Shown piece by piece: positions 1 to 64,000 of a DNA stretch of 64,000 bases. The DNA is taken from positions 2,986,001 through 3,050,000 of the forward strand of contig NC_019701.1 in assembly GCF_000317065.1 (NCBI RefSeq), written 5' to 3'. A program made the position numbers and the translations under genes. The stretch is from Pseudanabaena sp. PCC 7367. GTDB taxonomy: Bacteria > Cyanobacteriota > Cyanobacteriia > Pseudanabaenales > Pseudanabaenaceae. The notes beneath the pieces were generated by a model. It saw nothing but the letters and a program-made list of their open reading frames with translations, had not been told where the DNA came from and ran no database searches. Position 1 is the stretch's first letter, and each line of letters starts with the position of its first letter.

Positions 1-48
1 GTAGTGATGTAGCAGGCAGCAGGAAAAAATCAACCGGGGTAAACAGGA

Positions 49-2670
49 ATGGCAAACAAAAAAACACGGCAGACTTCTGGGCTCCAGTCCATGTTTATGT
101 GGGGTCGAAGTGGTAGGAAGCAAGATTTGCCCAAAGATTCTCGATCGCCTTCAAGGACGAAATCTGTAAGGTCGGTTGCCAAAGATGCTCAAAAAAGCAA
201 ATCTAATCTTGAGGAATTGCAAGCCTCTTGGCTATTTAAGTGGTTGGGCAATGCCCAAATTAGGGCAAAACTATCACAAGGGTTGATTCCAATTTTCCTG
301 CTAACAGCGTTTGGCTACCTTGTTTCCTGGGGGATTTTTAACCACTATCTGCGCCAGCAAATTGAAACTCAGGCTAAGTCAGAGCTAGCGTTGATGTCAG
401 TGGAATATAACGAAGAGCTGAATCAATCCCGCTATGGCAATCGCGGCCCCGTCGAATTCAGAGTCTTGCTCGAAAGCGCCCGCAATCGGCGTACTTCTGC
501 GGTGATCAAATCCACCCTGCAAACTGAGACATCAGGAAGAGATGTATCTTTTATGACGCTGGTTGATGATCAAGCCAGGGTGATCGAAGAATCTAGCACT
601 AATGCCAGTCGTGTTGCGTTTGACCCCAATGGACTGGTTACCGAAGCTCTGGAATCAGCACGAACAGTGGTGTCCAATGAAATTATTAGCTATGCCGAAC
701 TGGAGCGTAAAAACCCAGCGCTAGCGGCGGAAATTGGTACCCCTACTACTAATCCTTTTTTTCTGGTTCATTACCGGATCGAGCCGTTGATTGCCTTTGG
801 TGATAACGCCGAAGGTGCTGTGATTACTGGGGATGTAGTTAATCTAAAGACTTCACTGGTTGATAATATTAATCAATCGATCGGTACGGGCTTTGCCGCA
901 ATTAGCATTAACGATAGTCTCCTGGCCGTGGGTAGTAAGATTGTGGGAGATAGCATTAGTGAACTGAATCAGTGGTCAGATGAGGATGCCATCGCTAGCA
1001 TTTCTGGAGACTCGCTCAAGCCGCCTGAAGCCGATGACCTGCAAGAATGGAACCGTCGCGGTGCGGCTAGTTTTTCACCGATCGCAGCCGATGACCCTAT
1101 AGTTAGAGCAATTAAACTGGATCGCCGAGGCTACACAGTTGCAGCAGCACCAATTCTCAATGCAAAAGGTCAGCCAGTTGGTGTTTTAATGCGTGGCACT
1201 GGCCATGAGAATTTAAACTCTGCACTCAGCGAGACTGGCTTATCTCTGGTCTTACTAACGGTTTTGGTTATTGGCATTAGTGTAATCCTTGGTCGGAATG
1301 TGGCCAAGCTGGTAGCAGAACCGATCGGCGATCTGGAAGACACCGCCCGACAATTTACCACCGGGAATATGAACGCCCGCGCTCGCAAGTTTGGTAACGA
1401 CGAAGTGGGTACATTATCAACTGTGTTTAACCAGATGGCCGATAATATCCGCCGCCGGGAAGCAGACCAACGCACGGCGACCCAACAAGCAGAAACCATG
1501 AGTCAAGCACTTCAAGAAGAAGTTGCTCACCTGCTCGATGTGGTATCAGAATTAGAGGATGGTGATTTTACGGTTCAAGCTGAGGTAAGTAACCTGGAAA
1601 CGGGTCTGGTGGCCGATACGCTCAATCGACTTACAGAACAGCTCGCTACGGTGATTGCCACGGTGTTGAATACGGCGCAGCAGGTAACCGCCAACGCTGA
1701 AAACCTGGAAGAATTGGCGATCGCGGTGGCAACCAACGCCCAAGAGCAGGCGCAATCCGCCGAACAAGCCAGAAACGGGATGGCGGAAGTGAACAATCTG
1801 GCTCAAAGTGCTGCCAACCAGGCGATTACCGCCAGTAGCGCCGTACAATCGGCCCAGTCCGCCGTCACCCAGGGTGAATCACAAATTATTAATTTAACTG
1901 CAGCGATCGCTAGCCTCCAGGAAGGTTCTGGCCAGATGGTGCAACGGATTAATAGTTTGGGTGAGTTTGTGGATCTGGCTAAACAATTTGTGCAGGATCA
2001 AAAACGTTTAGCCTCGCTGACCCAGGTATTGGCAATGAATGCTTCGATGGTGGCAGCAAGGGCAGTGGAACAAAAAGAACCGGATCAATTTGCCAGTGTG
2101 GCGCGGGAGTTTGAAGCGATCGCGGCGCAGGTGAACAATCTGGCGACCCAAACTGGCCAGGGACTAGCACTGCTGCAACAACGCACCGGCTTCATTGAAA
2201 TTGTGGTATCGGGGATTAACCAGGATGTTAGCGATGTGAACGAACTGGTGGATGACTTTACTGCCAGTGTGGAAAAGTCCCGACTTACCTTCGATAACAT
2301 TGAGCAAGTGACCAAACAGGTGGCCGAGATCGGACAATCGGTGACCGATTCTTCCCAGGCGATCGCTAATTCGGTCAGGAATAGTTTTACTTCGATCCAG
2401 AATATTGCTGATGTGGCAGAGCGATCGGCGCAACAAGCCCGCTTTACCCGTGAACAATCAGCCCAGATGGGAGAAATGGCACGGATGTTATTAGAAAATG
2501 TGCAGTTCTTCCGTTTGCCCAGTGACAAGCTACCCACTGAAACAACTAAGCCAGAATCAATCGATGTTCAAAGTACGGCGATCGCTGCCAATGGAAATGA
2601 CCCTGAGCTGACTGATCCTGAGAGCCCCGATCGTTTACCTGCCTTTAGTGGTAGTTCGCCCAATAGCTAA
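49..2670 (+). CDS. PilJ-like methyl-accepting chemotaxis receptor
   Basis: Membrane chemoreceptor of a type IV pilus (Pil/Hmp/Tax) chemosensory system, expected to pass signals to the CheA-like kinase encoded next. After a basic, soluble leader of about 75 residues there is a membrane segment (about 77-99), a periplasmic sensor region of roughly 300 residues that looks Cache-like (two repeated beta-rich halves, ending in a GVLMRG strand), a second membrane segment (about 397-415), a HAMP domain (416-474) and a long Ala/Gln-rich coiled coil to about 840. The hairpin tip is not the canonical MCP sequence: it reads QVLAMNASMVAAR and then FASVAREFEAIAAQV, as in PilJ-type receptors. The C-terminal tail is Pro/Ser-rich with no CheR-docking pentapeptide. 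The ATG at 49 directly follows AGGA. Upstream genes of the operon (CheY- and CheW-like) would lie outside the window. Confidence 0.88.
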   Translation: MANKKTRQTSGLQSMFMWGRSGRKQDLPKDSRSPSRTKSVRSVAKDAQKSKSNLEELQASWLFKWLGNAQIRAKLSQGLIPIFLLTAFGYLVSWGIFNHYLRQQIETQAKSELALMSVEYNEELNQSRYGNRGPVEFRVLLESARNRRTSAVIKSTLQTETSGRDVSFMTLVDDQARVIEESSTNASRVAFDPNGLVTEALESARTVVSNEIISYAELERKNPALAAEIGTPTTNPFFLVHYRIEPLIAFGDNAEGAVITGDVVNLKTSLVDNINQSIGTGFAAISINDSLLAVGSKIVGDSISELNQWSDEDAIASISGDSLKPPEADDLQEWNRRGAASFSPIAADDPIVRAIKLDRRGYTVAAAPILNAKGQPVGVLMRGTGHENLNSALSETGLSLVLLTVLVIGISVILGRNVAKLVAEPIGDLEDTARQFTTGNMNARARKFGNDEVGTLSTVFNQMADNIRRREADQRTATQQAETMSQALQEEVAHLLDVVSELEDGDFTVQAEVSNLETGLVADTLNRLTEQLATVIATVLNTAQQVTANAENLEELAIAVATNAQEQAQSAEQARNGMAEVNNLAQSAANQAITASSAVQSAQSAVTQGESQIINLTAAIASLQEGSGQMVQRINSLGEFVDLAKQFVQDQKRLASLTQVLAMNASMVAARAVEQKEPDQFASVAREFEAIAAQVNNLATQTGQGLALLQQRTGFIEIVVSGINQDVSDVNELVDDFTASVEKSRLTFDNIEQVTKQVAEIGQSVTDSSQAIANSVRNSFTSIQNIADVAERSAQQARFTREQSAQMGEMARMLLENVQFFRLPSDKLPTETTKPESIDVQSTAIAANGNDPELTDPESPDRLPAFSGSSPNS

Positions 2671-2880
2671 GGGGCAACAGCTTTTTATTGTTTAGCTTAA
2701 GCCAATGTAAGAAGTTATACCTGAAGTTAAGCAGATGAGTTTTGCCCCATTGATAATTACCACGCACTCTACTATTTCTCTTTTTGTTTCCCTGCCTAAT
2801 GATTACCAAATTTACTCCAACTAATTCTTAATTTGCTAATTCTACTCAGCCTGCCCACTGCCCCTGTTTATACATGAATC

Positions 2881-5800
2881 ATGTCTAGCCCTGATGCCGA
2901 AGCCCAACTCCAACAAGAACTGCGCCACCTGTTTGAGGTAGACACGCAAAAGTATTTGCAACTCTATGTCGATACCCTGGCACAGCTTAGCGATCGCACC
3001 TGGAAGGAAGATATCCAGCAGATCTATCGCTCTGTGCACACCGTCAAAGGCGGTGCAGTTACCGTTGGTGCCGAGGCAATTTTGCTAGTGGCAACCGCAT
3101 TAGAGGATTTGCTTTCCGATCTGCGCTATCTCGATCAGGCTCCTCCCCTAGCAGATGGTGAACTTAAAAATGTTTTGCAAGAGGGCGGCGAATTATTGGT
3201 GGCTAGTGTACAGCTAGAAGCCAGTAGTGCCGCGATCGTGGTGCAGCGGATCAATGATTTACGCACCAATGTACAGCAGCGTTATTTGCCGGATTGGAGC
3301 GAGCAGAGTCAGCTATATCAGGAGTTTGCCGAGCAGGGCTTTGATCTGGTGGTATTAGATCTAGACATGGCGCTAGAGCAATTGCCAGCACAGGGTGAAG
3401 TAGCTGCTGAAGTAATCGATGTGGCGCAGCAAACCATGACCCAATTGACCCAAATTGGCGCAGAGATGGAATTAGCCCAGGGCTGGCAAGCATTGTTGGC
3501 TCAAAGCAAGCATATATTCGATCGCCCTGATTGCAACCATTGGCGGCAAACCTGGCCAGAATACCTCCAGCATTTAAAGGAATCAGCCAAAAACGGTGGC
3601 AAAGAAGTAATTAGCCAAGTTTCAGAAGCAACGATTAGCGCACCAAACTTGATTCAGACCGAGGAAGCGGTTACGCCGATCGCATTTGCCCAGACTAATG
3701 CCCAGACTAATACGGCGATCGATCCAGCCGCAGCGGAATTACTAGAACTATTCCGGCTGGATACCCAAAAAGACATCAATACCTACTTTCGTACCGTTGA
3801 TAGCCTCAGCGAAACCACCTGGCAGCAGGATATCCAACAGCTATATCGCTCGATCCATACAATCAAAGGTGGTGCCGTAACTGTCGGTGCTGATGCGATT
3901 TTGCAGACTGCCAAGGTATTTGAGGATCTGCTCTCTGATCTGCGTTATGCCGAACAAGCTCCACCCCTGGCAGATGGCAACCTCCAGGAGATTTTGCAGG
4001 AATTAGGGGAATTACTGGTCAGTGCGCTGCAAATGGGAGCAGAGCGATCGCCCGATGCAACGGTGGCGCGGATTCAACAATTGCATCAGCAGGTCAGCAG
4101 TACCTACCTGGCGGAAATCGATGCACAAAAGCAACTGGCGATCGAGTTTGCGAATAATGGCTTTGATCTGGTAACGCTGGATCTAGAAATGGGTGTCGAG
4201 CAGTTGCCAGCAGCAGGGGATGTACCAGAAAAGGCGATTGAGACTGCCACCCAAACAATTGCCCAGCTCCGTGAAATTGGCGATGATCTTCAGTTTGCCA
4301 GCGATTGGCAAGCGTTACTCAATCAAGCTGAATCATTTGCCACCGACGCAAATCAAAATAATCAAACCTGGCAACAGGAATGGCCAACCAGGCTCAAACA
4401 ATTAAAAGAATGCGCCCGCAATGTCGGTAAACTACCTCAAAAATCTAAGCCAGTCACCCCAGCACTACCAGAGCCTGAGGTGCCAGCCGCTAAACCAATG
4501 GTCACCCTTACCCGGCCAACCACAAATGCCCCTGGCCAGTTGCCATTGCCGCCCAAGCCACTGCGCCAATCAGCGAAGTCGGCCACTACGCCCGAAACTA
4601 GACCTGCTGCGGAAGTCCAAATTCCAGTACCCCTGGAACGGCTCGATCGTTCTTCTCAATATTTAATCGAAACCTTGATGGCTACCAGGGCAACCCAGGG
4701 TTTTTATCAACAGGTATATGCCCAACTGGTGCCGCTAGTGGCGCTGGCTCAAGACGGGGTGCGTTATATTACTCAACTGCGGGAAGTACAGGATGATTTT
4801 GCGCTCACAGAAACCAATAATGATCCGGCTGGCAGCCCCCAGGTGGAGCGTTATCGCCAGGGCTATACGGCAATTAATCGCTTGCTGGAAATTAGCTTAC
4901 GCCTAACTGAACTAGGCGCAGAAACAGGCGAAGCCGCCCGCCGCACGATCGAAAGTATCGAATCGATCGATCGCAGTTTGCGGGGTTTACAACAAACGAT
5001 CGAAGAAAGTCGCCTGGTACCGTTTGAATCTCTTGCTTTGCGAGCCAGGGGCATCCTGCGGGATTTAACCATTCGGGTTGGCAAACCGGCACGCCTGGAA
5101 GTAATTGGTGCAAAGTTGGAATTAGACGCAGGCACCTTGCGTAATCTGGAACCAGTATTATTACATCTAATTCGGAACGCCTATGACCACGGCATTGAAG
5201 CCGCCGAGGAGCGCAGTCGTCTGGGTAAACCAGCCACAGGCAGAATCGAACTCAGTCTGGTGCGGCGCGGCAGTCTGTTTGTGCTAACGATTACTGATGA
5301 TGGGGGTGGCATTGATCCAGAGCAAATTACCAAAGCCGCGATCGCCAAGAAGCTTCCCCTCACCGATACCAGTAGCCCGGATAAACTTCTCGCTGTGATC
5401 TGTCAGCCAGGATTCACCTCCACCACTGCTGTTAGTGATATTTCGGGGCGGGGCGTAGGAATGGATGTGGTGCAAAGTCAAATCCTGGAAATGGGTGGTC
5501 AACTCAGTTTGCGTACTCAATTAAACGTGGGTAGTAGTTTTGTGATGCAGCTTCCGGTGCCACATTTATTTGTGCGCTGTATGTTGCTCCAGGCGGGCGA
5601 TCGCACCTTTGCAGTTCCTACTTCTGAAGTGTTCACCACCATGTTGCTCGGTGACCTATTGTGGCAAAAAACTACACCTTCCCAAGCGCCGCTGTATCCA
5701 ATCACGGTAATGGAAGAGACTGGACCCGTCCCGGCTCTAGACCTGAGCCAATATTGGCAAGGTATCCCCAACCCACGTAGTGCCATACCCACAGCGATCG

Positions 5801-6504
5801 CAGTGCGCACCAAGCGGCCTGATAGTTTGGAAGGGATCTGGCTGGTGGCAGATAATATGCTGGGGCAAAGTGATTTGCTCGTCAACTCATTACCAGATCC
5901 ACTGTTTGCACCGATCGGTATGATCGGCGTAAGTTTGCAATCCGACGGTAGGTTGATTCCAGTGATCGATGCGCCTGCGCTCATTGAAGCCTTGCTGAGT
6001 CAAGCCAGTGGTGATCTGGTGGTTACCCAGCCTGAGACTGAAGTTACCAAAACTGCAGCGATTGCCGGAGATATGTCAGGGCTGCGTGCTCGTCAGATTC
6101 TGGTGGTGGATGATGCTGCTTTGATGCGTCGCCGCCTGGAGGGTAGCTTGTCTGGGCAGGGCTATAGTGTGGTGACCTGTAGTGATGGTTTGGAGGCGTG
6201 GCAATGGTTACAAGCCCATGTCCCACCTGCGCTTGTGATTACAGATATTGAGATGCCAGGAATGGATGGATTTACGCTGATCGATCGCTGCCGTCAATCG
6301 GGTTTGCAAATGCCGATCCTGGTGGTTTCTTCGCGGTTAGCGGAAGAATGGTCAAAGGAAACGCAACGATTGGGGGCGACGGATTATTTAACCAAGGGGT
6401 TCACCACGCCAGATCTGCTCGAAAAAGTTGCTACTCTAATTGAAGAAGCTGCTGAGCAATCTGAGCAATTGGGCGATCGCCAACCCGCACCGCTGAATTC
6501 GTGA
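2881..6504 (+). CDS. CheA-like hybrid histidine kinase, two HPt domains and C-terminal receiver
   Basis: Central kinase of the chemosensory operon (PilL/HmpE/PixL type). Order: HPt 1 with phospho-accepting His53 in YRSVHTVKGG; HPt 2 with His326 in YRSIHTIKGG; Pro-rich linker (about 515-575); dimerisation helices; HATPase with N-box HLIRNAYDHG (761 onward), G1 DDGGG (806 onward) and G2 GRGVGMD (about 857); CheW-like regulatory domain (about 885-1035); receiver domain with VDD at 1076-1078 and phospho-acceptor Asp1122 in TDIEMPGMDG. The N-terminal 230 residues are a tandem duplication: both copies share TWxxDIQQxYRSxHTxKGGA, DLLSDLRY, QAPPLADG and a C-terminal WQALL-to-LKE(S/C)A(K/R)N stretch. 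It follows the receptor by 210 bp on the same strand. The role is certain at family level; the stimulus (light, surface contact or chemical) cannot be read. Confidence 0.92.
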   Translation: MSSPDAEAQLQQELRHLFEVDTQKYLQLYVDTLAQLSDRTWKEDIQQIYRSVHTVKGGAVTVGAEAILLVATALEDLLSDLRYLDQAPPLADGELKNVLQEGGELLVASVQLEASSAAIVVQRINDLRTNVQQRYLPDWSEQSQLYQEFAEQGFDLVVLDLDMALEQLPAQGEVAAEVIDVAQQTMTQLTQIGAEMELAQGWQALLAQSKHIFDRPDCNHWRQTWPEYLQHLKESAKNGGKEVISQVSEATISAPNLIQTEEAVTPIAFAQTNAQTNTAIDPAAAELLELFRLDTQKDINTYFRTVDSLSETTWQQDIQQLYRSIHTIKGGAVTVGADAILQTAKVFEDLLSDLRYAEQAPPLADGNLQEILQELGELLVSALQMGAERSPDATVARIQQLHQQVSSTYLAEIDAQKQLAIEFANNGFDLVTLDLEMGVEQLPAAGDVPEKAIETATQTIAQLREIGDDLQFASDWQALLNQAESFATDANQNNQTWQQEWPTRLKQLKECARNVGKLPQKSKPVTPALPEPEVPAAKPMVTLTRPTTNAPGQLPLPPKPLRQSAKSATTPETRPAAEVQIPVPLERLDRSSQYLIETLMATRATQGFYQQVYAQLVPLVALAQDGVRYITQLREVQDDFALTETNNDPAGSPQVERYRQGYTAINRLLEISLRLTELGAETGEAARRTIESIESIDRSLRGLQQTIEESRLVPFESLALRARGILRDLTIRVGKPARLEVIGAKLELDAGTLRNLEPVLLHLIRNAYDHGIEAAEERSRLGKPATGRIELSLVRRGSLFVLTITDDGGGIDPEQITKAAIAKKLPLTDTSSPDKLLAVICQPGFTSTTAVSDISGRGVGMDVVQSQILEMGGQLSLRTQLNVGSSFVMQLPVPHLFVRCMLLQAGDRTFAVPTSEVFTTMLLGDLLWQKTTPSQAPLYPITVMEETGPVPALDLSQYWQGIPNPRSAIPTAIAVRTKRPDSLEGIWLVADNMLGQSDLLVNSLPDPLFAPIGMIGVSLQSDGRLIPVIDAPALIEALLSQASGDLVVTQPETEVTKTAAIAGDMSGLRARQILVVDDAALMRRRLEGSLSGQGYSVVTCSDGLEAWQWLQAHVPPALVITDIEMPGMDGFTLIDRCRQSGLQMPILVVSSRLAEEWSKETQRLGATDYLTKGFTTPDLLEKVATLIEEAAEQSEQLGDRQPAPLNS

Positions 6505-6575
6505 GTTTAGGTGGATTCTAGGTAGATTTAGTGATTAAGTTAAGTTAGCCACGTAGGAGAAACGCCAATCTTGTT

Positions 6576-7001
6576 ATGCCTGAACCATTCCGCCTGTTTG
6601 TTAAACCACCCGTTGCCACCGAAAAATTAATTCTGGTGCGATCGGATAAACTCTATTTGGCGCTACCGGTTAAGGTGGTGCGGGAAGTGTTGCAGGGCGT
6701 AGCGGTAATCAAACGCAACAATCGCAATGTCACGCTCTATCAGGAACAGGCCGTACCAACGATCTGGGGTAAGAGGCAATGTCCCACTGTCGCCAAGACC
6801 AATGTGGTGATTGTGCGCACTGAGGCGCTGAAGGGTGGGCTGTTTGCGATCGCTAGCGCGAAAGTGCCTCAACTGGCTTCGGTGGCGGAATCAGAATGGG
6901 TGGCGGCAGATGCTTTGCCGGGGATCTGGCAAACCAATGGTAAGGGGTATGAAAAGAATGGCAAGATTTATACTTATACTACGGGTCTGGAACGGAAATA
7001 G
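6576..7001 (+). CDS. small CheW-like protein, degenerate
   Basis: A 141-residue protein 71 bp after the CheA-like kinase on the same strand, so probably its last operon partner. Residues 17-40 (LILVRSDKLYLALPVKVVREVL) read like the first strands of a CheW domain, where a regulator protein normally has 'the Ala-Leu-Pro ... V-x-E-V-L' pattern; later strands (VVIVRTEALKGGLFAIA) fit the second CheW sub-domain. The match is weak and the C-terminus (GKGYEKNGKIYTYTTGLERK) is unlike CheW. It may be an adaptor that scaffolds receptor and kinase, or only a lineage-specific protein. ATG start at 6576; no strong Shine-Dalgarno, only AGGAGA about 20 bases upstream. Confidence 0.6.
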   Translation: MPEPFRLFVKPPVATEKLILVRSDKLYLALPVKVVREVLQGVAVIKRNNRNVTLYQEQAVPTIWGKRQCPTVAKTNVVIVRTEALKGGLFAIASAKVPQLASVAESEWVAADALPGIWQTNGKGYEKNGKIYTYTTGLERK

Positions 7002-7010
7002 GCTGGATCG

Positions 7011-7643
7011 CTAACTGCTAGCTGGGGGAGTTTTGATCAGCGATCGCAATACCAACCCACTTAACACGCCATACACAGTAGCAGTAACTAAGCGCATCAC
7101 CCAGAACAAAATATTTATATCCACAATATTTGGGTTAGCACTATACAACCATACATCAATCAAAAGCCGGCCACCAAATAAAACCGTCTGGGTAGGAATC
7201 CATAGATGTGCAGATTTGATTTTGCCTTTTAGGGCAAAGCTTTGGGCTATTCCCACCCCCGCTCCCAGGATTAAGAATGGCATTGTTAATTCAAAATAGA
7301 AGATAAATTCAAAATAGAAGCTACCGATCGCCCTGTAGAAAATAATCCCAAAACCAACGATCGCTCCTAAGCAAAAACCTGCTGCGGTTAACCAACTCCA
7401 TCCTTTCACCGTTGGCAAAATTCTTTTCAGAGCTTGCCATTGTGCCCTACCCAGGATGTATGCACCAATGAACATGACTGGCGGAGCGACAGCGATAGTT
7501 GCATTCAGGAGGGTTTGACTGCTGGCGTTTTTGAACATCACAAAACTAATCGCAAAGGCCAGAATCACCCACAGGTTAACCAGCAAAACCCCGATCACAT
7601 TGGCGATCGTCCAGCGCTCAATAAAAGAAGTGTCTATTTGCAT
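7011..7643 (-). CDS. multispanning membrane protein, tandem paralogue 1
   Basis: Unrecognised integral membrane protein of 210 residues with about five membrane segments. It is a paralogue of the gene at 7693-8286: both begin M-x-I-x-x-F-I-x-RWTIANVIG, both carry G(R/K)AQW-x-x-LK-x-x-(L)P near residue 75, both have LWIPTQ, and both end in TAVYG(V/L)LSGLVLRSL. I place the start at 7643 and not at the upstream ATG (7664), because the 7643 start aligns with the paralogue and is preceded by the same GAGGACATAACC ribosome-binding segment; the upstream ATG belongs to the reading of a degenerate copy. The QW-x-x-LK motif is seen in several cyanobacterial membrane proteins of unknown role. Function unknown; low HIP1 and AT-rich composition compared with the neighbouring kinase gene. 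Confidence 0.75.
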   Translation of the reverse strand: MQIDTSFIERWTIANVIGVLLVNLWVILAFAISFVMFKNASSQTLLNATIAVAPPVMFIGAYILGRAQWQALKRILPTVKGWSWLTAAGFCLGAIVGFGIIFYRAIGSFYFEFIFYFELTMPFLILGAGVGIAQSFALKGKIKSAHLWIPTQTVLFGGRLLIDVWLYSANPNIVDINILFWVMRLVTATVYGVLSGLVLRSLIKTPPASS

Positions 7644-7645
7644 GG

Positions 7646-7690
7646 TTATGTCCTCATTGTCCATCGTTTAATAAAAGTATCTATTCGCAT
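7646..7690 (-). pseudogene. 14-codon remnant of a third paralogue
   Basis: Between the two membrane-protein genes, the minus strand has its own GAGGACATAACC ribosome-binding segment and ATG (7690), then reads MRIDTFIKRWT and runs at once into MRT-stop. The first eleven residues match the N-terminus of the downstream paralogue (MRINPFIKRWT); the last residues and stop match the C-terminus RT-stop of the 197-residue paralogue, including the AGGACATAACC that follows. It therefore looks like a middle copy that lost everything between its start and its end by internal deletion. It could still be translated as a short leader peptide coupled to the gene at 7643, whose ATG lies two bases after its stop. 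Confidence 0.7.
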
Positions 7691-7692
7691 GG

Positions 7693-8286
7693 TTATGTCC
7701 TCACTAGCGATCGCAATACTAAACCACTAAGTAAGCCGTAAACTGCGGTGACAAAGATTAGCAAGATGAAAAAGGTTAATATCCCGTTTATGTAGATATG
7801 GTAAAAGTTAGCGATCCGGATAAAATAAAAGATTTCAATAAAACTTAACGCCAATAGTAGTGATTGTGTAGGAATCCACAAGAACGATTTTTTGAATTTG
7901 TTTGGCAAGACACATGTTTGCACCATACCGATAAAAGCCCCAGTAAGGATGATTGCAATTAAAGCCACAAAAGCAGAACCCTGGTTGAAGTAAAAGATTC
8001 CAAAACCTATAGCTCCACCAGCCGAGTAACCAAGACTGGTTGCACAGCCCCATGTCTTAATATTTGGAATAAGTTCTTTAAGCCCCCACCATTGTGCTTT
8101 GCCCAAGATATAAGAACCGATGATGAGTACAAATGGACTGATAATCATCAGAAGAAACATTTGAGTCCACTTGTCAGCAAAAAGTGCTGGAATTAGCGAA
8201 GAGGTCAATGCTACGAACAAATAGGCCAAGCAGCTACCAATCACGTTTGCGATCGTCCAGCGCTTAATAAAAGGATTTATTCGCAT
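7693..8286 (-). CDS. multispanning membrane protein, tandem paralogue 2
   Basis: Unrecognised 197-residue membrane protein, first gene of the minus-strand tandem pair. Four to five hydrophobic segments (about 12-35, 42-62, 77-125, 145-190), with conserved GKAQWWGLKELIP and LWIPTQS. Start ATG at 8286 has AGAGGACATAACC just upstream, the same ribosome-binding segment seen before the two downstream copies. Its own last codons (GTG AGG ACA TAA) supply the ribosome-binding segment for the next start, so the copies are translationally linked. It diverges from rlmN, which starts 192 bases away. No catalytic motif is visible; function unknown. Confidence 0.75.
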   Translation of the reverse strand: MRINPFIKRWTIANVIGSCLAYLFVALTSSLIPALFADKWTQMFLLMIISPFVLIIGSYILGKAQWWGLKELIPNIKTWGCATSLGYSAGGAIGFGIFYFNQGSAFVALIAIILTGAFIGMVQTCVLPNKFKKSFLWIPTQSLLLALSFIEIFYFIRIANFYHIYINGILTFFILLIFVTAVYGLLSGLVLRSLVRT

Positions 8287-8478
8287 GGTTATGTCCTCTG
8301 ATCGATTAACCCTTAAATACTGGGGGAATTACCTGTGATACCTTTGAACCTATCGGTAAAACCGCTAAAAAAGTTAGCAAAATGTGACAGTTAGCCAACT
8401 GGTACGTGGCGATCGGCTAAGCCACTTGCTACCATATAGATTCACCTTCACCCGTTGCCGCCCATAAAATCAGCCACT

Positions 8479-9543
8479 ATGACTAATACTACCGCCGCAA
8501 AACCAGCCAAGCCATTACTAGGGCGATCGCAAACCGAGCTAACCGACTGGATCATGGCTCAGGGGCAGCCCAAATATCGCGGTAAACAACTCCATAACTG
8601 GCTGTATCACAAAGGGATTCATAACCTGCAAGAAATTACCGTTTTCCCCAAAACCTGGCGACAGGAAATGGCAGAAACCGTGGTGGGGCGATCGCAAATT
8701 CATCACCAGGTACAGACTAAGGATAAGACGCTTAAACTGCTGCTAGAGCTAAGCGATGGCGCGATCGTGGAAACTGTGGGCATTCCCACCAGCAAGCGTC
8801 TGACTGTGTGTGTATCGTCGCAGGTTGGTTGCCCGATGGGTTGTCATTTCTGCGCCACGGGCAAGGGCGGCTACGATCGTAATCTGGAAATCCATGAGAT
8901 TGTCGATCAAGTATTGACAGTGCAAGAGCAAATGGAACGACGGGTTAGCCATCTGGTATTTATGGGCATGGGCGAGCCATTGCTAAATGTGGAGAATCTG
9001 GTAGGTGCGATCAAATTGCTCAATCAGGACATTGGCATCGGTCAGCGAAATATAACCGTTTCCACCGTGGGTGTGCGCGATCGGATTCCCCAACTTGCCC
9101 AACATCACCTGCAAGCTACCCTGGCGGTAAGCCTTCATGCTCCCACCCAGGAACTTCGCCATGAGTTAATCCCTTCCGCCCAAACCTATCCGATCGAGGA
9201 TTTATTAGCCGATTGCCGCGATTATGTGGAAATTACAGGCCGCAGGATCAGCTTTGAATATACCTTGCTGGCTGGCGTGAATGATTCGCCCCAACAGGCA
9301 CAGCAATTAGCCAAACTAATTCGCGGTTTCCAAAGCCACGTCAATTTGATTCCCTATAATCCGATCGCTGATGCTGATTTCAAGCGTCCCCGCCCCGAAG
9401 CAGTGCAAACTTTCTTAGATATGCTCATCAGTATGAATGTGGCGGCTAGTGTGCGCCATACCAGGGGGATCGAGGCTGATGCAGCTTGTGGGCAGTTGCG
9501 CGGCACCCACGAAAAGTTAGCGAAAGCCAGCGATCGCACCTAA
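8479..9543 (+). CDS. rlmN: 23S rRNA (adenine2503-C2)-methyltransferase RlmN
   Basis: Radical SAM enzyme that methylates C2 of A2503 in 23S rRNA, and in many bacteria A37 of some tRNAs. The radical SAM cluster motif CxxxCxxC is CPMGCHFC (Cys118, Cys122, Cys125), followed by ATGKGG. GEPLLN, the SAM-binding GMGEP loop and the conserved C-terminal cysteine that carries the methyl intermediate (Cys337 in AACGQL) are all present. Length (354 residues) is normal. I prefer ATG 8479 over the in-frame TTG at 8455, because the family starts just before the LLGRS/LTDWI region and the extra eight residues look non-coding. Single gene, convergent with the flavoprotein at 9638. Confidence 0.95.
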
Positions 9544-9544
9544 A

Positions 9545-9591
9545 TCAAAAAAAATCAAAAAAAGCTAGCGCAGAGATTCACTCCCGCTAAC
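9545..9591 (-). terminator. intrinsic terminator of the flavoprotein gene
   Basis: Read on the minus strand: GTTAGCG, a 14-base loop, CGCTAGC, then TTTTTTTGATTTTTTTT. A seven-pair stem (one G-T pair) followed by a long T tract, located 47 bases after the stop of the thioredoxin-reductase-like gene and inside the convergent gap with rlmN. Confidence 0.75.
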
Positions 9592-9637
9592 TTAAAGATG
9601 TAGGTTAATCAGGTTAAAGCATTACTGAGACAATAAC

Positions 9638-10648
9638 TTAGGCGATCGGCGCAGTTAATTCCGCCACCTTCTCTTCCCATTTGCGGGGTGGGGCAGCCCG
9701 GCGGATCGTGCGCCAGATCTTAGTAGCGGCCATTGTGCCATCGGCAACCGCGACCGACACTTGATTTAACCCTTTCTTGAGATCGCCCACGGCAAATATA
9801 CGCGGGTGGGTGGTTTGTCGCCATTCGTCGGTAACCAAGTTCTCGCCATCCCATTCAAGATCTGCGATCCCCTTGAGGTAGTCATTATGGTACTGAGAAC
9901 CCATATTCACCAGGCCGGTAGTAGCTTCAACAACTGTGCCATCTTCCAGTTCCACACCGGAGAGCTCGTGATCTTCGCCCAGGAAGCGCTTAATCTTGGC
10001 TTCATAGAGCGGGTAGCCATGTTCAGCTAACTTGTGCCGCATCTGATCACTAACTTCAAACTCCCCATTGGTTAGCACCGAAATATAAGGTGTGAACCAG
10101 TTCAACACAAAGGCAGCTTCCATCTTGCCTTCATTACCAGCGATCAACACTGCCTTTTGATCCCACATGTCATAGCCATCACAGATCATACAGACGTGCA
10201 AAGTATAACCAGCGTAATCAAATACGTTTTGCATATCATCAAGCTGAGGCAAATTATCGATAATGCCACTGGCTGCGATCACATATTTACTGTGCAACAC
10301 AGGATGAATACTGTCGTTTTTACCGACTTTGACCTTCACCGCAAACGTATCACCTTCATCGATCACTTCTTCCACATAACCACGCAGGTAGTCAGCACCC
10401 CATTCAAGTGCCTGATCCATGCCAGTTTTTTGAATATCCCGACCAGGAGTGGTGGCTTGAACACCAACATAGTTACGCAATTCCTGCATCCAGAAGGAAC
10501 GACCTTTCCCTTTTTCAACAATCAGCGTTTTTAAGCCATAGCGAGCTAAATAAATTGCCGCCGACAGGCCACCTGCACCGCCACCAACCACGATCGCATC
10601 GTAAACATAGTCAGCGCGATCGTTAATATTTTTGCTGGATAGTTTCAT
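9638..10648 (-). CDS. thioredoxin-reductase-like FAD disulfide oxidoreductase lacking NADPH motifs
   Basis: Two-domain flavoprotein of the thioredoxin reductase fold, 336 residues. FAD site: GGGAGGLSAAIYLAR near the N-terminus and FAVGDLKKGLNQVSVAVADG near the C-terminus. The redox-active pair is Cys153-x-x-Cys156 in VCMICDGYDMW. The second dinucleotide domain reads LIAGNEGKMEAAF where NADPH-dependent reductases have GGGxSAxE, and the downstream HRRxxxR arginines are absent. This fits the cyanobacterial pyridine-nucleotide-independent group (DDOR or ferredoxin-linked thioredoxin reductase relatives) better than a standard NTR. ATG 10648 follows GGGGGTGG, so I prefer it to the TTG at 10672. 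The next gene upstream, also on this strand, is a peroxiredoxin, suggesting shared redox function. Physiological electron donor and partner cannot be read. Confidence 0.88.
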   Translation of the reverse strand: MKLSSKNINDRADYVYDAIVVGGGAGGLSAAIYLARYGLKTLIVEKGKGRSFWMQELRNYVGVQATTPGRDIQKTGMDQALEWGADYLRGYVEEVIDEGDTFAVKVKVGKNDSIHPVLHSKYVIAASGIIDNLPQLDDMQNVFDYAGYTLHVCMICDGYDMWDQKAVLIAGNEGKMEAAFVLNWFTPYISVLTNGEFEVSDQMRHKLAEHGYPLYEAKIKRFLGEDHELSGVELEDGTVVEATTGLVNMGSQYHNDYLKGIADLEWDGENLVTDEWRQTTHPRIFAVGDLKKGLNQVSVAVADGTMAATKIWRTIRRAAPPRKWEEKVAELTAPIA

Positions 10649-10924
10649 AATATCCACCCCCAAGAATTTCAATGTGAGAGAGCTTACAAATGTTTTAAAT
10701 GAGACGGTTTCAATAAACGATTAAACGAACAGCATCAATCCTTACTAGCCGGCTCAAGTCAACTTGATTATTGATATATTGTATTAAGAAAAATTGATTT
10801 CAAATTTAAAGCACCCATGAGAGATAGGTATAGATTAGTCTCCCATAGGTACTTAAGAATTTTGTTCAAGGGAACGCTAGATGCTTAATTATAAAGGTAG
10901 CGATCGCCTTGGAACTACATCTAC

Positions 10925-11461
10925 TTACTTGGCAGACTTTAGGTAAGCCAGCATGGTGTCGGCATCAGAAACCTCAAATGGATCGGTAGGGCAATCATCT
11001 TCATAGCCAGGCTCTGCAAACAACTTCTCGATCGTGCCATCATTGACTACCATCGAATAGCGCCAAGAACGCATACCGAAGCCAAGATTATCTTTCTTAA
11101 CCAACATACCCATTTTGCGGGTGAATTCGCCATTCCCATCGGGAAGCAAGAATACATTCTTTACACCCTGCTTTAGACCCCACTGGAACATCACAAATGC
11201 ATCATTAACTGACACACAGATGATTTGATCAATTCCCAAAGCCTTGAATTCGTCATACAGCTCTTCATAGCGGGGAAGGTGAGTGGAAGAGCAAGTTGGC
11301 GTGAAGGCACCAGGCAAAGAGAACACTACAACGCGCTTGCCAGAGAATAGTTCGGCGGTGGTGCGATCTTGCCAACGGAAGGGATTGGGGCCTTCTACGG
11401 ATTCATCACGAACACGGGTCTTGAATACTACGTCAGGTACCTTATCTAGAACTGCTGCCAT
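10925..11461 (-). CDS. type II (Prx5-like) peroxiredoxin
   Basis: Thiol peroxidase that reduces hydrogen peroxide and alkyl hydroperoxides. The active-site segment [14 protein letters not shown] has the peroxidatic Cys57 with the Pro/Thr of the family PxxxT-x-x-C motif; other cysteines are Cys82 and Cys157. The length of 178 residues fits cyanobacterial Prx5/PrxII. A purine-rich ribosome-binding site AAAGGAGC lies just before ATG 11461. It is on the same strand as the flavoprotein downstream, 276 bases away, with an AT-rich spacer that probably holds a separate promoter. Cytosolic, no signal peptide. Confidence 0.93.
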
Positions 11462-11810
11462 GTTTCCTAGCTCCTTTATTGTTAGTTAGTTGTTGATTTT
11501 ACTGGTTCGGGAATTTTACCTTTACAGTGCAAATTTTGTTGATGAGTGATCAGAACTCATATTCTTCTTTAAGCGATCGCCAGAATCGGAGATTAATCAA
11601 GTCATGGGGGCGATCGCCAAGCTCATCTATTTGCTCCTATGGGATCGACATTGCAAACCTTAAATCGATCGCTATCCAAGGAGGGCATAAAAGACTTAAA
11701 TTAAGATTGCTTAGGTTTGTTTTAACAATTTAAATCATACTCATAACGACTCCGTGTTGTCAATTGAACGACCTCTACCTATAAGTAGATTTATTGATAT
11801 TTATGCAGCA
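11462..11810. other. spacer upstream of the peroxiredoxin gene
   Basis: Promoter region of the peroxiredoxin and 3' end of the ATPase/TOPRIM unit. It contains two exact HIP1 octamers (11573-11580, 11610-11617), the last before a HIP1-free stretch that runs to 14041. A 68-codon plus-strand frame here is mostly HIP1 sequence and looks non-coding. No terminator or RNA recognised. Confidence 0.5.
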
Positions 11811-12533
11811 TTAGTGGTTTCCTTTGATGAAGTCCCAGGTATCGAATAGTATTTTTAAGCTTGGCAAATGTCCTGTCTCATTACAGCGTTTTCTTAAGGC
11901 ATCTAAATAAGCTTTGCTGCAGACTTCTCCAGGCTTCTTTTTTTTGTATTTTAATTCACACTCTTTCAAATAAGAGGTCAAATAATTCATGTGATATTTT
12001 GCTTTCTTACGTTTAGATGACCCGTCCGGCATTGCTTCAGGGTCTCTATTCATGATGTCGAAAAATGACATAAAGTTCTTAAAATTATGGGATTTTCCTG
12101 TTGGCAGGCCAGATGCAATATCTGTATTACCAAGCAACCAGGTTTCAAAGCAGCAATACTGAACAATGATAAAGATATTGCAAAATCCTCCTAGACCAAT
12201 TTCATTTATCAGCGGGTATAAATGTGACTTAACGATACTAAGACGCTTCTGGTAAGACTCATCTTCAGAATCCAAGCAAATAAAAAAGTAATCTACATTC
12301 TGGTAATCCTTTATATCTTTTAAGCAAGCTTTTAGTCTTGTATAACCGGAAGTCATGCCTGGTTTTTTAACCAGATTTGGGAACCCTCTCCCAGAGACAA
12401 TTCGGCAAGAGTTCCCATTTGTCATATCCTCAGGGCGAATTACGAAATCAATGTTCGGGAAAGTATGCTTTAACCATGATCTATATACTTGGATCTCAGT
12501 CGCCTCACCCTCTACAAGGAAAAGGAAATTCAT
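11811..12533 (-). CDS. TOPRIM-like protein, partner of the ATPase
   Basis: A 240-residue protein, second gene of a two-gene unit: its ATG overlaps the ATPase stop codon (ATGA, 12530-12533), implying coupled translation. The N-terminus MNFLFLVEGEATE has the first TOPRIM-type acidic motif (Glu8, Glu13), followed by a strand and acidic cluster YFFICLDSEDE (Asp88, Glu90, Asp91) and later a CCFETWLLGN segment like the FExWLL found in RloB/DUF4276-type proteins that pair with ATPases. The C-terminal third is Lys/Arg-rich (KRKKAKYH, KYKKKKPG), suggesting nucleic acid contact. By analogy it may be a nuclease or primase-like effector held or triggered by the ATPase. Family assignment (DUF4276-like, RloB-like or AriB-like) is not settled by eye. 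AT-rich, without HIP1, unlike its neighbours. Confidence 0.6.
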   Translation of the reverse strand: MNFLFLVEGEATEIQVYRSWLKHTFPNIDFVIRPEDMTNGNSCRIVSGRGFPNLVKKPGMTSGYTRLKACLKDIKDYQNVDYFFICLDSEDESYQKRLSIVKSHLYPLINEIGLGGFCNIFIIVQYCCFETWLLGNTDIASGLPTGKSHNFKNFMSFFDIMNRDPEAMPDGSSKRKKAKYHMNYLTSYLKECELKYKKKKPGEVCSKAYLDALRKRCNETGHLPSLKILFDTWDFIKGNH

Positions 12534-13705
12534 GCAACGCTATCCTCAAATTCTAGGAAATCAATCAAGAGAGTGAATTTATCCAGGCTCGAAGCGGTAT
12601 GAAGCTCTGTTATTGAAGTCGCTTTTCTGACCTTGATTTTATTGCCGTCTCTAGAAACTATTTGCCAATTTTCCCAGGGAATATTATTGATTATGTATGG
12701 ATGGTGGCTAGTAATAATAAACTGCATTTCTTCTAAAGACTGATCAAGAACGAAATCAGTAATATCAGACATACAATTGATCCCAAGACTATTTTCGAAA
12801 TCATCAATACAAATAACCGATTTTTCGGGCGCAAAAATGGCTTCAACCATATAAATGAGTGTTCTATACATGCCTGAAGAAATTCGTCTTTGCGGAACCC
12901 AGTTCTCTTCTTCCTTGATCTCAAATGTTAGAACAAGCTTATCTTGCAACCTTTGTTTTTTGACCCTTATATCTTCAACCGTGTCAAATACATTCTGATA
13001 ATTGAATTTCAATTCATTAAATTTATCTGGGAATGCTTCTTGTATTGTGTACGCTTTGAGAACAGGTGGAGCTTCGGCTAGAAATGCTAGAACCTCCTTT
13101 TCCTTTACCTCAAAATCTACATCATCATGATTATCACCTGATACAGTTGAACTATCGTCAGAAACTTGTGAATCATTATTATTGGAAGGCTCAGGTATGC
13201 TGAGAATCCTTTCCTGAATGATCTCATTAAAAACAAATCTATCAAAACCCTGGCTTATGGGAGCAATTGTTTTTTCTTCAGCAAGTAGGGCAATCACACT
13301 TTCTGAACGTTTTAATTTGGGAAGTATTGAATCACCTAGCTTTGATTTCTCTTGGCTCCTAATTAGTATCTCTACCTGCTTATCTAAGTCTATTTTTACT
13401 ACCCTTTCAAACGTAATATTGGTAAGTTCAGATTTTTTAGCTGCTGACAATTTATCCTTTATAGCGGCACTCTTTAGTTCCCATTGGTAATTGTTTCCAT
13501 CGTGTGAGAAGTCAATGCACCAATCTATTTCATCTAAAGGAACACTTCGTCCCTTCGCAACACGAGACAATAGTTTAAGTGCCTGTATTATGGTGGTCTT
13601 GCCAGCTCCAGAAACACCAACCAACAAATTCAAATCATCAAACTCGATCGGTTCGATGTGCCAATTCTCCTTATGATTGCTATATCTAAACTTTTTAATT
13701 CTCAT
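12530..13705 (-). CDS. AAA/ABC-type ATPase of a probable defence pair
   Basis: A 391-residue ATPase of the AAA15/AAA21 (OLD/RecF-like ABC) class. Walker A is GVSGAGKTT (residues 30-38), preceded by the usual strand FDDLNLLVG; the ABC-like signature region is RISSGMYRTLIYM; Walker B is VICIDDFEN (about 297-305) and an H-loop follows in IITSHHPYIIN. An acidic Asn/Ser/Asp-rich insertion (about 171-207) separates the lobes. ATPases of this form drive RloAB/AbiL, PARIS (AriA-AriB) and similar anti-phage pairs, where they sense infection and control a TOPRIM or nuclease partner; here the TOPRIM-like gene overlaps its stop codon. No weak motif is missing, so it should be active. Composition is AT-rich with only one CGATCG core, suggesting acquisition from elsewhere. 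Confidence 0.8.
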   Translation of the reverse strand: MRIKKFRYSNHKENWHIEPIEFDDLNLLVGVSGAGKTTIIQALKLLSRVAKGRSVPLDEIDWCIDFSHDGNNYQWELKSAAIKDKLSAAKKSELTNITFERVVKIDLDKQVEILIRSQEKSKLGDSILPKLKRSESVIALLAEEKTIAPISQGFDRFVFNEIIQERILSIPEPSNNNDSQVSDDSSTVSGDNHDDVDFEVKEKEVLAFLAEAPPVLKAYTIQEAFPDKFNELKFNYQNVFDTVEDIRVKKQRLQDKLVLTFEIKEEENWVPQRRISSGMYRTLIYMVEAIFAPEKSVICIDDFENSLGINCMSDITDFVLDQSLEEMQFIITSHHPYIINNIPWENWQIVSRDGNKIKVRKATSITELHTASSLDKFTLLIDFLEFEDSVA

Positions 13706-13753
13706 ATTTAGCCACCAGGCTTAATAATTATGTTGATCCCGATTAAATCAATT

Positions 13754-14839
13754 CTATAGCTTCAACGTAGCATCATTATCAGCCGGCGGCCGATCGCCAA
13801 ACGCCTCAAAAAACTGCCGCGCCCGATCGGGAAACTCAGGAAAACTATACTCCGCATCCCCCGCCGCGATCTTCGCCCAGAAATAACGCAAACTTGGTTT
13901 TAACTCTTCTGCCAGGTCTGGTTGCAAACACAACGGCGGATGGGTTAGCAATCGCATCATAAACGGCCCCGATCGATCGCCCATCCATTCCCGCGAGAAA
14001 TGTTGCAAATCAGGAAACTGGGGCACTGAGATCACCCGATGCGATCGCACCTCCAACTTAGCGCCATCGAGATCTTGCTTGTAATGCAAGATTCGATAGG
14101 GGTGCGGATAGCTCACCAACGAGCCAGTGGTAATTTCATAGAGATCATAGCGATCGCAATAGGCAATGTCTTGCACATGCAGATGCCCAGTAAATATAAG
14201 CTTCACGCCATGATAGTTCAGGATTTCACAGAGGCGATCGGCATTACTGAGAATATAGCGCCGCCCCAGTGGGTTACTGGCCTGTCCTGGCATATGCTCT
14301 AGTACGTTGTGGTGGATCGTCACGATGATCAATTCATCGGGATTCGCAACCCGCAGATCCTTGAGTAATTCCTCTAGCCAGTCTAATTGCCCTTCATCGA
14401 TCCGGCCAAGTTGTTTGCCCTCAGCGTCAAAAATATTAGAATTGAGGCCAAGCAAGCGCACCCCTGGCATAACTTCGCGGTGGTAATAAATCTGCTGGGG
14501 ATCGGCATAGCCAAATGCGGCATATCGGGGCGCAAAATGATCGAGGCTGCCGATCGTGGGTACGTCATGGTTGCCGGGGATCACATAGACCGGATAGGGC
14601 AATTGTTTGATCCTTTGCACCACCCAATCATGATTTTCGGGCTCGCCATGCTGGGTCAGATCGCCAGGCAGCAACAAGAAATCCAAATCTAGCCCAGCCA
14701 GGTGATTTAGCACCACTTCAAAGGCATCTATACTCAATTCCACCAGGTGAAACCTGCTTGGGTGATCCCAAATTGTATGGGGCAGAGCTATATGTAGATC
14801 GGAGGCGATCGCAAATTTAAATTCTAGGGACTGCGGCAT
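13754..14839 (-). CDS. calcineurin-like metallophosphoesterase (CpdA type)
   Basis: Dinuclear metal phosphoesterase, 361 residues. All five family blocks are visible: SDLH (Asp14, His16), LPGDLTQHG, PGNHDV, TIHHN and FTGHLHVQ. The spacing matches CpdA/Icc-like class III cyclic nucleotide phosphodiesterases, although the substrate (cAMP, a phospholipid or a nucleotide) cannot be told. No signal peptide, so cytosolic. The C-terminal region after residue 270 is an extension rich in aromatic residues (REWMGDRSGPFMMRLL ... RYFWAKIAAGDAEYSFPEF). HIP1-like sites return in this gene after the HIP1-free ATPase pair. Confidence 0.88.
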   Translation of the reverse strand: MPQSLEFKFAIASDLHIALPHTIWDHPSRFHLVELSIDAFEVVLNHLAGLDLDFLLLPGDLTQHGEPENHDWVVQRIKQLPYPVYVIPGNHDVPTIGSLDHFAPRYAAFGYADPQQIYYHREVMPGVRLLGLNSNIFDAEGKQLGRIDEGQLDWLEELLKDLRVANPDELIIVTIHHNVLEHMPGQASNPLGRRYILSNADRLCEILNYHGVKLIFTGHLHVQDIAYCDRYDLYEITTGSLVSYPHPYRILHYKQDLDGAKLEVRSHRVISVPQFPDLQHFSREWMGDRSGPFMMRLLTHPPLCLQPDLAEELKPSLRYFWAKIAAGDAEYSFPEFPDRARQFFEAFGDRPPADNDATLKL

Positions 14840-15482
14840 GATGGCTAGAGCAAATCAAAATAAAGAAGCAAATTAAGGAACTTATGGCGATCGATGCTGG
14901 TCAGTTTAAGGATATTTACCACTGTGAACCTACCTCAACTATTCCTAGCATATTTAGTTAGCATAATTGGCGCTTATCAAAATATGATCGCGTCAGCCAG
15001 GATATAGAACATATAGGGCAAAAGGAAAAGTGCGATCGCTAGGGTGGGGGATCGGCGCGACGCTGATTATGGCTAAATAACTTTTAATTGGTTGGGCAGG
15101 ATGATCATTGGCTCATTGGCGCTCATCTTTCGATCGAACTGACGTTGGCGCAAAAAGAGCAAAATAATCAATGCTCGCACGGCAAATAGCCTTGACAATA
15201 GCCGATCGAGATCACAGCTAATCTGGCTAATAAGTGTTTAATTGAACAGCCAGGTTTGATGTTTACTTTCAGCCTTTGGGCTTTAATCCTCTGAATAGCT
15301 TTAAATACGCTTAATCCGGCAATTTATATTTCGATATCTCGATCGCTGTAATCGCCGTAATCGCTTTCTGGCAAGGTAAATCAAATCTAACTATTTAACT
15401 ATCAAAATATCTACGCTTAATAAATAAATTAAATAATTCATAGATTAAACCATTGATTGACAGCTACTTTTAGATAAAGCCC
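14840..15482. other. 643-base divergent spacer
   Basis: Lies between two metallophosphoesterase genes that point away from each other. It holds one HIP1 octamer near 15032 and several CGATCG cores, no credible reading frame, no clear terminator and no RNA I recognise. The promoters of both genes must be here. Confidence 0.5.
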
Positions 15483-16415
15483 ATGCATATTAATCGTCGC
15501 CGCTTTTTACTTGGTCTGGCTGGATTTGGAACCTCACTGCTGGGACAAAACTTAGTTAGCGATCCCAGTCATAGCTCACCTGGCCGTTTGGTGCCTCAGC
15601 CCAGGGAATTGAGCTTAACTGCCTACGATAGTCTTCGGTTTGTGGCGATCGCCGATACGGGGATGGGTGATGATGGCCAATATGCCGTAGCGAAGGCAAT
15701 GGGTGAATTTTATGATCAAAGCCCTTTCCCGTTGGTATTGATGGCGGGGGACAATATCTACAATCGCGGCGAGATGACCAAAATTGAAGATTGTTTTGAG
15801 AAGCCCTATGCCAAGCTAATTGAGGCTGGGGTAGAGTTTCGGGCGGTGTTGGGCAATCACGATATTATGACCAGCAATGGCCGCGATCAACTCAACTATG
15901 AGCCGTTTAATATGCTGTGGCGCTACTATACCTTTCGCAAAGGGCCGGTACAGTTTTTTGGCTTGGATACGAACGACAATGCCGATTGGGAGAAGCAACT
16001 AGTATGGCTGGAGCAATCCCTGGCCAGAACGATCGCCCCCTGGAAAGTGGTCTTTGCCCATCATCCGGTTTATTCTTCGGGGCAGCATGGCAGTAATGCG
16101 GAGCTGCAAGAGAAGCTAAAGCCAATTTTTGCCAAACATGGAGTGCAGCTATACCTCAGTGGCCATGACCACAACTACGAGCGATCGCAGCCGATCGATG
16201 GCACTACCTATATTGTGCATGGTGGTGGTAGCAATATTCGGGGGGTAGGTTGGTCAGAGCATACGGCGGCTACGGCGGAACGACTTAGTTTTGTGGCGAT
16301 CGAAGCAACTAGAAATAGCCTCCGCACCAGTGCGATCGATGTGGATGGTCAGGTATTTGATACCAGCGAAATTGGTATCCATCAGCTTAATGCGGGTGAG
16401 TTAATTGGGATTTAG
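15483..16415 (+). CDS. exported purple-acid-type metallophosphoesterase
   Basis: Secreted or membrane-anchored phosphatase. The N-terminus MHINRRRFLLGLAGFG is a twin-arginine signal. The calcineurin-like blocks are in order: VAIADTGMGD, GDNIYNRG, LGNHDI, FAHHPVYSSG and SGHDHNYER; the Tyr in the second block and the GHDHNYER ending are typical of purple acid phosphatase and PhoD-neighbouring families. At 310 residues it has the catalytic domain only, without the N-terminal fibronectin-like domain of plant enzymes. It probably releases phosphate from external esters. No Pho-box could be confirmed upstream. Confidence 0.88.
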   Translation: MHINRRRFLLGLAGFGTSLLGQNLVSDPSHSSPGRLVPQPRELSLTAYDSLRFVAIADTGMGDDGQYAVAKAMGEFYDQSPFPLVLMAGDNIYNRGEMTKIEDCFEKPYAKLIEAGVEFRAVLGNHDIMTSNGRDQLNYEPFNMLWRYYTFRKGPVQFFGLDTNDNADWEKQLVWLEQSLARTIAPWKVVFAHHPVYSSGQHGSNAELQEKLKPIFAKHGVQLYLSGHDHNYERSQPIDGTTYIVHGGGSNIRGVGWSEHTAATAERLSFVAIEATRNSLRTSAIDVDGQVFDTSEIGIHQLNAGELIGI

Positions 16416-16711
16416 CCTGGATCGAGAGGCGGTGATGATCGCAAACAAGCTAAAATCAATCATCTAAAAATAGTTGCGAATCAAGTTAGACATACTTAGA
16501 CTTCTTGCCTCAATGTTCAAATAGCAACTGAGATCATGATTCTTTGGTTGTGATATTGGATCTATACAAAAGATCTAGGCAAAAGCTCTATAGATATGAA
16601 CTATAAGGATTACCAGTATTATCTTATCTATTAGCTAGCTATATTTTGACCGGTTTGGCTGTCCAGGCCACAATAAGCGCAACTGTCAGGGAACATAGGA
16701 ATAGATTATTC

Positions 16712-18406
16712 ATGATGATCAAAGTCAAACAAGCATCGATCGCCCACCCCCAATTTATCTCTCAGCATATTTCTCAACATATTTCTCAACATATTTCTCA
16801 GCATCAAGCTGTTAAAGATTTAGCTCCTCCGAGATCAAGAGCGAAACAAAATAGATGGCGGCGATCGCTGGATAAGCTGGCACTGGCTGGATCGCTGGCA
16901 GTGGGGACATTTGCACCATTAGGAATAGCGAATCCAGCAGCGGCAGGGCCATTACCAGAACAATCGCTCTGGGGCAATCCTACCTGCGCGGTCACGCCGA
17001 TCGAAATTGGTCGCAAAAACGAGTTGCGTAAGGCCAGTTTGAATGATTCTGCGTCAGCTCAGCTTTATGAGGCGATCGTACAGCGACACAGCCAGCAATT
17101 GCATGATTGCCGCGATCGTACCTGGCCGCAAACCCAGGCGGTCTGGTTAAGGTTATATGCCAATGATGCCGAGCCAGGCGTATTAGAAGATGTGCTCGAT
17201 CGGATTGTGAATCGGGGCTATAACCAGGTATTTGTGGAGGTGTTCTACGATGGTCGGGTGCTATTGCCGGTTGCCAACAATCCCACCCCCTGGAAAGCGG
17301 TAACCGAAGAAGCGGTTCAAGATGGGGAAGTGAGTGCCGAGCATGATATCTGGGCGGAGTCGGTGCGCTTAGGTCAAGAACGCGGCCTCAAGGTCTATGG
17401 CTGGGCGTTTACGCTCAATTTTGGTTATAGCTACAGTGAATTAAGCGATCGGCAGGCGGCACTGGCGCTGAATGGCAACAATGAAAACAGTATTGCCAAT
17501 AGTCGGTTTGACCCGCAAGAAGTTGCCGGCGGCAAGTCTTTTTATCTGGATGCCTACGAGCCCGATCATTTGTTTATTGATCCCTATCATCCCCAATCGC
17601 AAAAAGACCTGACTGATGCGGTTAAGGCGCTCATGGAAGCACAACCGGATGGCATGGTGTTTGACTATGTGCGCTATCCCACCACCTTCGGCCAGGATAC
17701 CCTGATTAGCAATGTCAAGCAGTTGTGGATTTATGGCAATGCCTCGCGCCAGACGCTGCTGAGAAGTCTGCCCGATCCGGTAGCCAAGCAGATTATGTCG
17801 GTATATATGGATAACGGTGCGGTGACGGCGGCGGATTTGATTGCGGCAGAGTCAAATTCAAGCAATCTAATTATCCCTGGTGCGACTGCCCCCTTGCCCA
17901 ATGATCCGGAAAAGTCTGCCGCGATCGCGGAAAGTTTGCTCTGGCAGATCGCCGTGAATCATGCCTATCAAGGCGTAGTTAAGTTTTTAAATACAGTCAC
18001 ATTGCCATTGCAGCAAAACAATGTGGCGATCGGCACGGTGTTTTTCCCCGGTGGCAATCGTAAATCTGGGCAAACCTATGATGCGCGGATGCAACCCTGG
18101 CATTTATTCCCCACCAAAATGGAACGCCACCCGATGACCTATGCCATTTGTGATGATGGTGTGTGTGTGGCTAAGCAAGTGGAGCAGGTGGTTAATCGGT
18201 CTAGCCCAGAAACCCTGGTTTGCCCAGTGCTGGCAGGCACCTGGGGACAAAAATTTGGTGGCCATCCCAGCTTGGAAACCCAGATGCAGGCGATCGCGGG
18301 TCTGGTTAATCCAGAACAGGTAAACTGCGTGAGTCATTTTGTCTATGCCTGGATGGAACCAGAATCAGACAAACAACGAAAAGCAGGCACGGCGACCGGA
18401 AATTAA
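16712..18406 (+). CDS. secreted GH10-like (GHL10/DUF187-type) hydrolase
   Basis: A predicted exported TIM-barrel protein of the glycosyl-hydrolase-like GHL10 group. A signal-anchor segment (LALAGSLAVGTFAPLG, ending at an ANPAAAG site) precedes the domain, which has AVWLRLYAND, GYNQVFVEVFYDGRVLLP, GLKVYGWAFTLNFGYSYS, PDGMVFDYVRYPTTFG and VNCVSHFVYAWMEPE, all usual for the cyanobacterial members. Start: ATG 16712 (or 16715) rather than TTG 16646, as the extra residues upstream have no signal-like pattern. The leader contains four 12-base repeats encoding ISQH (16757-16804). The likely substrate is a cell-wall or sheath polysaccharide, but activity is unproven. Confidence 0.82.
   Translation: MMIKVKQASIAHPQFISQHISQHISQHISQHQAVKDLAPPRSRAKQNRWRRSLDKLALAGSLAVGTFAPLGIANPAAAGPLPEQSLWGNPTCAVTPIEIGRKNELRKASLNDSASAQLYEAIVQRHSQQLHDCRDRTWPQTQAVWLRLYANDAEPGVLEDVLDRIVNRGYNQVFVEVFYDGRVLLPVANNPTPWKAVTEEAVQDGEVSAEHDIWAESVRLGQERGLKVYGWAFTLNFGYSYSELSDRQAALALNGNNENSIANSRFDPQEVAGGKSFYLDAYEPDHLFIDPYHPQSQKDLTDAVKALMEAQPDGMVFDYVRYPTTFGQDTLISNVKQLWIYGNASRQTLLRSLPDPVAKQIMSVYMDNGAVTAADLIAAESNSSNLIIPGATAPLPNDPEKSAAIAESLLWQIAVNHAYQGVVKFLNTVTLPLQQNNVAIGTVFFPGGNRKSGQTYDARMQPWHLFPTKMERHPMTYAICDDGVCVAKQVEQVVNRSSPETLVCPVLAGTWGQKFGGHPSLETQMQAIAGLVNPEQVNCVSHFVYAWMEPESDKQRKAGTATGN
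16757..16804 (+). repeat. 12-base tandem repeat, four copies, coding for ISQH
   Basis: Four in-frame units of ATTTCTCAACAT with minor third-base changes lie in the leader of the GH10-like gene and add (ISQH)4 before the signal segment. Copy number changes would keep the frame. Confidence 0.9.
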
Positions 18407-18461
18407 TCACAAGCCAGACCAAATATTGATTGAGCTAAAGAGCTAAGTAACTATTAGGTAA

Positions 18462-19409
18462 CTATACCTGATTCAGTTCTGTGATCTTTTCAATCAATTC
18501 CTGCTGGATCGCATCGGCTCTGTCATTGGCGATCTGGCAGGTGCCCGCATTGGGATGGCCGCCCCCCTCATAACGCAGCATCAACTGACCAATATTGATC
18601 TTGCAACTGCGATCGATAATTGACTTGCCCACCGCAAACACAGTGTTTTGCTTCTTCATGCCCCACAACACATGCATGGAAATATTGCATGCTGGGAACA
18701 GCGCATAGATCATAAACCGATTGCCGGCATAGATTACTTCTTCATCACGTAAATCAATTACCACCAGGCGATCGTATACCTTGGATTGGCGCTTAATCTG
18801 CTCCTTGAATTTGGCTTCCTGCTCAAAATATAATTCAACCCGATCTTTAACATCAGGGATCTGCAAAATATCATTGATGTCGGGCTTGTTCTGGCAATAA
18901 TCCACCAATTGCATCATCAGCTCATAGTTAGAGATGCGAAAATCACGGAATCTGCCCAGGCCAGTGCGGGCATCCATCAAGAAGCTGAGCAATTCCCAAC
19001 CTTTGGGATTCAAAATTTCATCGAGGCTGAATTGGGCTGAGTCCGATTTATCCACCGCCGCCATCATGTCCTGGGACACATTGGCAAACTTGAACTTACC
19101 ACCAAAATAGTTATAAACCACCCTGGCTGCGGAAGGGGCTTCGGGATCGATGATGTGGTTTTCACTGCCTTCATAAACGCGAATTGTTTCACTGTAGTGA
19201 TGATCGAAGGCCATATGTACACCCTCGACATAGGGCAAGTTGGTGGTAATATCCCGATCGTTCACCTCAACTTTGCCATCCTGCATATCTTTGGGGTGGA
19301 CAAACATAATCTCGTCGATCATGTCCATTTCCTTGAGCAGAACCGCACAAACCACGCCATCAAAATCACTGCGAGTAATTAGCCGATATTTCTTTGCTGC
19401 CTCAACCAT
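18462..19409 (-). CDS. DHH-family phosphoesterase (exopolyphosphatase-like)
   Basis: Cytosolic DHH/DHHA1 phosphoesterase, 315 residues. Metal-binding motifs: TRSDFDGVVCA (motif I, Asp), MAFDHHYSE (DHH motif) and the DHHA1 GGGHPNAGTCQI near residue 285. DHH enzymes hydrolyse short phosphodiesters (oligoribonucleotides, c-di-AMP products, polyphosphate or pAp). The member type here is the one commonly called exopolyphosphatase-related in cyanobacteria; the actual substrate is uncertain. Convergent with the GH10-like gene, 55 bases away. Confidence 0.88.
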   Translation of the reverse strand: MVEAAKKYRLITRSDFDGVVCAVLLKEMDMIDEIMFVHPKDMQDGKVEVNDRDITTNLPYVEGVHMAFDHHYSETIRVYEGSENHIIDPEAPSAARVVYNYFGGKFKFANVSQDMMAAVDKSDSAQFSLDEILNPKGWELLSFLMDARTGLGRFRDFRISNYELMMQLVDYCQNKPDINDILQIPDVKDRVELYFEQEAKFKEQIKRQSKVYDRLVVIDLRDEEVIYAGNRFMIYALFPACNISMHVLWGMKKQNTVFAVGKSIIDRSCKINIGQLMLRYEGGGHPNAGTCQIANDRADAIQQELIEKITELNQV

Positions 19410-20002
19410 TGCCTCATTCCTCTGCCTGCTTGGTAATATTGTTAATGCTGTATGCCTGTGTCATCCATTCTAGGCAATCGCCCCGTTTTTTCATAGTTCA
19501 AAGGGTGCGATTAGGTGATGCTGCCTTGATAATTGCTGCTAGCCTTTAATGTCCGTAAGCAATAATTAGTGCTGCTATAAGCCTGCTGTTGCGATCTTTC
19601 CAGAGATGCTGATTCTTGATCTCTAGCCAAACATTCAGTAGATTTAGCCTACTACTTAGCCAACTAATCAAAAATTTACACTCATAAACATCTGCAGCAG
19701 GAATGACGATCGCCCTGGCTTAGTAATGTTCACGTAGCATCCTGGCCGAATCCCCGCAAATTGGCGCAAGACTGGTTCAGCCAACAAAAATAAAATTTAG
19801 TTAGCATGTATCTATAAACTAATCGATCGCAATTAGCTAACTTGAGCGATCGCAAGTTAATATTTAGCAACTCTAATTGATGGGACTGCTTGCATAGATG
19901 CTAGATGCTAACTATCAGACCGAGATTGTTGCCCGGACTGAGCGACATCGCAGATATACAAGTACAGCAGAATAGGACAAATTAGCTTGGGGAGCAAAAA
20001 GA
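19410..20002. other. 593-base divergent spacer
   Basis: Separates the DHH gene from the pentapeptide gene, which point away from each other. Contains a HIP1 octamer near 19847 and several CGATCG cores. I see no gene, terminator or RNA. Confidence 0.45.
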
Positions 20003-20455
20003 GTGGCAAACAAAAAACACCTGAGTTTATTACTAGAGAGCGCACAAGCCTGGAATATCTGGCGGCAGCAAAATCGCCATATTCGGGTTGACTTAGTGGG
20101 GGCAAATCTGGGCGGTGTTGATTTGATGGAAGTTAATTTGAGTGGCGCTGACCTGTTCCGAGCCGATCTCACTGGCGCTAATTTAATGGGCGCTAATCTC
20201 AGTGGTGCTAATTTAATTGATGCTAACTTAACCAAAGCCGATTTAGTTTGTGCCGATCTATCATTTGGTTATATGCGTGGCGCTAACCTGCGTTATGCCG
20301 ATCTCACTTCAGCGGATTTACGATCGGCGATTTTGACCAATGCCAACCTCAAAAATGCCACTACCAGCAATACTAATTTTAATGGGGCTATTTTTGATGG
20401 GGCGACTTTGCCGGATGATTATGTGATTAATGCGATCGCGCAGTGGCAAAAATAA
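20003..20455 (+). CDS. pentapeptide repeat protein A
   Basis: A 150-residue pentapeptide repeat protein. About 18 consecutive A(D/N)LxX units form a right-handed quadrilateral beta helix from residue 30 to 135; the unit core is Ala/Asn-Leu. An N-terminal segment, HLSLLLESAQAWNIWRQQN, precedes the helix and is shared with the pentapeptide protein at 58790. Start is GTG 20003 with GGGGAG just upstream. No signal peptide or membrane span. Function unknown; in cyanobacteria such proteins are common and rarely characterised. Confidence 0.85.
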   Translation: MANKKHLSLLLESAQAWNIWRQQNRHIRVDLVGANLGGVDLMEVNLSGADLFRADLTGANLMGANLSGANLIDANLTKADLVCADLSFGYMRGANLRYADLTSADLRSAILTNANLKNATTSNTNFNGAIFDGATLPDDYVINAIAQWQK

Positions 20456-20839
20456 TTTTGAATAATTTAGTTGATTGGGGTTCGAGACAACAATCAATTT
20501 CTGCTTAGATGGCTGAGTCAAGCAAATTTGGACTGAGTTTAGAACTAGGGTTAGATATCTAAGTTATCCAGAAAATAGTAAATTAATTTAAGTTAGGCAA
20601 TACGATCGCTTGCTTAGGTTCTATATGCGCCCATTAACCGTGATCTAGCGGTTGAGTAATAGTGTGGCTGGCTGAATAATTAAGGTAATCGGATCGCAAT
20701 TAATTACCAATCAATTTAAGGCCGAGTCGCAGTAAGATTAATAATCGCGGCAGGTAGGTGTGATCCCATCTGTAGACTTGGAATCTCGATATCTAAACAT
20801 TTAAAAATATTTAAACCCTAGCCAATTTCGGAGATACGC
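20456..20839. other. 384-base spacer with no gene seen
   Basis: Between the pentapeptide gene and the redoxin on the same strand. AT-rich, no terminator-like hairpin with a T tract, no reading frame of note; presumed promoter of the redoxin. Confidence 0.45.
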
Positions 20840-21358
20840 ATGACCAACAAACTAATGCCTGGTAAGCCAGTACCAAGCTTAGACGTTGAAACCCTGGAAG
20901 GTGTGAAGTGGCAGTTAGAAAAGCAAGATCCTAGAAACTTTTCCATGATTGTTTTTTATCGTGGTTATCACTGCCCTGCGAGTAAGCCCTATTTGCAAGA
21001 AATCGATCGGCGCTTGGGTAAGTTTTTGGTGCTGGGGATTGAGGTGATCGCCATAAGTAGCGACGATCGCGCCAAGGCGGAACTTGCTCAGGATGAGTGG
21101 GGGATCGAGAATATGATGATCGGCTATGGTGCTGGCATTGATAAGATGCGCGAGTGGGGTTTGTATATCTCTAAAGCTGCATTTGAGGGTGAGCCGGATA
21201 TATTTAATGAGTTTGGCTTGTTTATGGTTAGAGCTGATCACACGCTCTATTTTGCTGAGGTGAGCAGTGCTCCCTATGGTCATCCCAACGTGAGTGATAC
21301 TTTGTATGCTTTGGATCTGGCGATCAATCAGGGGCACCCGATGCGCGGCGGTGCTTAG
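20840..21358 (+). CDS. AhpC/TSA-like redoxin (single-cysteine active site)
   Basis: A thioredoxin-fold peroxiredoxin-like protein, 172 residues. The active-site helix reads FYRGYHCPASKPYL: many relatives have RGxxCPxC, so the first cysteine is kept and the second is serine here. Later conserved strands VIAISSDD and FMVRADHTLYF fit the family. It would act as a one-cysteine redoxin or need another protein thiol; substrate unknown. ATG at 20840 follows GGAGATACGC. Its stop is only 8 bases from the stop of mfd on the other strand, so transcription ends must overlap. Confidence 0.82.
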   Translation: MTNKLMPGKPVPSLDVETLEGVKWQLEKQDPRNFSMIVFYRGYHCPASKPYLQEIDRRLGKFLVLGIEVIAISSDDRAKAELAQDEWGIENMMIGYGAGIDKMREWGLYISKAAFEGEPDIFNEFGLFMVRADHTLYFAEVSSAPYGHPNVSDTLYALDLAINQGHPMRGGA

Positions 21359-21366
21359 TCATTCCC

Positions 21367-24300
21367 CTAACTATTAACTGCAACTATTTCAACCGTTTTT
21401 GTAGCCTGCATCAACTCAAACCACTCAATCAAACTATCAAGCTGCTTTGCCGTTGGCATCACCGCCAGCCCTCGCACCGTTACTTTGCCTGGTTGATAGA
21501 CAAACCGCGAATGTAAATGCGCTGGCAATCGCTGTTGCAAAATCTTCCAGGCTGGTTCTTCTAGTTTGGTTTCCAAAACCACATGTTGTTTATGCTCTGG
21601 TCGGATCCGCGAAAAGCCGATCTTCTTGGCCACCAGTTTCAGCTCCATCACCTTAATCAACTGCTGCGCCGGTTGGGGCACATTGCCATAGCGATCGCGC
21701 CATTCTTCCAGAATCGAGGCCAATTCCCGCCGTGAGTTCACCGCCGCCACTGCTCGGTATGCACTCATCTTTTGATCGGCATCGGGCATATAGTCCGCCG
21801 GGATAAACGCTGTGATCGGCAGATCGACCTGGGTATCGTCTACCTCGATGATCTCAGAACCGCGAATCTCGTTGATCGCCTCTTGCAGCATTTCCATATA
21901 CAAATCAAAGCCGACCACATTGATCTGCCCCGATTGCTCCGCACCCAGCAAATTACCCACGCCACGAATCTCCATATCCCGCATTGCCAATTGATAGCCG
22001 GAGCCCAGGTGCGTAAACTCCTGGATCGCTCGCAGGCGTTTATAGGCAGGTGGTGTGAGTTCGCCCTTGGGTTGATAGAACAACCAGGCATGGGCTTGCA
22101 CCCCAGCGCGACCAACCCGACCTCGCAATTGATAGAGCTGCGCCAGACCAAATTTTTGGGCATCCTCAATGATGATCGTATTCACGCGGGGAATATCCAG
22201 GCCAGACTCAATGATTGTGGTGCAAATCAATACATCCGCTTCACCACTATTAAACGCCAGCATGGTTGACTCTAGTTCTGATTCTGGCATTTGACCGTGG
22301 GCGATCGCCAACCGTGCCGACGGGATCATCTCGCGGATGCGGGTCATGATCTGTTCCATTCCTTCAATGCGAGGCACCACATAGAATATTTGGCCACCGC
22401 GATCGAGTTCCTGGCGGATTGCGGTGCGCACCGTTTCATCGTTGTAGCGCGACAGGTGGGTTTTGATCGCGCGGCGGGATGGCGGTGGTGTGGCGATCAG
22501 GCTCATTTCCCGCACGCCCGACAGCGACATATAGAGAGTGCGCGGGATCGGTGTGGCGGTCAGGGTCAACACATCTACTTCCGTTTTGAGGGTTTTGATT
22601 TTTTCCTTTTGGGCTACGCCAAAGCGCTGTTCTTCATCCACCACCAGCAAGCCCAGATCCTTGAACTTAACTTCCTTTGACAAGATCTGATGGGTGCCGA
22701 TCACCAGGTCTATTTCGCCAGTTTTGAGTTTTTGGATAATTTCTTTGCGTTCATTGGCAGTTTTAAACCGATTCAGCAACGCCACCTTGATTGGATAGGG
22801 GGCGAAACGTTCCTGGAAGGTGTGATAATGCTGCTGCGCCAGGATCGTAGTGGGAGCAAGTAGAGCCGATTGTTTGCCAGTAGTAAGAGCTTTGAAAATT
22901 GCCCGCACTGCCACTTCGGTTTTACCAAACCCCACATCACCGCAAACCAATCGATCCATGGGGCGATCGCTCTCCATATCTTGCTTTACGTCCTGGATCG
23001 CCTTGAGTTGATCGGGGGTAGGTTGATAGGGAAATGAATCCTCTAGTTCCTCTTGCCAGGGCATATCGACTGGGAAAGCAAAACCCATCTGTTGCGCCCG
23101 TTGGGCATAGAGTTTGAGCAGGTCGATCGCAATTTTTTTGATCGCCTTGCGCACTTTGTTTTTAGTATTCGCCCAGGCTTTGCCAGTCATTTTATTGAGG
23201 CGGGGCGCACCTTCGGAAGTACGCCGGAACCGGGATAGGGTTCCCACTTGATCGGCGGCCACCCGCAATAGCCCGTCTTCGTATTTGATTACCAGGTATT
23301 CGCGGGTTTCATGGTTGATCGTCAGGCTTTCCAGGCGCAGGAATTTACCAATGCCATGATGCTTGTGGACAATATAATCACCAGGCGAAAGCTTATTGAT
23401 GTCTACCTGCTTGGAGGCAGCACGGCGACGGCGACGCACAAAGGTTGGTGTGCCCAGGGCATGTTGACCAAAGAACTCCCGATCGCTGACTAGCACTAGC
23501 CTGAACGTGGGCAAAATAAACCCTTGCATCTCGGCCAGGCCAGAATATTTAAGCGCAACGGGAGTGGAGACGTTGTTGAGCTTTTCGATCGCGGGGAAGT
23601 CACGGCTATTGGGGACAAACTGCGCCGGGCAATCGTGCTCTTGCAGCAAGGCTACAGTGCGTGAGGGCTGAGCCGAAACCAGGGTAACGGCATAATACTT
23701 ATCGCGGTATTCGCGGATCATTTTGGCCAAACTCGCAAATTGATGGGGCGTGGCCGGAATTGGCCGACAGGAAAGATTCAAGCCCTTATTCTCTTCCGCG
23801 ATCTCTGACAGATAAAGACAATCGAATATTTCCACCATCTCTAGACAATCGCTAAAACTCCGATGTAGCGGTGCGATCGCTAGATCATCTTTTTGATCAA
23901 TACTTTCTAAATTCTCTAATAAATGCCCATAGGCCGCCGCCGCCGATTCATACCAACGATCGCTATGGGCTTGACATTGCTCGATCTCGTCGATCGCAAT
24001 TACACAATCCATGGGCAAATAATCCACCAGCGAAGCAGTAGATTTAGGATGCACAGCCAGAGTCTTGGGCTCGGATTCAGGTAAATCAGTGGAAACTGAC
24101 TCTAATTCTTTAAATTTCTCAACTGCTTCTGGATTAGAGCCATCGCCCAAATCGCTTAGGTCACCCAGAATCGCTGTATAACTGACCGGGGTAACGCTGA
24201 TGGCATCGATCGCGTCCAGGGTGCGTTGGGTGGCTGGGTCAAATTCGCGGATTTTCTCAATCTGATCGCCAAACCAATCCAGCCTGACCGGTAACTCACT

Positions 24301-24906
24301 GGAAGTAGGGAAAATATCCACAATATCGCCACGCCGACTCCATTGCCCTTCTGCATCCACCATATTGGTGCGCTCATAGCCCATCTCGGCCAGTTGCTTT
24401 GCCAGTTGCCCCAAGCCCAGCTCTTGGCCAATAGACAAATTCAGACAAGCGGCTTTGAATTGTTCGATCGATGGTAAATGAACTTGCAAGGCGCGATCGC
24501 AGGCCACGATCGCCATTGGTTTGCTGGGTTTATCTGGTTTATTTAGTTGATCGGGATCGGCAGCACCCTGTTTGAGTAACTCCGCCAGCACCTGCATTTG
24601 ACCCCAGATAATATCCGATTCAGGTGTATATGGCTCATAGGGCACCGCATCGGAAGTAGGGTAAAAATGCACCGCTGACCAGCCCATTGCTTCCAGTTGC
24701 ACTGCCCAACGTCCAGCTTCTTCAATTGTGGCTGTAATCACCAGTAGCGATCGATCCTGTTTCTGGGCGATCGCGGCAGCAATCAGGCCCTTGGGCAATC
24801 TTGGTATACCATTTAAGTTAAGGCTTTGGGATTTGGTTAGCTTGCTTTCCAGTTCCGCAAGCAGGGGCGATCGGATCAAAGACCGAACAACAGAAGAAAA
24901 TGCCAT
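21367..24906 (-). CDS. mfd: transcription-repair coupling factor Mfd
   Basis: DNA translocase that removes RNA polymerase stalled at lesions and recruits UvrA for nucleotide excision repair. 1179 residues, normal length. N-terminal UvrB-like region (to about 350) with [11 protein letters not shown]-polymerase interaction domain with [16 protein letters not shown]; helicase Walker [12 protein letters not shown] (about 656) and DEEQ box VVDEEQRFG (about 757); motif VI region [11 protein letters not shown]-terminal TRCF domain with [13 protein letters not shown]. The ATG at 24906 gives the usual [11 protein letters not shown]-terminus. Confidence 0.97.
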
Positions 24907-25055
24907 GAGTCAGTAAGTACGGTAAGTACGAGGGATTAAACAATCAGAATTTATCAATTGGGACGATCTAAATATATCTTAATCATCTCGCTCAATGCTT
25001 GGGCATACTCCCCCCACCTCGATTATGCTAGAAGCGATCGCCTATTCTGAAGACC

Positions 25056-26303
25056 ATGACTGAAGAAAATCCCCTCAAACTCACCCTGGAGCATTACCAG
25101 CGATCATTGCTGGTGCTAGAGAGCAGTAGTTCTAGTCAGCTTTCGGAGGTTCATGCCCTGGATATTCTGATGGTGCGCGATCGCCTCCAGGAAATTATCG
25201 ATAGCCATAGTCAACTACCGCCCGATCTATTGCTAGAGATTACCAAATTCGATCGGCGGTTGAAAAAAAGAGGCGAGTTGATCGCCAAGCTAATTAACCT
25301 GGTGGAATGGCGGAATTTGCTCAAGCCCGATCCTGAAGCCTGGTGGTGGTGGTTTCCGACCAGGTGGGAGAAGTTTGATTGGCTCTGGAATGCCCTCAGT
25401 ATCACCGCGATCACTATTTCCCTCAGCTTAATTGTCGATACCTCAACTCGATTGCTCAGTGCCAAGCCCGATACCTTTAGCACCTTGGCGGTAGTTGGGC
25501 AAAGCGTGATGACTTTGCTGGCTGGTGGTGGAGCCTTGACCAAGGCAGGACGGGAAGCGCTCGAAAAGATTTTGATTGCGCTTAGTATTCCACCTCGATT
25601 CTGGCAAGAAATTAGCTGTGGCCTGGCCTGGTTATTGATGCTCAGCCTGCTTGGCTTGAATGCTGGGTTACCAAGAATTGCGGTGATGATGAACCAGGAT
25701 GGGATGGAAGACATTGAAGCGGGTCGAATTGAAACCGCCGCAGCCAACTTCCAAAGAGCGATCGCCCTCAAGCCAGACTATGCCCAGGCTCATCTTAATT
25801 TGGGAATGATCTATGAAGAGCTAAGGGACTTCGAGCGTGCCATTGTGCAATATGAGATCGCCAGTAATATTAAGCCCACTAATGAGGCGGAACGGCAGGC
25901 AGTATTGCAAGCCTATAGTAATTTGTCGCGGCGCAAAATTCTGGATCAAAACTACTCTGTGGCAGCCTCAGTGATCCTCTCTGGCCTGGATTTAATTGAA
26001 ACTGAGCCAAATGCAGCCAGCGATCCCCAGCCCACCTATGAATTACTCAAAAATTTAGGTTGGACTCGCCTGGAGCAAGGCCGCCTGGAGCAAGCGGAAA
26101 CGATCTTACAGGATGCGCTTAAATTAGAGCCGCAGAGCGGTGAGGCACATTGTTTGTTGGCTGAAACCTTTGCCGCTCAGGGGAATGAAGCGGCAGCGAT
26201 CGCCAGCTCGCGCCAATGCATGGCCTATGCCGATAGTCTTAATCCGAATGAGGATGCATTGCTGGGCCAGGCGCAGGAGCGATTGCAAGAGATCAGCCGT
26301 TAG
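25056..26303 (+). CDS. membrane TPR protein with Trp-rich segment
   Basis: Unrecognised 415-residue protein. An N-terminal soluble helical region (1-90) leads to a striking aromatic stretch, AWWWWFPTRWEKFDWLW (about 97-112), and three membrane segments (about 108-130, 140-162, 185-208). The C-terminal half is tetratricopeptide repeats, including ANFQRAIALKPDYAQAHLNLG and AETILQDALKLEPQSGEAHCLLAE. The TPR domain should face the cytosol or periplasm as a docking surface. This three-segment plus TPR layout recurs in cyanobacteria, but I know no defined role. It diverges from mfd. Confidence 0.75.
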   Translation: MTEENPLKLTLEHYQRSLLVLESSSSSQLSEVHALDILMVRDRLQEIIDSHSQLPPDLLLEITKFDRRLKKRGELIAKLINLVEWRNLLKPDPEAWWWWFPTRWEKFDWLWNALSITAITISLSLIVDTSTRLLSAKPDTFSTLAVVGQSVMTLLAGGGALTKAGREALEKILIALSIPPRFWQEISCGLAWLLMLSLLGLNAGLPRIAVMMNQDGMEDIEAGRIETAAANFQRAIALKPDYAQAHLNLGMIYEELRDFERAIVQYEIASNIKPTNEAERQAVLQAYSNLSRRKILDQNYSVAASVILSGLDLIETEPNAASDPQPTYELLKNLGWTRLEQGRLEQAETILQDALKLEPQSGEAHCLLAETFAAQGNEAAAIASSRQCMAYADSLNPNEDALLGQAQERLQEISR

Positions 26304-26853
26304 ACATAAAATCTTAACTCCTCCCGATTTCTTTACTTTTTGAAGCTAATGTTAAATTGGTACATAATACGTACTTATAGGAAGCGGATCAAAAGAAGTC
26401 CAATTGTGCGGTTAAAGCCGAATATTGGCTCCCAGAGTCGAATCCTTTATTGGTGCTAGTAATAGCAATCTGGTCAAATTGTGAAAATATTTTCCATGAT
26501 CAGCTATTTCAAGAATTAAGGGGGGATATACCTTAAACGAGGGGGATTTACAATTTTTATGTATGACACGATCGGTTGCCATACTTACTTTCTTTACTGC
26601 CCCTTAGCAATACCTGAATATTCTGCATATTATCTCGCTATCAATGCTTTGATGGCTAACTGCCAAATTGGGACTAGCTAGCCGGATTCCTTAACTAGAC
26701 TGGTTTGAAATGACAACACAAATAATCAAATTGTTTGGATTTTGCGGAGCAGATCGTACTGATATCAGGATGAGTTTGCCTAGCCAATGTGTGATTTATC
26801 TAATCGATCTAACTGAGATCGATCGAAGTTGTGTAGCTATAAGTGAGTTATAG
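26304..26853. other. 550-base spacer, nothing recognised
   Basis: Upstream of the GUN4-like gene. Holds a 40-codon frame (26559-26681) with a purine-rich segment upstream, not convincing as a gene, and no terminator hairpin with a T tract. Confidence 0.4.
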
Positions 26854-27360
26854 ATGTTAAAAATGCCAATCCAGAACATAGATAATCAAGAATCTGACCT
26901 CGCCAGGATTGACTACAATAAGCTAGAAAATTTTCTTGCCCAAAAGAATTGGCGTGAAGCTGATGCCGAAACGATGGCAATTATGCTCACCGCCACCAAT
27001 CGCCAGGATCGAGGCTATATCGGTGCCAAGGATGCTAGATTATTGCCGATCGCTGTGCTCCAGAAACTCAATAGCCTCTGGGATCGCTATAGTAATGGTC
27101 AGTTTGGCTTTACTGTCCAAAAGCGGATCTGGCACCAAGCCCAGCGAAACTATTCAGAGTTTGGTGATTTAATTGGCTGGCGCACAGACGGGCAGTGGCT
27201 CAACTACGGGGACATTAGTTTTGATGAGTCGGCAACAACTGGACATTTACCAGCACTGATGTTTCCCCTACCCATGCCAGGAGGTGGTGAAGTCTCCTCA
27301 TTTGTGGTTGGCAAATGGCGGGTAGAGTTGCTCTCTCGCCATGACATTCGACAGGGCTAA
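26854..27360 (+). CDS. GUN4-domain protein, short form
   Basis: GUN4 proteins bind protoporphyrin IX and Mg-protoporphyrin and stimulate Mg-chelatase in chlorophyll synthesis. Residues 19-165 match the GUN4 core: DYNKLENFLAQKNWREADAET, then LLPIAVLQKLNSLWDRYSNGQFGFTVQKRIW, FGDLIGWRTDGQWLNY and VELLSRHDI. At 168 residues it lacks the N-terminal helical bundle of the canonical cyanobacterial GUN4 (about 230 residues). It may be an auxiliary GUN4-like tetrapyrrole binder rather than the chelatase cofactor. It is convergent with cpcF, and the neighbourhood is pigment related. ATG 26854. Confidence 0.85.
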   Translation: MLKMPIQNIDNQESDLARIDYNKLENFLAQKNWREADAETMAIMLTATNRQDRGYIGAKDARLLPIAVLQKLNSLWDRYSNGQFGFTVQKRIWHQAQRNYSEFGDLIGWRTDGQWLNYGDISFDESATTGHLPALMFPLPMPGGGEVSSFVVGKWRVELLSRHDIRQG

Positions 27361-27380
27361 TATTAAGCGCTGCTTTGGCC

Positions 27381-27440
27381 TACTTTGGCCTAGCTGATAT
27401 GACCGCCATCGATCGAGATCGATAAAAACTAGGCCAAGTA
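27381..27440. repeat. inverted repeat between GUN4-like and cpcF genes
   Basis: TACTTTGGCCTAG (27381-27393) pairs with CTAGGCCAAGTA (27429-27440) apart from one bulged T. The right arm is the 3' end and stop codon of cpcF. A nearby direct copy of CTTTGGCC lies at 27373. No T tract follows the right arm, so it may protect or shape mRNA ends more than terminate. Confidence 0.5.
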
Positions 27441-28139
27441 TTGCTGGAGAACTACATTTGCGCGAGTTTTAACCACTGGTTCGGTCTCTTGAGCACAAAG
27501 TGGTTCCAGCAGCTCACCCATGCAGAAGTTAAACTGATGGCGCTCATGCTTACTGAGATTAGCCAAAGCTACTACCACTGCATAGCGTACTGACCAGTTT
27601 GGATCGGTGCAAAGATCGCTAAAAAGCTCAAAAATGCGGGCTTGCTGATTGGCGATCGGAGCCGGGCTATGGTATGGCCAGTTAATTCTCGTTAACCCTA
27701 GGATTGCGGCACGACGCACGCCCAACATTAGTTCATCGGGTTGGGCACATTGAATTAATACATCCAGCGATTGTAAGCTGCCTATATCTGCCAGAGCTTT
27801 TACTGCATATAATCTGGCCTGATTGTGATAGTTGTCGATCGCCATGATCAAAGCTGGCACTGCTGCATCCCCAAGTTCACGCAATGCTTGCAATGCGACT
27901 GTAGTGATTGCTGGATCTGGATCAGCTAGACTGGCAACTAAATAATCAATCTGGGACGCAACTTCAGCCGCTGCATCGATCGGTAATAGCGAATCAGGAA
28001 TATCCGTAAGAGCTGGCTGAACCGAATTATCTGTTGGTTCTTGCCGAGCCTTTGACTCAAGATGCTTGGCAATTGGCTCCAGGGTAGCGATCGGTTCGAT
28101 CCGTTCCAGGGTGGGCATCAAGCTATTAGTATTGTCCAT
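27429..28139 (-). CDS. cpcF: phycocyanobilin lyase subunit CpcF (HEAT repeats)
   Basis: Subunit of the CpcE/CpcF heterodimer that attaches phycocyanobilin to the alpha subunit of phycocyanin (Cys84). HEAT-like helical repeats fill residues 60-235. Family-typical segments are LRELGDAAVPALI, YAVKALADIG, LGVRRAAILGL, DPNWSVRYAVVVAL and a final RANVVLQQYL. An N-terminal extension (1-55) is Pro/Glu-rich and not conserved. The partner CpcE is encoded upstream on the same strand, 446 bases away, and no phycocyanin structural genes are in the window. The related PecF/RpcF lyases are possible alternatives. Confidence 0.8.
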   Translation of the reverse strand: MDNTNSLMPTLERIEPIATLEPIAKHLESKARQEPTDNSVQPALTDIPDSLLPIDAAAEVASQIDYLVASLADPDPAITTVALQALRELGDAAVPALIMAIDNYHNQARLYAVKALADIGSLQSLDVLIQCAQPDELMLGVRRAAILGLTRINWPYHSPAPIANQQARIFELFSDLCTDPNWSVRYAVVVALANLSKHERHQFNFCMGELLEPLCAQETEPVVKTRANVVLQQYLA

Positions 28140-28585
28140 ATATAAAAAATAAAAATATAAAAAACATCTAGTCAGTTTTAAATGGCGGAAAAGTTAATGC
28201 TAATTCAGCTTTCCTGACATGAACAGTCAAACATGAGGCAATATGTCAAAATGTAACGAAATAATAAAATTGAAGAATAAAAAATGCTTTTAATTAAATC
28301 TAATTGCCCCTACTTTAACCAGAGCTGACCGAGACCGCAAGAGATGATCGAGACTCGTTTACGAATATTTACCTAATTGCTTTTTATTTATCCTGGTTAT
28401 GATCTCCCAAAAACTAGCTCAGCGCTTTTCAATTGTCTTGAGCTAGCAAGGCGAAGCACAAATTGCTTGGCTTTACAGATTTACGGTAAATCCCTAACGG
28501 GCTAAGGATCTTAAAATAGCGATCGAATATTTTTTCCCAGCACTATTGCCAATACTAAAGAGTTGGCAGCCTAACTGCACAACCC
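28140..28585. other. 446-base spacer between cpcE and cpcF
   Basis: AT-rich, no gene recognised. The length suggests that cpcF has its own promoter, rather than a classical close cpcEF operon. Confidence 0.45.
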
Positions 28586-29407
28586 CTACAACAAATCATC
28601 CATCCACAACATAATTTGCTGCAGTGGTTCAGAAAGACTTAAATCATAGTCTACGTTAGGCAAATGTGCATTCAGCAATTCTTTCAGGGCAGCCAATTTG
28701 AAGCTATCCTCCACTTCAGCTTGGGCGATCGCCTCGGCGGCAGGCAGATAGCCCAGTTGCCCTAAATTTGCTAATGCGATTCGACGCAGGCTGAGATCGG
28801 GATTTTTGAGCTGAATTACTAACTGCTCAGCATATTCAGTTTGCTCCGTGATGCCATACATGGCGCTAAAGGCAGCAAAACGAATTCGATCGGTGCGATG
28901 CCCCAGAAACAGCCGCACGAGATCTTCTGCCGATCTAGCTTTTAAGCGTCCCAGGGCTTTTAAAATTGCTTCATAGGGTTGCTGTTTTAAGCTGTTGATT
29001 GCAGCAACGTCAGTGGGCAATAACTGGCTTAGAGCCGGGATACAAGCCTGTGCTGCCCGCAATCCCTGGGGAACGCTAGCGATCGCCTCGATCGCCACCA
29101 CCGCCGCCTCACGCAGATAATAGTCATCACTGCCTAGGGCTTCGATCAACGCAGGGATAGCACTCGGCTCTTTTAATTCCCCCAGAGCCCTAGCCGCATT
29201 GCGTTTGAGGGGATAGCCGCCCAATTCCGTGCTTTCTTCTTCGGCGTTCAGTGCTGCTAGTAATGGCTCCAGGGCTTCCTTGGCGCGGAGCTTACCCAAC
29301 CACCATGCCGCATAGTAGCGCTGCGAATAGTCTTCGGCGCTTAAGTTGGCGATCGCCTGCTCTACGGTCAGAGCTATCTGAATTGATGGAGCGTACTCAT
29401 CAGACAT
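28586..29407 (-). CDS. cpcE: phycocyanobilin lyase subunit CpcE (HEAT repeats)
   Basis: Other half of the CpcE/CpcF lyase. The 273 residues carry the family markers: LTVEQAIANL, RYYAAWWLGKLRA, GGYPLKRNAARALGEL, DDYYLREAAVVAIEA, QQPYEAILKALGRL, LSLRRIALANLGQLGYLPA and a C-terminal MLWMDDLL. Length is normal and no repeat is missing. ATG 29407. Distance from cpcA/B genes is unusual for many species but known in others. Specificity for CpcA is by family, not proven here. Confidence 0.87.
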   Translation of the reverse strand: MSDEYAPSIQIALTVEQAIANLSAEDYSQRYYAAWWLGKLRAKEALEPLLAALNAEEESTELGGYPLKRNAARALGELKEPSAIPALIEALGSDDYYLREAAVVAIEAIASVPQGLRAAQACIPALSQLLPTDVAAINSLKQQPYEAILKALGRLKARSAEDLVRLFLGHRTDRIRFAAFSAMYGITEQTEYAEQLVIQLKNPDLSLRRIALANLGQLGYLPAAEAIAQAEVEDSFKLAALKELLNAHLPNVDYDLSLSEPLQQIMLWMDDLL

Positions 29408-29992
29408 AGCAACCTATCAGGGGAAATCCATCGCTTTTGCTGATCTTGCTCTAGAAATGATTTTAATGCTTCAAATCTTTCTGGGTTCTAGATCGATCGA
29501 CGGCATTACTTAAACCGATTTAACACTAGTTGGGAGCCAATCCCAGATCAAATTCTAGAGCAAATTCAAGTATATGCTTACTGTATCAGGATGTCTGCAA
29601 TCATTGGGATTACAAAAAGTCCGTGATGAACGATAACTATTTAACCGGATTTGAGATTAGCTCAAGGATCTGGTCAAACTAGCTAACCATTAAAACAAGA
29701 AGCAATTAAATCAAAATTTTACAGACCGATCGCAACTAAGCCAAATTGGCGAATTTCAGCAAATGGATGATATCAGTCTTTTGATAATAGCTACGCATAT
29801 ATTAACAAAAGAGAACCTTTTGCCCTGAGCCAGTTATGCTGCGATCAGGCAATATTATTGGGCGATTACTTCGCAGTTAAGTCCCGATGTTCTCTAGTTT
29901 TGGGGGATGGGAAATTTATTTGATTAATCGATCTAAATCAACTTTAAGCCAACCAGCCAATAACAAATCTATACAATACAACGCCCAATTTT
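29408..29992. other. 585-base spacer, nothing recognised
   Basis: Upstream of cpcE on the minus strand and downstream of the acetyltransferase gene, whose stop is at 29993. AT-rich with a few CGATCG cores. No reading frame, no clear terminator. Confidence 0.45.
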
Positions 29993-30571
29993 TTATAACA
30001 CTGCTCGATTAGCAGCCTTGGGTTTGAGGATTGCATAGAGGCTTAAATCTAGATATGCGCCCTTTACGAAGGCATATTCACGCAACACCCCTTCAAATTG
30101 CATTCCTGCCTTTTCTAAGACCCTGGCTGAAGCCACATTTTCCTTCATACACATTGCTTCAATTCGATTCAGCATCATCACATGAAACCCAAACGCGATC
30201 GCCGCGCTCACTGCTTCAGTCATATAGCCATTGTGCCAATGGGATCGCGCCAGCGCATAGCCAATTTCTGCTCTGGCATGGGCGGGATGCCAATTCACAA
30301 AGCCGCAGGTGCCAATTAATTTGGCTTCACTGGCTAACACAATACCCCAATGGATCAGACGATCGCGTTCATATTGCTCGGCTAGACCGGTTAAAAATTC
30401 CTGGCTGTCAGCGATCGATCGATGGGGTGTCCAGTAAGTGTATTTGCTTACCAATGGATCTTGAGCATATTCAAATAGATCGGCCGCATCATCCAGCACC
30501 AAGCGTCTGAGCACAAGTCTTTTCGTCTGGAGCGTTAATAGCGGCTCTGGAATTTGCCAACCCTTCATCAA
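29993..30571 (-). CDS. GNAT acetyltransferase, RimJ/RimL-like
   Basis: Acetyl-CoA-dependent N-acetyltransferase of the Acetyltransf_3 (RimJ/RimL) group, 192 residues. The strand-helix pattern is typical: LQTKRLVLRRLVLDDAADLFEY, LIGTCGFVNWHPAHARAEIGYALARSHWHNGYMTEAV (with the CoA-binding loop) and VASARVLEKAGMQFEGVLREY. Substrate not determinable; RimJ/RimL modify ribosomal proteins, while relatives act on small molecules. Single gene. Confidence 0.88.
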   Translation of the reverse strand: MMKGWQIPEPLLTLQTKRLVLRRLVLDDAADLFEYAQDPLVSKYTYWTPHRSIADSQEFLTGLAEQYERDRLIHWGIVLASEAKLIGTCGFVNWHPAHARAEIGYALARSHWHNGYMTEAVSAAIAFGFHVMMLNRIEAMCMKENVASARVLEKAGMQFEGVLREYAFVKGAYLDLSLYAILKPKAANRAVL

Positions 30572-30640
30572 AACAACCTGATCGCGCTCAATTCCTTAAC
30601 TATGCCTAACCAACTGGGCTTAACCAACTGATCTATCACC

Positions 30641-31492
30641 TCAATTATCATCCTGGGATTGATGTCGTCCAATCCGCTCTAGATCACGCTTGACTTCAAA
30701 ACACAATTCCCGATTGCGTGGATCAGTGGTTAAAGCCTTATTTAAGTACAGTTCGGCTTTTTTGAAGTCCCCCTGCATGAGCAAATCACTACCCCAACGA
30801 TGATAGGATACCGCTTGCCAGTGGATTACTTCCGGTGAGGTAGAAAATTTCTCGCGCATTCCCTCCGCCACCGCGATCGCTACCACATACTTTTTCTGCT
30901 TGAGCAAATCCTGCAATCGTCTCAGGGTATCTGACTTTAGTTTGACCTCGGGGTCGATGTTGCTGCCATTACTGCTGCCAGGTGTAGTTCGTTTTTTGTT
31001 TTTGCCGCCATTAGCACTAGATTTGCGATATTTGCGTTTAGCAGCATTGGCAAACCATTGGGCACGCCTTTCTTTGGTGGTTTGTTTGGTCTCTTGCGAT
31101 GGTTTGGGCGGAGCTGTTTTTGGTGGTGGTGGCGGTGGCCGATGACCAGCATTGGTCTTTTGATTGGGTTGAGCGTTTCGTGCGTGGGAACGTTGGGTGT
31201 GATTATGGCGATCGGGATTGGCAGTACGATCGCTACGATCGCTATGATGGGCTGTCCTGACCTTTACTCCTGCCTGGGGCGATCGATGCGGGCGGATGGT
31301 GGGCTCATTGCCAGTATTCTTGAGCAATTGATAGGCTTCTTGCACCAGTCGAAACTTATCCGCCGCCGTGGGATCATCACGATTGATGTCAGGATGGTAT
31401 TTACGCGCCAAACGCCGATACGCTGTCTTGACATCGTCCAGAGAAGCGTTGCGGGGTAATCCTAATACTCGATAGCATTCAAATTGATGCAT
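30641..31492 (-). CDS. J-domain protein with C-terminal TPR-like region
   Basis: DnaJ-type co-chaperone. Residues 5-65 are a J domain with the HPD tripeptide at 33-35 (KYHPDINRDD), which stimulates DnaK ATPase. Next comes a long basic, Pro-rich linker (about 65-190: repeats of His, Arg, Pro and Lys, including PPPPPKTAPPKP). The C-terminal 90 residues contain TPR-like helices, for example KKAELYLNKALTTDPRNREL. It lacks the zinc-finger and G/F region of canonical DnaJ. The partner Hsp70 is not in the window. ATG at 31492. Confidence 0.85.
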   Translation of the reverse strand: MHQFECYRVLGLPRNASLDDVKTAYRRLARKYHPDINRDDPTAADKFRLVQEAYQLLKNTGNEPTIRPHRSPQAGVKVRTAHHSDRSDRTANPDRHNHTQRSHARNAQPNQKTNAGHRPPPPPPKTAPPKPSQETKQTTKERRAQWFANAAKRKYRKSSANGGKNKKRTTPGSSNGSNIDPEVKLKSDTLRRLQDLLKQKKYVVAIAVAEGMREKFSTSPEVIHWQAVSYHRWGSDLLMQGDFKKAELYLNKALTTDPRNRELCFEVKRDLERIGRHQSQDDN

Positions 31493-31756
31493 ATGGTAAA
31501 TGCATACTGGCCAATAAGTTGGGATCGGCGATCGGCTGGCTTAAATCAGCTATTTATAGCTAATAAATCCGTGATTAATCTAATTGCACCGCAAGACCAG
31601 CAAGTCCTGCGTAAACAAAACTATACCCAGACATGCCAGGCACTTTAGTAAATTTTATTATTTGTATTGTTTTTACACACGATCGCTTAATAATGCAAGC
31701 TCCGATCGAAGCAGATCTGCGATCGGCGTAATTTATTTAAAAATTAAAATTAAAAA

Positions 31757-31939
31757 TCATGTAGGCTCGTCTGGTTTTTTGCGCACCGCATAGCTACCCT
31801 TGGGGGTGTCCCGCGATCCTTTATTTTGCCGCACCAGCCGTTCAAAATAATCCAAGGCCTTTTCTTGATTCTCAAACTCTTGAATCACATGCACCTTACG
31901 CCCGCGCTGCATCCTCAAAACTACTTGAAACATACCCAA
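31757..31939 (-). CDS. small basic conserved protein
   Basis: A 60-residue protein, MGMFQVVLRMQRGRK and so on, with one amphipathic helix (NQEKALDYFERLVRQN) and a basic, Pro-containing tail. No motif I recognise; the frame is a credible small gene because its codon use is ordered and it has a good ATG, though no strong Shine-Dalgarno. Unknown function; the evidence is reading-frame coherence only. Confidence 0.5.
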   Translation of the reverse strand: MGMFQVVLRMQRGRKVHVIQEFENQEKALDYFERLVRQNKGSRDTPKGSYAVRKKPDEPT

Positions 31940-32351
31940 TCAAACCCACCAGTCCACAACAATCACTGTAATTTAACCGCTTTACAGTTATTAAGCTCAA
32001 CCGCTTACACCTGTATTTTTATAAAATCTAAATCTAGGCTTGGTATTTCTTCGGACGGGATTAGACAATTACCCACGATCGAATTGCTTAGATTTAATCA
32101 CACATTTACAAACAAAACATCTAACATCTAGTCCTGGCAGCTTGTGCATTTACTAGTATATTTAAAAGCTCAGATTTAGATATATTAGATATACCTAATC
32201 CACACCAGAGTTTAGGGAAATATAACCTAAACTTACTATTCAAGTCCAATTTGAGCAAGCTGAAGTATCAATAATAGTTTGATTAATCATTCCCTGCGAT
32301 CGAATTGTTTCAGCATTGCTTGAAGATTTACGCCAATTTCATGTCAACGCT
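31940..32351. other. 412-base divergent spacer
   Basis: Separates the small protein from the lipoate ligase-like gene. AT-rich with short repeats of ATTTAGATATA type around 32170-32200, typical of promoter DNA; nothing else recognised. Confidence 0.4.
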
Positions 32352-33293
32352 ATGTCAGCTATTCCATCCCCTGATTTGTCCTGGCGACTGATTCCCTATC
32401 AAAATGCAGCAGCGGGTTTGAATATGGCGATCGATCGCTATTGCCTAAATGCGGCGACTCAATCTATTCAGGTTAACGATGATTTAGAACCAAAGCGGGA
32501 GAATGATCGAGCTGTAAAGGATATCAGTAGGGCTGAAACAGGGCGATCGATGCTCCGTTTTTATGGTTGGCAGAGGCCGACAATCTCGCTTGGTCATCAC
32601 CAGCGGCGCATTCCTGAGCATTGGTCCGAGCTAGCGCAAGAGTTGGATTTAGCGATGGTACGTCGTCCCAGTGGGGGGCGGGCGGTGTTGCACCACCATG
32701 ATTTAACCTATGCGATCGTGACCAGGGCTCCATTTCCTAACCGCGACCAAACCTATCGCCATATGTGTGAGTTTTTAATTAAGGGATTGGCCAAGTTGGG
32801 GATTGAAGTGAATTATGGCGCGGCCAAACGTAACTATATGCATAATCCCAGTTGTTTTAATACGGCCACCAATGCCGACCTGGTGGTGGCGGATGGGCGC
32901 AAGCTGGTTGGTAGTGCCCAGGTTTATGCTCATGGTTGGCTGCTGCAACATGGCACGATCGCAATTCAACCTGACTATGCGCTATTAGAAAAAGTATTTA
33001 GAACTAAGGTGCCGATCGTGGGGGTGGCGGAGCTATTGAAGTGCGAGGCGATCGAGGCGATCGAAGAGAATGCTAATAGTTTAAATCCAAGACATGGAGC
33101 GATCGCTAACTCGTCAACTAGTTTATTGACTGATTTACAAGCCAAGCTAATTAAGGTGCTTTCTGGGGCTGCCAGTGAGCATTTTCAGGTTGAATTAGTG
33201 TCTGAACCGCTGATGGAGCAAGAAATGGGGACGATCGCCGCCCTTGAGCAAGGCTTTAGTGAGGGTCTATTAGCCCAGTCGATTAGCGTTTGA
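32352..33293 (+). CDS. lipoate-protein ligase A-like (LplA/BPL fold)
   Basis: Lipoyl or biotinyl ligase fold protein, probably attaching lipoate or octanoate to 2-oxoacid dehydrogenase and glycine cleavage domains. Signature segments: GLNMAIDRYCL, LRFYGWQRPTISLGHHQ, MVRRPSGGRAVLHHHDLTYAIV (the RRxxGGGAVxH-type loop, here RRPSGGRAVLHH), CFNTATNADLVVADGRKLVGSAQ (conserved Lys) and LLQHGTIAIQ. Length (313 residues from ATG 32352; the TTG at 32316 would add 12) is that of LplA. The C-terminus beyond residue 240 is less conserved and Ser-rich. Substrate and cofactor need testing. Confidence 0.85.
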   Translation: MSAIPSPDLSWRLIPYQNAAAGLNMAIDRYCLNAATQSIQVNDDLEPKRENDRAVKDISRAETGRSMLRFYGWQRPTISLGHHQRRIPEHWSELAQELDLAMVRRPSGGRAVLHHHDLTYAIVTRAPFPNRDQTYRHMCEFLIKGLAKLGIEVNYGAAKRNYMHNPSCFNTATNADLVVADGRKLVGSAQVYAHGWLLQHGTIAIQPDYALLEKVFRTKVPIVGVAELLKCEAIEAIEENANSLNPRHGAIANSSTSLLTDLQAKLIKVLSGAASEHFQVELVSEPLMEQEMGTIAALEQGFSEGLLAQSISV

Positions 33294-33305
33294 GCAATCA
33301 GATAT

Positions 33306-33353
33306 AACAAATTAAATAACAAATTAAATAACAAATTAAATAACAAATTAAAT
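33306..33353. repeat. 12-base tandem repeat, four copies
   Basis: Four perfect units AACAAATTAAAT between the lipoate ligase-like gene and the end of the giant glycosyltransferase gene. Non-coding. Confidence 0.9.
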
Positions 33354-33398
33354 AAAGTCAAATTAAGTGAGGAAAATAAAAAGACCGTGAGCGTTGAG

Positions 33399-36300
33399 TT
33401 AAAGTTGGGCTTTAATCGTTGTCATCATCTTGTTTACCTGCTGTGACCAGGTGAGTTGTTGCATAAACCCGGCGGCGGCTTGTCCCTTGGCCTGGGCGCG
33501 ATCGCGGTGATTAAAAATATCTTCCAGTGCTGCCACCGCTTCATCAACCTCTGACTCGCCCCAACCCTCAATACCACGAATATAGTCGGGCGGGTTCACG
33601 ATCGATCGCTGTGACTGTAACGAATAGCAGTGATTTTGATTAATAATATCCAGGTGTCCTGTATTGGCCGAAATCACAGTAGGAATACCGCAGGCTAAGC
33701 ATTCCATTGCCACCAGATTTGTGCCCCCCTCACAACGATTTGGGAAAATCGCCGCATCCGCCTCTTGTACCACCCTGGGCATCAGGTAATTGGGTACTAT
33801 GCCCATGTCAAGGAAAGAACCAGCCGGTAAGCCATTGGCCTGCAACCAGGCGCTAATATTCAAGCGGCGATCGCTACCTACTTCCGGTAGTCCAACCACA
33901 TTACCTGTGGCTTCAAGCCCACGCATGAACTGCGGCCAGTGATTATGCCAGGCAGTGATCAGCAAGGCTTCGGGATGACGCGCTTGAAAAATCTTGAACG
34001 CAGCCACCACAATATCCTGGGCTTTGCGATATTCCAGCTTACCGCCAGAGAAAACTATAAAGCGATCGCGCCAGGCAGTGGATTTGAATGAGATAGGATG
34101 GTGCAATGTTGGATCAATGCCTTGCAGCACGGTATGCACATTGTTGATGCCATAACCTTTCAATACCTCCGCATTCCAGCTTGATCCGGCTAGAATCAAA
34201 TCAAAAGTATTGGCCTTGGCGATCGCTGCCGCGTCTAAATATGTATCTTCAAAGAAAATAAAGCCCACATTCCGATCGCTACCCACCTTGTTCAAATCCG
34301 CCCCAGCCAAGTTATTACCCAATGCATGAACAATCGGCACCCCCAGATCAAGTTGCTCCGTACTACTGATCTCAATCACCCGTTGCAGTCGTTGCTGTTG
34401 ATTGAGGTATGGCTTGAGCAATGCGTAATGTAGCGGATTGATGAACTGTTGATCGAGATTACTTGGTGCTGATAGCAGACAGGGGGCAAACTCAGCGTGG
34501 CGAGATAGATTCAGAGCCAGGTTTAGACCAAAGATGCCCCAACCGCTGGTGATGCCGATCGGCCAGCTAATGGCAATTGTCTGCTTATTGGCATTGTGAC
34601 CGCTAATGATCTGGTTGATCAGATCGGCTTCGGCAGTGTTTTTATTAATTTCGTTAGCTTGATCTGCTGGGGAGGCGGTGGCGATCGATTCAATTGGGGC
34701 GATCGTGATACCGATCGGTTCTACGGGCATAACCCTGGGTTGAAGTTGGATTACTTGATTGCTCTGATGATTGCTTTGATGATTGTTCTGATGATTACTC
34801 TGATCGGACTGGGAATCGCCAGGATCAAGATCATTATTGGCGATCGGTTCTTGCTCTATTTCTACTTGTGGCTGATCTAAATTTTCTTGAGCTTCTTTTG
34901 GCTCAGATGGTTTGGTCGAGCTAGATTGCTGATCTGTTTGTGGCGCTGGCTCTATTTGACTGGTATCGATCGGATCGATCGGCTTGCTTACTTTGACCGG
35001 TGCGGATTGTGCGGGCAAAGCTGAGCTTGTTGATGCTTGACTGGGCAGTAGTTCTGAGGACTTTAATGGTTCCAAGGGCGATCGCGCCAATAACTCTGGA
35101 GCATTGACAACCTCGCTCAAATTAGTAGCAATGCGCTGGATTAATAGCTGCCAGTCTTCACCATATTCAGCTTGGCGGCAGAGCTTAACCTGTGGATACC
35201 AGAGCGTATCTTCAGTTTCCCTTTGCCAGAACCACAATTCCGGCACATAGGGCAGCAACACCCACACTGGTTTGCCCAATGCTCCGGCCATATGCACCGT
35301 GGTATTACTAACTGAAATTACCAGATCGACGGCGGCCACTTGGGCGGCAAAATCATCTAAGCTGGCCATCTGATCGATCGCCGGGTCATCAAAGATCTCT
35401 ACGCCGTGGCGATCGCGCATCTCCTCTAATTTTTCTTGCCAATCGCCATATTGCAAATTAACCAATGTCACGCCTGGTGTAGTTAGGATCGGCAACCATT
35501 CTTCCAGTCTAGGCAAGCGTTTAGCACGATTACTACTATGCCAGGAAATGCCAATAATTAGCTTGCGGGTGGATGATTGCTGGTTTGTTTGCTTATTTGG
35601 TTGAATTTGATTTGAGGCCAAAGAATCGCGGTGCGGCTTGAGTGACAGATAGCGATCGCGGCAGATTTGAGTCAAACCTGGATCAGCTTGCAAATAAGCT
35701 TGGGGCTGGCCAAAACTAGCCCGATCGGGACGCAGCGATCGCCCCAGACTGCCCATCGGCAAAACGGATTTAGCATTCTGGTAACAAAGGCTCACCCGAT
35801 CAGCGCGGGACACAAATTGCATATTTTCAAGGTGGCCAAAGGAACGACGGAACAGCGGCAATAATCGCTCCTGGCAAGCCACCACCAGGCGATCGCCTAG
35901 ATTTCTTGCCTCCGCTAGCATACTGGCATAGATAATCTCATCACCTACGCCCTGCTCGCCCAGAATCAGGATTGTTTGATTACTCGGAGTCCCGTCAAAT
36001 ATTGGCAGAGCCAGAAAATTAAGGTAAGCGAAGGTATCACGATTACGATCGCGTAACCGCCATTCATATTCGACAAAACCAGCTTCAAACTTACCCTGCG
36101 CCAGCAAGACCAGCCCTAGATTTTCATGGCCGTCTACTGTCTCTGGTTGGATCACGATCGCTTGCCGGAAGTAGGCGATCGCCAGGTCAAAGTCACCACG
36201 ATAGCGACAGATACTACCCAAACTGAGCAGATCATCATATTCGGGCTTGATCGCCAGAGCTTGTTGATAATGGCTCAGCGCTTCATTTAGCTGGTTGTTT

Positions 36301-39300
36301 TGCCACAATGCCTGTCCCATATTTTTATGGATTTCTGCCAGGTCGCGCCGCAGCTCCAAAGCTTTGGTTAAATTAGCGATCGCTGGCTCTAATTGACCTT
36401 CTTGGCGCAGCAGATTACCCAGATTGTTATAGGCGATCGCAAAATCTGGCTGGAGTTGGATCGCTGTTTCATAGTTGCCGATCGCTTCATTGACAAGCCC
36501 TTGCCGTGCTTGCAGATCCGCCAGGTAAAAATATGCCAGTGAGCTAGGTTGTAATTTAATCAGCTCTTGATAACAGGCAATTGCGGCTTCAATCCGATCG
36601 AGTGATTGCAAGGTTTGCCCCAAAGCATGACGGGCATCGGTATTTTGCGGCTGACGATCGATCGCGCCTTGATAATAGTGGGCGGCAGCAGCCAGATAAC
36701 CACCTTCGCGGTAGGCATTGCCCAAATTAAAATACGCACTGGCATATTCTGGATTGATAGCGATCGCCCGATGTAAATAGCCCATACCGCGATCGAATTG
36801 CTTTTGCTGGCAGGCAATTATGCCGAGTAGGTGCAAGGCATCAAAATAGTCGGGATGCTGCTGTAAGATTTGCTGGCAGGCGATTGTAGCGTCATGGTGA
36901 CGATTGGCCTGGAAGTAGGTGATTGCTCGTTTGAAGAGGGCGGCAGCGCCAGAGGATGAAGTGCGATCGCTTCGTTGCGCTTGTTGTTGAATTGTATGAC
37001 TGATTGTCCAGGCGGCGGCAAATTCCTGGATCGCCTTACTTATTTCTGTAACTACTGCTTGCCAATCACCCGGATTGGGTTGCCGAAATAGCCGCGCCGT
37101 CGGATACCAGATACTATCTTTGCGCTCCAGTTGCCAGCGCCAATCGGGGGCAAAGGGCAGCAGCACCCATACTGGTTTGGCCAATGCCCCGGCCAGATGC
37201 ACCACCATCGTATCGATCGAGATGACTAGATCCAGTTGGGCGATCGCGGCAGCAGTGTCGGTTAAATCCAATAGCCGATCGCTGAGATTCCTTACTCTGG
37301 GCTGGTTTGACAATAGCTCTAAATCGGCCGCGTCAAGCTCTTGTTGCAGAATATAAAAATCTATATGCTCCACCTCAAATAGTGATTGAAAGATGGCCAA
37401 TGGGCAGGAGCGATTGCCACTGGAAGAACTGCGGGAAGTGGTTGCCCAGAAGATGCCAACTTTTAAATTACCTGTGGATCTAGCTAAAGGATCAGGCGAT
37501 CGTGATCTTCTGCCTCTTGTGGGGGCAATTTCTTGATCAAGCTCTAAATCAAAATCATTCGCAGCCGTTAGATAGGGGACTTGATTGGGAACAGTTGTCA
37601 AAGTTATGCCCAGCATATGCGCCAGACTCATCAATGGGGCGCGGAGATCGAAATGGGGGGTAGGATCGCTTGGTAGGGAAACCTGATCAATCCCATCGCA
37701 GTTGTTTAATAACCGCGCCAAACCATCATGATTGGCTTTCACCACAATCCGATCGCCCCTTTGTTTAGCGATCGGCACGAAGCGCAAAAACTGGATCGTA
37801 TCGCCTAAACCCTGCTCTGTATGGATCAGCAGCGTTTTGCCAGGGAAGGGCTGACCATCCCACAAAGGCTGTTTGGGTTCGCGGCTGGGGTCTTGCAATC
37901 GCATCGCCTCAGTCTGCCAGCGCCATTCATATTCCCGCAAGCCATTGCTATAGTCGCCACTCAGCAAGAAAGCGATTCCTAAATTCTGATGTGCTTCAGC
38001 ATAGTTGGGCTTAAGCTCGATCGCCCTGCGTTGGTAGTCGATCGCCGCCGCAAGATCACCCTGCAATCGTTTCAAAACACCCACACACACATAGGCTTGC
38101 ACAAAAGAATGATTGAGCGCGATCGCCCGTTGATGTTGCTCGATCGCTGCTGTCCATTTCCCTTGCGCGGTTAAGGCCAAACCCAGATGATATAGGGCTT
38201 CAACATAGTCGGGTTGAATGGCGATCGCCCGTTCATAGTAATCGATCGCTTGCGCTAATTGTCCCTGCTGTTTATGGATCACCCCCAGATGATTCAGGGC
38301 TTGGGCATGATTGGGGTTTTGATTGAGCACCCTTTGATATTGCTCGATCGCTTGCTCTTGTTCACCGATCTGCCCCAGAGCAACACCAAGCAAATAATTG
38401 GCTTCAATGTGTTCGGGTTGTTGATTCAGGAATTGACGATAAAGAGCGATCGCTGCATTAATCTGATCAGCCTGGTGGTTGGCGATCGCATTTTTCAGCA
38501 GGGCGGCAAGTTCTGGCGTTGTGGCGCGAGCAATTTGCGATTCGGGAGGTGGCTCAGTTGTTGGATCGCCAGGAGCAATATTAATCGCCCTAACTGTTGC
38601 CTCAATTTGAACAGGTGAATCAGGTTCTGGATTGTCGGCAGGCTCGTTGCCAGGATCACCACCAATATTAATTGGGTAATTGTAATTACTATTGGCATTG
38701 TCATTAGAGTCAATCGTTTGATCTGCGCCGTTATCGTCAAACTCAAGATCCAAACTGCCAGGGATTACATCATCAGGATTATTAATATTCGCATCAGCTT
38801 GTGCCCCAGATTGTGCTCCGACCAAATGCTGTTGATTTAAACTATCAAGATCCGGATCGGCATCTACCGCATCGATCGCACCAGATTGATTAACCAGATC
38901 GAGCGATTCTGCTAGCGGTTCATTCCTTGATGCTTGCTCAGACTCATAGCCACTATCTACCATCGTTGCAGTTGTAGGTGAAGCGATCGGTGATGCATCA
39001 GAGCGATCGTAATTGGTGGGATTGTCTACCTCGTTGCCATCAACTGCGTCAGTTGAATCGATCGAGTTAGACCCATCAGCTATATCAGTATCAGTGGTAT
39101 CAACGGCATCAACCCTATCAGGTTCGTCAATTTCAATTACTTGATCACCTTTAATTACTTGATCATCAACCGGGATATTCGCAGATAGATCAATTGTATC
39201 TATGCCGATCGAATCGTTAGTATCTGTAACATTTGCGGCTAGAGGATGTAGCGGTAGCTCCGGCGTAAAGCGCTCAGGATTAGCGATCAACTGCTCTAGC

Positions 39301-41411
39301 TCAGCCCTGACTTGAGTGATTACGGGCTGCCAATCGCCAAACTCAACCTGCCGAAACAATCGCATCGTCGGATACCAGGGACTATCATCACGCCCCAAAA
39401 ACCAACGCCAATCCGGTGCAAAGGGCAATAATAACCACACTGGCTTTGCCATCGCTCCGGCCAGGTGCGCCACCGCCGTATCCACACAAATAATTAAATC
39501 TAGTTGTTCAATTAAGGCCGCCGTATCCGCGAAATCCTCAATTCGATCGCTCAAATCGATTACCTTCTCCTGCCAGCCCAATTCTTCGATATCCGCAGCA
39601 TTACCACCCACCTGCAAGCTGTAAAACTCAATCAGTTGGTTATTTTCTTGAGCATTGCGATCGCTAGCTAATTCCAACAGCGGCGCCAATAATGCCAAGG
39701 GAATCGACTTGGCCTCATACTGCCACTGGGAAATATCCACACTTGCGGTATGTCCACTCGCCCAGACAATGCCAATTTTAAATGTTGGTAATCCTGGCCG
39801 ATCGGCTTGATCTACACCTAAATCTAAACCTAAATTAGGGTGATCGCCCGGTTCAGAATTTGCCCATAGATAGGGAACCTGATCAGGAATAGTGGCCAGC
39901 TCAATTCCCAACACCCTCGGTAAACTCATCAACTGAATATAAACATCAAAATCCGGCAGTGGCGCTTGTTCATCTTGCACTAGTTCCAGCCCCTCGATCG
40001 TCTGGAATAGCCTCACCAAGGGCGATCGACATTGCAAAATAATCCGGCCACCCTGCGCCAATAGCATCGGCAAAAACCGCACAAACTGGATCGCATCGCC
40101 AAAACCTTGTTCCGGCAGAATCAAGATTGTTTTATTGGTTAAGTCTGAACCATCCCAGACTAATTGGGGAAAGTTATGCACGGGCGCATATTTCAAGCGT
40201 TGCCGCCATTCATACTCAACCAATCCCTCAGTAAAGTTGCCAAGTTGCAACAATGCCATGCTCAAGCCAAAGTGGGCATTGACATAATCTGGTTGTAGCG
40301 CGATCGCCTGACGGTATGCCGCGATCGCCTGATCGGGTTGGGCTTGCTTAAGGTATACAGTAGCCAGGGCATTGTGGGCGCTGACATAATTGGGCTTGGT
40401 TTGGATTGCCCGTTGATAAAACTCCGTTGCGGTTGTGAATTGGTAAAGCTGGCTATGGGCTTCCCCCAGGTTGTGATAGGCTTCCGCTAGATTGGGATTG
40501 ATCGCCAGAGCCTTGTGATAGTTTGCGATCGCGGTTTCTGGTTCCCCTTGCCGCATCTGCGCCGCCCCCAAATTGCAATAGGCATTGGCATAGTTAGGAT
40601 TCAGGGCAATTGCCTTTTGATAATGGGCGATCGCCAGCCCCAGGTTATCCTGCTCCGCCGCAATTAACCCCAATACCATATAGGTACTGGCATGATTAGG
40701 ATTATGTTGAAGGGCTTGCTGGCAATTGGCCAGGGCTTCGAGCAGGTTCTTTTGCCGAAATTGGGTCATCCCCAGATTGGCATAGGCATCGGCATAGTTG
40801 GGCATCAGCTCGATCGCTCGTTCATAGCTACTAGCCGCTTGATCCAGCAGGTCACGATTGCTCATCACCCCACCCAAACCATTATGGGCTTCGGCTAAGT
40901 TGGGATTAAGCTCAATTGCAGCGCGATAGGATTGCTCAGCCTGATCTAACTGTCCGGCGCTGAGTTGCGCATTTCCCAGTGCAACCTGAATCTCGATGCG
41001 ATCGGGATTTATGGCGATTGCCCGCTCATAACTGGCGATCGCCTCAGTTAATCTGCCCACCTGCCGATAGGCCAAGCCGAGGTAATAATGGGCTTCTTTG
41101 TGGTCGGGCTGAAGCTGGATTACTCTTTCATAGCTAGCGATCGCTAAGCCAAACCGAGCTTCCATAAAGAGACTGTTACCCAACTGCAAATGTGCGTCAA
41201 CCAGGTTGGCATCTGATTCAACTGCCCGTTGATAATATTGTTGCGCTTCCAGCTTTCGTCCCTGAGCCTGCAAAGCTCTGGCCATTAAATAACAGGCGAT
41301 CGGTTGGTGGGGATTTTGCTTCAGGATTTTGCGACACAGGGCGATCGCTTGGGCAAATTGCTGCTTGGCAATGTGGGTTTCGGCTTGCTGGAGTCTGGTT
41401 TCAACTGACAT
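33399..41411 (-). CDS. giant TPR/glycosyltransferase protein, three GT9-like modules plus GT4-like domain
   Basis: One 2670-residue frame. Three times over, a tetratricopeptide block is followed by a GT9 (heptosyltransferase)-like domain: TPR 1-420 and GT 424-700; TPR 960-1190 and GT 1190-1470; TPR 1494-1800 and GT 1807-2100 (approximate). Each GT module has a LILPEQG(F/L/V)GD-type first strand and a later DLxI(C/S)(V/I)DTxxxHLAGAxxKPVW(L/V)LLP segment. An acidic Asn/Ser/Asp-rich linker (about 715-930) and a Gln/Pro-rich linker (2110-2250) separate modules. The C-terminal 400 residues are GT4-like: FSGGKLEYRKAQDIVV and EGGTNLVAMECLACGIPTVIS. No signal peptide, so probably cytosolic, perhaps for sheath or surface-glycan synthesis. 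Whether GT9-like domains are catalytic is unknown. Confidence 0.85.
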   Translation of the reverse strand: MSVETRLQQAETHIAKQQFAQAIALCRKILKQNPHQPIACYLMARALQAQGRKLEAQQYYQRAVESDANLVDAHLQLGNSLFMEARFGLAIASYERVIQLQPDHKEAHYYLGLAYRQVGRLTEAIASYERAIAINPDRIEIQVALGNAQLSAGQLDQAEQSYRAAIELNPNLAEAHNGLGGVMSNRDLLDQAASSYERAIELMPNYADAYANLGMTQFRQKNLLEALANCQQALQHNPNHASTYMVLGLIAAEQDNLGLAIAHYQKAIALNPNYANAYCNLGAAQMRQGEPETAIANYHKALAINPNLAEAYHNLGEAHSQLYQFTTATEFYQRAIQTKPNYVSAHNALATVYLKQAQPDQAIAAYRQAIALQPDYVNAHFGLSMALLQLGNFTEGLVEYEWRQRLKYAPVHNFPQLVWDGSDLTNKTILILPEQGFGDAIQFVRFLPMLLAQGGRIILQCRSPLVRLFQTIEGLELVQDEQAPLPDFDVYIQLMSLPRVLGIELATIPDQVPYLWANSEPGDHPNLGLDLGVDQADRPGLPTFKIGIVWASGHTASVDISQWQYEAKSIPLALLAPLLELASDRNAQENNQLIEFYSLQVGGNAADIEELGWQEKVIDLSDRIEDFADTAALIEQLDLIICVDTAVAHLAGAMAKPVWLLLPFAPDWRWFLGRDDSPWYPTMRLFRQVEFGDWQPVITQVRAELEQLIANPERFTPELPLHPLAANVTDTNDSIGIDTIDLSANIPVDDQVIKGDQVIEIDEPDRVDAVDTTDTDIADGSNSIDSTDAVDGNEVDNPTNYDRSDASPIASPTTATMVDSGYESEQASRNEPLAESLDLVNQSGAIDAVDADPDLDSLNQQHLVGAQSGAQADANINNPDDVIPGSLDLEFDDNGADQTIDSNDNANSNYNYPINIGGDPGNEPADNPEPDSPVQIEATVRAINIAPGDPTTEPPPESQIARATTPELAALLKNAIANHQADQINAAIALYRQFLNQQPEHIEANYLLGVALGQIGEQEQAIEQYQRVLNQNPNHAQALNHLGVIHKQQGQLAQAIDYYERAIAIQPDYVEALYHLGLALTAQGKWTAAIEQHQRAIALNHSFVQAYVCVGVLKRLQGDLAAAIDYQRRAIELKPNYAEAHQNLGIAFLLSGDYSNGLREYEWRWQTEAMRLQDPSREPKQPLWDGQPFPGKTLLIHTEQGLGDTIQFLRFVPIAKQRGDRIVVKANHDGLARLLNNCDGIDQVSLPSDPTPHFDLRAPLMSLAHMLGITLTTVPNQVPYLTAANDFDLELDQEIAPTRGRRSRSPDPLARSTGNLKVGIFWATTSRSSSSGNRSCPLAIFQSLFEVEHIDFYILQQELDAADLELLSNQPRVRNLSDRLLDLTDTAAAIAQLDLVISIDTMVVHLAGALAKPVWVLLPFAPDWRWQLERKDSIWYPTARLFRQPNPGDWQAVVTEISKAIQEFAAAWTISHTIQQQAQRSDRTSSSGAAALFKRAITYFQANRHHDATIACQQILQQHPDYFDALHLLGIIACQQKQFDRGMGYLHRAIAINPEYASAYFNLGNAYREGGYLAAAAHYYQGAIDRQPQNTDARHALGQTLQSLDRIEAAIACYQELIKLQPSSLAYFYLADLQARQGLVNEAIGNYETAIQLQPDFAIAYNNLGNLLRQEGQLEPAIANLTKALELRRDLAEIHKNMGQALWQNNQLNEALSHYQQALAIKPEYDDLLSLGSICRYRGDFDLAIAYFRQAIVIQPETVDGHENLGLVLLAQGKFEAGFVEYEWRLRDRNRDTFAYLNFLALPIFDGTPSNQTILILGEQGVGDEIIYASMLAEARNLGDRLVVACQERLLPLFRRSFGHLENMQFVSRADRVSLCYQNAKSVLPMGSLGRSLRPDRASFGQPQAYLQADPGLTQICRDRYLSLKPHRDSLASNQIQPNKQTNQQSSTRKLIIGISWHSSNRAKRLPRLEEWLPILTTPGVTLVNLQYGDWQEKLEEMRDRHGVEIFDDPAIDQMASLDDFAAQVAAVDLVISVSNTTVHMAGALGKPVWVLLPYVPELWFWQRETEDTLWYPQVKLCRQAEYGEDWQLLIQRIATNLSEVVNAPELLARSPLEPLKSSELLPSQASTSSALPAQSAPVKVSKPIDPIDTSQIEPAPQTDQQSSSTKPSEPKEAQENLDQPQVEIEQEPIANNDLDPGDSQSDQSNHQNNHQSNHQSNQVIQLQPRVMPVEPIGITIAPIESIATASPADQANEINKNTAEADLINQIISGHNANKQTIAISWPIGITSGWGIFGLNLALNLSRHAEFAPCLLSAPSNLDQQFINPLHYALLKPYLNQQQRLQRVIEISSTEQLDLGVPIVHALGNNLAGADLNKVGSDRNVGFIFFEDTYLDAAAIAKANTFDLILAGSSWNAEVLKGYGINNVHTVLQGIDPTLHHPISFKSTAWRDRFIVFSGGKLEYRKAQDIVVAAFKIFQARHPEALLITAWHNHWPQFMRGLEATGNVVGLPEVGSDRRLNISAWLQANGLPAGSFLDMGIVPNYLMPRVVQEADAAIFPNRCEGGTNLVAMECLACGIPTVISANTGHLDIINQNHCYSLQSQRSIVNPPDYIRGIEGWGESEVDEAVAALEDIFNHRDRAQAKGQAAAGFMQQLTWSQQVNKMMTTIKAQL

Positions 41412-41917
41412 TATGGCTTGCTAGCTACAGTTGACTAGTTGACTAAATGTATGCAACAGCATAACTCCAGTACCAGGGTTTAAGCTACAGCCAATTAACC
41501 AGGTTTGAGCAGCCATCGCCAAGCTTAAAATTTGCCAAAGGTACGGTAAGCCGATCTGAATGGGATCGCAATTTGGAGTATCATTAGCACTCGGTTGGGT
41601 AGAGTGCTAAACGATTAATAATTACTTGAGTATGTTTTGTTTCAAACCTGCTGAAGTTAATTAATTAACCTGGCAGTTGTGGCTTGTAGTTGCAGCTCTC
41701 AGACAATGGCATCGGACAACAAAGATGCGTATTTTAGCTAGCAGTAGCTTAATTAAGCACATCATTTGTGCTGATGGTTTAGCCTCAAAAAACTCGGTAA
41801 TTCCAACGGTTTCCAGAAATTCAAAAATTTCTATGGTGACTGAATAGTTTTTAAGTATTCAGCAAGTATTCAGTAAGTAATTAAGTAGTTAGGCAAGTTT
41901 GTAGGGAGGATATCAAC
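41412..41917. other. 506-base promoter region of groES and of the giant gene
   Basis: Divergent spacer. Its chief feature is the CIRCE operator (listed separately), 307 bases upstream of the groES start. I see no other gene. A long AT-rich leader, including stretches of AGTATTCAGTAAGT repeats at 41845-41890, lies between CIRCE and groES. Confidence 0.6.
41584..41610 (+). promoter_or_regulatory. CIRCE operator (HrcA site)
   Basis: TTAGCACTC, nine bases, GAGTGCTAA: an exact match to the CIRCE consensus. It is bound by the heat-shock repressor HrcA and marks the groESL promoter. A TTGGAG/TATCAT pair just upstream may be the promoter core, but I cannot assign it with certainty. Confidence 0.95.
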
Positions 41918-42229
41918 GTGGCATCTGTAACTTTGCAAGGCGGCGCACTCAAGCCCCTGGGCGATCGCGTATTGGTGAAAATTGCAGCCAAGGAAGAAAA
42001 AACATCAGGTGGTATTTTCCTACCTGATACCGCCAAGGAAAAGTCTCAAGTTGGCGAAGTGGCTGCCGTGGGTCCTGGCACTCGTGATAAGGATGGCAAT
42101 CGGATTGCCCCCGAAGTGAGCGCAGGCGATAAGGTGATGTATTCCAAATATGCTGGCACTGAAGTCAAAATCGACGGTGCTGACTATTTGCTGCTCACTG
42201 AAAAAGATATTTTGGCGATCGTTGAATAG
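41918..42229 (+). CDS. groES: co-chaperonin GroES
   Basis: Seven-subunit lid of the GroEL chaperonin, folding proteins in the cytosol. 103 residues, normal length. Family signature [41 protein letters not shown], plus the mobile loop and the C-terminal [16 protein letters not shown] start at 41918 with a strong AGGGAGGA upstream. First gene of the groESL pair, under CIRCE/HrcA control. Confidence 0.97.
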
Positions 42230-42521
42230 GGCTGGCCTGAACTAGTTGATCTAAATAGTGAATGTGACCAGTTAAATGCCAGTTAAATGATTGACGATCG
42301 CGCTCTTTACCGATGGTTTAGTTAGAAGCTTGGGGCGATCGTTGCCCTGTAAGCGCTCTATAAACTAACTCTCCGGTTACAGGTTGAGACATATGAGACA
42401 TAGATGAGACATAGAGCTAACCCAGCTAAGAGTCTTCATCACTGCAATCTCACTGTAATCAATTTGTAATCAATTGGTCATCTGCAAGCGATATTTAGAT
42501 CCGCAGTTAGCGATCAGCCAG

Positions 42522-42557
42522 CAAAAACAAGGCCAAAAACAAGGCCAAAAACAAGGC
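42522..42557. repeat. 12-base tandem repeat, three copies
   Basis: Three perfect units CAAAAACAAGGC in the groES-groEL spacer, immediately upstream of a separate 7-base array. Confidence 0.9.
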
Positions 42558-42583
42558 AAGTAATCGATCGAGATTTATTACAA

Positions 42584-42611
42584 ATATCCAATATCCAATA
42601 TCCAATATCCA
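42584..42611. repeat. 7-base tandem repeat, four copies
   Basis: Four perfect units ATATCCA, 50 bases upstream of groEL. It resembles the heptameric short tandem repeats known from filamentous cyanobacteria. Confidence 0.9.
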
Positions 42612-42637
42612 GATATTGAGTATTCAGGAAAAGTTGA

Positions 42638-44326
<1,689 letters not shown>

Positions 44327-44438
44327 TGCCTAGAACATCGATGACTGTTTCAGCTTAAATGAGATCTCCGTAAGGATTGCCACTCAAGCTGGATAGCATT
44401 AAATTTCAATTGATTTTGAATATTGATTTTGAATAGAG

Positions 44439-44480
44439 AGAGCGATCGCCTTTTTTAACTGGGATCGCTCTTTTTCCTTT
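44439..44480 (+). terminator. bidirectional-type terminator between groEL and murE
   Basis: AGAGCGATCGCC, loop TTTTTTAACT, GGGATCGCTCT, then TTTTTCCTTT: a stem of 11 pairs with one bulge, between the convergent groEL and murE. On the minus strand the left flank offers only A-rich sequence, so plus-strand termination is clearer. Confidence 0.8.
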
Positions 44481-44498
44481 ATAGCCATTTCGAGAATC

Positions 44499-46136
44499 CT
44501 AGGCATATTTTTGCCGCAGCGCCGCCTGAGCTTCTTCCCGATCGTCAAAATGAATCTTTTCTGTGCCCAGAATTTGATAATCCTCGTGCCCCTTGCCCGC
44601 AATCACAATCATATCGCCAGGGTTGGCCTGCAAAATTGCCATCTCGATCGCCTGATGCCGATCCACCTCGACGATCGGCTGAACTTGCTCAGGGATGCCA
44701 GCCAGAATATCTTCTAGAATGCCCTGGGGTTCCTCGGTGCGGGGGTTGTCTGAAGTCACATAAACCCGATCGGCCAACCTAGCTGCAATCTCACCCATCA
44801 AGGGGCGCTTGGTGCGATCGCGGTCGCCACCACAACCAAACACACAAACTAGCTCTGCCTGGGTAAATGGCCGCATTGCCCGTAACACGTTTTCTAAACT
44901 GTCGGGCGTGTGGGCATAGTCAACCACCACTGTAATATCTTGTTTCTCTTTGCGATCATTACCATCAGTGAGAATCACCTGCTCAACCCGGCCTGGCACT
45001 GCCTTGAATTGGGGTATCAGTGCCGCTACTTGATCTAGCTCCATGCCCAGGTGCAAAGCCGTGGCGATCGCCGCCAACAAGTTAGCCACATTAAAACTAC
45101 CTACTAGCGTAGAGCGCAGATCTACTGTACCGACTGGCGTGTGCAAAATGCCGGTCACCCCAGTGGGGGTATATTGCAATTGCTCTGTATAAAAATCAGC
45201 ATAAAAATCGGCCGAGTCGTTCTCTAAGCTATAGGTCCAGACTGGTTGCGATCTGGCTTGTAAATCCGTGATTAACCTTTGCCCATAGCCATCATCCAGG
45301 TTGACGATCGCCCGACCTGACAGATAAACAGGGTTAAACAGTAGCGCCTTGGCCTGGAAATAGTCTTCAATGTCTTTGTGATAGTCAAGGTGATCCTGGG
45401 TCAGGTTGGTAAATACCGCCGCCGCAAAGGTGCAACCACCAACCCGCCGTTGAGCTAGAGCATGGGAGCTAACTTCCAAAACTGCGGCCTTAACGCCATC
45501 GTCCAGGGCATCGCGTAGTTTCGCTTGCAGGTCGATCGCAAAGGGGGTAGTGTGGCTGGCCGTATTAATATAATTGGGCCATCTGGCATAGAGGGTGCCC
45601 AGCAAGGCAGTGGGTTGTTGGGCGTTGAGCAAGAACTCAATAATATGAGTGGTGGTGGTTTTGCCATTGGTGCCCGTTACCCCCACCAGTTGCATTTTGG
45701 TCGCTGGATGATCGTAAAAAGCGGTAGCGATCGCGGCACAAGCCCCAATCACATCTTCTACTACAATTAATCTATCTAACTCAGGTGTGGCGGGATTAGC
45801 ATCAATCAAATTAGAAATATCTGCTTGCTGGGAAATTATGGCGGCGACTGCCCCTTGCCTGATCGCCTTGAGCGCAAACTGAGCGCCATCTACCTTTGTA
45901 CCAGGCATGCCAATAAATAAATCACCGGTCTGGCATTGCCGCGAGTCAGTCACCAGGCGATCGATCGCCCCCGCCAAAACCTGGGTGGGAACTGGCCGAT
46001 CGCCATAACCGCTATATTCAACCCCTGATTTAGCCAGCAAATCTGCCAACAACCAGGTTTTACTGATTCCCTGGCGATCGCTATCCTGTGCTGTTGCGAT
46101 CGTATTATTGATTTGACCGATCTCGCCCATGTTCAA
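44499..46136 (-). CDS. murE: UDP-MurNAc-tripeptide synthetase MurE
   Basis: Mur ligase that adds the third amino acid of the peptidoglycan stem peptide. GVTGTNGKTTTTH is the ATP-binding loop; HTTP, EVSSHAL and DYAHTPDSL are conserved. SDNPRTEEP (DNPR motif) indicates meso-diaminopimelate as substrate, consistent with dapF in this window. 545 residues, longer than E. coli MurE by about 50 residues, mainly through an N-terminal extension (1-25), so the true start may be the third residue Met. Single gene. Confidence 0.95.
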   Translation of the reverse strand: MNMGEIGQINNTIATAQDSDRQGISKTWLLADLLAKSGVEYSGYGDRPVPTQVLAGAIDRLVTDSRQCQTGDLFIGMPGTKVDGAQFALKAIRQGAVAAIISQQADISNLIDANPATPELDRLIVVEDVIGACAAIATAFYDHPATKMQLVGVTGTNGKTTTTHIIEFLLNAQQPTALLGTLYARWPNYINTASHTTPFAIDLQAKLRDALDDGVKAAVLEVSSHALAQRRVGGCTFAAAVFTNLTQDHLDYHKDIEDYFQAKALLFNPVYLSGRAIVNLDDGYGQRLITDLQARSQPVWTYSLENDSADFYADFYTEQLQYTPTGVTGILHTPVGTVDLRSTLVGSFNVANLLAAIATALHLGMELDQVAALIPQFKAVPGRVEQVILTDGNDRKEKQDITVVVDYAHTPDSLENVLRAMRPFTQAELVCVFGCGGDRDRTKRPLMGEIAARLADRVYVTSDNPRTEEPQGILEDILAGIPEQVQPIVEVDRHQAIEMAILQANPGDMIVIAGKGHEDYQILGTEKIHFDDREEAQAALRQKYA

Positions 46137-46455
46137 AAGCCTCGCTTCACCCTAAACAATTACTTGCAATTAACTATAAAAGCACAATCAAAAATGCTAA
46201 GCAAAATACCAATTCCTAGATTCAGGCCGATCTAATCTGATTAGCCGTATGTTTTGTAAGTGGCGATCGGTGCAAAACTGCAACATTTCTACACATTCAC
46301 CAGCGATCGGGTTTTCTGTCATGATGTTAATAAATGCCTGTGCCCTGCCCTGCCAGGTTATTTAATAAACTTAAATTACTGTTTACTGTTGCACTTAAAT
46401 TAAATTAAGTCTAAGAGAGTGCGCGTTTTGAAGTTAAATAAAATAAGGACTAGCT
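46137..46455. other. 319-base spacer upstream of murE and the IF2N-like gene
   Basis: Divergent promoter region. No hairpin, RNA or gene recognised. Confidence 0.4.
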
Positions 46456-46638
46456 ATGGGTTTTGCTGATTATTCAATTGCGGAAATAGCACAAGACTAT
46501 AACCTCAAAGTTGAAACTGTGCTTGAACTTTGTCAGCAGCTTGGCATTAACTACCAAGATACTGATACTAAGTTGGCACTCGAAGATGCTAAGGCTGTGA
46601 TTCTGGCAGCCCAAAAACAGGCATCCTCATCCAGCTAA
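46456..46638 (+). CDS. small protein resembling the IF-2 N-terminal domain
   Basis: A 60-residue protein with the helix-loop of the translation initiation factor 2 N-terminal domain: DYSIAEIAQDYNLKVETVLELCQQLGINYQDTDTKLALEDAKAVI, followed by a short Ser-rich tail. Strong ribosome-binding site AATAAGGACT upstream of ATG 46456. Small stand-alone proteins of this type are conserved in cyanobacteria; the role is unknown and may be nucleic-acid binding. Confidence 0.7.
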   Translation: MGFADYSIAEIAQDYNLKVETVLELCQQLGINYQDTDTKLALEDAKAVILAAQKQASSSS

Positions 46639-46964
46639 GCGTAATAGCGATTAAGATCTTGAGCGATTAGATTTTGGCTAATTTAGGTTTGGTTAACTCC
46701 CAAATCGAGAGCCCTCGAAAGCCTTGATTAAATTTGTCCCTAATAACCTAAATATCAAGTCGAGCATTCAAATTTATAATCCGATTGATCGGCTGAATCT
46801 ATAAACTTGACTTGGGCTTGACTTTGTTTTACCTGGTCATAGATCTTGGATTTAGTTGAATTGATCGCCTTAATTTATTTAAGCGCAATAGTAGATCGAG
46901 ATATTAGAGTTAATATTACAAACGCATTAACGCAGTCATTCATAATTTCTTCTAGATCAGATAT
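46639..46964. other. 326-base spacer upstream of psbV
   Basis: No gene or RNA seen. Two near-identical TTGACTTGGG/TTGACTTTG segments lie near 46807-46821 and may be promoter elements. Confidence 0.4.
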
Positions 46965-47474
46965 ATGAGATACATGAGCAAAAACATGTTTAGATATCTT
47001 CTGGTGGCGATCGCTACCATATTTATGTCGTGGCAATTATTTACCACTAATGCGATGGCGGCCAATTTTACCGAATCATCTGCCCGCATTGTCAAGCAAA
47101 ACGATAATCAATCCTATACCCTTTCCAGTGATGAGCTGGCGATCGGTAAAAAATTGTTTAATAGTGCCTGTGCCAATTGCCACGTGGGTGGGATCACCTA
47201 CACCAACCCTAATGTAGACTTGAACTTACAAACCCTGGCATTGGCTACGCCGCCGCGCGATAGCATTGATAGCCTGGTGGATTACCTGAAAAACCCCACT
47301 ACCTTTGATGGCGAAGTTGAAATTTCGGAAATTCATCCTAGCCTCAAGAGTACGGAAATTTTCCCGATGATGCGCGGTCTGACCGACGAGCAACTCAAGG
47401 ATATTTCTGGCTACATCCTCTATAAGGGGCAGTTGGAAGGGATTAAATGGGGCGGCGGTAAGATTTATTATTAA
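46965..47474 (+). CDS. psbV: cytochrome c550 (PSII extrinsic protein) precursor
   Basis: Lumenal extrinsic subunit of photosystem II that stabilises the Mn4CaO5 oxygen-evolving complex. A signal peptide (ending near NAMA-ANF) precedes mature residues TESSARIV. Haem motif CANCH (Cys69, Cys72, His73); the distal ligand is the His in SEIHPSLKS; the C-terminus WGGGKIYY is the family hallmark. Length 169 is normal. The first ATG 46965, the second 46974 and a third before the FRYLL segment are all possible starts. Confidence 0.97.
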   Translation: MRYMSKNMFRYLLVAIATIFMSWQLFTTNAMAANFTESSARIVKQNDNQSYTLSSDELAIGKKLFNSACANCHVGGITYTNPNVDLNLQTLALATPPRDSIDSLVDYLKNPTTFDGEVEISEIHPSLKSTEIFPMMRGLTDEQLKDISGYILYKGQLEGIKWGGGKIYY

Positions 47475-47576
47475 CAGCAGTTAATATAAAATTGAGTCGA
47501 TTGCCTTTGCAAATCTTAATTAGTGATTGCATTGCTTTTTTAGTGAATTATTTCAGTAGTGAACTTCTGAGTGAAT

Positions 47577-47960
47577 ATGAATATCAAAACTTTCAAAACA
47601 TTGGCAAAGCGCCTGAGCGTGATTGCCGTTAGCTTGGTGTTGGCCTTTGGGATCGCCTTTATTGGTGCTAATCCTGCTGCTGCTGATAGCGTGACGGTTA
47701 AGATGGGTGCCGATAATGGTGCGCTCAAGTTTGAGCCTAGCACGGTCACGATCAAAGCTGGTGACACAGTCAAATGGGTAAATAACAAAGCCTTCCCCCA
47801 CAATGTGGTAGTAGACGGCCATAGTGAACTATCCCATACCAAGTTGATGATGAAGCCTCAGCAAGAAGTAACCAGCACCTTTGATGAGCCTGGTACCTAT
47901 GACTACTATTGTGCTCCTCACCGTGGTGCTGGCATGGCTGGCAAGGTGATTGTTGAGTAA
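47577..47960 (+). CDS. petE: plastocyanin precursor
   Basis: Blue copper protein carrying electrons from cytochrome b6f to photosystem I. A Sec-type signal peptide ends in NPAAA-DSV; the mature protein has the copper ligands His75, Cys112, His115 and Met120 (from ATG 47577) in the family segments PHNVV and [16 protein letters not shown] 47571 in frame would add two residues. Located just after psbV, 102 bases away. Copper-dependent exchange with cytochrome c6 (petJ) is known in many cyanobacteria; petJ is not seen here. Confidence 0.97.
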
Positions 47961-48347
47961 TTGCTAGTTTTTAATTAGGAACTTTGTGACGATCGATCGC
48001 TAGTCTAAAATTCTGTTTCGCACATTGCGATCGACTCAATCAAGCCTTAACTTTCAAATCTTTCAAATAAATAAAGATTAATCTATCCATCTAGCTTGCA
48101 GCCGTTCTGCTCTGGGTGGATAGTTTATTTTTAAATGCTAGGTAGCTAGGTATGGCGCAGTAACTAGATCTGGCGGGTAACTGAGAAGCTGCGCCCTAAG
48201 GCTTTACAGCTATGATAGGTGGAGCTTACTCCTGGTTGCTACTGCCTATCTACTTAGTTAGATGCCAGAGAAGTTAAGCAGCTTCTTGCTGATATGGCTT
48301 GAATTTAGACATACTGCATTTTGGTTAATTGAGAAATCGAGGATACT
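47961..48347. other. 387-base spacer after petE
   Basis: Contains the terminator listed above and the promoter of the tautomerase gene; nothing else recognised. Confidence 0.45.
48083..48132 (+). terminator. probable petE terminator
   Basis: CTATCCA (48083-48089) pairs with TGGATAG (48117-48123) and is followed by TTTATTTTT. The loop of 27 bases is long but contains inner pairing options. 120 bases past the petE stop. Confidence 0.6.
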
Positions 48348-48548
48348 ATGCCATACGTCAATGTGCAGATTACCCGTGGTGCAAGTCGATCGCAAAAAGC
48401 GGAAATAGTTAAACAAATCACCAACACCCTGGTTAGCACTCTGGGTAAGCAACCGGAACATATTCACATTGTGATTCAGGAGATTGAAGAAGAAGACTGG
48501 GGTTTTGCAGGGCTGCTTACTGACGATTGGAAAAAGCAGAATCAATAA
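48348..48548 (+). CDS. 4-oxalocrotonate tautomerase family protein
   Basis: A 66-residue tautomerase. After removal of Met1 the catalytic Pro is N-terminal (MPYVNVQITRG), the second family block is RSQKAEIVKQITNTLVSTLG and the HIHIVIQEIEEEDWGFAG ending is typical of small 4-OT-like enzymes. It would form oligomers with Pro1 as general base. Physiological substrate unknown. ATG 48348. Confidence 0.85.
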   Translation: MPYVNVQITRGASRSQKAEIVKQITNTLVSTLGKQPEHIHIVIQEIEEEDWGFAGLLTDDWKKQNQ

Positions 48549-48686
48549 ACGTAGCATCCAGATATTTAAATTCGTCAGGCAATACTTATAACGAAAACTA
48601 TAGATACTAATAGCTAGTTATTTTTTACAATGGATCTCTGTTATTTGAATAAACACACTTGCTAAGGGGCTATGCCTTGAGTTGTG

Positions 48687-49037
48687 ATGGCCAAAATTAC
48701 CAAAGATCAGCTATTCCAAAAATTGAGTAGTGGTGATGATTTAACCGGTTTTGATTTATCCTGGATTGACCTCCATGAGGCTAATTTGGTGGGGGCAAAT
48801 TTAAGTGGGGTAAATCTGGAAGGAGCCGATTTATATAATGCTAATTTAGCCCAGGCCAATCTCTCGGAGGCTAATTTGTATGGCGCTTATTTATATGGCG
48901 CAAACTTGGAGGGGGCAAACCTGAGTAAGGCAAACCTGACGCGAGCTGATTTAGAGGCAGCAAATTTGCTCAATGCGAATTTAACCGATACTAATTTGAT
49001 TGGGGTGAACCTGCGCGAAACCAAGAAGGATTTTTGA
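48687..49037 (+). CDS. pentapeptide repeat protein B
   Basis: A 116-residue protein made almost wholly of A(N/D)LxX repeats (about 16 units, residues 25-110), a quadrilateral beta helix. It lacks the N-terminal HLxxL...WxxWR segment shared by the two longer pentapeptide proteins here. ATG 48687 is preferred to the GTG one codon before it. A tetraloop terminator follows at 49185. Function unknown. Confidence 0.83.
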   Translation: MAKITKDQLFQKLSSGDDLTGFDLSWIDLHEANLVGANLSGVNLEGADLYNANLAQANLSEANLYGAYLYGANLEGANLSKANLTRADLEAANLLNANLTDTNLIGVNLRETKKDF

Positions 49038-49184
49038 TTTGCAGGCTGGTTGATGGTGATGCAATTTTCTGGGCTTATGTATGCATGAGTATATATACAT
49101 AGCCTGTCCGTATGAACGGAATGGGGGAAGTTTGTGGGTTAGTCAACGAATTATGATTTGCTCACAATCCTTAAACTAGCTGCG

Positions 49185-49213
49185 CTCGGCAACCCTGCTG
49201 AGTCTTTTTTTGC
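49185..49213 (+). terminator. terminator of pentapeptide gene B
   Basis: CTCGGCA, loop ACCC, TGCTGAG (49185-49202), then TCTTTTTTTGCC: a compact seven-pair stem with one G-T pair, a tetraloop and a T tract. Confidence 0.85.
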
Positions 49214-49250
49214 CTGATTAGATATTATTTGGTATTTGGGATTGATGGGA

Positions 49251-52022
49251 TTAATTTGATGAGAGGGGCAGAATCAAGCGACTAAGGATACGGTTATCTT
49301 CTAATTTGTAGAGGGATAACTCACCACCAGCTTCCTGCATCAGGCTTTGGCAGATGGCTAAGTGCAATCCAGGCGGTTGATCCAAAATTGTGGAAGTGAG
49401 TAGATCGCCGCTATGGCCATCGCGCAATGCATCTAATAGTTGTTGATCGATCTCACCAGAATCGGTAATTGCCAGCTCTAGGGAACTCTCATCCAATTGC
49501 CGACACCACATATCAATCCGGCCACCCACTTCCGATCGCCCACAGGCAAACAGCAGCAGCTCATTGAGGATCATTTCAATCTTGGCAATATCACCGCCGA
49601 CGATCGCATTGGCCTGATTATGCACCTGCGACCACAACTGACGCTGCTTAACTAAGGCATCAACCCGCTCCAGCGATCGCTTAATCAAACCAGCCAGCGG
49701 TGCAGTTTCATAGGTGGGGCGAAGTCGCCATTGTTCTTTGCGGATAATCTGTGGCAAAGAAGACATCGAAGCTTGCAGTTGCTTGAGCGATTGTTGCATC
49801 CGCATACTGCCCACACTGTTGCCACTGCCGGCATCAAGCTGAATCAAGCGTTGCACCCCACCACCTACCGATCGATACATATCTTCGATCCGGCGATGTT
49901 TATACCAGTTCAGCCGCTCTAATTCATTGCGATTTTGATGCAGTTTTTCAACCAAAACAATATGACGACGAGTCCAGGCCAACTGATTAGTGAGTATATT
50001 AAAGGCTTGCAAATGGCGATCGAGCCAGCGTCGTCCCGGCTTATCGGCCACCAGAATCATCCCCGTTGGCTGATGGTCAGGCGTAGTGCGTAATACCATC
50101 GTCAGGATTTGGCCAATTCCTGGCGCATTCAACCAGTCCAGGGTTTCGGCTGGGAGATCATGCACACTCAAGGGCAAAATCCCTTCAGTTTGGGTCGTCC
50201 ATTGCACGAGTGGATCGCTTTCTACTGCCAGCACCGCATCTTTGACCCGCAACTTAAACTGATCGGCACTCCCAAAGGTGGCGGCAATCTGACCACCAAT
50301 ACGACCAGGAATCCAGGTCACCAGAACCGCCAGCGGTGCCTGCATGATCTGCGACATCAATTGCACCACCATCGGATTAAGCTTTTCGATCGTATTGGCC
50401 TGTTGAAGTGAAACGAGGCCAAACTGAGTGGCTTGGTGGAGCTTCTGGCGTTCGTCGGCTTGCTTTTGTAAGTTAGCCTGGTGGGAGATCAAGCCCACTT
50501 GCTGAGCCACGGCTTGGACTAATTCTCGCTCTGGACGTGACCAGGTGCGGGGTGATTCATGGCCGACTGCCAACAGACCTTCCAAGGGTTTACCGATCGC
50601 CGTACTGCTGATCATCATCGATCGCACTTCTAGTTCCAGCAAGCTCGATCGCCAGGTCATAAACTTGAAGTCACTTTCAACATTTTCCACCATCACGGTT
50701 TCACTAGCCTGCTCCATCATCTGGCGATCGACATCGGCTAGCTCTGTAAAGTGCATTGGTAGGGGGCGGCGGTTTTTAGGATGATATTGAAAATGGACAT
50801 CAAAGCATTCAGTATCACGGTTATAAACCACAATCCAGAATCGTTCGGCATTTAAGCGCTGACACAATTGGTTGGCCGCATGGTCAAGGGAGTCTTCCCA
50901 ATCGTGATCGCTATAGATGGCTCTGGCGATCCCAGCGGTTAGCATTTGGTCAGAGGCGATCCGCTCCACTGCCGCTTCCATTTCCTCCAGGGGAGCTGCC
51001 ATTGCCAAGAGCTGCGCCACACCCTTAGTAAAACCACGCTCATCTTCAGTCCACAGCCTGGGTTCGTCGCTTTCAACACACAAAAAACCAACTAGCTCTC
51101 CTTGAAATACGATCGGCGCGGCAATCATGCCAATACAACCAAATTGCTCCAACACGCAGGAGCTAATATCCCCTTTGGTCATTGACTGGGCATCCACCAC
51201 CACCACCAACTCATCCTTAGATAGAGCCTGATACATGGTTGGTGCATTTTGGACGGTGATCCCAGCGGTATTATCGTTCCGAGCGCTAACCATTTTGCGC
51301 TGGCGATTGACGGCTCTGCGCCAAAAATAACGATGCTCGCGCTCAAACCAGTAAACACTGGTGCGATTTGGCATCACAAAACTATGGGTGACCTCCACCA
51401 CCGCATCGATCCGCTCGGCCAGGGATTGCAGATTGCGCAACCCGTCCAGCAAGCCCAGCAAAGGTTGATCCGGGCGCTTGGTTTGTTGGGTTTGCCAATC
51501 AGTTTCAATCCGTTGCAAGCTGGCCGCCAAACCACCAAACAACATGGAAAAGCGGGCTTTTTCGTCGGGGCGGGGGGAAATGTTCCACAGGTGCGAACCC
51601 AGGATCGCCACGCCGAATGCGGTTTCATTATGATAAATTGGCCAGAACAGAGTGCCCTGAATCTCAAACTTGCGTGCCACCTTACGCCAATCACCACTGC
51701 GACTTTCTTGCCTAAGATCGGGGATGCCCAGAGGTTTGCGCTGCAAAATCACCTGATCGAGGCAATCGCCCGGTTCTAGGGCAAATCTTTCCTTCAAAAA
51801 CTTAATTTCACCGGCTGGAGTAGATCCACCTTTGCCCACCAGACGATGATTGGCGCGATCGTAGAGTCCCACCCAAACCAATTTGTAATCAAAATTGTCG
51901 CGTAAGTAGTCAATCGTAGACGCAATCAAGTTGTCAACATTTTCTTCCTCACGCAAAACTTGCATGACGCGCCCAAGGTTAACAAATTGCCGATCCGCAG
52001 GATTGGATCTTGCTTGACTCAT
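49251..52022 (-). CDS. multi-GAF sensor with degenerate histidine-kinase core
   Basis: A 923-residue soluble protein. Four GAF-like regions (about 20-175, 205-355, 365-520, 530-690), each with hydrophobic strands such as LVWVGLYDR, IGMIAAPIVFQGELVGFLCVES and FWIVVYNRDTE, are followed by a dimerisation-like helical region (about 700-790) and a kinase ATPase-like region (about 800-923). The ATPase core is degraded: the second N-box Asn is replaced (NELLLFA) and the G1 box DxGxG reads DSGEI, though PPGLHLAICQSLMQEAGGEL is retained. No conserved HisKA histidine is evident. No clear Cys for bilin binding was identified. It probably senses or scaffolds and does not phosphorylate. Six 19-base repeats lie about 214 bases upstream. 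Confidence 0.75.
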   Translation of the reverse strand: MSQARSNPADRQFVNLGRVMQVLREEENVDNLIASTIDYLRDNFDYKLVWVGLYDRANHRLVGKGGSTPAGEIKFLKERFALEPGDCLDQVILQRKPLGIPDLRQESRSGDWRKVARKFEIQGTLFWPIYHNETAFGVAILGSHLWNISPRPDEKARFSMLFGGLAASLQRIETDWQTQQTKRPDQPLLGLLDGLRNLQSLAERIDAVVEVTHSFVMPNRTSVYWFEREHRYFWRRAVNRQRKMVSARNDNTAGITVQNAPTMYQALSKDELVVVVDAQSMTKGDISSCVLEQFGCIGMIAAPIVFQGELVGFLCVESDEPRLWTEDERGFTKGVAQLLAMAAPLEEMEAAVERIASDQMLTAGIARAIYSDHDWEDSLDHAANQLCQRLNAERFWIVVYNRDTECFDVHFQYHPKNRRPLPMHFTELADVDRQMMEQASETVMVENVESDFKFMTWRSSLLELEVRSMMISSTAIGKPLEGLLAVGHESPRTWSRPERELVQAVAQQVGLISHQANLQKQADERQKLHQATQFGLVSLQQANTIEKLNPMVVQLMSQIMQAPLAVLVTWIPGRIGGQIAATFGSADQFKLRVKDAVLAVESDPLVQWTTQTEGILPLSVHDLPAETLDWLNAPGIGQILTMVLRTTPDHQPTGMILVADKPGRRWLDRHLQAFNILTNQLAWTRRHIVLVEKLHQNRNELERLNWYKHRRIEDMYRSVGGGVQRLIQLDAGSGNSVGSMRMQQSLKQLQASMSSLPQIIRKEQWRLRPTYETAPLAGLIKRSLERVDALVKQRQLWSQVHNQANAIVGGDIAKIEMILNELLLFACGRSEVGGRIDMWCRQLDESSLELAITDSGEIDQQLLDALRDGHSGDLLTSTILDQPPGLHLAICQSLMQEAGGELSLYKLEDNRILSRLILPLSSN

Positions 52023-52170
52023 ACGCTGTGACCTTCTATTCCCCTAACCGGCATCATGACTAAACTAAAATTTTTTAATGTCTAGCTATTGGTCTGGTGA
52101 TATCAAATTATTAATTCTCAAATTCTTGATTGATAATCAAGCTACCCGCAATTTCAATATTTACTAACTA

Positions 52171-52210
52171 TTTCTATCTATTTCTATCTATTTCTATCTA
52201 TTTCTATCTA
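52171..52210. repeat. 10-base tandem repeat, four copies
   Basis: Four perfect units TTTCTATCTA (52171-52210), one helical turn apart, 25 bases before the 19-base array. Confidence 0.9.
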
Positions 52211-52235
52211 TTCGGTGGTGGCTCCACATTTAAAT

Positions 52236-52349
52236 TTGGTTACAGGAACAATACTTGGTTACAGGAACAATACTTGGTTACAGGAACAATACTTGGTTAC
52301 AGGAACAATACTTGGTTACAGGAACAATACTTGGTTACAGGAACAATAC
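52236..52349. repeat. 19-base tandem repeat, six perfect copies
   Basis: Six contiguous perfect units TTGGTTACAGGAACAATAC. No spacers, so not a CRISPR. Located 214-327 bases upstream of the GAF-sensor start. Confidence 0.97.
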
Positions 52350-52948
52350 ATTTTAGCTATTTAGAATAGAATAAATCAATAAAATTAGCGTGTTAGACAC
52401 TATGGCTTAATGCAAAAAGCTTGGTTAAACCTAATTATGTTACTGGACGTTAACTTAACCAGATTTTGCCATTGCTTGTCGATCGGTAGCGACATAGCGG
52501 TAAAGATTTTAGCAAATAGAGCTTAAGCCAGCCACAGTTTCATCATCATATCAGAGTCACTGATGTGATCATGGTTACATCGTTTTATTAGCCAGGGATT
52601 CAATCACCCCATTGAAACTATTGAACCTATTTAATATCTGTGTTGAGATATTTAGCTAGTAGAAGTTACCACAAATCTAAGCAATGCGCCTTGATCCTGA
52701 TTAGGGAAAGACGATCGAAAAGATTGTAAATATTGCCTATTAGTCCCCATGTCGCCAATATTTAGCGGATTTTTGCGCCAACAGCCTTAACTACTCAAAT
52801 TGCTCAGGGCTAACTAAAGTTAAACTACCCAATTTCCGTGATTTAGCAACATCAACGATCGCAAACCCAACCAATCATCCCCACAATTATCTTTTTTGGC
52901 CAAATCTGCATAGACCAAATACCCATTTAATCTGGATGCAACTTCTAG

Positions 52949-53266
52949 CTAGGCTTGATCCAGTAGCCATTCCAACGATCGATCGCCGATCGCCAGTGGA
53001 ATATTAACCGCCTTACCCAACCTGGGCTTACTTTTAGTGGTCTGGATAAATTCTTTGACCTGCTCCGTTACGCCCCAATCACTAAAGTAGGTGGCTACTA
53101 CACCCAGTCGATCGAGATACTCAGCTTCACTCAGGGGAAATGAGGCCTGCTCTAGATAACGCCACATTACCTGGGCAATGATCCGATCTTTGAGTCGCCT
53201 GAGCTGAATATCATAGGAAAAGCCCCACTTGGCGACAATTATTTGCCTCAGTTCTGCTCCAGTCAT
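52949..53266 (-). CDS. DUF3067 family protein
   Basis: A 105-residue conserved cyanobacterial/plastid-type protein. The N-terminus MTGAELRQIIVAKWGFSYDIQLRRLKDRI and the segments VMWRYLEQASFPLSEAEYLDRL and RLGKAVNIPL match the family as I remember it. Biochemical role not established. Single gene on the minus strand. Confidence 0.8.
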   Translation of the reverse strand: MTGAELRQIIVAKWGFSYDIQLRRLKDRIIAQVMWRYLEQASFPLSEAEYLDRLGVVATYFSDWGVTEQVKEFIQTTKSKPRLGKAVNIPLAIGDRSLEWLLDQA

Positions 53267-53578
53267 TTTAAGTTGAAAGAAATAATCCAGTGATTAACAT
53301 TAGCTTACCTCGATCGTAATTATTGACCCTATCCCTGGTCAAATATCAACAGGGCGATCTTCTCCTTGCTCTACCCTATTTCGCTCATAAGTTGTCTATA
53401 TGCCAGCCGCAAAACTCGAGCCATAAGAAGTAATTAAGTAATTAAATACAGTTGATTTTAATAGCGATCGTCTTCTATCAGCAGCTTTAGATTGCGGATA
53501 AATACCACAACAGGCATGCAAGAGCTTTAATCACCATAGCATCAAAAAAGTTTAACCAAATTTGCATTTGAGGGCACA
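53267..53578. other. 312-base spacer, nothing recognised
   Basis: Between DUF3067 and the cupin gene on the minus strand; AT-rich, no gene or strong terminator. Confidence 0.4.
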
Positions 53579-53851
53579 TCAGCCAAACTTGTAGTGTTTT
53601 TTCACATCCTGGTTAATTTGCCAGGTGCAAGACATTCCTTCCGGAAAAGTAACCAGATCACCTTTGCCCATTTGTACTGGTTCACCAACCTCTGGAGTGA
53701 CTACCACGTCGCCATCCAGAAAATAGCAGGTTTCAGATTCGCCATAACTCCAGGGAAACGTTGATGCTTCCTTGGTCCAGATTGACCAATTGAATACACC
53801 GAGTTGCTCAAGTTTGGTTTGGGAAGGTTGGCGATCGATTTGGATTTCCAT
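53579..53851 (-). CDS. small cupin-domain protein (DUF861/cupin_3 type)
   Basis: A 90-residue single cupin barrel: WTKEASTFPWSYGESETCYFLDGDVVVTPE, then KGDLVTFPEGMSCTWQI. The Trp/Pro-rich first motif and the GDLVTFPEG second motif are the cupin_3 pattern; the metal ligands of classical cupins are not all present. Function unknown. Confidence 0.82.
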   Translation of the reverse strand: MEIQIDRQPSQTKLEQLGVFNWSIWTKEASTFPWSYGESETCYFLDGDVVVTPEVGEPVQMGKGDLVTFPEGMSCTWQINQDVKKHYKFG

Positions 53852-53954
53852 CGGCTAGATCTGCTAATAATTACAAAATTACTTTTGCCTATTGTATGGC
53901 AGAAACAAGCCGTAAGGTTGGATTGATCGTATGGTCAAGCTGTCAAGCTAGCTC

Positions 53955-54479
53955 TCAGCAGCAACCAACCCCAAAGCGCTGATTGATCTGGTCACAAACC
54001 TCTGCCATCGCTACATCGGTACTCAGCCTTGCGAGATCAACGATCCCCAAGCTAGATAGATTTTGCTGGCGTTCTACTAGTTTACTGGCAAGTTGCCCTG
54101 CCAGGTTAGGATGCGCTTGCAAGACATCCCCCAAACGCTCCCGATTCAGCACAAACAGAGTCACCGCAGTCATACTCCGCACCGTAGCAGTTCGCTGTGC
54201 ACCAGTTAGCAAAGAAATTTCACCAAAGAAATCGCCTTCATGGAGTATGGCAATGAACTGTCCCCTTAGTTCCGAAATCACCTCAGCCTCACCAGCCAGG
54301 ATCACATAGAAAGAATTACCTAAATCACCTTCGTGGCAAATAAATTGACGTGGGGGCAGCCTCTGGCGATGACCTTGCTTGACCAGGGTGGTTAGTTCTA
54401 GGGATGAAAAATCCTCAAAGTAAGGCACTTGCCGAATCAGTGCAACGATCGATTGTCTGGTTTGTGATAACCTTGCCAT
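53955..54479 (-). CDS. cyclic-nucleotide-binding domain protein, no DNA-binding domain
   Basis: 174 residues, essentially one cNMP-binding domain. The phosphate-binding cassette reads FFGEISLLTGAQRTATVRSM, close to the FGE(I/L)ALL-x-x-x-R-x-A consensus with Glu and Arg ligands. The first part, FICHEGDLGNSFYVILAGEAEVI, is the conserved N-terminal half. There is no helix-turn-helix after it, only a short C-terminal helix ending QRFGVGCC. It could sense cAMP and act through protein contacts. Minus strand, single gene. Confidence 0.82.
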   Translation of the reverse strand: MARLSQTRQSIVALIRQVPYFEDFSSLELTTLVKQGHRQRLPPRQFICHEGDLGNSFYVILAGEAEVISELRGQFIAILHEGDFFGEISLLTGAQRTATVRSMTAVTLFVLNRERLGDVLQAHPNLAGQLASKLVERQQNLSSLGIVDLARLSTDVAMAEVCDQINQRFGVGCC

Positions 54480-54781
54480 TGGTTTTTAATCCGCTTTTAA
54501 TCCGCAATTAATTGATTACATGTTAGAGAGCGATCGCTGCGATTGTTATAGCGTCATTACGATCAAAACTAATCCCTAACAACGATCCCTAATAAAGCAG
54601 TGGAGTTCCAGTTTCAATCTATTTCTGGTAAAGACTCTAGTAAAGAAAAGTCATGAGAAAAAACTGTCGAACTCAGGTCTTATGAGTAGGTCTTATAACT
54701 CAGGTTTTATAAGATTTGCCGTTGATATATCTCTACTCAAATATCCGCCGACCTAGACTAATCTCCCATCTTTCTACAAAG
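54480..54781. other. 302-base spacer between proA and the cNMP gene
   Basis: Contains a short cluster of repeats around 54665-54713, with ACTCAGGT occurring twice, and a CTTATAA/TTATAAG inverted repeat (54692-54698, 54707-54713). No T tract follows, so a terminator call is weak. Confidence 0.45.
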
Positions 54782-56092
54782 CTATAAATCCTTGTGAGTG
54801 AATGGTTTAGCCCGATCGCCAGCATAGGTGGCCACCACATGTCCATCCCCAACTAACTGGTATTTGTAGGTAATTAACCCTTCCAGGCCAACGGGGCCAC
54901 GGGGCGGCATTTTGGCGGTACTGATCCCCACCTCAGCGCCAAACCCATACCGGAATCCATCCGCAAATCTAGTCGAGCAGTTGTGATAAACCCCAGCAGC
55001 ATCAACATCACTCATAAAGGTTTGAGCATTACCAGGATCGGTGGTGGCGATCGCCTCGGTATGATGTGAGCCATATTGATTGATGTGGTCGATCGCACCC
55101 AGGAGCGAATCTACAATCCTGACCGAGATAATTAAATCACTATATTCTGTGTCCCAATCAGCGTCGGTGGCCTTAATCAAGCCCATATTTGGCACACAGT
55201 CGATCGTGCGATTGCAACCCCTGACTTCCACCCCAGCTTGCTTGAAAGCCGCAACCATTTGGGGCAGAAATGCCACCGCAATATCTTTGTGCACTAATAA
55301 GGTTTCGATCGCATTACAGGCCGCCGGGTAACCAGCCTTAGCATCGATCGCAATCGCAATTGTTTTCTCGATCTCCGCGCTGGCATCCACAAATAAATGG
55401 CAAATGCCATCTGCATGACCCAGCACTGGGATTTTTGTATTTCCCTGGATATAGCGCACAAATTGATTTGAGCCCCTGGGAATAATCAAGTCGATCTGCT
55501 GATCCATCGTCAAGATTTCCTTAATCTCGTTGCGGGTGGTGAGCAACTGTACAATGTCTGGGGCGATCGCCGAGGTAACCAAAGCCTGCTGAATTACTTG
55601 CACCAGTGCGGTGCAGGATCGCACTGCTTCGCTACCCCCCTTGAGGATTAAGCCATTGCCAGATTTAAGCGCCAGGGCGGTAATTTGCGTCACCGCATCG
55701 GGGCGAGATTCAAAAATGATCCCCACCACCCCCAACGGGCAGGATACCCGCCGCAACACCAAGCCCTGATCTAGCTCGCGGTGGATCTGCTGCTGGCCAA
55801 CTGGATCACTTAGTTTGGCTACATCACGCACACCTGCGATCATGTCGGCTAATTTGGCTGGACTTAGCTTGAGGCGATCGATCAGTGGTTGGGCAATCTG
55901 GGCTTCCTTGGCTGCTGCTAGATCAGCTTGGTTCGCAGTCAAAATTTGCTCAGCGTTCTGTTCTAGCGCCTGGGCAACCAACTCCAATGCCTGGTTTTTA
56001 GCTTCGGTTGACATTTTCGCCAACCAACGCGCCGCCAACCTGGTTGACTTGACCTGCTCCAGCAGCGATCGTGAATCAGTTGCAACAGCCAT
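54782..56092 (-). CDS. proA: gamma-glutamyl phosphate reductase ProA
   Basis: Proline synthesis enzyme that reduces gamma-glutamyl phosphate with NADPH. 436 residues. Landmarks: [48 protein letters not shown], the active-site Cys in [14 protein letters not shown], and the C-terminal [24 protein letters not shown]. Length and motif order are typical. No proB next to it; the gene is a single unit. Confidence 0.96.
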
Positions 56093-56415
56093 AATTTATG
56101 ATCCTATTTTTAACCTTGCCCACAACTATCGTTAATTAAGCTTTAACTACTCACATCTGCTCTGATATTTCTATTTGATATTTCTAGCAAATATGTCAGT
56201 GATTCAGATGAAATAGCGATCCTCTGCAAATTGCTGATCTAGAACCTTGTCGATCGCCTTGGAAGCCCAACAATAATAACTATTCTGAGGGTATTTAACC
56301 GGAATTACGATTAGCTTTATGCTGTATTTGTGGGAGATGATCGAGGGCTAGTAAATATTGTGCATCTTTCCACATCTTAGCTTAGCCAACCAAAAGTTTG
56401 TATATAACGATACAT
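56093..56415. other. 323-base spacer upstream of proA
   Basis: Between proA and the Tab2 gene (both minus). It must carry the proA promoter; nothing else recognised. Confidence 0.4.
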
Positions 56416-57279
56416 TTATACTTCTTTGAGGAGCCAAAATCCCGCAAAATCCTCTGAATCAGGATTATCCTGGATTGCCAGAAAATGGACTTGCGCTGCT
56501 TTTTGTTTAGCCGTCTCAAAGGCTTGGCCATCGGCGATCGCCTTAGCATTTTTGGGTGCCTTCGCTGATTGAAAATTAGCCACCAGCCATCTGGCATCGG
56601 CATTAGCTTCTAAAAGCATCTGACTGCTACCATCGTTCTGATTAGTCACAAATTTAAGAAACACCGGATCAACCCCTGCCATCCATGCTGCTAGGGGGGT
56701 GGCGCGATGGGAGTAAATAATCAAACCTGGGATCAAAGTGTCATCGCTTAAATAACTCAGGTCAAATAACTCCTCAAAGTCGATCGACCAATCGCCAGCC
56801 GAGGCAAACTGATCAGCTCGCAATGATACGATCGCCCAACCCTCACCAATCAAAGCATCGGGGATCGGCCGCGTAGATATCTGCTGCATCGGCACCGCCA
56901 GGGGCAGGGGATTGGGGTCAGCGGCTTGAAAGCCCTCTTGCTGGGGATAAACTTGCGCCATGCGCTCTTGCAACCAGGCCGCCAGCGTAAATACCCGCCG
57001 CGAGGCGAGGGGATTCAATCCAGCTTGATTACAACCCCGCGTAATAATATTGGCCATACTGGGGCGGAAGAATCTCACCTTTTGGGGCGTTTGCCCAGTT
57101 TTTTGGATCACAGTCTGCAACTGCTCGGCCAGCCAAGCTGAATTAACCCGATCGCTGGGGCATTCTTGCACCCACTCCATTTGCCTGGTGCGATCGCAAA
57201 TCAACAATTCCCAGATTTTTTTCTTATTCTGGTTCAATACTGGTCTTGAATAAAAATCAAGCTCCCAAATTACGGCCAT
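56416..57279 (-). CDS. Tab2/DUF1092 family RNA-binding protein
   Basis: Homologue of Chlamydomonas Tab2 and plant ATAB2, which support translation of photosystem I and II mRNAs. Conserved starts and ends: MAVIWELDFYSRPVLNQNKKKIWELLICD, ECPSDRVNSAWLAEQL, RFFRPSMANIITRGCNQAG, RRVFTLAAWLQER and a C-terminal FAGFWLL. I use ATG 57279; GTG 57285 would add two residues. No clear ribosome-binding site; a hairpin with T tract lies only about 12 bases upstream (see separate entry), which may couple expression to upstream transcription from vipp1. Confidence 0.88.
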   Translation of the reverse strand: MAVIWELDFYSRPVLNQNKKKIWELLICDRTRQMEWVQECPSDRVNSAWLAEQLQTVIQKTGQTPQKVRFFRPSMANIITRGCNQAGLNPLASRRVFTLAAWLQERMAQVYPQQEGFQAADPNPLPLAVPMQQISTRPIPDALIGEGWAIVSLRADQFASAGDWSIDFEELFDLSYLSDDTLIPGLIIYSHRATPLAAWMAGVDPVFLKFVTNQNDGSSQMLLEANADARWLVANFQSAKAPKNAKAIADGQAFETAKQKAAQVHFLAIQDNPDSEDFAGFWLLKEV

Positions 57280-57286
57280 AGTCACT

Positions 57287-57326
57287 AAAAAAGTAAGGTG
57301 AAATCAATTAGTTAATCTCACCTTAC
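57287..57326 (-). promoter_or_regulatory. hairpin plus T tract just before the Tab2-type gene
   Basis: On the minus strand, GTAAGGTGA pairs perfectly with TCACCTTAC (57318-57326 with 57293-57301) over a 16-base loop, followed by TTTTTT, then the Tab2 start 12 bases further on. It looks like a terminator for vipp1 or a leader attenuator of the Tab2-type gene. Confidence 0.65.
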
Positions 57327-57511
57327 CTCAATTAAAAACCTGAATTAAAATAACGAGCTTCAAAAATAAATTATCGATCGATGCTTATCGGGGCTTAAGA
57401 GCGGCAGATATATTAAGCGTTAGCAAATGGGAGCAGCACCCTAAATTATAAATAATTAAGGTGATGTGCTTAAACTAGTAGCAAACCCAAACAAAATTGC
57501 TAACTAGCTAC

Positions 57512-58288
57512 TTATTTGTCTTGATCTAGCTCTTGACGCAGCGCATCTAACTCAGCATCGATCATATTTCCTACCGATTTTTTACCAACGTCATCCGCTG
57601 GTTCCAGGGCAGGTGCCTCTTGGCTAGAAGATTCCAACATTTTCATTTTCAAAGCCGCCAATTCATCATCCACGCCGCTCGATGCTTCTAGCTGGGCAAA
57701 CTGTTGCTCCAAGCCGTCAGAGCTTAATTCAGCACTAGCGCCTGCTTTGGCTTCCGCCATCATCACCTTCTCTTCCATCCGCTCAAAGGTGGCACTGGCT
57801 CCACTGGTATTAATCTTGCCAAGCATGTTGTTCAGATTTTCCTGAGCCTTAGCTGATTGCATTCTGGCCTTCAGCATATCTTTCTTGGTCTTGGCTTCAG
57901 AAATCTTACCTTCTAAGGCAACTAAATTCTTTTTGAGCGTATCAACCTGTCCAGCCTGTTGATCGACACTGGCCTTGAGGGAACCTGCCGTGTCTGCATA
58001 GCCTTTTTTGCGATTGAGTGCCTCGCGGGCCAAGTTCTCATCACCCTTTTGTAGCGCCAGCATAGCCCGTCGTTCCCACTCATTGGATTGAGTTTGAGCC
58101 TGATTTAGCTGCTGTTCTTGCCGTTTCAGTGCGGCCATAGATTGGGCAACCGCCTGACGCAACTGCACCATATCCTCTTGCATATCAATAATTGACTGCT
58201 CCAAAATCTTCTCTGGATCTTCGGCAGAGGAGACCATGGCATTAATATTGGATTTGAGCACCATGCCAATGCGATCGAGTAATCCCAT
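57512..58288 (-). CDS. vipp1: VIPP1/IM30 (PspA family) membrane-remodelling protein
   Basis: Membrane-remodelling protein needed for thylakoid formation and protection. 258 residues from ATG 58288, which gives the canonical MGLLDRIGMVLKSNINAM start; upstream in-frame codons (to 58339) are an unlikely extension. Mostly alpha-helical coiled coil with the AEDPEKILEQSI motif at 20-31. The C-terminal tail after residue 200 (VDDELAALKMKML, IDAELDALRQELDQ) is the VIPP1-specific addition absent from PspA. GGAAATG-type ribosome-binding sequence just before the start. Confidence 0.95.
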   Translation of the reverse strand: MGLLDRIGMVLKSNINAMVSSAEDPEKILEQSIIDMQEDMVQLRQAVAQSMAALKRQEQQLNQAQTQSNEWERRAMLALQKGDENLAREALNRKKGYADTAGSLKASVDQQAGQVDTLKKNLVALEGKISEAKTKKDMLKARMQSAKAQENLNNMLGKINTSGASATFERMEEKVMMAEAKAGASAELSSDGLEQQFAQLEASSGVDDELAALKMKMLESSSQEAPALEPADDVGKKSVGNMIDAELDALRQELDQDK

Positions 58289-58789
58289 TTCCTTAATTTT
58301 TCCCTTAACAACAAACGCAAAATCCTTGAACCGACTCAAGCGATCGATGCTTCAAATATAGCATAGGCTCATGATTACATTTGATCCACATCGCCTAGTT
58401 ATTAAGTAAATTAATGTCTCGTAAATTTATGGCTGCGATCGCCCCAGCCTAATTACCACAAGGGGGCAGACAGAGTTTCAAACATTCTTAGTCAAAACTG
58501 ATCTAAAGGCGCGAACAACAGATCATTGGCTAAAGTTTTGCGAAATAAATAGCGAATCACAACCCAGCGCATAAGTTGGTAAGTGGTTGGTTCGGTTTGC
58601 CCAAGCTAATTACCGATCGTGACTTATTTTTTGCCAAACAATATACCTGCACCTGATATACACAACCTTTAAAGACTTGATCTGCTGGCGGTAGGATCGC
58701 AGTAAGCAGATTTGCGCCAGTTGCAACCCTATGGCCAAATATCATTAAATATCATTATATATATGGCCGAGGCTAATTCTGGGGCTGCG
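58289..58789. other. 501-base spacer, no gene seen
   Basis: Upstream of vipp1 and downstream of pentapeptide protein C, both on the minus strand. Contains two short HIP1-like sites and AT-rich runs such as ATTAAATATCATTATATATATGG. A 62-codon frame here looks non-coding. No terminator found. Confidence 0.45.
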
Positions 58790-59611
58790 TTAAACAGCTA
58801 GCTTGCCATTCGGCATCGTGGCTCCGGTCAGGATTGCATGATCCAGGGTAGTCGCATCTAAACTAGCGCCGCTGAAATTTGCTTTGCTAAGCTGTGCCTG
58901 TTTTAGGTTGGCATTACCAAGATCGGCCTGACTAAAATTAGCCTGCTCCAGATTTGCCCAGCGTAGATCCGCATGTTGAAGATTAGCCATTTGGAACAAG
59001 GCACCGATCGCTACCACATTAGTTAAATGCGCTTCGATCAAGATTGCTTTGACAAAGTTAGTTGAATTAAGGATTGCATTGACTAATTCAGCTTGCTCAA
59101 GAACTGCGCCGCTGAGATCGGCCTGGCTGAGATCGCTGTAACTTAAATCTGCACGGTAAAGACTGGCTCGACTTAAATTGACTTGAATTAATTTGGCATT
59201 ACGGAGACGTGCCTGCTTGAGATCGGCACCAATTAAATTGGCTCCACTGGCATTAACCTCCAGTAAATCAGCATTACAAAGGATCGCACCAATTAGACTG
59301 GCATCAACCAAGTTAGCTGTTCTGAGGTTGGCACTGGTAAGGTTACTGCCGACCAAATTGGCGGACTCCAGTTTTGCAGCGGTTAAATTAGCTTTACTAA
59401 AATCAGCAGCGCTGAGATTAGCCTCCACTAAATTCGCCTCGGTCAAGTTTGCCCCGATCAGATCGCAGTTATGAAAATCTACGCGTTGCAGATCTCGATT
59501 ACTCAGATCCGCATTGCTGAGATCGGGTCTGAGTTGTGGATTGGCCTGCCGCCAACTAACCCAAACGGTCATGCCATTTTGCAATATAGCTAGGTGGTTG
59601 GCATCTGCCAT
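58790..59611 (-). CDS. pentapeptide repeat protein C
   Basis: 273 residues with about 45 A(D/N)LxX units filling residues 30-265, a long beta helix. The N-terminal segment HLAILQNGMTVWVSWRQANPQLRPDL is the counterpart of the same segment in pentapeptide protein A (20003-20455) and marks a common cyanobacterial subfamily. Leu/Phe core residues are regular. No signal peptide. Function unknown; it ends with MPNGKLAV. Confidence 0.87.
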   Translation of the reverse strand: MADANHLAILQNGMTVWVSWRQANPQLRPDLSNADLSNRDLQRVDFHNCDLIGANLTEANLVEANLSAADFSKANLTAAKLESANLVGSNLTSANLRTANLVDASLIGAILCNADLLEVNASGANLIGADLKQARLRNAKLIQVNLSRASLYRADLSYSDLSQADLSGAVLEQAELVNAILNSTNFVKAILIEAHLTNVVAIGALFQMANLQHADLRWANLEQANFSQADLGNANLKQAQLSKANFSGASLDATTLDHAILTGATMPNGKLAV

Positions 59612-59671
59612 GCCCTGTACCTCCAGCCATGTCTAAATTTATGAATATTTCCCAATCGCCCTGTCCCAATA

Positions 59672-60328
59672 TTATTCTTTACGACTACTACCCACATTTG
59701 CCAGATCGGCATAGTCTCGACCGATCACACTTGCCATCGCCGCATCGATCGCCCTTGCCGCTGCCATAATATCCCGTTCTTCACCGCCCAGATACAAGCG
59801 CCCAAACGTGCCGATCGCGCTGATTTGCAGGATATTAATTTGCGCTGCTTTTTCTGCTTCGTTAGCCGCCAATGCTGCGTAGGCTGCTGGCTCCACCTCA
59901 AACACATAGAGGGTTTGCCCCGCCAAGATCATTTGGCCTCGTCTGGTGCGGTTGATTAGTTGCACATGGTGAGCATCGAGATTACGGATAATCTGGCTAG
60001 AATTAATCTTTGGTCGCATACAGTCTTGCCGGCTAGCACCGATCGATCTGAGGATTGCCTCCCCTGCCGCCTTGACATCACCTTGATTGCTGGCATGGAT
60101 TTCTAGTAAGCCATAGAGCCGCTCCACCATCAACACCCCTGGCCGCACCAGGGTGGCCTTGAGCGCCACATCAGTAATCTTATTAATTTCAATCCCTGGG
60201 GAAACTTCGATCCACAAAGAGGTATCGCCGGGAAGGGGCAAAAAGCCGATCGATACAGTTCCCATATAGGCAGCGTGCTGTGGTTGCAAACTGTCTATGT
60301 ATACATAACTTCTCAGGTCTACGCCCAA
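59672..60328 (-). CDS. ccmP: carboxysome shell trimer protein CcmP
   Basis: Beta-carboxysome minor shell protein with two fused BMC domains, forming a pseudohexameric trimer with a gated pore. N-terminus [25 protein letters not shown] and segments [96 protein letters not shown] and GGEERDI match CcmP closely. 218 residues. No other ccm genes nearby, as is usual for ccmP in many strains. No signal; cytosolic. Confidence 0.95.
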
Positions 60329-60778
60329 AATTCAACTCTCCGCGCATCTAAATTGGGGTTCATCCGCTATCAGTAACGTTGATTCCCTCCTACCATCTAA
60401 CCATTTATTCTGGTCTATTAGGATTATTACTAACCCCAAGAAATTAGTTGAGAAATTAATTGGCAAATTAATTACTATAAACAATTGCGATCGCTGGTTA
60501 GTTAAGCTAATCTATCAAGTAGTTGCAATTGCAATTAAAGTGATTCCAACTATTTGTTGCTTCTGTAAATAGCATGGATAGGATTATTAGTTTGAGATGT
60601 AGGTGTCGCTAGGTTTGGGCTCTAATCCTGGTAATGACTCATGCTTGGCGGAACTGAATAAATTATTTTGGTGCTCTACTAGCTAGATATTGGGCAGGAA
60701 TTGAGTCGATCATATTTATGCGAATTGGTGCGAATTGGCGTTCATAACGGTATCCAGAAATAATAACGGAGAAAAATA
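60329..60778. other. 450-base divergent spacer
   Basis: Promoter region between ccmP and the nitroreductase. AT-rich and without recognised hairpin or RNA. Confidence 0.45.
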
Positions 60779-61462
60779 ATGAACTTGGCTGAAAAAACTA
60801 ATCTAGCGACTAATCCCTTGGCCGTACCGGAGGCGATCTTGAAGCGGCGATCGACTCGTAGTTTTAATAGTGAGCCGATCGCGCCTGAATTATTGAATCA
60901 ACTGTTGGACTTGACGATCGCGGCTCCCAGTAGCTGGAACTTGCAATCCTGGCATTTGATTATGGTGCAAGATGAAGCCCAAAAAGCAGCGCTGGCGGAG
61001 GCCGCCTGGGGTCAAAAACAAATCATTCAAGCCCCAGTTACGTTTGTATTTGTGGGCGCTTCCTATATCTGGCAAGACCAGGAGCGGTGGCAGGAAATTT
61101 GTCGGCTCGGAATTGAAAATAATGCCTGGAATGATGAATTTGTTGGTTTTCTCAATAGCAGCATGCCGCCATTTCAGGAAGCACTAGGCGAAAAAAACCG
61201 CGAGTATGCGATCAAAGATGCCATGATCGCGGCGACGCATCTGGCCTTGGCGGCAGAAAGTTTGGGTTTGGCCAGTTGTTTTATGAATGGTTGGCTGGAA
61301 GATCAAGTGAAGCAGGTGATTGGCATTGCCGATCGAGATGATCTGGCGATCGCCCTGTTGCTACCAATTGGCTATACCGATGAGCAAAAGTCTAGCCCCG
61401 GCAGATTGCCCAAATCACGACGGGTATTTGTGGGCAGCCTGGATAGTCCCTACAATGGCTAG
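60779..61462 (+). CDS. nitroreductase-family flavoprotein
   Basis: FMN-dependent reductase of the nitroreductase superfamily, 227 residues. ILKRRSTRSFNSEPI (FMN phosphate contacts), APSSWNLQSWHLIMVQDEAQ and LGLASCFMNGWLE are the usual blocks, with C-terminal GRLPKSRRVFVGSL. Dimeric fold expected. The reaction could be reduction of nitro compounds, quinones or flavins. ATG 60779 with CGGAGA upstream. Confidence 0.88.
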   Translation: MNLAEKTNLATNPLAVPEAILKRRSTRSFNSEPIAPELLNQLLDLTIAAPSSWNLQSWHLIMVQDEAQKAALAEAAWGQKQIIQAPVTFVFVGASYIWQDQERWQEICRLGIENNAWNDEFVGFLNSSMPPFQEALGEKNREYAIKDAMIAATHLALAAESLGLASCFMNGWLEDQVKQVIGIADRDDLAIALLLPIGYTDEQKSSPGRLPKSRRVFVGSLDSPYNG

Positions 61463-61477
61463 CCTGAAACCATAAAT

Positions 61478-63004
61478 CTAAGCAACTCGATCGAGGGTGC
61501 GATATTGAATTGCTTCCGCCACATGCTTGGGCTGGATCGATTCGGATTTAGCCAGATCCGCGATCGTACGGGAGACCTTGAGGATCCGATCGGTACCCCG
61601 CGCCGACAATCCCAACCGCTCGATCGCCGCCTCGATCATCTTTTTGGAGCTGGCATCAAGCACACACCACTGGCGCAGGTGGCGGGTTTGCATTTGGGCA
61701 TTACAATTTACATCGGATTCAGTTTTAAATCGTTCCTGCTGGATCTGGCGTGCCTTTTCCACCCGCGATCGCACTGCGGTTGAGCCTTCCCCCTCGCGGA
61801 AACTGGTCAATTCCTCTGCCTTCAGCCGACTCACCTGCACTTGCAAATCAATCCGATCCATCAATGGCCCCGATAATCGTGCCCAGTAGTTTTCCCGTTG
61901 CTTGGTGGTACAGGTACAGGGATGCACCGAATCGCCATAGTAACCACATTGGCAGGGGTTAGTGCTAGCCACCAGCGTAAACTTAGACGGAAAAACAACC
62001 GATTGACGGGTACGGGTGATCGTCACATAGCCATCTTCGAGCGGTTGACGCAAAAACTCCAATACATCGCGCTTGAACTCGGTTAACTCATCTAGGAATA
62101 ACACGCCATTGTGGGCGAGGGAAATTTCACCGGGCTTGGGATAGCTGCCGCCACCTACCAGTGAAGGCCCAGAGGCAGAATGGTGCGGACTGCGAAAGGG
62201 TCGTTCTGCCACTAAATCCTGGCCTTTGAGCAATCCGGCCACGGAATAAATGCGGGTCGATTCGAGTGCTTCATCAAAGCCGATCGGTGGCATGATCCCT
62301 GACAATCGCCTGGCTAGCATGGTTTTACCCGATCCAGGCGGCCCCACAAAAATTAAGTTATGGCCACCGGATGCCGCGATCTCCAGGGCTCGCCGTGCCA
62401 TCGATTGACCTTTCACATCTTTCAAGTCAAGGTGAAATTTGGTGGTGGCACGATCAGAAAGATCGGTGCGAGTTGGTGCGGGTGCGAATTTATCCGGGAT
62501 ATTAAGGAAATCCACCACCTGTTCCAGATTTTCCATACCATAGACATCTAAGCCCTCTACTACCGAGGCTTCCCTGACATTGCCCTTGGGCACTACCAGC
62601 CCCTTGATGCCCATACTCTGGGCGGCAACCGCGACGGGCAAGACCCCAGGCACTGCTCGCAAGGAGCCATCCAGGGACAGCTCGCCCAGGAATAAATGAT
62701 CGGCCAGTAGTCTTACATCAAGCTGTTCGGAGGCTGCCAGCACGCCCACACTGATCGGTAGATCGAAGCTAGGCCCTTCTTTGCGCAGATCGGCTGGGGT
62801 GAGATTAATCACAATTCGGCGCATGGGAAAAGCAAAATCAGAGTTTTTTAGCGCCGCCTTGACCCGCTCTTTGGATTCCTGCACCGCTGCATCGGGCAAA
62901 CCTACCACCACGATCCCTGGTAAGCCTGCATTCACGTCTACTTCTACACCCACCTGGATCGCATCAATGCCCAGGATTGAAGCACTCCAGACCCTTGCTA
63001 ACAC
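61478..63004 (-). CDS. YifB/ComM-like magnesium-chelatase-fold AAA ATPase
   Basis: 508-residue protein of the YifB (ComM) family. The N-terminal ChlI-like domain has VEVDVNAGLPGIVVVGLPDAAVQESKERVKAAL; Walker A is VGPPGSGKTMLARRL (about 218); Walker B is GVLFLDELTEF; ASTNPCQCGYYGD and the C-terminal RAGTDRILKVSRTIADL segment complete it. In naturally competent bacteria ComM is a branch-migration helicase used in DNA uptake and integration; in cyanobacteria that role is an inference. Convergent with the nitroreductase, 15 bases apart. Confidence 0.92.
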   Translation of the reverse strand: MLARVWSASILGIDAIQVGVEVDVNAGLPGIVVVGLPDAAVQESKERVKAALKNSDFAFPMRRIVINLTPADLRKEGPSFDLPISVGVLAASEQLDVRLLADHLFLGELSLDGSLRAVPGVLPVAVAAQSMGIKGLVVPKGNVREASVVEGLDVYGMENLEQVVDFLNIPDKFAPAPTRTDLSDRATTKFHLDLKDVKGQSMARRALEIAASGGHNLIFVGPPGSGKTMLARRLSGIMPPIGFDEALESTRIYSVAGLLKGQDLVAERPFRSPHHSASGPSLVGGGSYPKPGEISLAHNGVLFLDELTEFKRDVLEFLRQPLEDGYVTITRTRQSVVFPSKFTLVASTNPCQCGYYGDSVHPCTCTTKQRENYWARLSGPLMDRIDLQVQVSRLKAEELTSFREGEGSTAVRSRVEKARQIQQERFKTESDVNCNAQMQTRHLRQWCVLDASSKKMIEAAIERLGLSARGTDRILKVSRTIADLAKSESIQPKHVAEAIQYRTLDRVA

Positions 63005-63052
63005 TGGCTCTCCCCATGCTTTAAGCTAAGATTTTGGTTTAAATTTAAGTGA

Positions 63053-63949
63053 TTAGTTAATCCCATCTGCCTGCAAACCAGTAAAAACTTTTACCGCTGG
63101 CCCGGTCATCATCACATGGTTGGTGGTTTCTGACCAGTGAATGCGCAGATCACCACCGGGTAAATTAACTGTACATTGCCGATCGCAAACATTATTCAAT
63201 ACTCCCGCCACCACCACCGCACAGGCTCCCGTACCACAGGCCAGGGTTGCGCCAGCGCCGCGCTCCCACACCAGCATTTTGACATAATTGCGATCGCGTA
63301 CCTGAATAAACTCGGTATTAATCCGTTGTGGAAATGCCGAATGATGCTCAAACTGGGGGCCGATCGCTGCTAAATCTATTTTGGCCACATCATCTATAAA
63401 CGTGATGCAGTGGGGATTGCCCATGCTAACGGTAGTAACTTGCCAGGTTTGGCCAGCAACTTCGAGGTCTATGGCGATCGCCTTTTCCTCGGCATCAACT
63501 AAAGTCGTGGGGATTTCCTTAGCCAACAAATGGGGCTCACCCATATCCACCGTAATTTGGCCATCGGCATCCAGTTGCAACCCAATCAAGCCCGCCCCGG
63601 TTTGCAGCTTGTAGTGGGGATTAGGCTGACCATTAGTGGGATCGGCAGCGATCGGTTTGATCTCCAAATCCTGCATGAACTTAGCCAGACAGCGCACGCC
63701 ATTGCCGCACATTTCCGGCTCCGAGCCATCGGAATTGAAAATCCGCATCACATGGCCATTACCCTGACCACTTTCCTGACTATTAGTATCTGGCAATAGA
63801 AAAATCACCCCATCCGCACCAATACCAAAATTACGATCGCACCATTCGATTGCCTCTGCCTGGCTCAGCAACGGCTCAGCCTGGTGGCGATTATCGATCA
63901 AAATAAAATTATTGCCCAGGCCATGATACTTACTGAAGGCGATCGGCAT
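63053..63949 (-). CDS. dapF: diaminopimelate epimerase DapF
   Basis: Converts L,L- to meso-diaminopimelate, the substrate of MurE, in lysine/peptidoglycan synthesis. Both catalytic cysteines are present in EMCGNGVRC and ACGTGAC; the N-terminus is [18 protein letters not shown] use ATG 63949 (298 residues) because [10 protein letters not shown] is the family start and a GGAG ribosome-binding site lies between this ATG and the upstream in-frame ATG at 63973. Two-base-type promoter elements were not assigned. A short gap of 48 bases separates it from the YifB-like gene. Confidence 0.96.
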
Positions 63950-64000
63950 AGATCGTGTGACTCCTAACTCCATTCACAAACTACTCTAAATCCATAGTAA

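Follow-up and report, generated by a model that had tools for sequence, protein, structure and literature searches.

Two adjacent paralogous membrane protein genes in Pseudanabaena sp. PCC 7367 are separated by a 47-nt unit that consists of a ribosome-binding box and the beginning of a gene. They lie in the window, by which we mean the whole 64,000-nucleotide stretch of DNA that was analyzed (NC_019701.1, positions 2,986,001 to 3,050,000). With moderate confidence, we favor tandem duplication of a 47-nt start block, combined with translational coupling, as the explanation. The middle unit is most likely an ordinary short duplication within a coupled gene pair, real and locally unusual. If so, duplication of a gene start would be tolerated in an operon, as the stop overlaps the ribosome-binding box and the new frame is thereby closed at once, and this would provide a simple route to coupled upstream mini-frames. 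The effect is local and modest.

Three start sites and their junctions

The gene pair is on the minus strand, between a plus-strand chemotaxis-type cluster (2881-7001), whose large gene encodes Hpt, ATPase, and response-regulator domains, and a plus-strand rlmN (8455-9543), with radical SAM and RlmN_N domains. The features of the locus are as follows.

8287..8298, minus strand: first box, GAGGACATAACC, ahead of gene 1 (sequence scan; no upstream gene remnant detected)
7693..8286, minus strand: gene 1, a 197-aa membrane protein ending in LVRT-stop (open reading frame list and sequence)
7691..7702, minus strand: second box, GAGGACATAACC, in which gene 1 ends (V-R-T-stop) and which serves the mini-frame as ribosome-binding box (sequence scan)
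7656..7702, minus strand: 47-nt middle unit, made up of the box and 35 nt of gene start (repeat search; 89% identical to the gene 1 start)
7646..7690, minus strand: mini-frame of 14 codons, MRIDTFIKRWTMRT-stop, with the stop falling inside the gene 2 box (translation)
7644..7655, minus strand: third box, GAGGACATAACC, which is the end of the mini-frame and the ribosome-binding box of gene 2 (sequence scan)
7011..7643, minus strand: gene 2, a 210-aa paralogue ending in LIKTPPASS-stop, with no box at its end (open reading frame list and alignment)
7288..7323, minus strand: 18-nt tandem duplication inside gene 2, two copies (repeat search; 94% identity)

The first-pass annotation had described the two long frames as tandem paralogues and had pointed to three GAGGACATAACC-ATG starts in a row; both descriptions hold. 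The two proteins are 41% identical, and exact matches to GAGGACATAACCATG on the minus strand number three (8298-8284, 7702-7688, and 7655-7641). Allowing up to two mismatches also gave three sites, whereas 100 shuffles gave 0.14 on average, and across the 4,885,680 bases of the genome the 12-mer GAGGACATAACC is found three times, always at the gene 1/gene 2 locus. The triple occurrence is real and beyond chance. A 23-mer spanning the box and the first codons had no copy beyond these three sites at up to three mismatches, and a 94-base query matched only the middle locus itself and the start of gene 1. In viral contigs the 15-mer was present in 90 stretches, with one match each among the 80 listed.

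The two junctions are built alike. Gene 1 ends with GTG AGG ACA TAA, followed by CC and the ATG of the mini-frame; the mini-frame ends with ATG AGG ACA TAA, followed by CC and the ATG of gene 2. The stop-to-start spacing is therefore +2 nt in both cases (TAA-CC-ATG). The repeats are spaced 596 and 47 nt apart, and because both numbers leave a remainder of 2 on division by 3, each unit closes in the box of the unit that follows. The mini-frame is a complete short frame: it has both a start and a stop, and GAGG lies 8 nt ahead of its ATG as a plausible ribosome-binding site. The annotation had also stated that the last codons of one copy supply the ribosome-binding segment of the next, which is the case where gene 1 and the mini-frame end, +2 nt from the following start; the first box, however, does not belong to the end of a gene, and gene 2 ends without a box. 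A gene remnant upstream of the first box was not found, as local alignments to the paralogue C termini were matched by 10% and 68% of shuffles and an anchored comparison by 26%.

An in-frame ATG at 7664 on the minus strand, within the mini-frame, would extend gene 2 by seven codons (MDNEDIT-M..., 217 aa). This start has no preceding ribosome-binding box, and automatic annotation may pick it.

Searches with the gene 1 and gene 2 proteins found no family in Pfam or NCBIfam at an E value of ≤1, and the one hit among solved structures (E value of 0.14) is not meaningful. A structure model computed from the two sequences has six helices at a mean pLDDT of 54.5, which is low confidence. As far as this evidence goes, the proteins appear to be six-helix membrane proteins with two similar halves.

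Origin of the middle unit

We compared gene 1 and gene 2 at the third positions of aligned codons. These agree at 10 of 11 sites in the first 11 codons and at 64 of 183 outside them (Fisher's exact test, P = 0.0003), where agreement is near random; with Met and Trp codons left out the figures are 8/9 and 61/180 (P = 0.0015), and with an alternative gap placement in the codon alignment they are 11/12 and 63/182. Among 10,000 codon permutations, a first window this alike arose at a frequency of 0.0007 and any such window at 0.03. Since the third-position likeness is confined to the first 11 codons, the start block was copied, homogenized, or constrained as a unit. The repeated block coincides with the block kept alike between the two genes. 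Judged from the sequence, this start block would be either homogenized between copies or constrained as translation-initiation DNA.

By the codon table, the middle block differs from the gene 1 block at five positions and from the gene 2 block at six plus a codon indel; the gene 1 and gene 2 blocks differ at five positions plus a codon indel. The three blocks are thus roughly equidistant from one another, and for this reason we rejected a recent simple copy of one neighbor's start.

In the sequence of events that we favor, a 47-nt start block, comprising the box GAGGACATAACC, the ATG, and 32 further bases, would have been duplicated in tandem between the two paralogous genes. The duplicate would end at the start of the next box, so that the TAA in that box closes the frame after 14 codons; closure follows automatically from this end point. 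The start block would then have been homogenized between copies rather than held by constraint on the DNA, although constraint on translation-initiation DNA could alone explain a conserved block, a point against the favored explanation. The 18-nt repeat inside gene 2 is a second tandem duplication, which indicates that short tandem duplications have occurred at this locus. It lies in the FYFEF-IFYFEL region and adjoins the longest gap in the gene 1/gene 2 alignment.

The first-pass annotation had read the middle frame differently, as a paralogue-type N terminus joined to a paralogue-type C terminus by deletion of a middle copy. The first half of this description stands, as the 47-nt unit matches the gene 1 start at 89% identity, but the C-terminal RT-stop is the gene 2 box read in frame. 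The deletion itself is unsupported in the form proposed. The box (12 nt) and the gene start (35 nt) account for the full 47 nt of the middle unit with no residue left, so that none of its bases can be assigned to the interior or terminus of a third gene. Moreover, the deletion is not needed, because a single 47-nt duplication gives the same sequence in one step. We stress that this is an argument from economy and not proof, since both histories leave the same geometry. If the duplication history is right, a beginning and end that resemble a paralogue do not by themselves mark a short frame as what is left of a deleted gene.

Stated fully, the deletion history is that an array of three paralogues lost ∼550 nt of its middle copy, joining codon 12 to the next box. 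We regard this as unlikely, yet it deserves weighing. It would require two events, as a further complete copy must first be gained and then cut back precisely to the box, versus one for the duplication, and the genome has just two complete copies plus a single distant paralogue. In addition, the genes have diverged too far outside the block (64/183) for the closeness of the middle block, unless the whole block was constrained or homogenized. In its favor, beyond an end product of the same geometry, the middle N terminus is a mosaic that shares R2 and K8 with gene 1 and D4 and T5 with gene 2. Furthermore, the middle block carries three changes not shared with either gene, each of them synonymous, as in a gene selected for most of its life. 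About 1% of random triples would be so, although the argument rests on three changes, which may have arisen in either direction. This pattern leans toward deletion and counts against a bare duplication, as a bare duplicate needs no such pattern (∼0.01 by chance). The changes suggest protein-level selection on the middle frame, either in the past or at present.

The same three changes could also be read as the trace of a leader, a 14-codon frame kept to couple or regulate gene 2 whatever its origin, in which the peptide or its codons matter. The completeness of the frame, its ribosome-binding box, and the +2-nt spacing to the next ATG are in keeping with this idea. Against it, three changes are very few, and coupling of gene 1 to gene 2 would exist without a mini-frame. 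RNA folding around the boxes is likewise ordinary (z scores of −1.42, −0.41, and −0.01), which also counts against the favored explanation, and no Rfam match to a regulatory RNA was found up to an E value of 1. We consider a selected leader rather improbable; it is compatible with either origin and not exclusive of them, and we assessed it as a separate emphasis.

Proposed coupling and comparison with known systems

Under the duplication history, a single RNA probably spans both genes and the mini-frame; scans for promoters and terminators gave no excess over shuffles. A ribosome finishing gene 1 would restart at the mini-frame and then at gene 2, since on halting at the TAA in a box it would sit 2 nt from the next ATG. 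The mini-peptide would have no function of its own. A review describes coupling as most efficient at stop-to-start distances of −4 to +3 nt and gives the delivery of ribosomes by short upstream frames as a proposed mechanism (PMC12548453); the +2 nt at both junctions is within this range.

Three known arrangements resemble the locus. One is ORF27 of iraD in Escherichia coli, a short upstream frame coupled to the gene (PMC5574718); it too is short, has a ribosome-binding box to itself, and has a stop adjoining the next start. Here, in contrast, the spacing is +2 nt, the frame lies between two paralogues, its sequence repeats the start of these paralogues, and coupling is predicted from the arrangement.

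A second likeness is to mycobacterial interspersed repetitive units (MIRUs), which are mobile, insert at start codons, and remain coupled (PMC12548453). Both are short repeated units at a start codon, with a small frame coupled, here by prediction, to the gene that follows, and their insertion costs little expression. Unlike MIRUs, which are present at many loci and use a −4-nt overlap of stop and start in the same account, the 47-nt unit is found at one locus, has a +2-nt spacing, and bears no sign of mobility.

The third is ordinary tandem gene duplication followed by divergence. The two paralogues are adjacent, in the same orientation, and 41% identical, as such a history would leave them, but their first 47 nt are far more similar than the remainder and are present a third time. 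A literature search for duplicated start segments found nothing.

A bolder extension of the duplication history treats the 47-nt block as a self-closing start module, made up of a box, an ATG, and a frame stopped by the box of the next copy. Any copy number would then keep the downstream genes coupled, and recombination would keep the module alike while the genes diverge, making it a single-locus analogue of a MIRU, born from a gene start. We offer this as speculation and would be surprised if it proved correct.

Distribution of the paralogues and other repeats

No relatives of gene 1 or gene 2 were found in a set of 57 other genomes, and none of the other 37 genomes from the family or order has the locus; the family and order sets are identical, at 38 genomes each, and contain no second genome from this genus. 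The rlmN gene, which lies beyond gene 1, is present in 35 of the 38 genomes. In the flanks examined for 29 of the 34 relatives (L020-L048, ∼1.5 kb on each side), neither paralogue was seen, and the pair is accordingly peculiar to this genome among those examined.

At the class level, a profile search of 388 genomes identified 13 besides the source genome, with one distant match each. When the 13 loci (L006-L018) were searched by tblastn at an E value of ≤0.01, gene 1 or gene 2 matched in 10, and the tandem pair was seen in none. The distant relatives inspected by eye shared an N-terminal R/QW motif and two G-x-x-Q-W-like repeats. Some of these relatives are C-terminal portions of larger proteins, and signaling proteins may use the family as a membrane module. 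Long proteins with such a C-terminal part are encoded at L007 (1-1968), L017 (1480-3270), and L010 (1453-2838); two of them, by eye, start like protein kinases.

Searches of wider collections for protein relatives gave 106 and 27 pattern matches in genome contigs and 40 in viral contigs, none of which was confirmed, and no match in plasmid DNA. The rlmN protein was not found in viral contigs, a result with no bearing on the start-block question.

Several other repeats were noted. In the source genome, a distant paralogue of gene 1 and gene 2 lies beside a series of identical repeats with regular spacing and differing spacers (L005, 2450-3500), which, from its translated repeats, looks like a CRISPR array. 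In the window, a 19-nt repeat in six perfect copies (TTGGTTACAGGAACAATAC) occupies 52236-52349, just past an array of 10-nt repeats at 52158-52212, and a perfect 12-nt tandem repeat (ATAACAAATTAA) runs for 4.3 copies at 33304-33355. There are also numerous GCGATCGC sites, which we take to be a feature suggestive of a cyanobacterium.

Follow-up and report, generated by a model that had tools for sequence, protein, structure and literature searches.

The filamentous cyanobacterium Pseudanabaena sp. PCC 7367 encodes a protein of 2670 residues in which three modules, each made of a TPR array and a GT9-like glycosyltransferase domain, are followed by one GT4 domain, and which belongs to a patchily distributed family of the form (TPR-GT9)n-GT4, with n ranging from 1 to 7. 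The single TPR-GT9 module is already known; no paper describing a multimodular TPR-GT9 or (TPR-GT9)n-GT4 fusion was found in the open-access text searched. The explanation that we place first, and to which we give an even chance, is a cytoplasmic machine that would glycosylate secreted or surface proteins at several sites, with FlmG/SPINDLY-like TPR-GT9 modules and a terminal GT4 of retaining GT-B type.

The gene lies in a window of 64,000 nucleotides (contig NC_019701.1, positions 2,986,001 to 3,050,000), which is the whole stretch of DNA analysed and to which unprefixed coordinates refer. It forms one uninterrupted ORF with an ATG start (33399-41411; Table 1), and was recovered by a genome search as a single intact frame of 2673 codons. 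An earlier sequence-only reading had placed here a 2670-residue protein with repeated TPR-GT modules and a GT4-like end; this is confirmed, the gene being on the minus strand. A chance or frame artefact is ruled out by the single frame, the internal homology and the occurrence of the same architecture in complete genomes. The neighbouring genes, read by inspection, are a lipoate-ligase-like gene (32316-33293) and GroEL (42662-44326), so that the locus names no pathway; no sheath or polysaccharide gene adjoins the ORF.

Table 1. Layout of the 2670-residue protein and its coding positions in the window
Feature	Position	Strand	Basis
ORF (TPR-GT9)x3-GT4, 2670 aa	33399..41411	-	one open frame
TPR array 1, residues 1-395	40227..41411	-	Pfam TPR and home-made TPR profile
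GT9-like domain 1, residues 412-712; EQGFGD 434-439, DTAVAH 644-649	39276..40178	-	Pfam GT9 25.8 bits; conserved sites intact
Acidic Asp/Asn-rich linker, residues 713-965	38517..39275	-	16% Asp over 716-965
TPR array 2, residues 966-1165	37917..38516	-	TPR profiles; helices in model, pLDDT mostly 97-98
GT9-like domain 2, residues 1182-1465; EQGLGD 1199-1204, DTMVVH 1400-1405	37017..37868	-	GT9 20.1 bits; model pLDDT 93.7
TPR array 3, residues 1486-1785	36057..36956	-	Pfam TPR and home-made TPR profile
GT9-like domain 3 (GT9b), residues 1791-2110; EQGVGD 1819-1824, SNTTVH 2035-2040	35082..36041	-	hhalign to domain 1
Linker, residues 2111-2270, mostly predicted disordered	34602..35081	-	pLDDT about 30-40 over most
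GT4 domain, residues 2271-2670	33402..34601	-	Pfam and structure

The TPR arrays are recognized by Pfam TPR_11 (E=1e-131) and comprise about 20 units according to the home-made profile; an OGT-like asparagine ladder is unclear, Asn occupying position 6 in 3/9, 0/4 and 3/7 repeats. Pairwise, the three glycosyltransferase modules are 27-43% identical (E=1e-24 to 1e-68). Against the Pfam GT9 cut-off of 22 bits, module 1 scores above and module 2 just below, while module 3 is at noise level (E=0.12); profile comparison of module 3 with module 1 (hhalign) gave a probability of 100 and E=4e-61. A heptosyltransferase I model matches module 2 (E=3e-7), and family-wide 51 of 52 modules match the GT9 profile at E<=0.01, the best at 1e-8. 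The nearest relative of module 3, or GT9b, is a 1099-residue protein of the same genome (about 50%), and a module-3 search of 292 cyanobacterial genomes returned nothing beyond this genome at E<=1e-45. Of the three GT9 modules claimed earlier, all are real glycosyltransferase modules, but the third belongs to a different subfamily rather than repeating the first two. A GT41 identity was rejected, since the ORF has no Glyco_transf_41 match and all PF13844 hits of the genome lie elsewhere. A PDB sequence search with module 1 (phmmer) gave no useful match, the GT9 profile retrieved from the PDB only WaaC/WaaF and unrelated chains (E about 0.3 and above), and hhalign of the GT9 modules against GT9 and GT41 proteins of the own genome was weak (probability <=28), with GT9 better than GT41. 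The C-terminal domain matches both PF00534 (E=4e-9, 36.8 bits) and the GT4-conflict model PF20706 (E=1e-9, 38.1 bits, cut-off 26). Since a PDB search with the GT4 profile gave no sequence at E<=0.001, the GT4 assignment rests on Pfam and structure; the invariant Glu pair of GT4 falls in EGGTNLVAME, with eight residues between, compared with the E-x7-E motif of the family.

The structure predicted for module 2 (TPR plus GT; mean pLDDT 93.7, pTM 0.91) places SPINDLY and OGT at the top of the Foldseek list (E=4e-17 and 6e-13). Superposition of either on the whole module is poor (rmsd above 10 A), and the match is owed largely to the TPR part. The model of GT9b with GT4 is weaker (mean pLDDT 73.9), and its structural list is filled by GT4 matches, with no independent fold match for GT9b. 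Its GT4 part has a GT-B fold of GT4 type and aligns with BshA (Z 30.9, rmsd 3.1, 330 residues), as well as with HepE of Anabaena (Z 30.3) and PimA (Z 29.3), all three within rmsd 3.0-3.4 over 328-331 residues.

The EQGxGD Asp together with both the Asp and the His of DTxxxH (D439, D644 and H649 equivalents), presumed to be catalytic as in GT9 enzymes, are jointly kept in 192 of the 199 aligned family modules. Alignment gaps account for three of the seven exceptions, and module 3 of the 2670-residue protein is another. Because of this conservation, the modules look like working enzymes rather than a scaffold. Modules 1 and 2 are intact at these sites, module 1 having Lys at a position that is Arg in 99%, so that the loss of the nucleotide-sugar site in all copies, which the sequence-only reading had named as fatal to an enzymatic assembly-line role, is not seen here or across the family. 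In module 3 the GD Asp and the His are kept and Ser-Asn replaces the Asp-Thr of DTxxxH. The 1099-residue protein has the same change (ISISNTAVH), which makes it look like a subfamily trait rather than decay; other natural TPR-GT9 proteins also vary at this site (ISSCTAPAH). To judge from these residues, the activity of module 3 is uncertain.

The own genome (a chromosome of 4.56 Mb and an element of 0.33 Mb) also encodes an 1825-residue paralogue, TPR-GT9-TPR-GT9-GT4, which shares 47-57% identity, part by part, with modules 1 and 2 and GT4 of the 2670-residue protein, together with the 1099-residue TPR-GT9b-TPR protein and single TPR-GT9 proteins of 430 and 521 residues. Among 386 cyanobacterial genomes the GT4 domain is present in 17 (12/143 genera), the longest frame having 4169 codons. 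Scanning 84,980 species genomes yielded 389 relatives, and the best 80 of the 389 were used. By number of full-length GT9 modules, the complete frames ending in this GT4 divide into 12 with one, 7 each with two and with three, 3 with four, 22 with five and a single frame each with six and with seven; a further 26 GT4 frames contain none. The architecture, previously considered unusual, is thus not unique to the 2670-residue protein and has relatives in other bacteria. A single GT4 is the last domain of every complete frame. Five modules are found in Microcoleus, Tychonema and Trichodesmium, and seven in one cyanobacterium. Some low counts come from draft-genome genes that stops or frameshifts interrupt (e.g., L067, L074, L081), and some MAG loci are split by stops; an assembly artefact behind the module number is nevertheless unlikely, because counts of 2, 3, 5 and 7 modules also occur in genomes that are complete or in a single contig (own chromosome, L077, G027). 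Among the closest matches, a sample that biases the apparent spread, most fused forms come from filamentous members of the Oscillatoriales, Leptolyngbyales, Desertifilales and Pseudanabaenales. Other genera of the Pseudanabaenaceae have one or five fused modules, or none.

TPR-GT9 and GT4 also occur as adjoining separate genes (L119, L130, L058). The Hormoscilla locus (L058, 3-12829) has six full TPR-GT9 modules and one more cut by the contig end, and after the six-module frame GT4 follows as a gene of its own, in fusion with GT2 and methyltransferase domains. In Chthonobacter albigriseus (L122, 12702-17819 and 18411-21194) a three-module TPR-GT9 frame without GT4 adjoins a frame with RTX repeats and a GT4 gene of opposite orientation. 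Another multi-glycosyltransferase TPR fusion is present in the own genome (L019, 2915-7834), where a TPR protein of 1639 residues with two Glyco_transf_41 (SPINDLY/OGT-like) domains adjoins a single TPR-GT9 gene.

In the tree of GT9 domains, modules 1 and 2 pair with modules 1 and 2 of the paralogue, respectively, and module 3 groups with the 1099-residue protein. The simplest reading is that the 2670- and 1825-residue proteins would descend from a two-module ancestor and that the former gained its third module from elsewhere. Across 20 Microcoleus-type species, the modules sort by position into five clades, one per position (support 0.99-1.0), so that in these species the positions are old and not interchangeable. 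Modules of other lineages are often nearest to modules of the same protein (6/6 in L050, 5/7 in L040), a pattern that indicates probable repeated duplication.

In plasmid records of the Azospirillaceae, the GT4 homologue (mostly 37-39% identical to the GT4 studied here) is part of islands that also contain type I secretion genes in 6/6 annotated records, and TPR-GT9 genes are present in the same islands. GT4 is directly downstream of a giant RTX protein (2233-3961 codons) in three records, and genes for GDP-mannose dehydratase or GDP-fucose synthase occur in four. Two of the Azospirillaceae loci (L151, 6540-14795; L153, 3-11885) encode strongly repetitive giant RTX proteins adjoining GT4/TPR-GT9 genes. 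In A. thermophilum 218 bp separate a TPR-GT9 gene from a flagellar hook-type gene, and in Rhodovastum the distance from a TPR-GT9 gene to flagellin is 4.5 kb; the single TPR-GT9 genes of Paraburkholderia, Methylovirgula and Granulicella have no secretion, RTX or flagellar neighbours, and none that is telling. Some cyanobacterial relatives have GT2 or methyltransferase genes alongside. Taken together, these neighbourhoods are moderate evidence for protein glycosylation before secretion, and point to secreted-protein glycosylation at least as much as to glycan assembly. The own genome has many RTX-bearing frames and gmd; gmhA gave no match at E<=0.001, with the E. coli control detected, so that ADP-heptose is an unlikely donor.

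The protein-glycosylation reading draws on these Azospirillaceae islands and on the FlmG-like flagellar settings, on the rank of SPINDLY and OGT among the matches of module 2, on the retention of key residues, on the adjacency of TPR-GT9 and GT4 where they are split, and on the RTX-rich own genome with gmd and without detected gmhA. Heavy glycosylation is known for oscillin, an RTX protein of gliding Phormidium (PMC3034196). The same reading is weakened because no RTX or export gene adjoins the 2670-residue ORF or the Microcoleus-type genes, because the Azospirillum records are distant and related to each other, hence not independent, and because the TPR-GT9 genes of three genera lack such neighbours. 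The SPINDLY/OGT match is borne largely by the TPR, and TPRs bind many ligands. Mechanistically, each TPR solenoid would dock a polypeptide acceptor, as the FlmG TPR does for flagellins, the attached GT9-like domain would transfer a sugar from a nucleotide donor, and GT4 would add a further sugar, probably capping or extending the first. Several modules per chain could serve many sites of a long repetitive acceptor together, or add sugars in turn. The likeliest acceptors would be large proteins that are secreted or displayed on the surface, for example RTX/S-layer-type glycoproteins of gliding filaments, with the sugars added ahead of export.

A glycan assembly line, in which the modules add defined sugars one after another to an oligosaccharide, lipid-linked or free, that GT4 then caps, so that module number and order would set the sequence of a sheath, slime or LPS glycan, is less likely than protein glycosylation, and we regard it as a minority possibility of about one chance in a few. 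It accords with the one GT4 that is always last, the five positionally distinct clades in 20 species, the GT2 and methyltransferase genes beside some relatives, the mostly filamentous Oscillatoriales, Leptolyngbyales and Pseudanabaenales hosts and the existence of single-chain multi-module glycan polymerases such as WbdA (PMC11231755). However, no Wzx/Wzy- or ABC-type polysaccharide export genes were recognized among the ORFs flanking the gene in the window or the recurrent neighbours of relatives, the same-protein resemblance of modules in L050 and L040 suggests recent duplication of like modules, and TPR is usual in protein-directed glycosyltransferases. The positional conservation and the filamentous hosts fit the multi-step surface-glycosylation role proposed from the sequence, but a processive glycan assembly goes beyond what these observations support. 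The stricter version, a template-like line in which the order and number of up to seven TPR-GT9 modules and a GT4 cap would encode the defined oligosaccharide that they build or install, by analogy with modular polyketide synthases, is more doubtful still.

Two further explanations appear improbable to a similar degree. The protein could be mainly a scaffold or binding protein with partly decayed GT domains, as the missing Asp-Thr of module 3 and the long disordered linkers might suggest; the near-universal retention of key residues speaks against this, as does the Ser-Asn change, which is common to the 1099-residue protein at a site where other TPR-GT9 proteins vary. Alternatively, unrelated protein glycosyltransferases, each acting on its own target, could have been fused just for co-expression, which would agree with the separate TPR-GT9 genes of the same genome and with a module 3 brought in from another subfamily; yet TPR-GT9 is repeatedly linked to the same GT4, fused or adjoining, which argues for a shared pathway. 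Very improbable is a biological-conflict (immune effector) protein, as the name of the PF20706 model and its above-cut-off score would have it and as GT4 domains are predicted effectors in multicellular bacteria (PMC8195603), given that the general GT4 model scores equally, the GT4 has no PADLOC match, no STAND NTPase, caspase or other conflict partner was noticed in the loci, and long-term positional conservation in 20 species is atypical of fast-evolving conflict genes.

Among known systems, FlmG of Caulobacter is a flagellin O-glycosyltransferase composed of TPR and GT-B, in which the TPR domain binds the acceptor (PMC7591256). By domain layout it is similar in joining an N-terminal TPR to GT-B in one soluble protein, and single TPR-GT9 relatives are found beside flagellar genes, but FlmG has one module (596 residues), no GT4 and flagellin as acceptor, and no flagellar acceptor is known for Pseudanabaena sp. 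PCC 7367. The single TPR-GT9 proteins (NCBI "tetratricopeptide repeat-containing glycosyltransferase family protein") share the module, with 178-334 bits to the GT9 profile built here, but have only one and no fused GT4. SPINDLY and O-GlcNAc transferase (GT41) likewise have a TPR superhelix directly followed by the GT-B catalytic part, but belong to another GT family. Polymerases of the WbdA/WbbB type also carry several GT modules per chain; WbdA has two or three mannosyltransferase modules, each making one linkage (PMC11231755). In contrast to the up to seven TPR-linked modules here, the examples cited have two or three and are tied to O-antigen assembly and export. For the GT9 heptosyltransferases WaaC/WaaF the DTxxxH region aligns, but similarity is mostly confined to it, and gmhA was undetected in the own genome. 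The family combines up to eight GT domains per chain, in constant order and lineage-specific number, and offers a natural series of 1 to 7 modules for asking if module number sets the glycan pattern. It occurs in the ecologically important genera Microcoleus and Trichodesmium, and is a candidate for the enzyme that glycosylates surface proteins (e.g., oscillin) in gliding cyanobacteria, a modification long known but unexplained.

Elsewhere in the window, an overlapping gene pair on the minus strand (11811-13705) encodes an AAA ATPase of 391 residues, which matches NsnB/AbiLi/AriA in PADLOC, and a partner of 240 residues, which weakly matches AbiLii; this is possibly an AbiL- or PARIS-like defence pair. 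On the plus strand, a CheA-like gene (2881-6504), whose product by eye begins with two similar Hpt-type regions and ends in a receiver, lies downstream of an MCP-like gene (49-2670).
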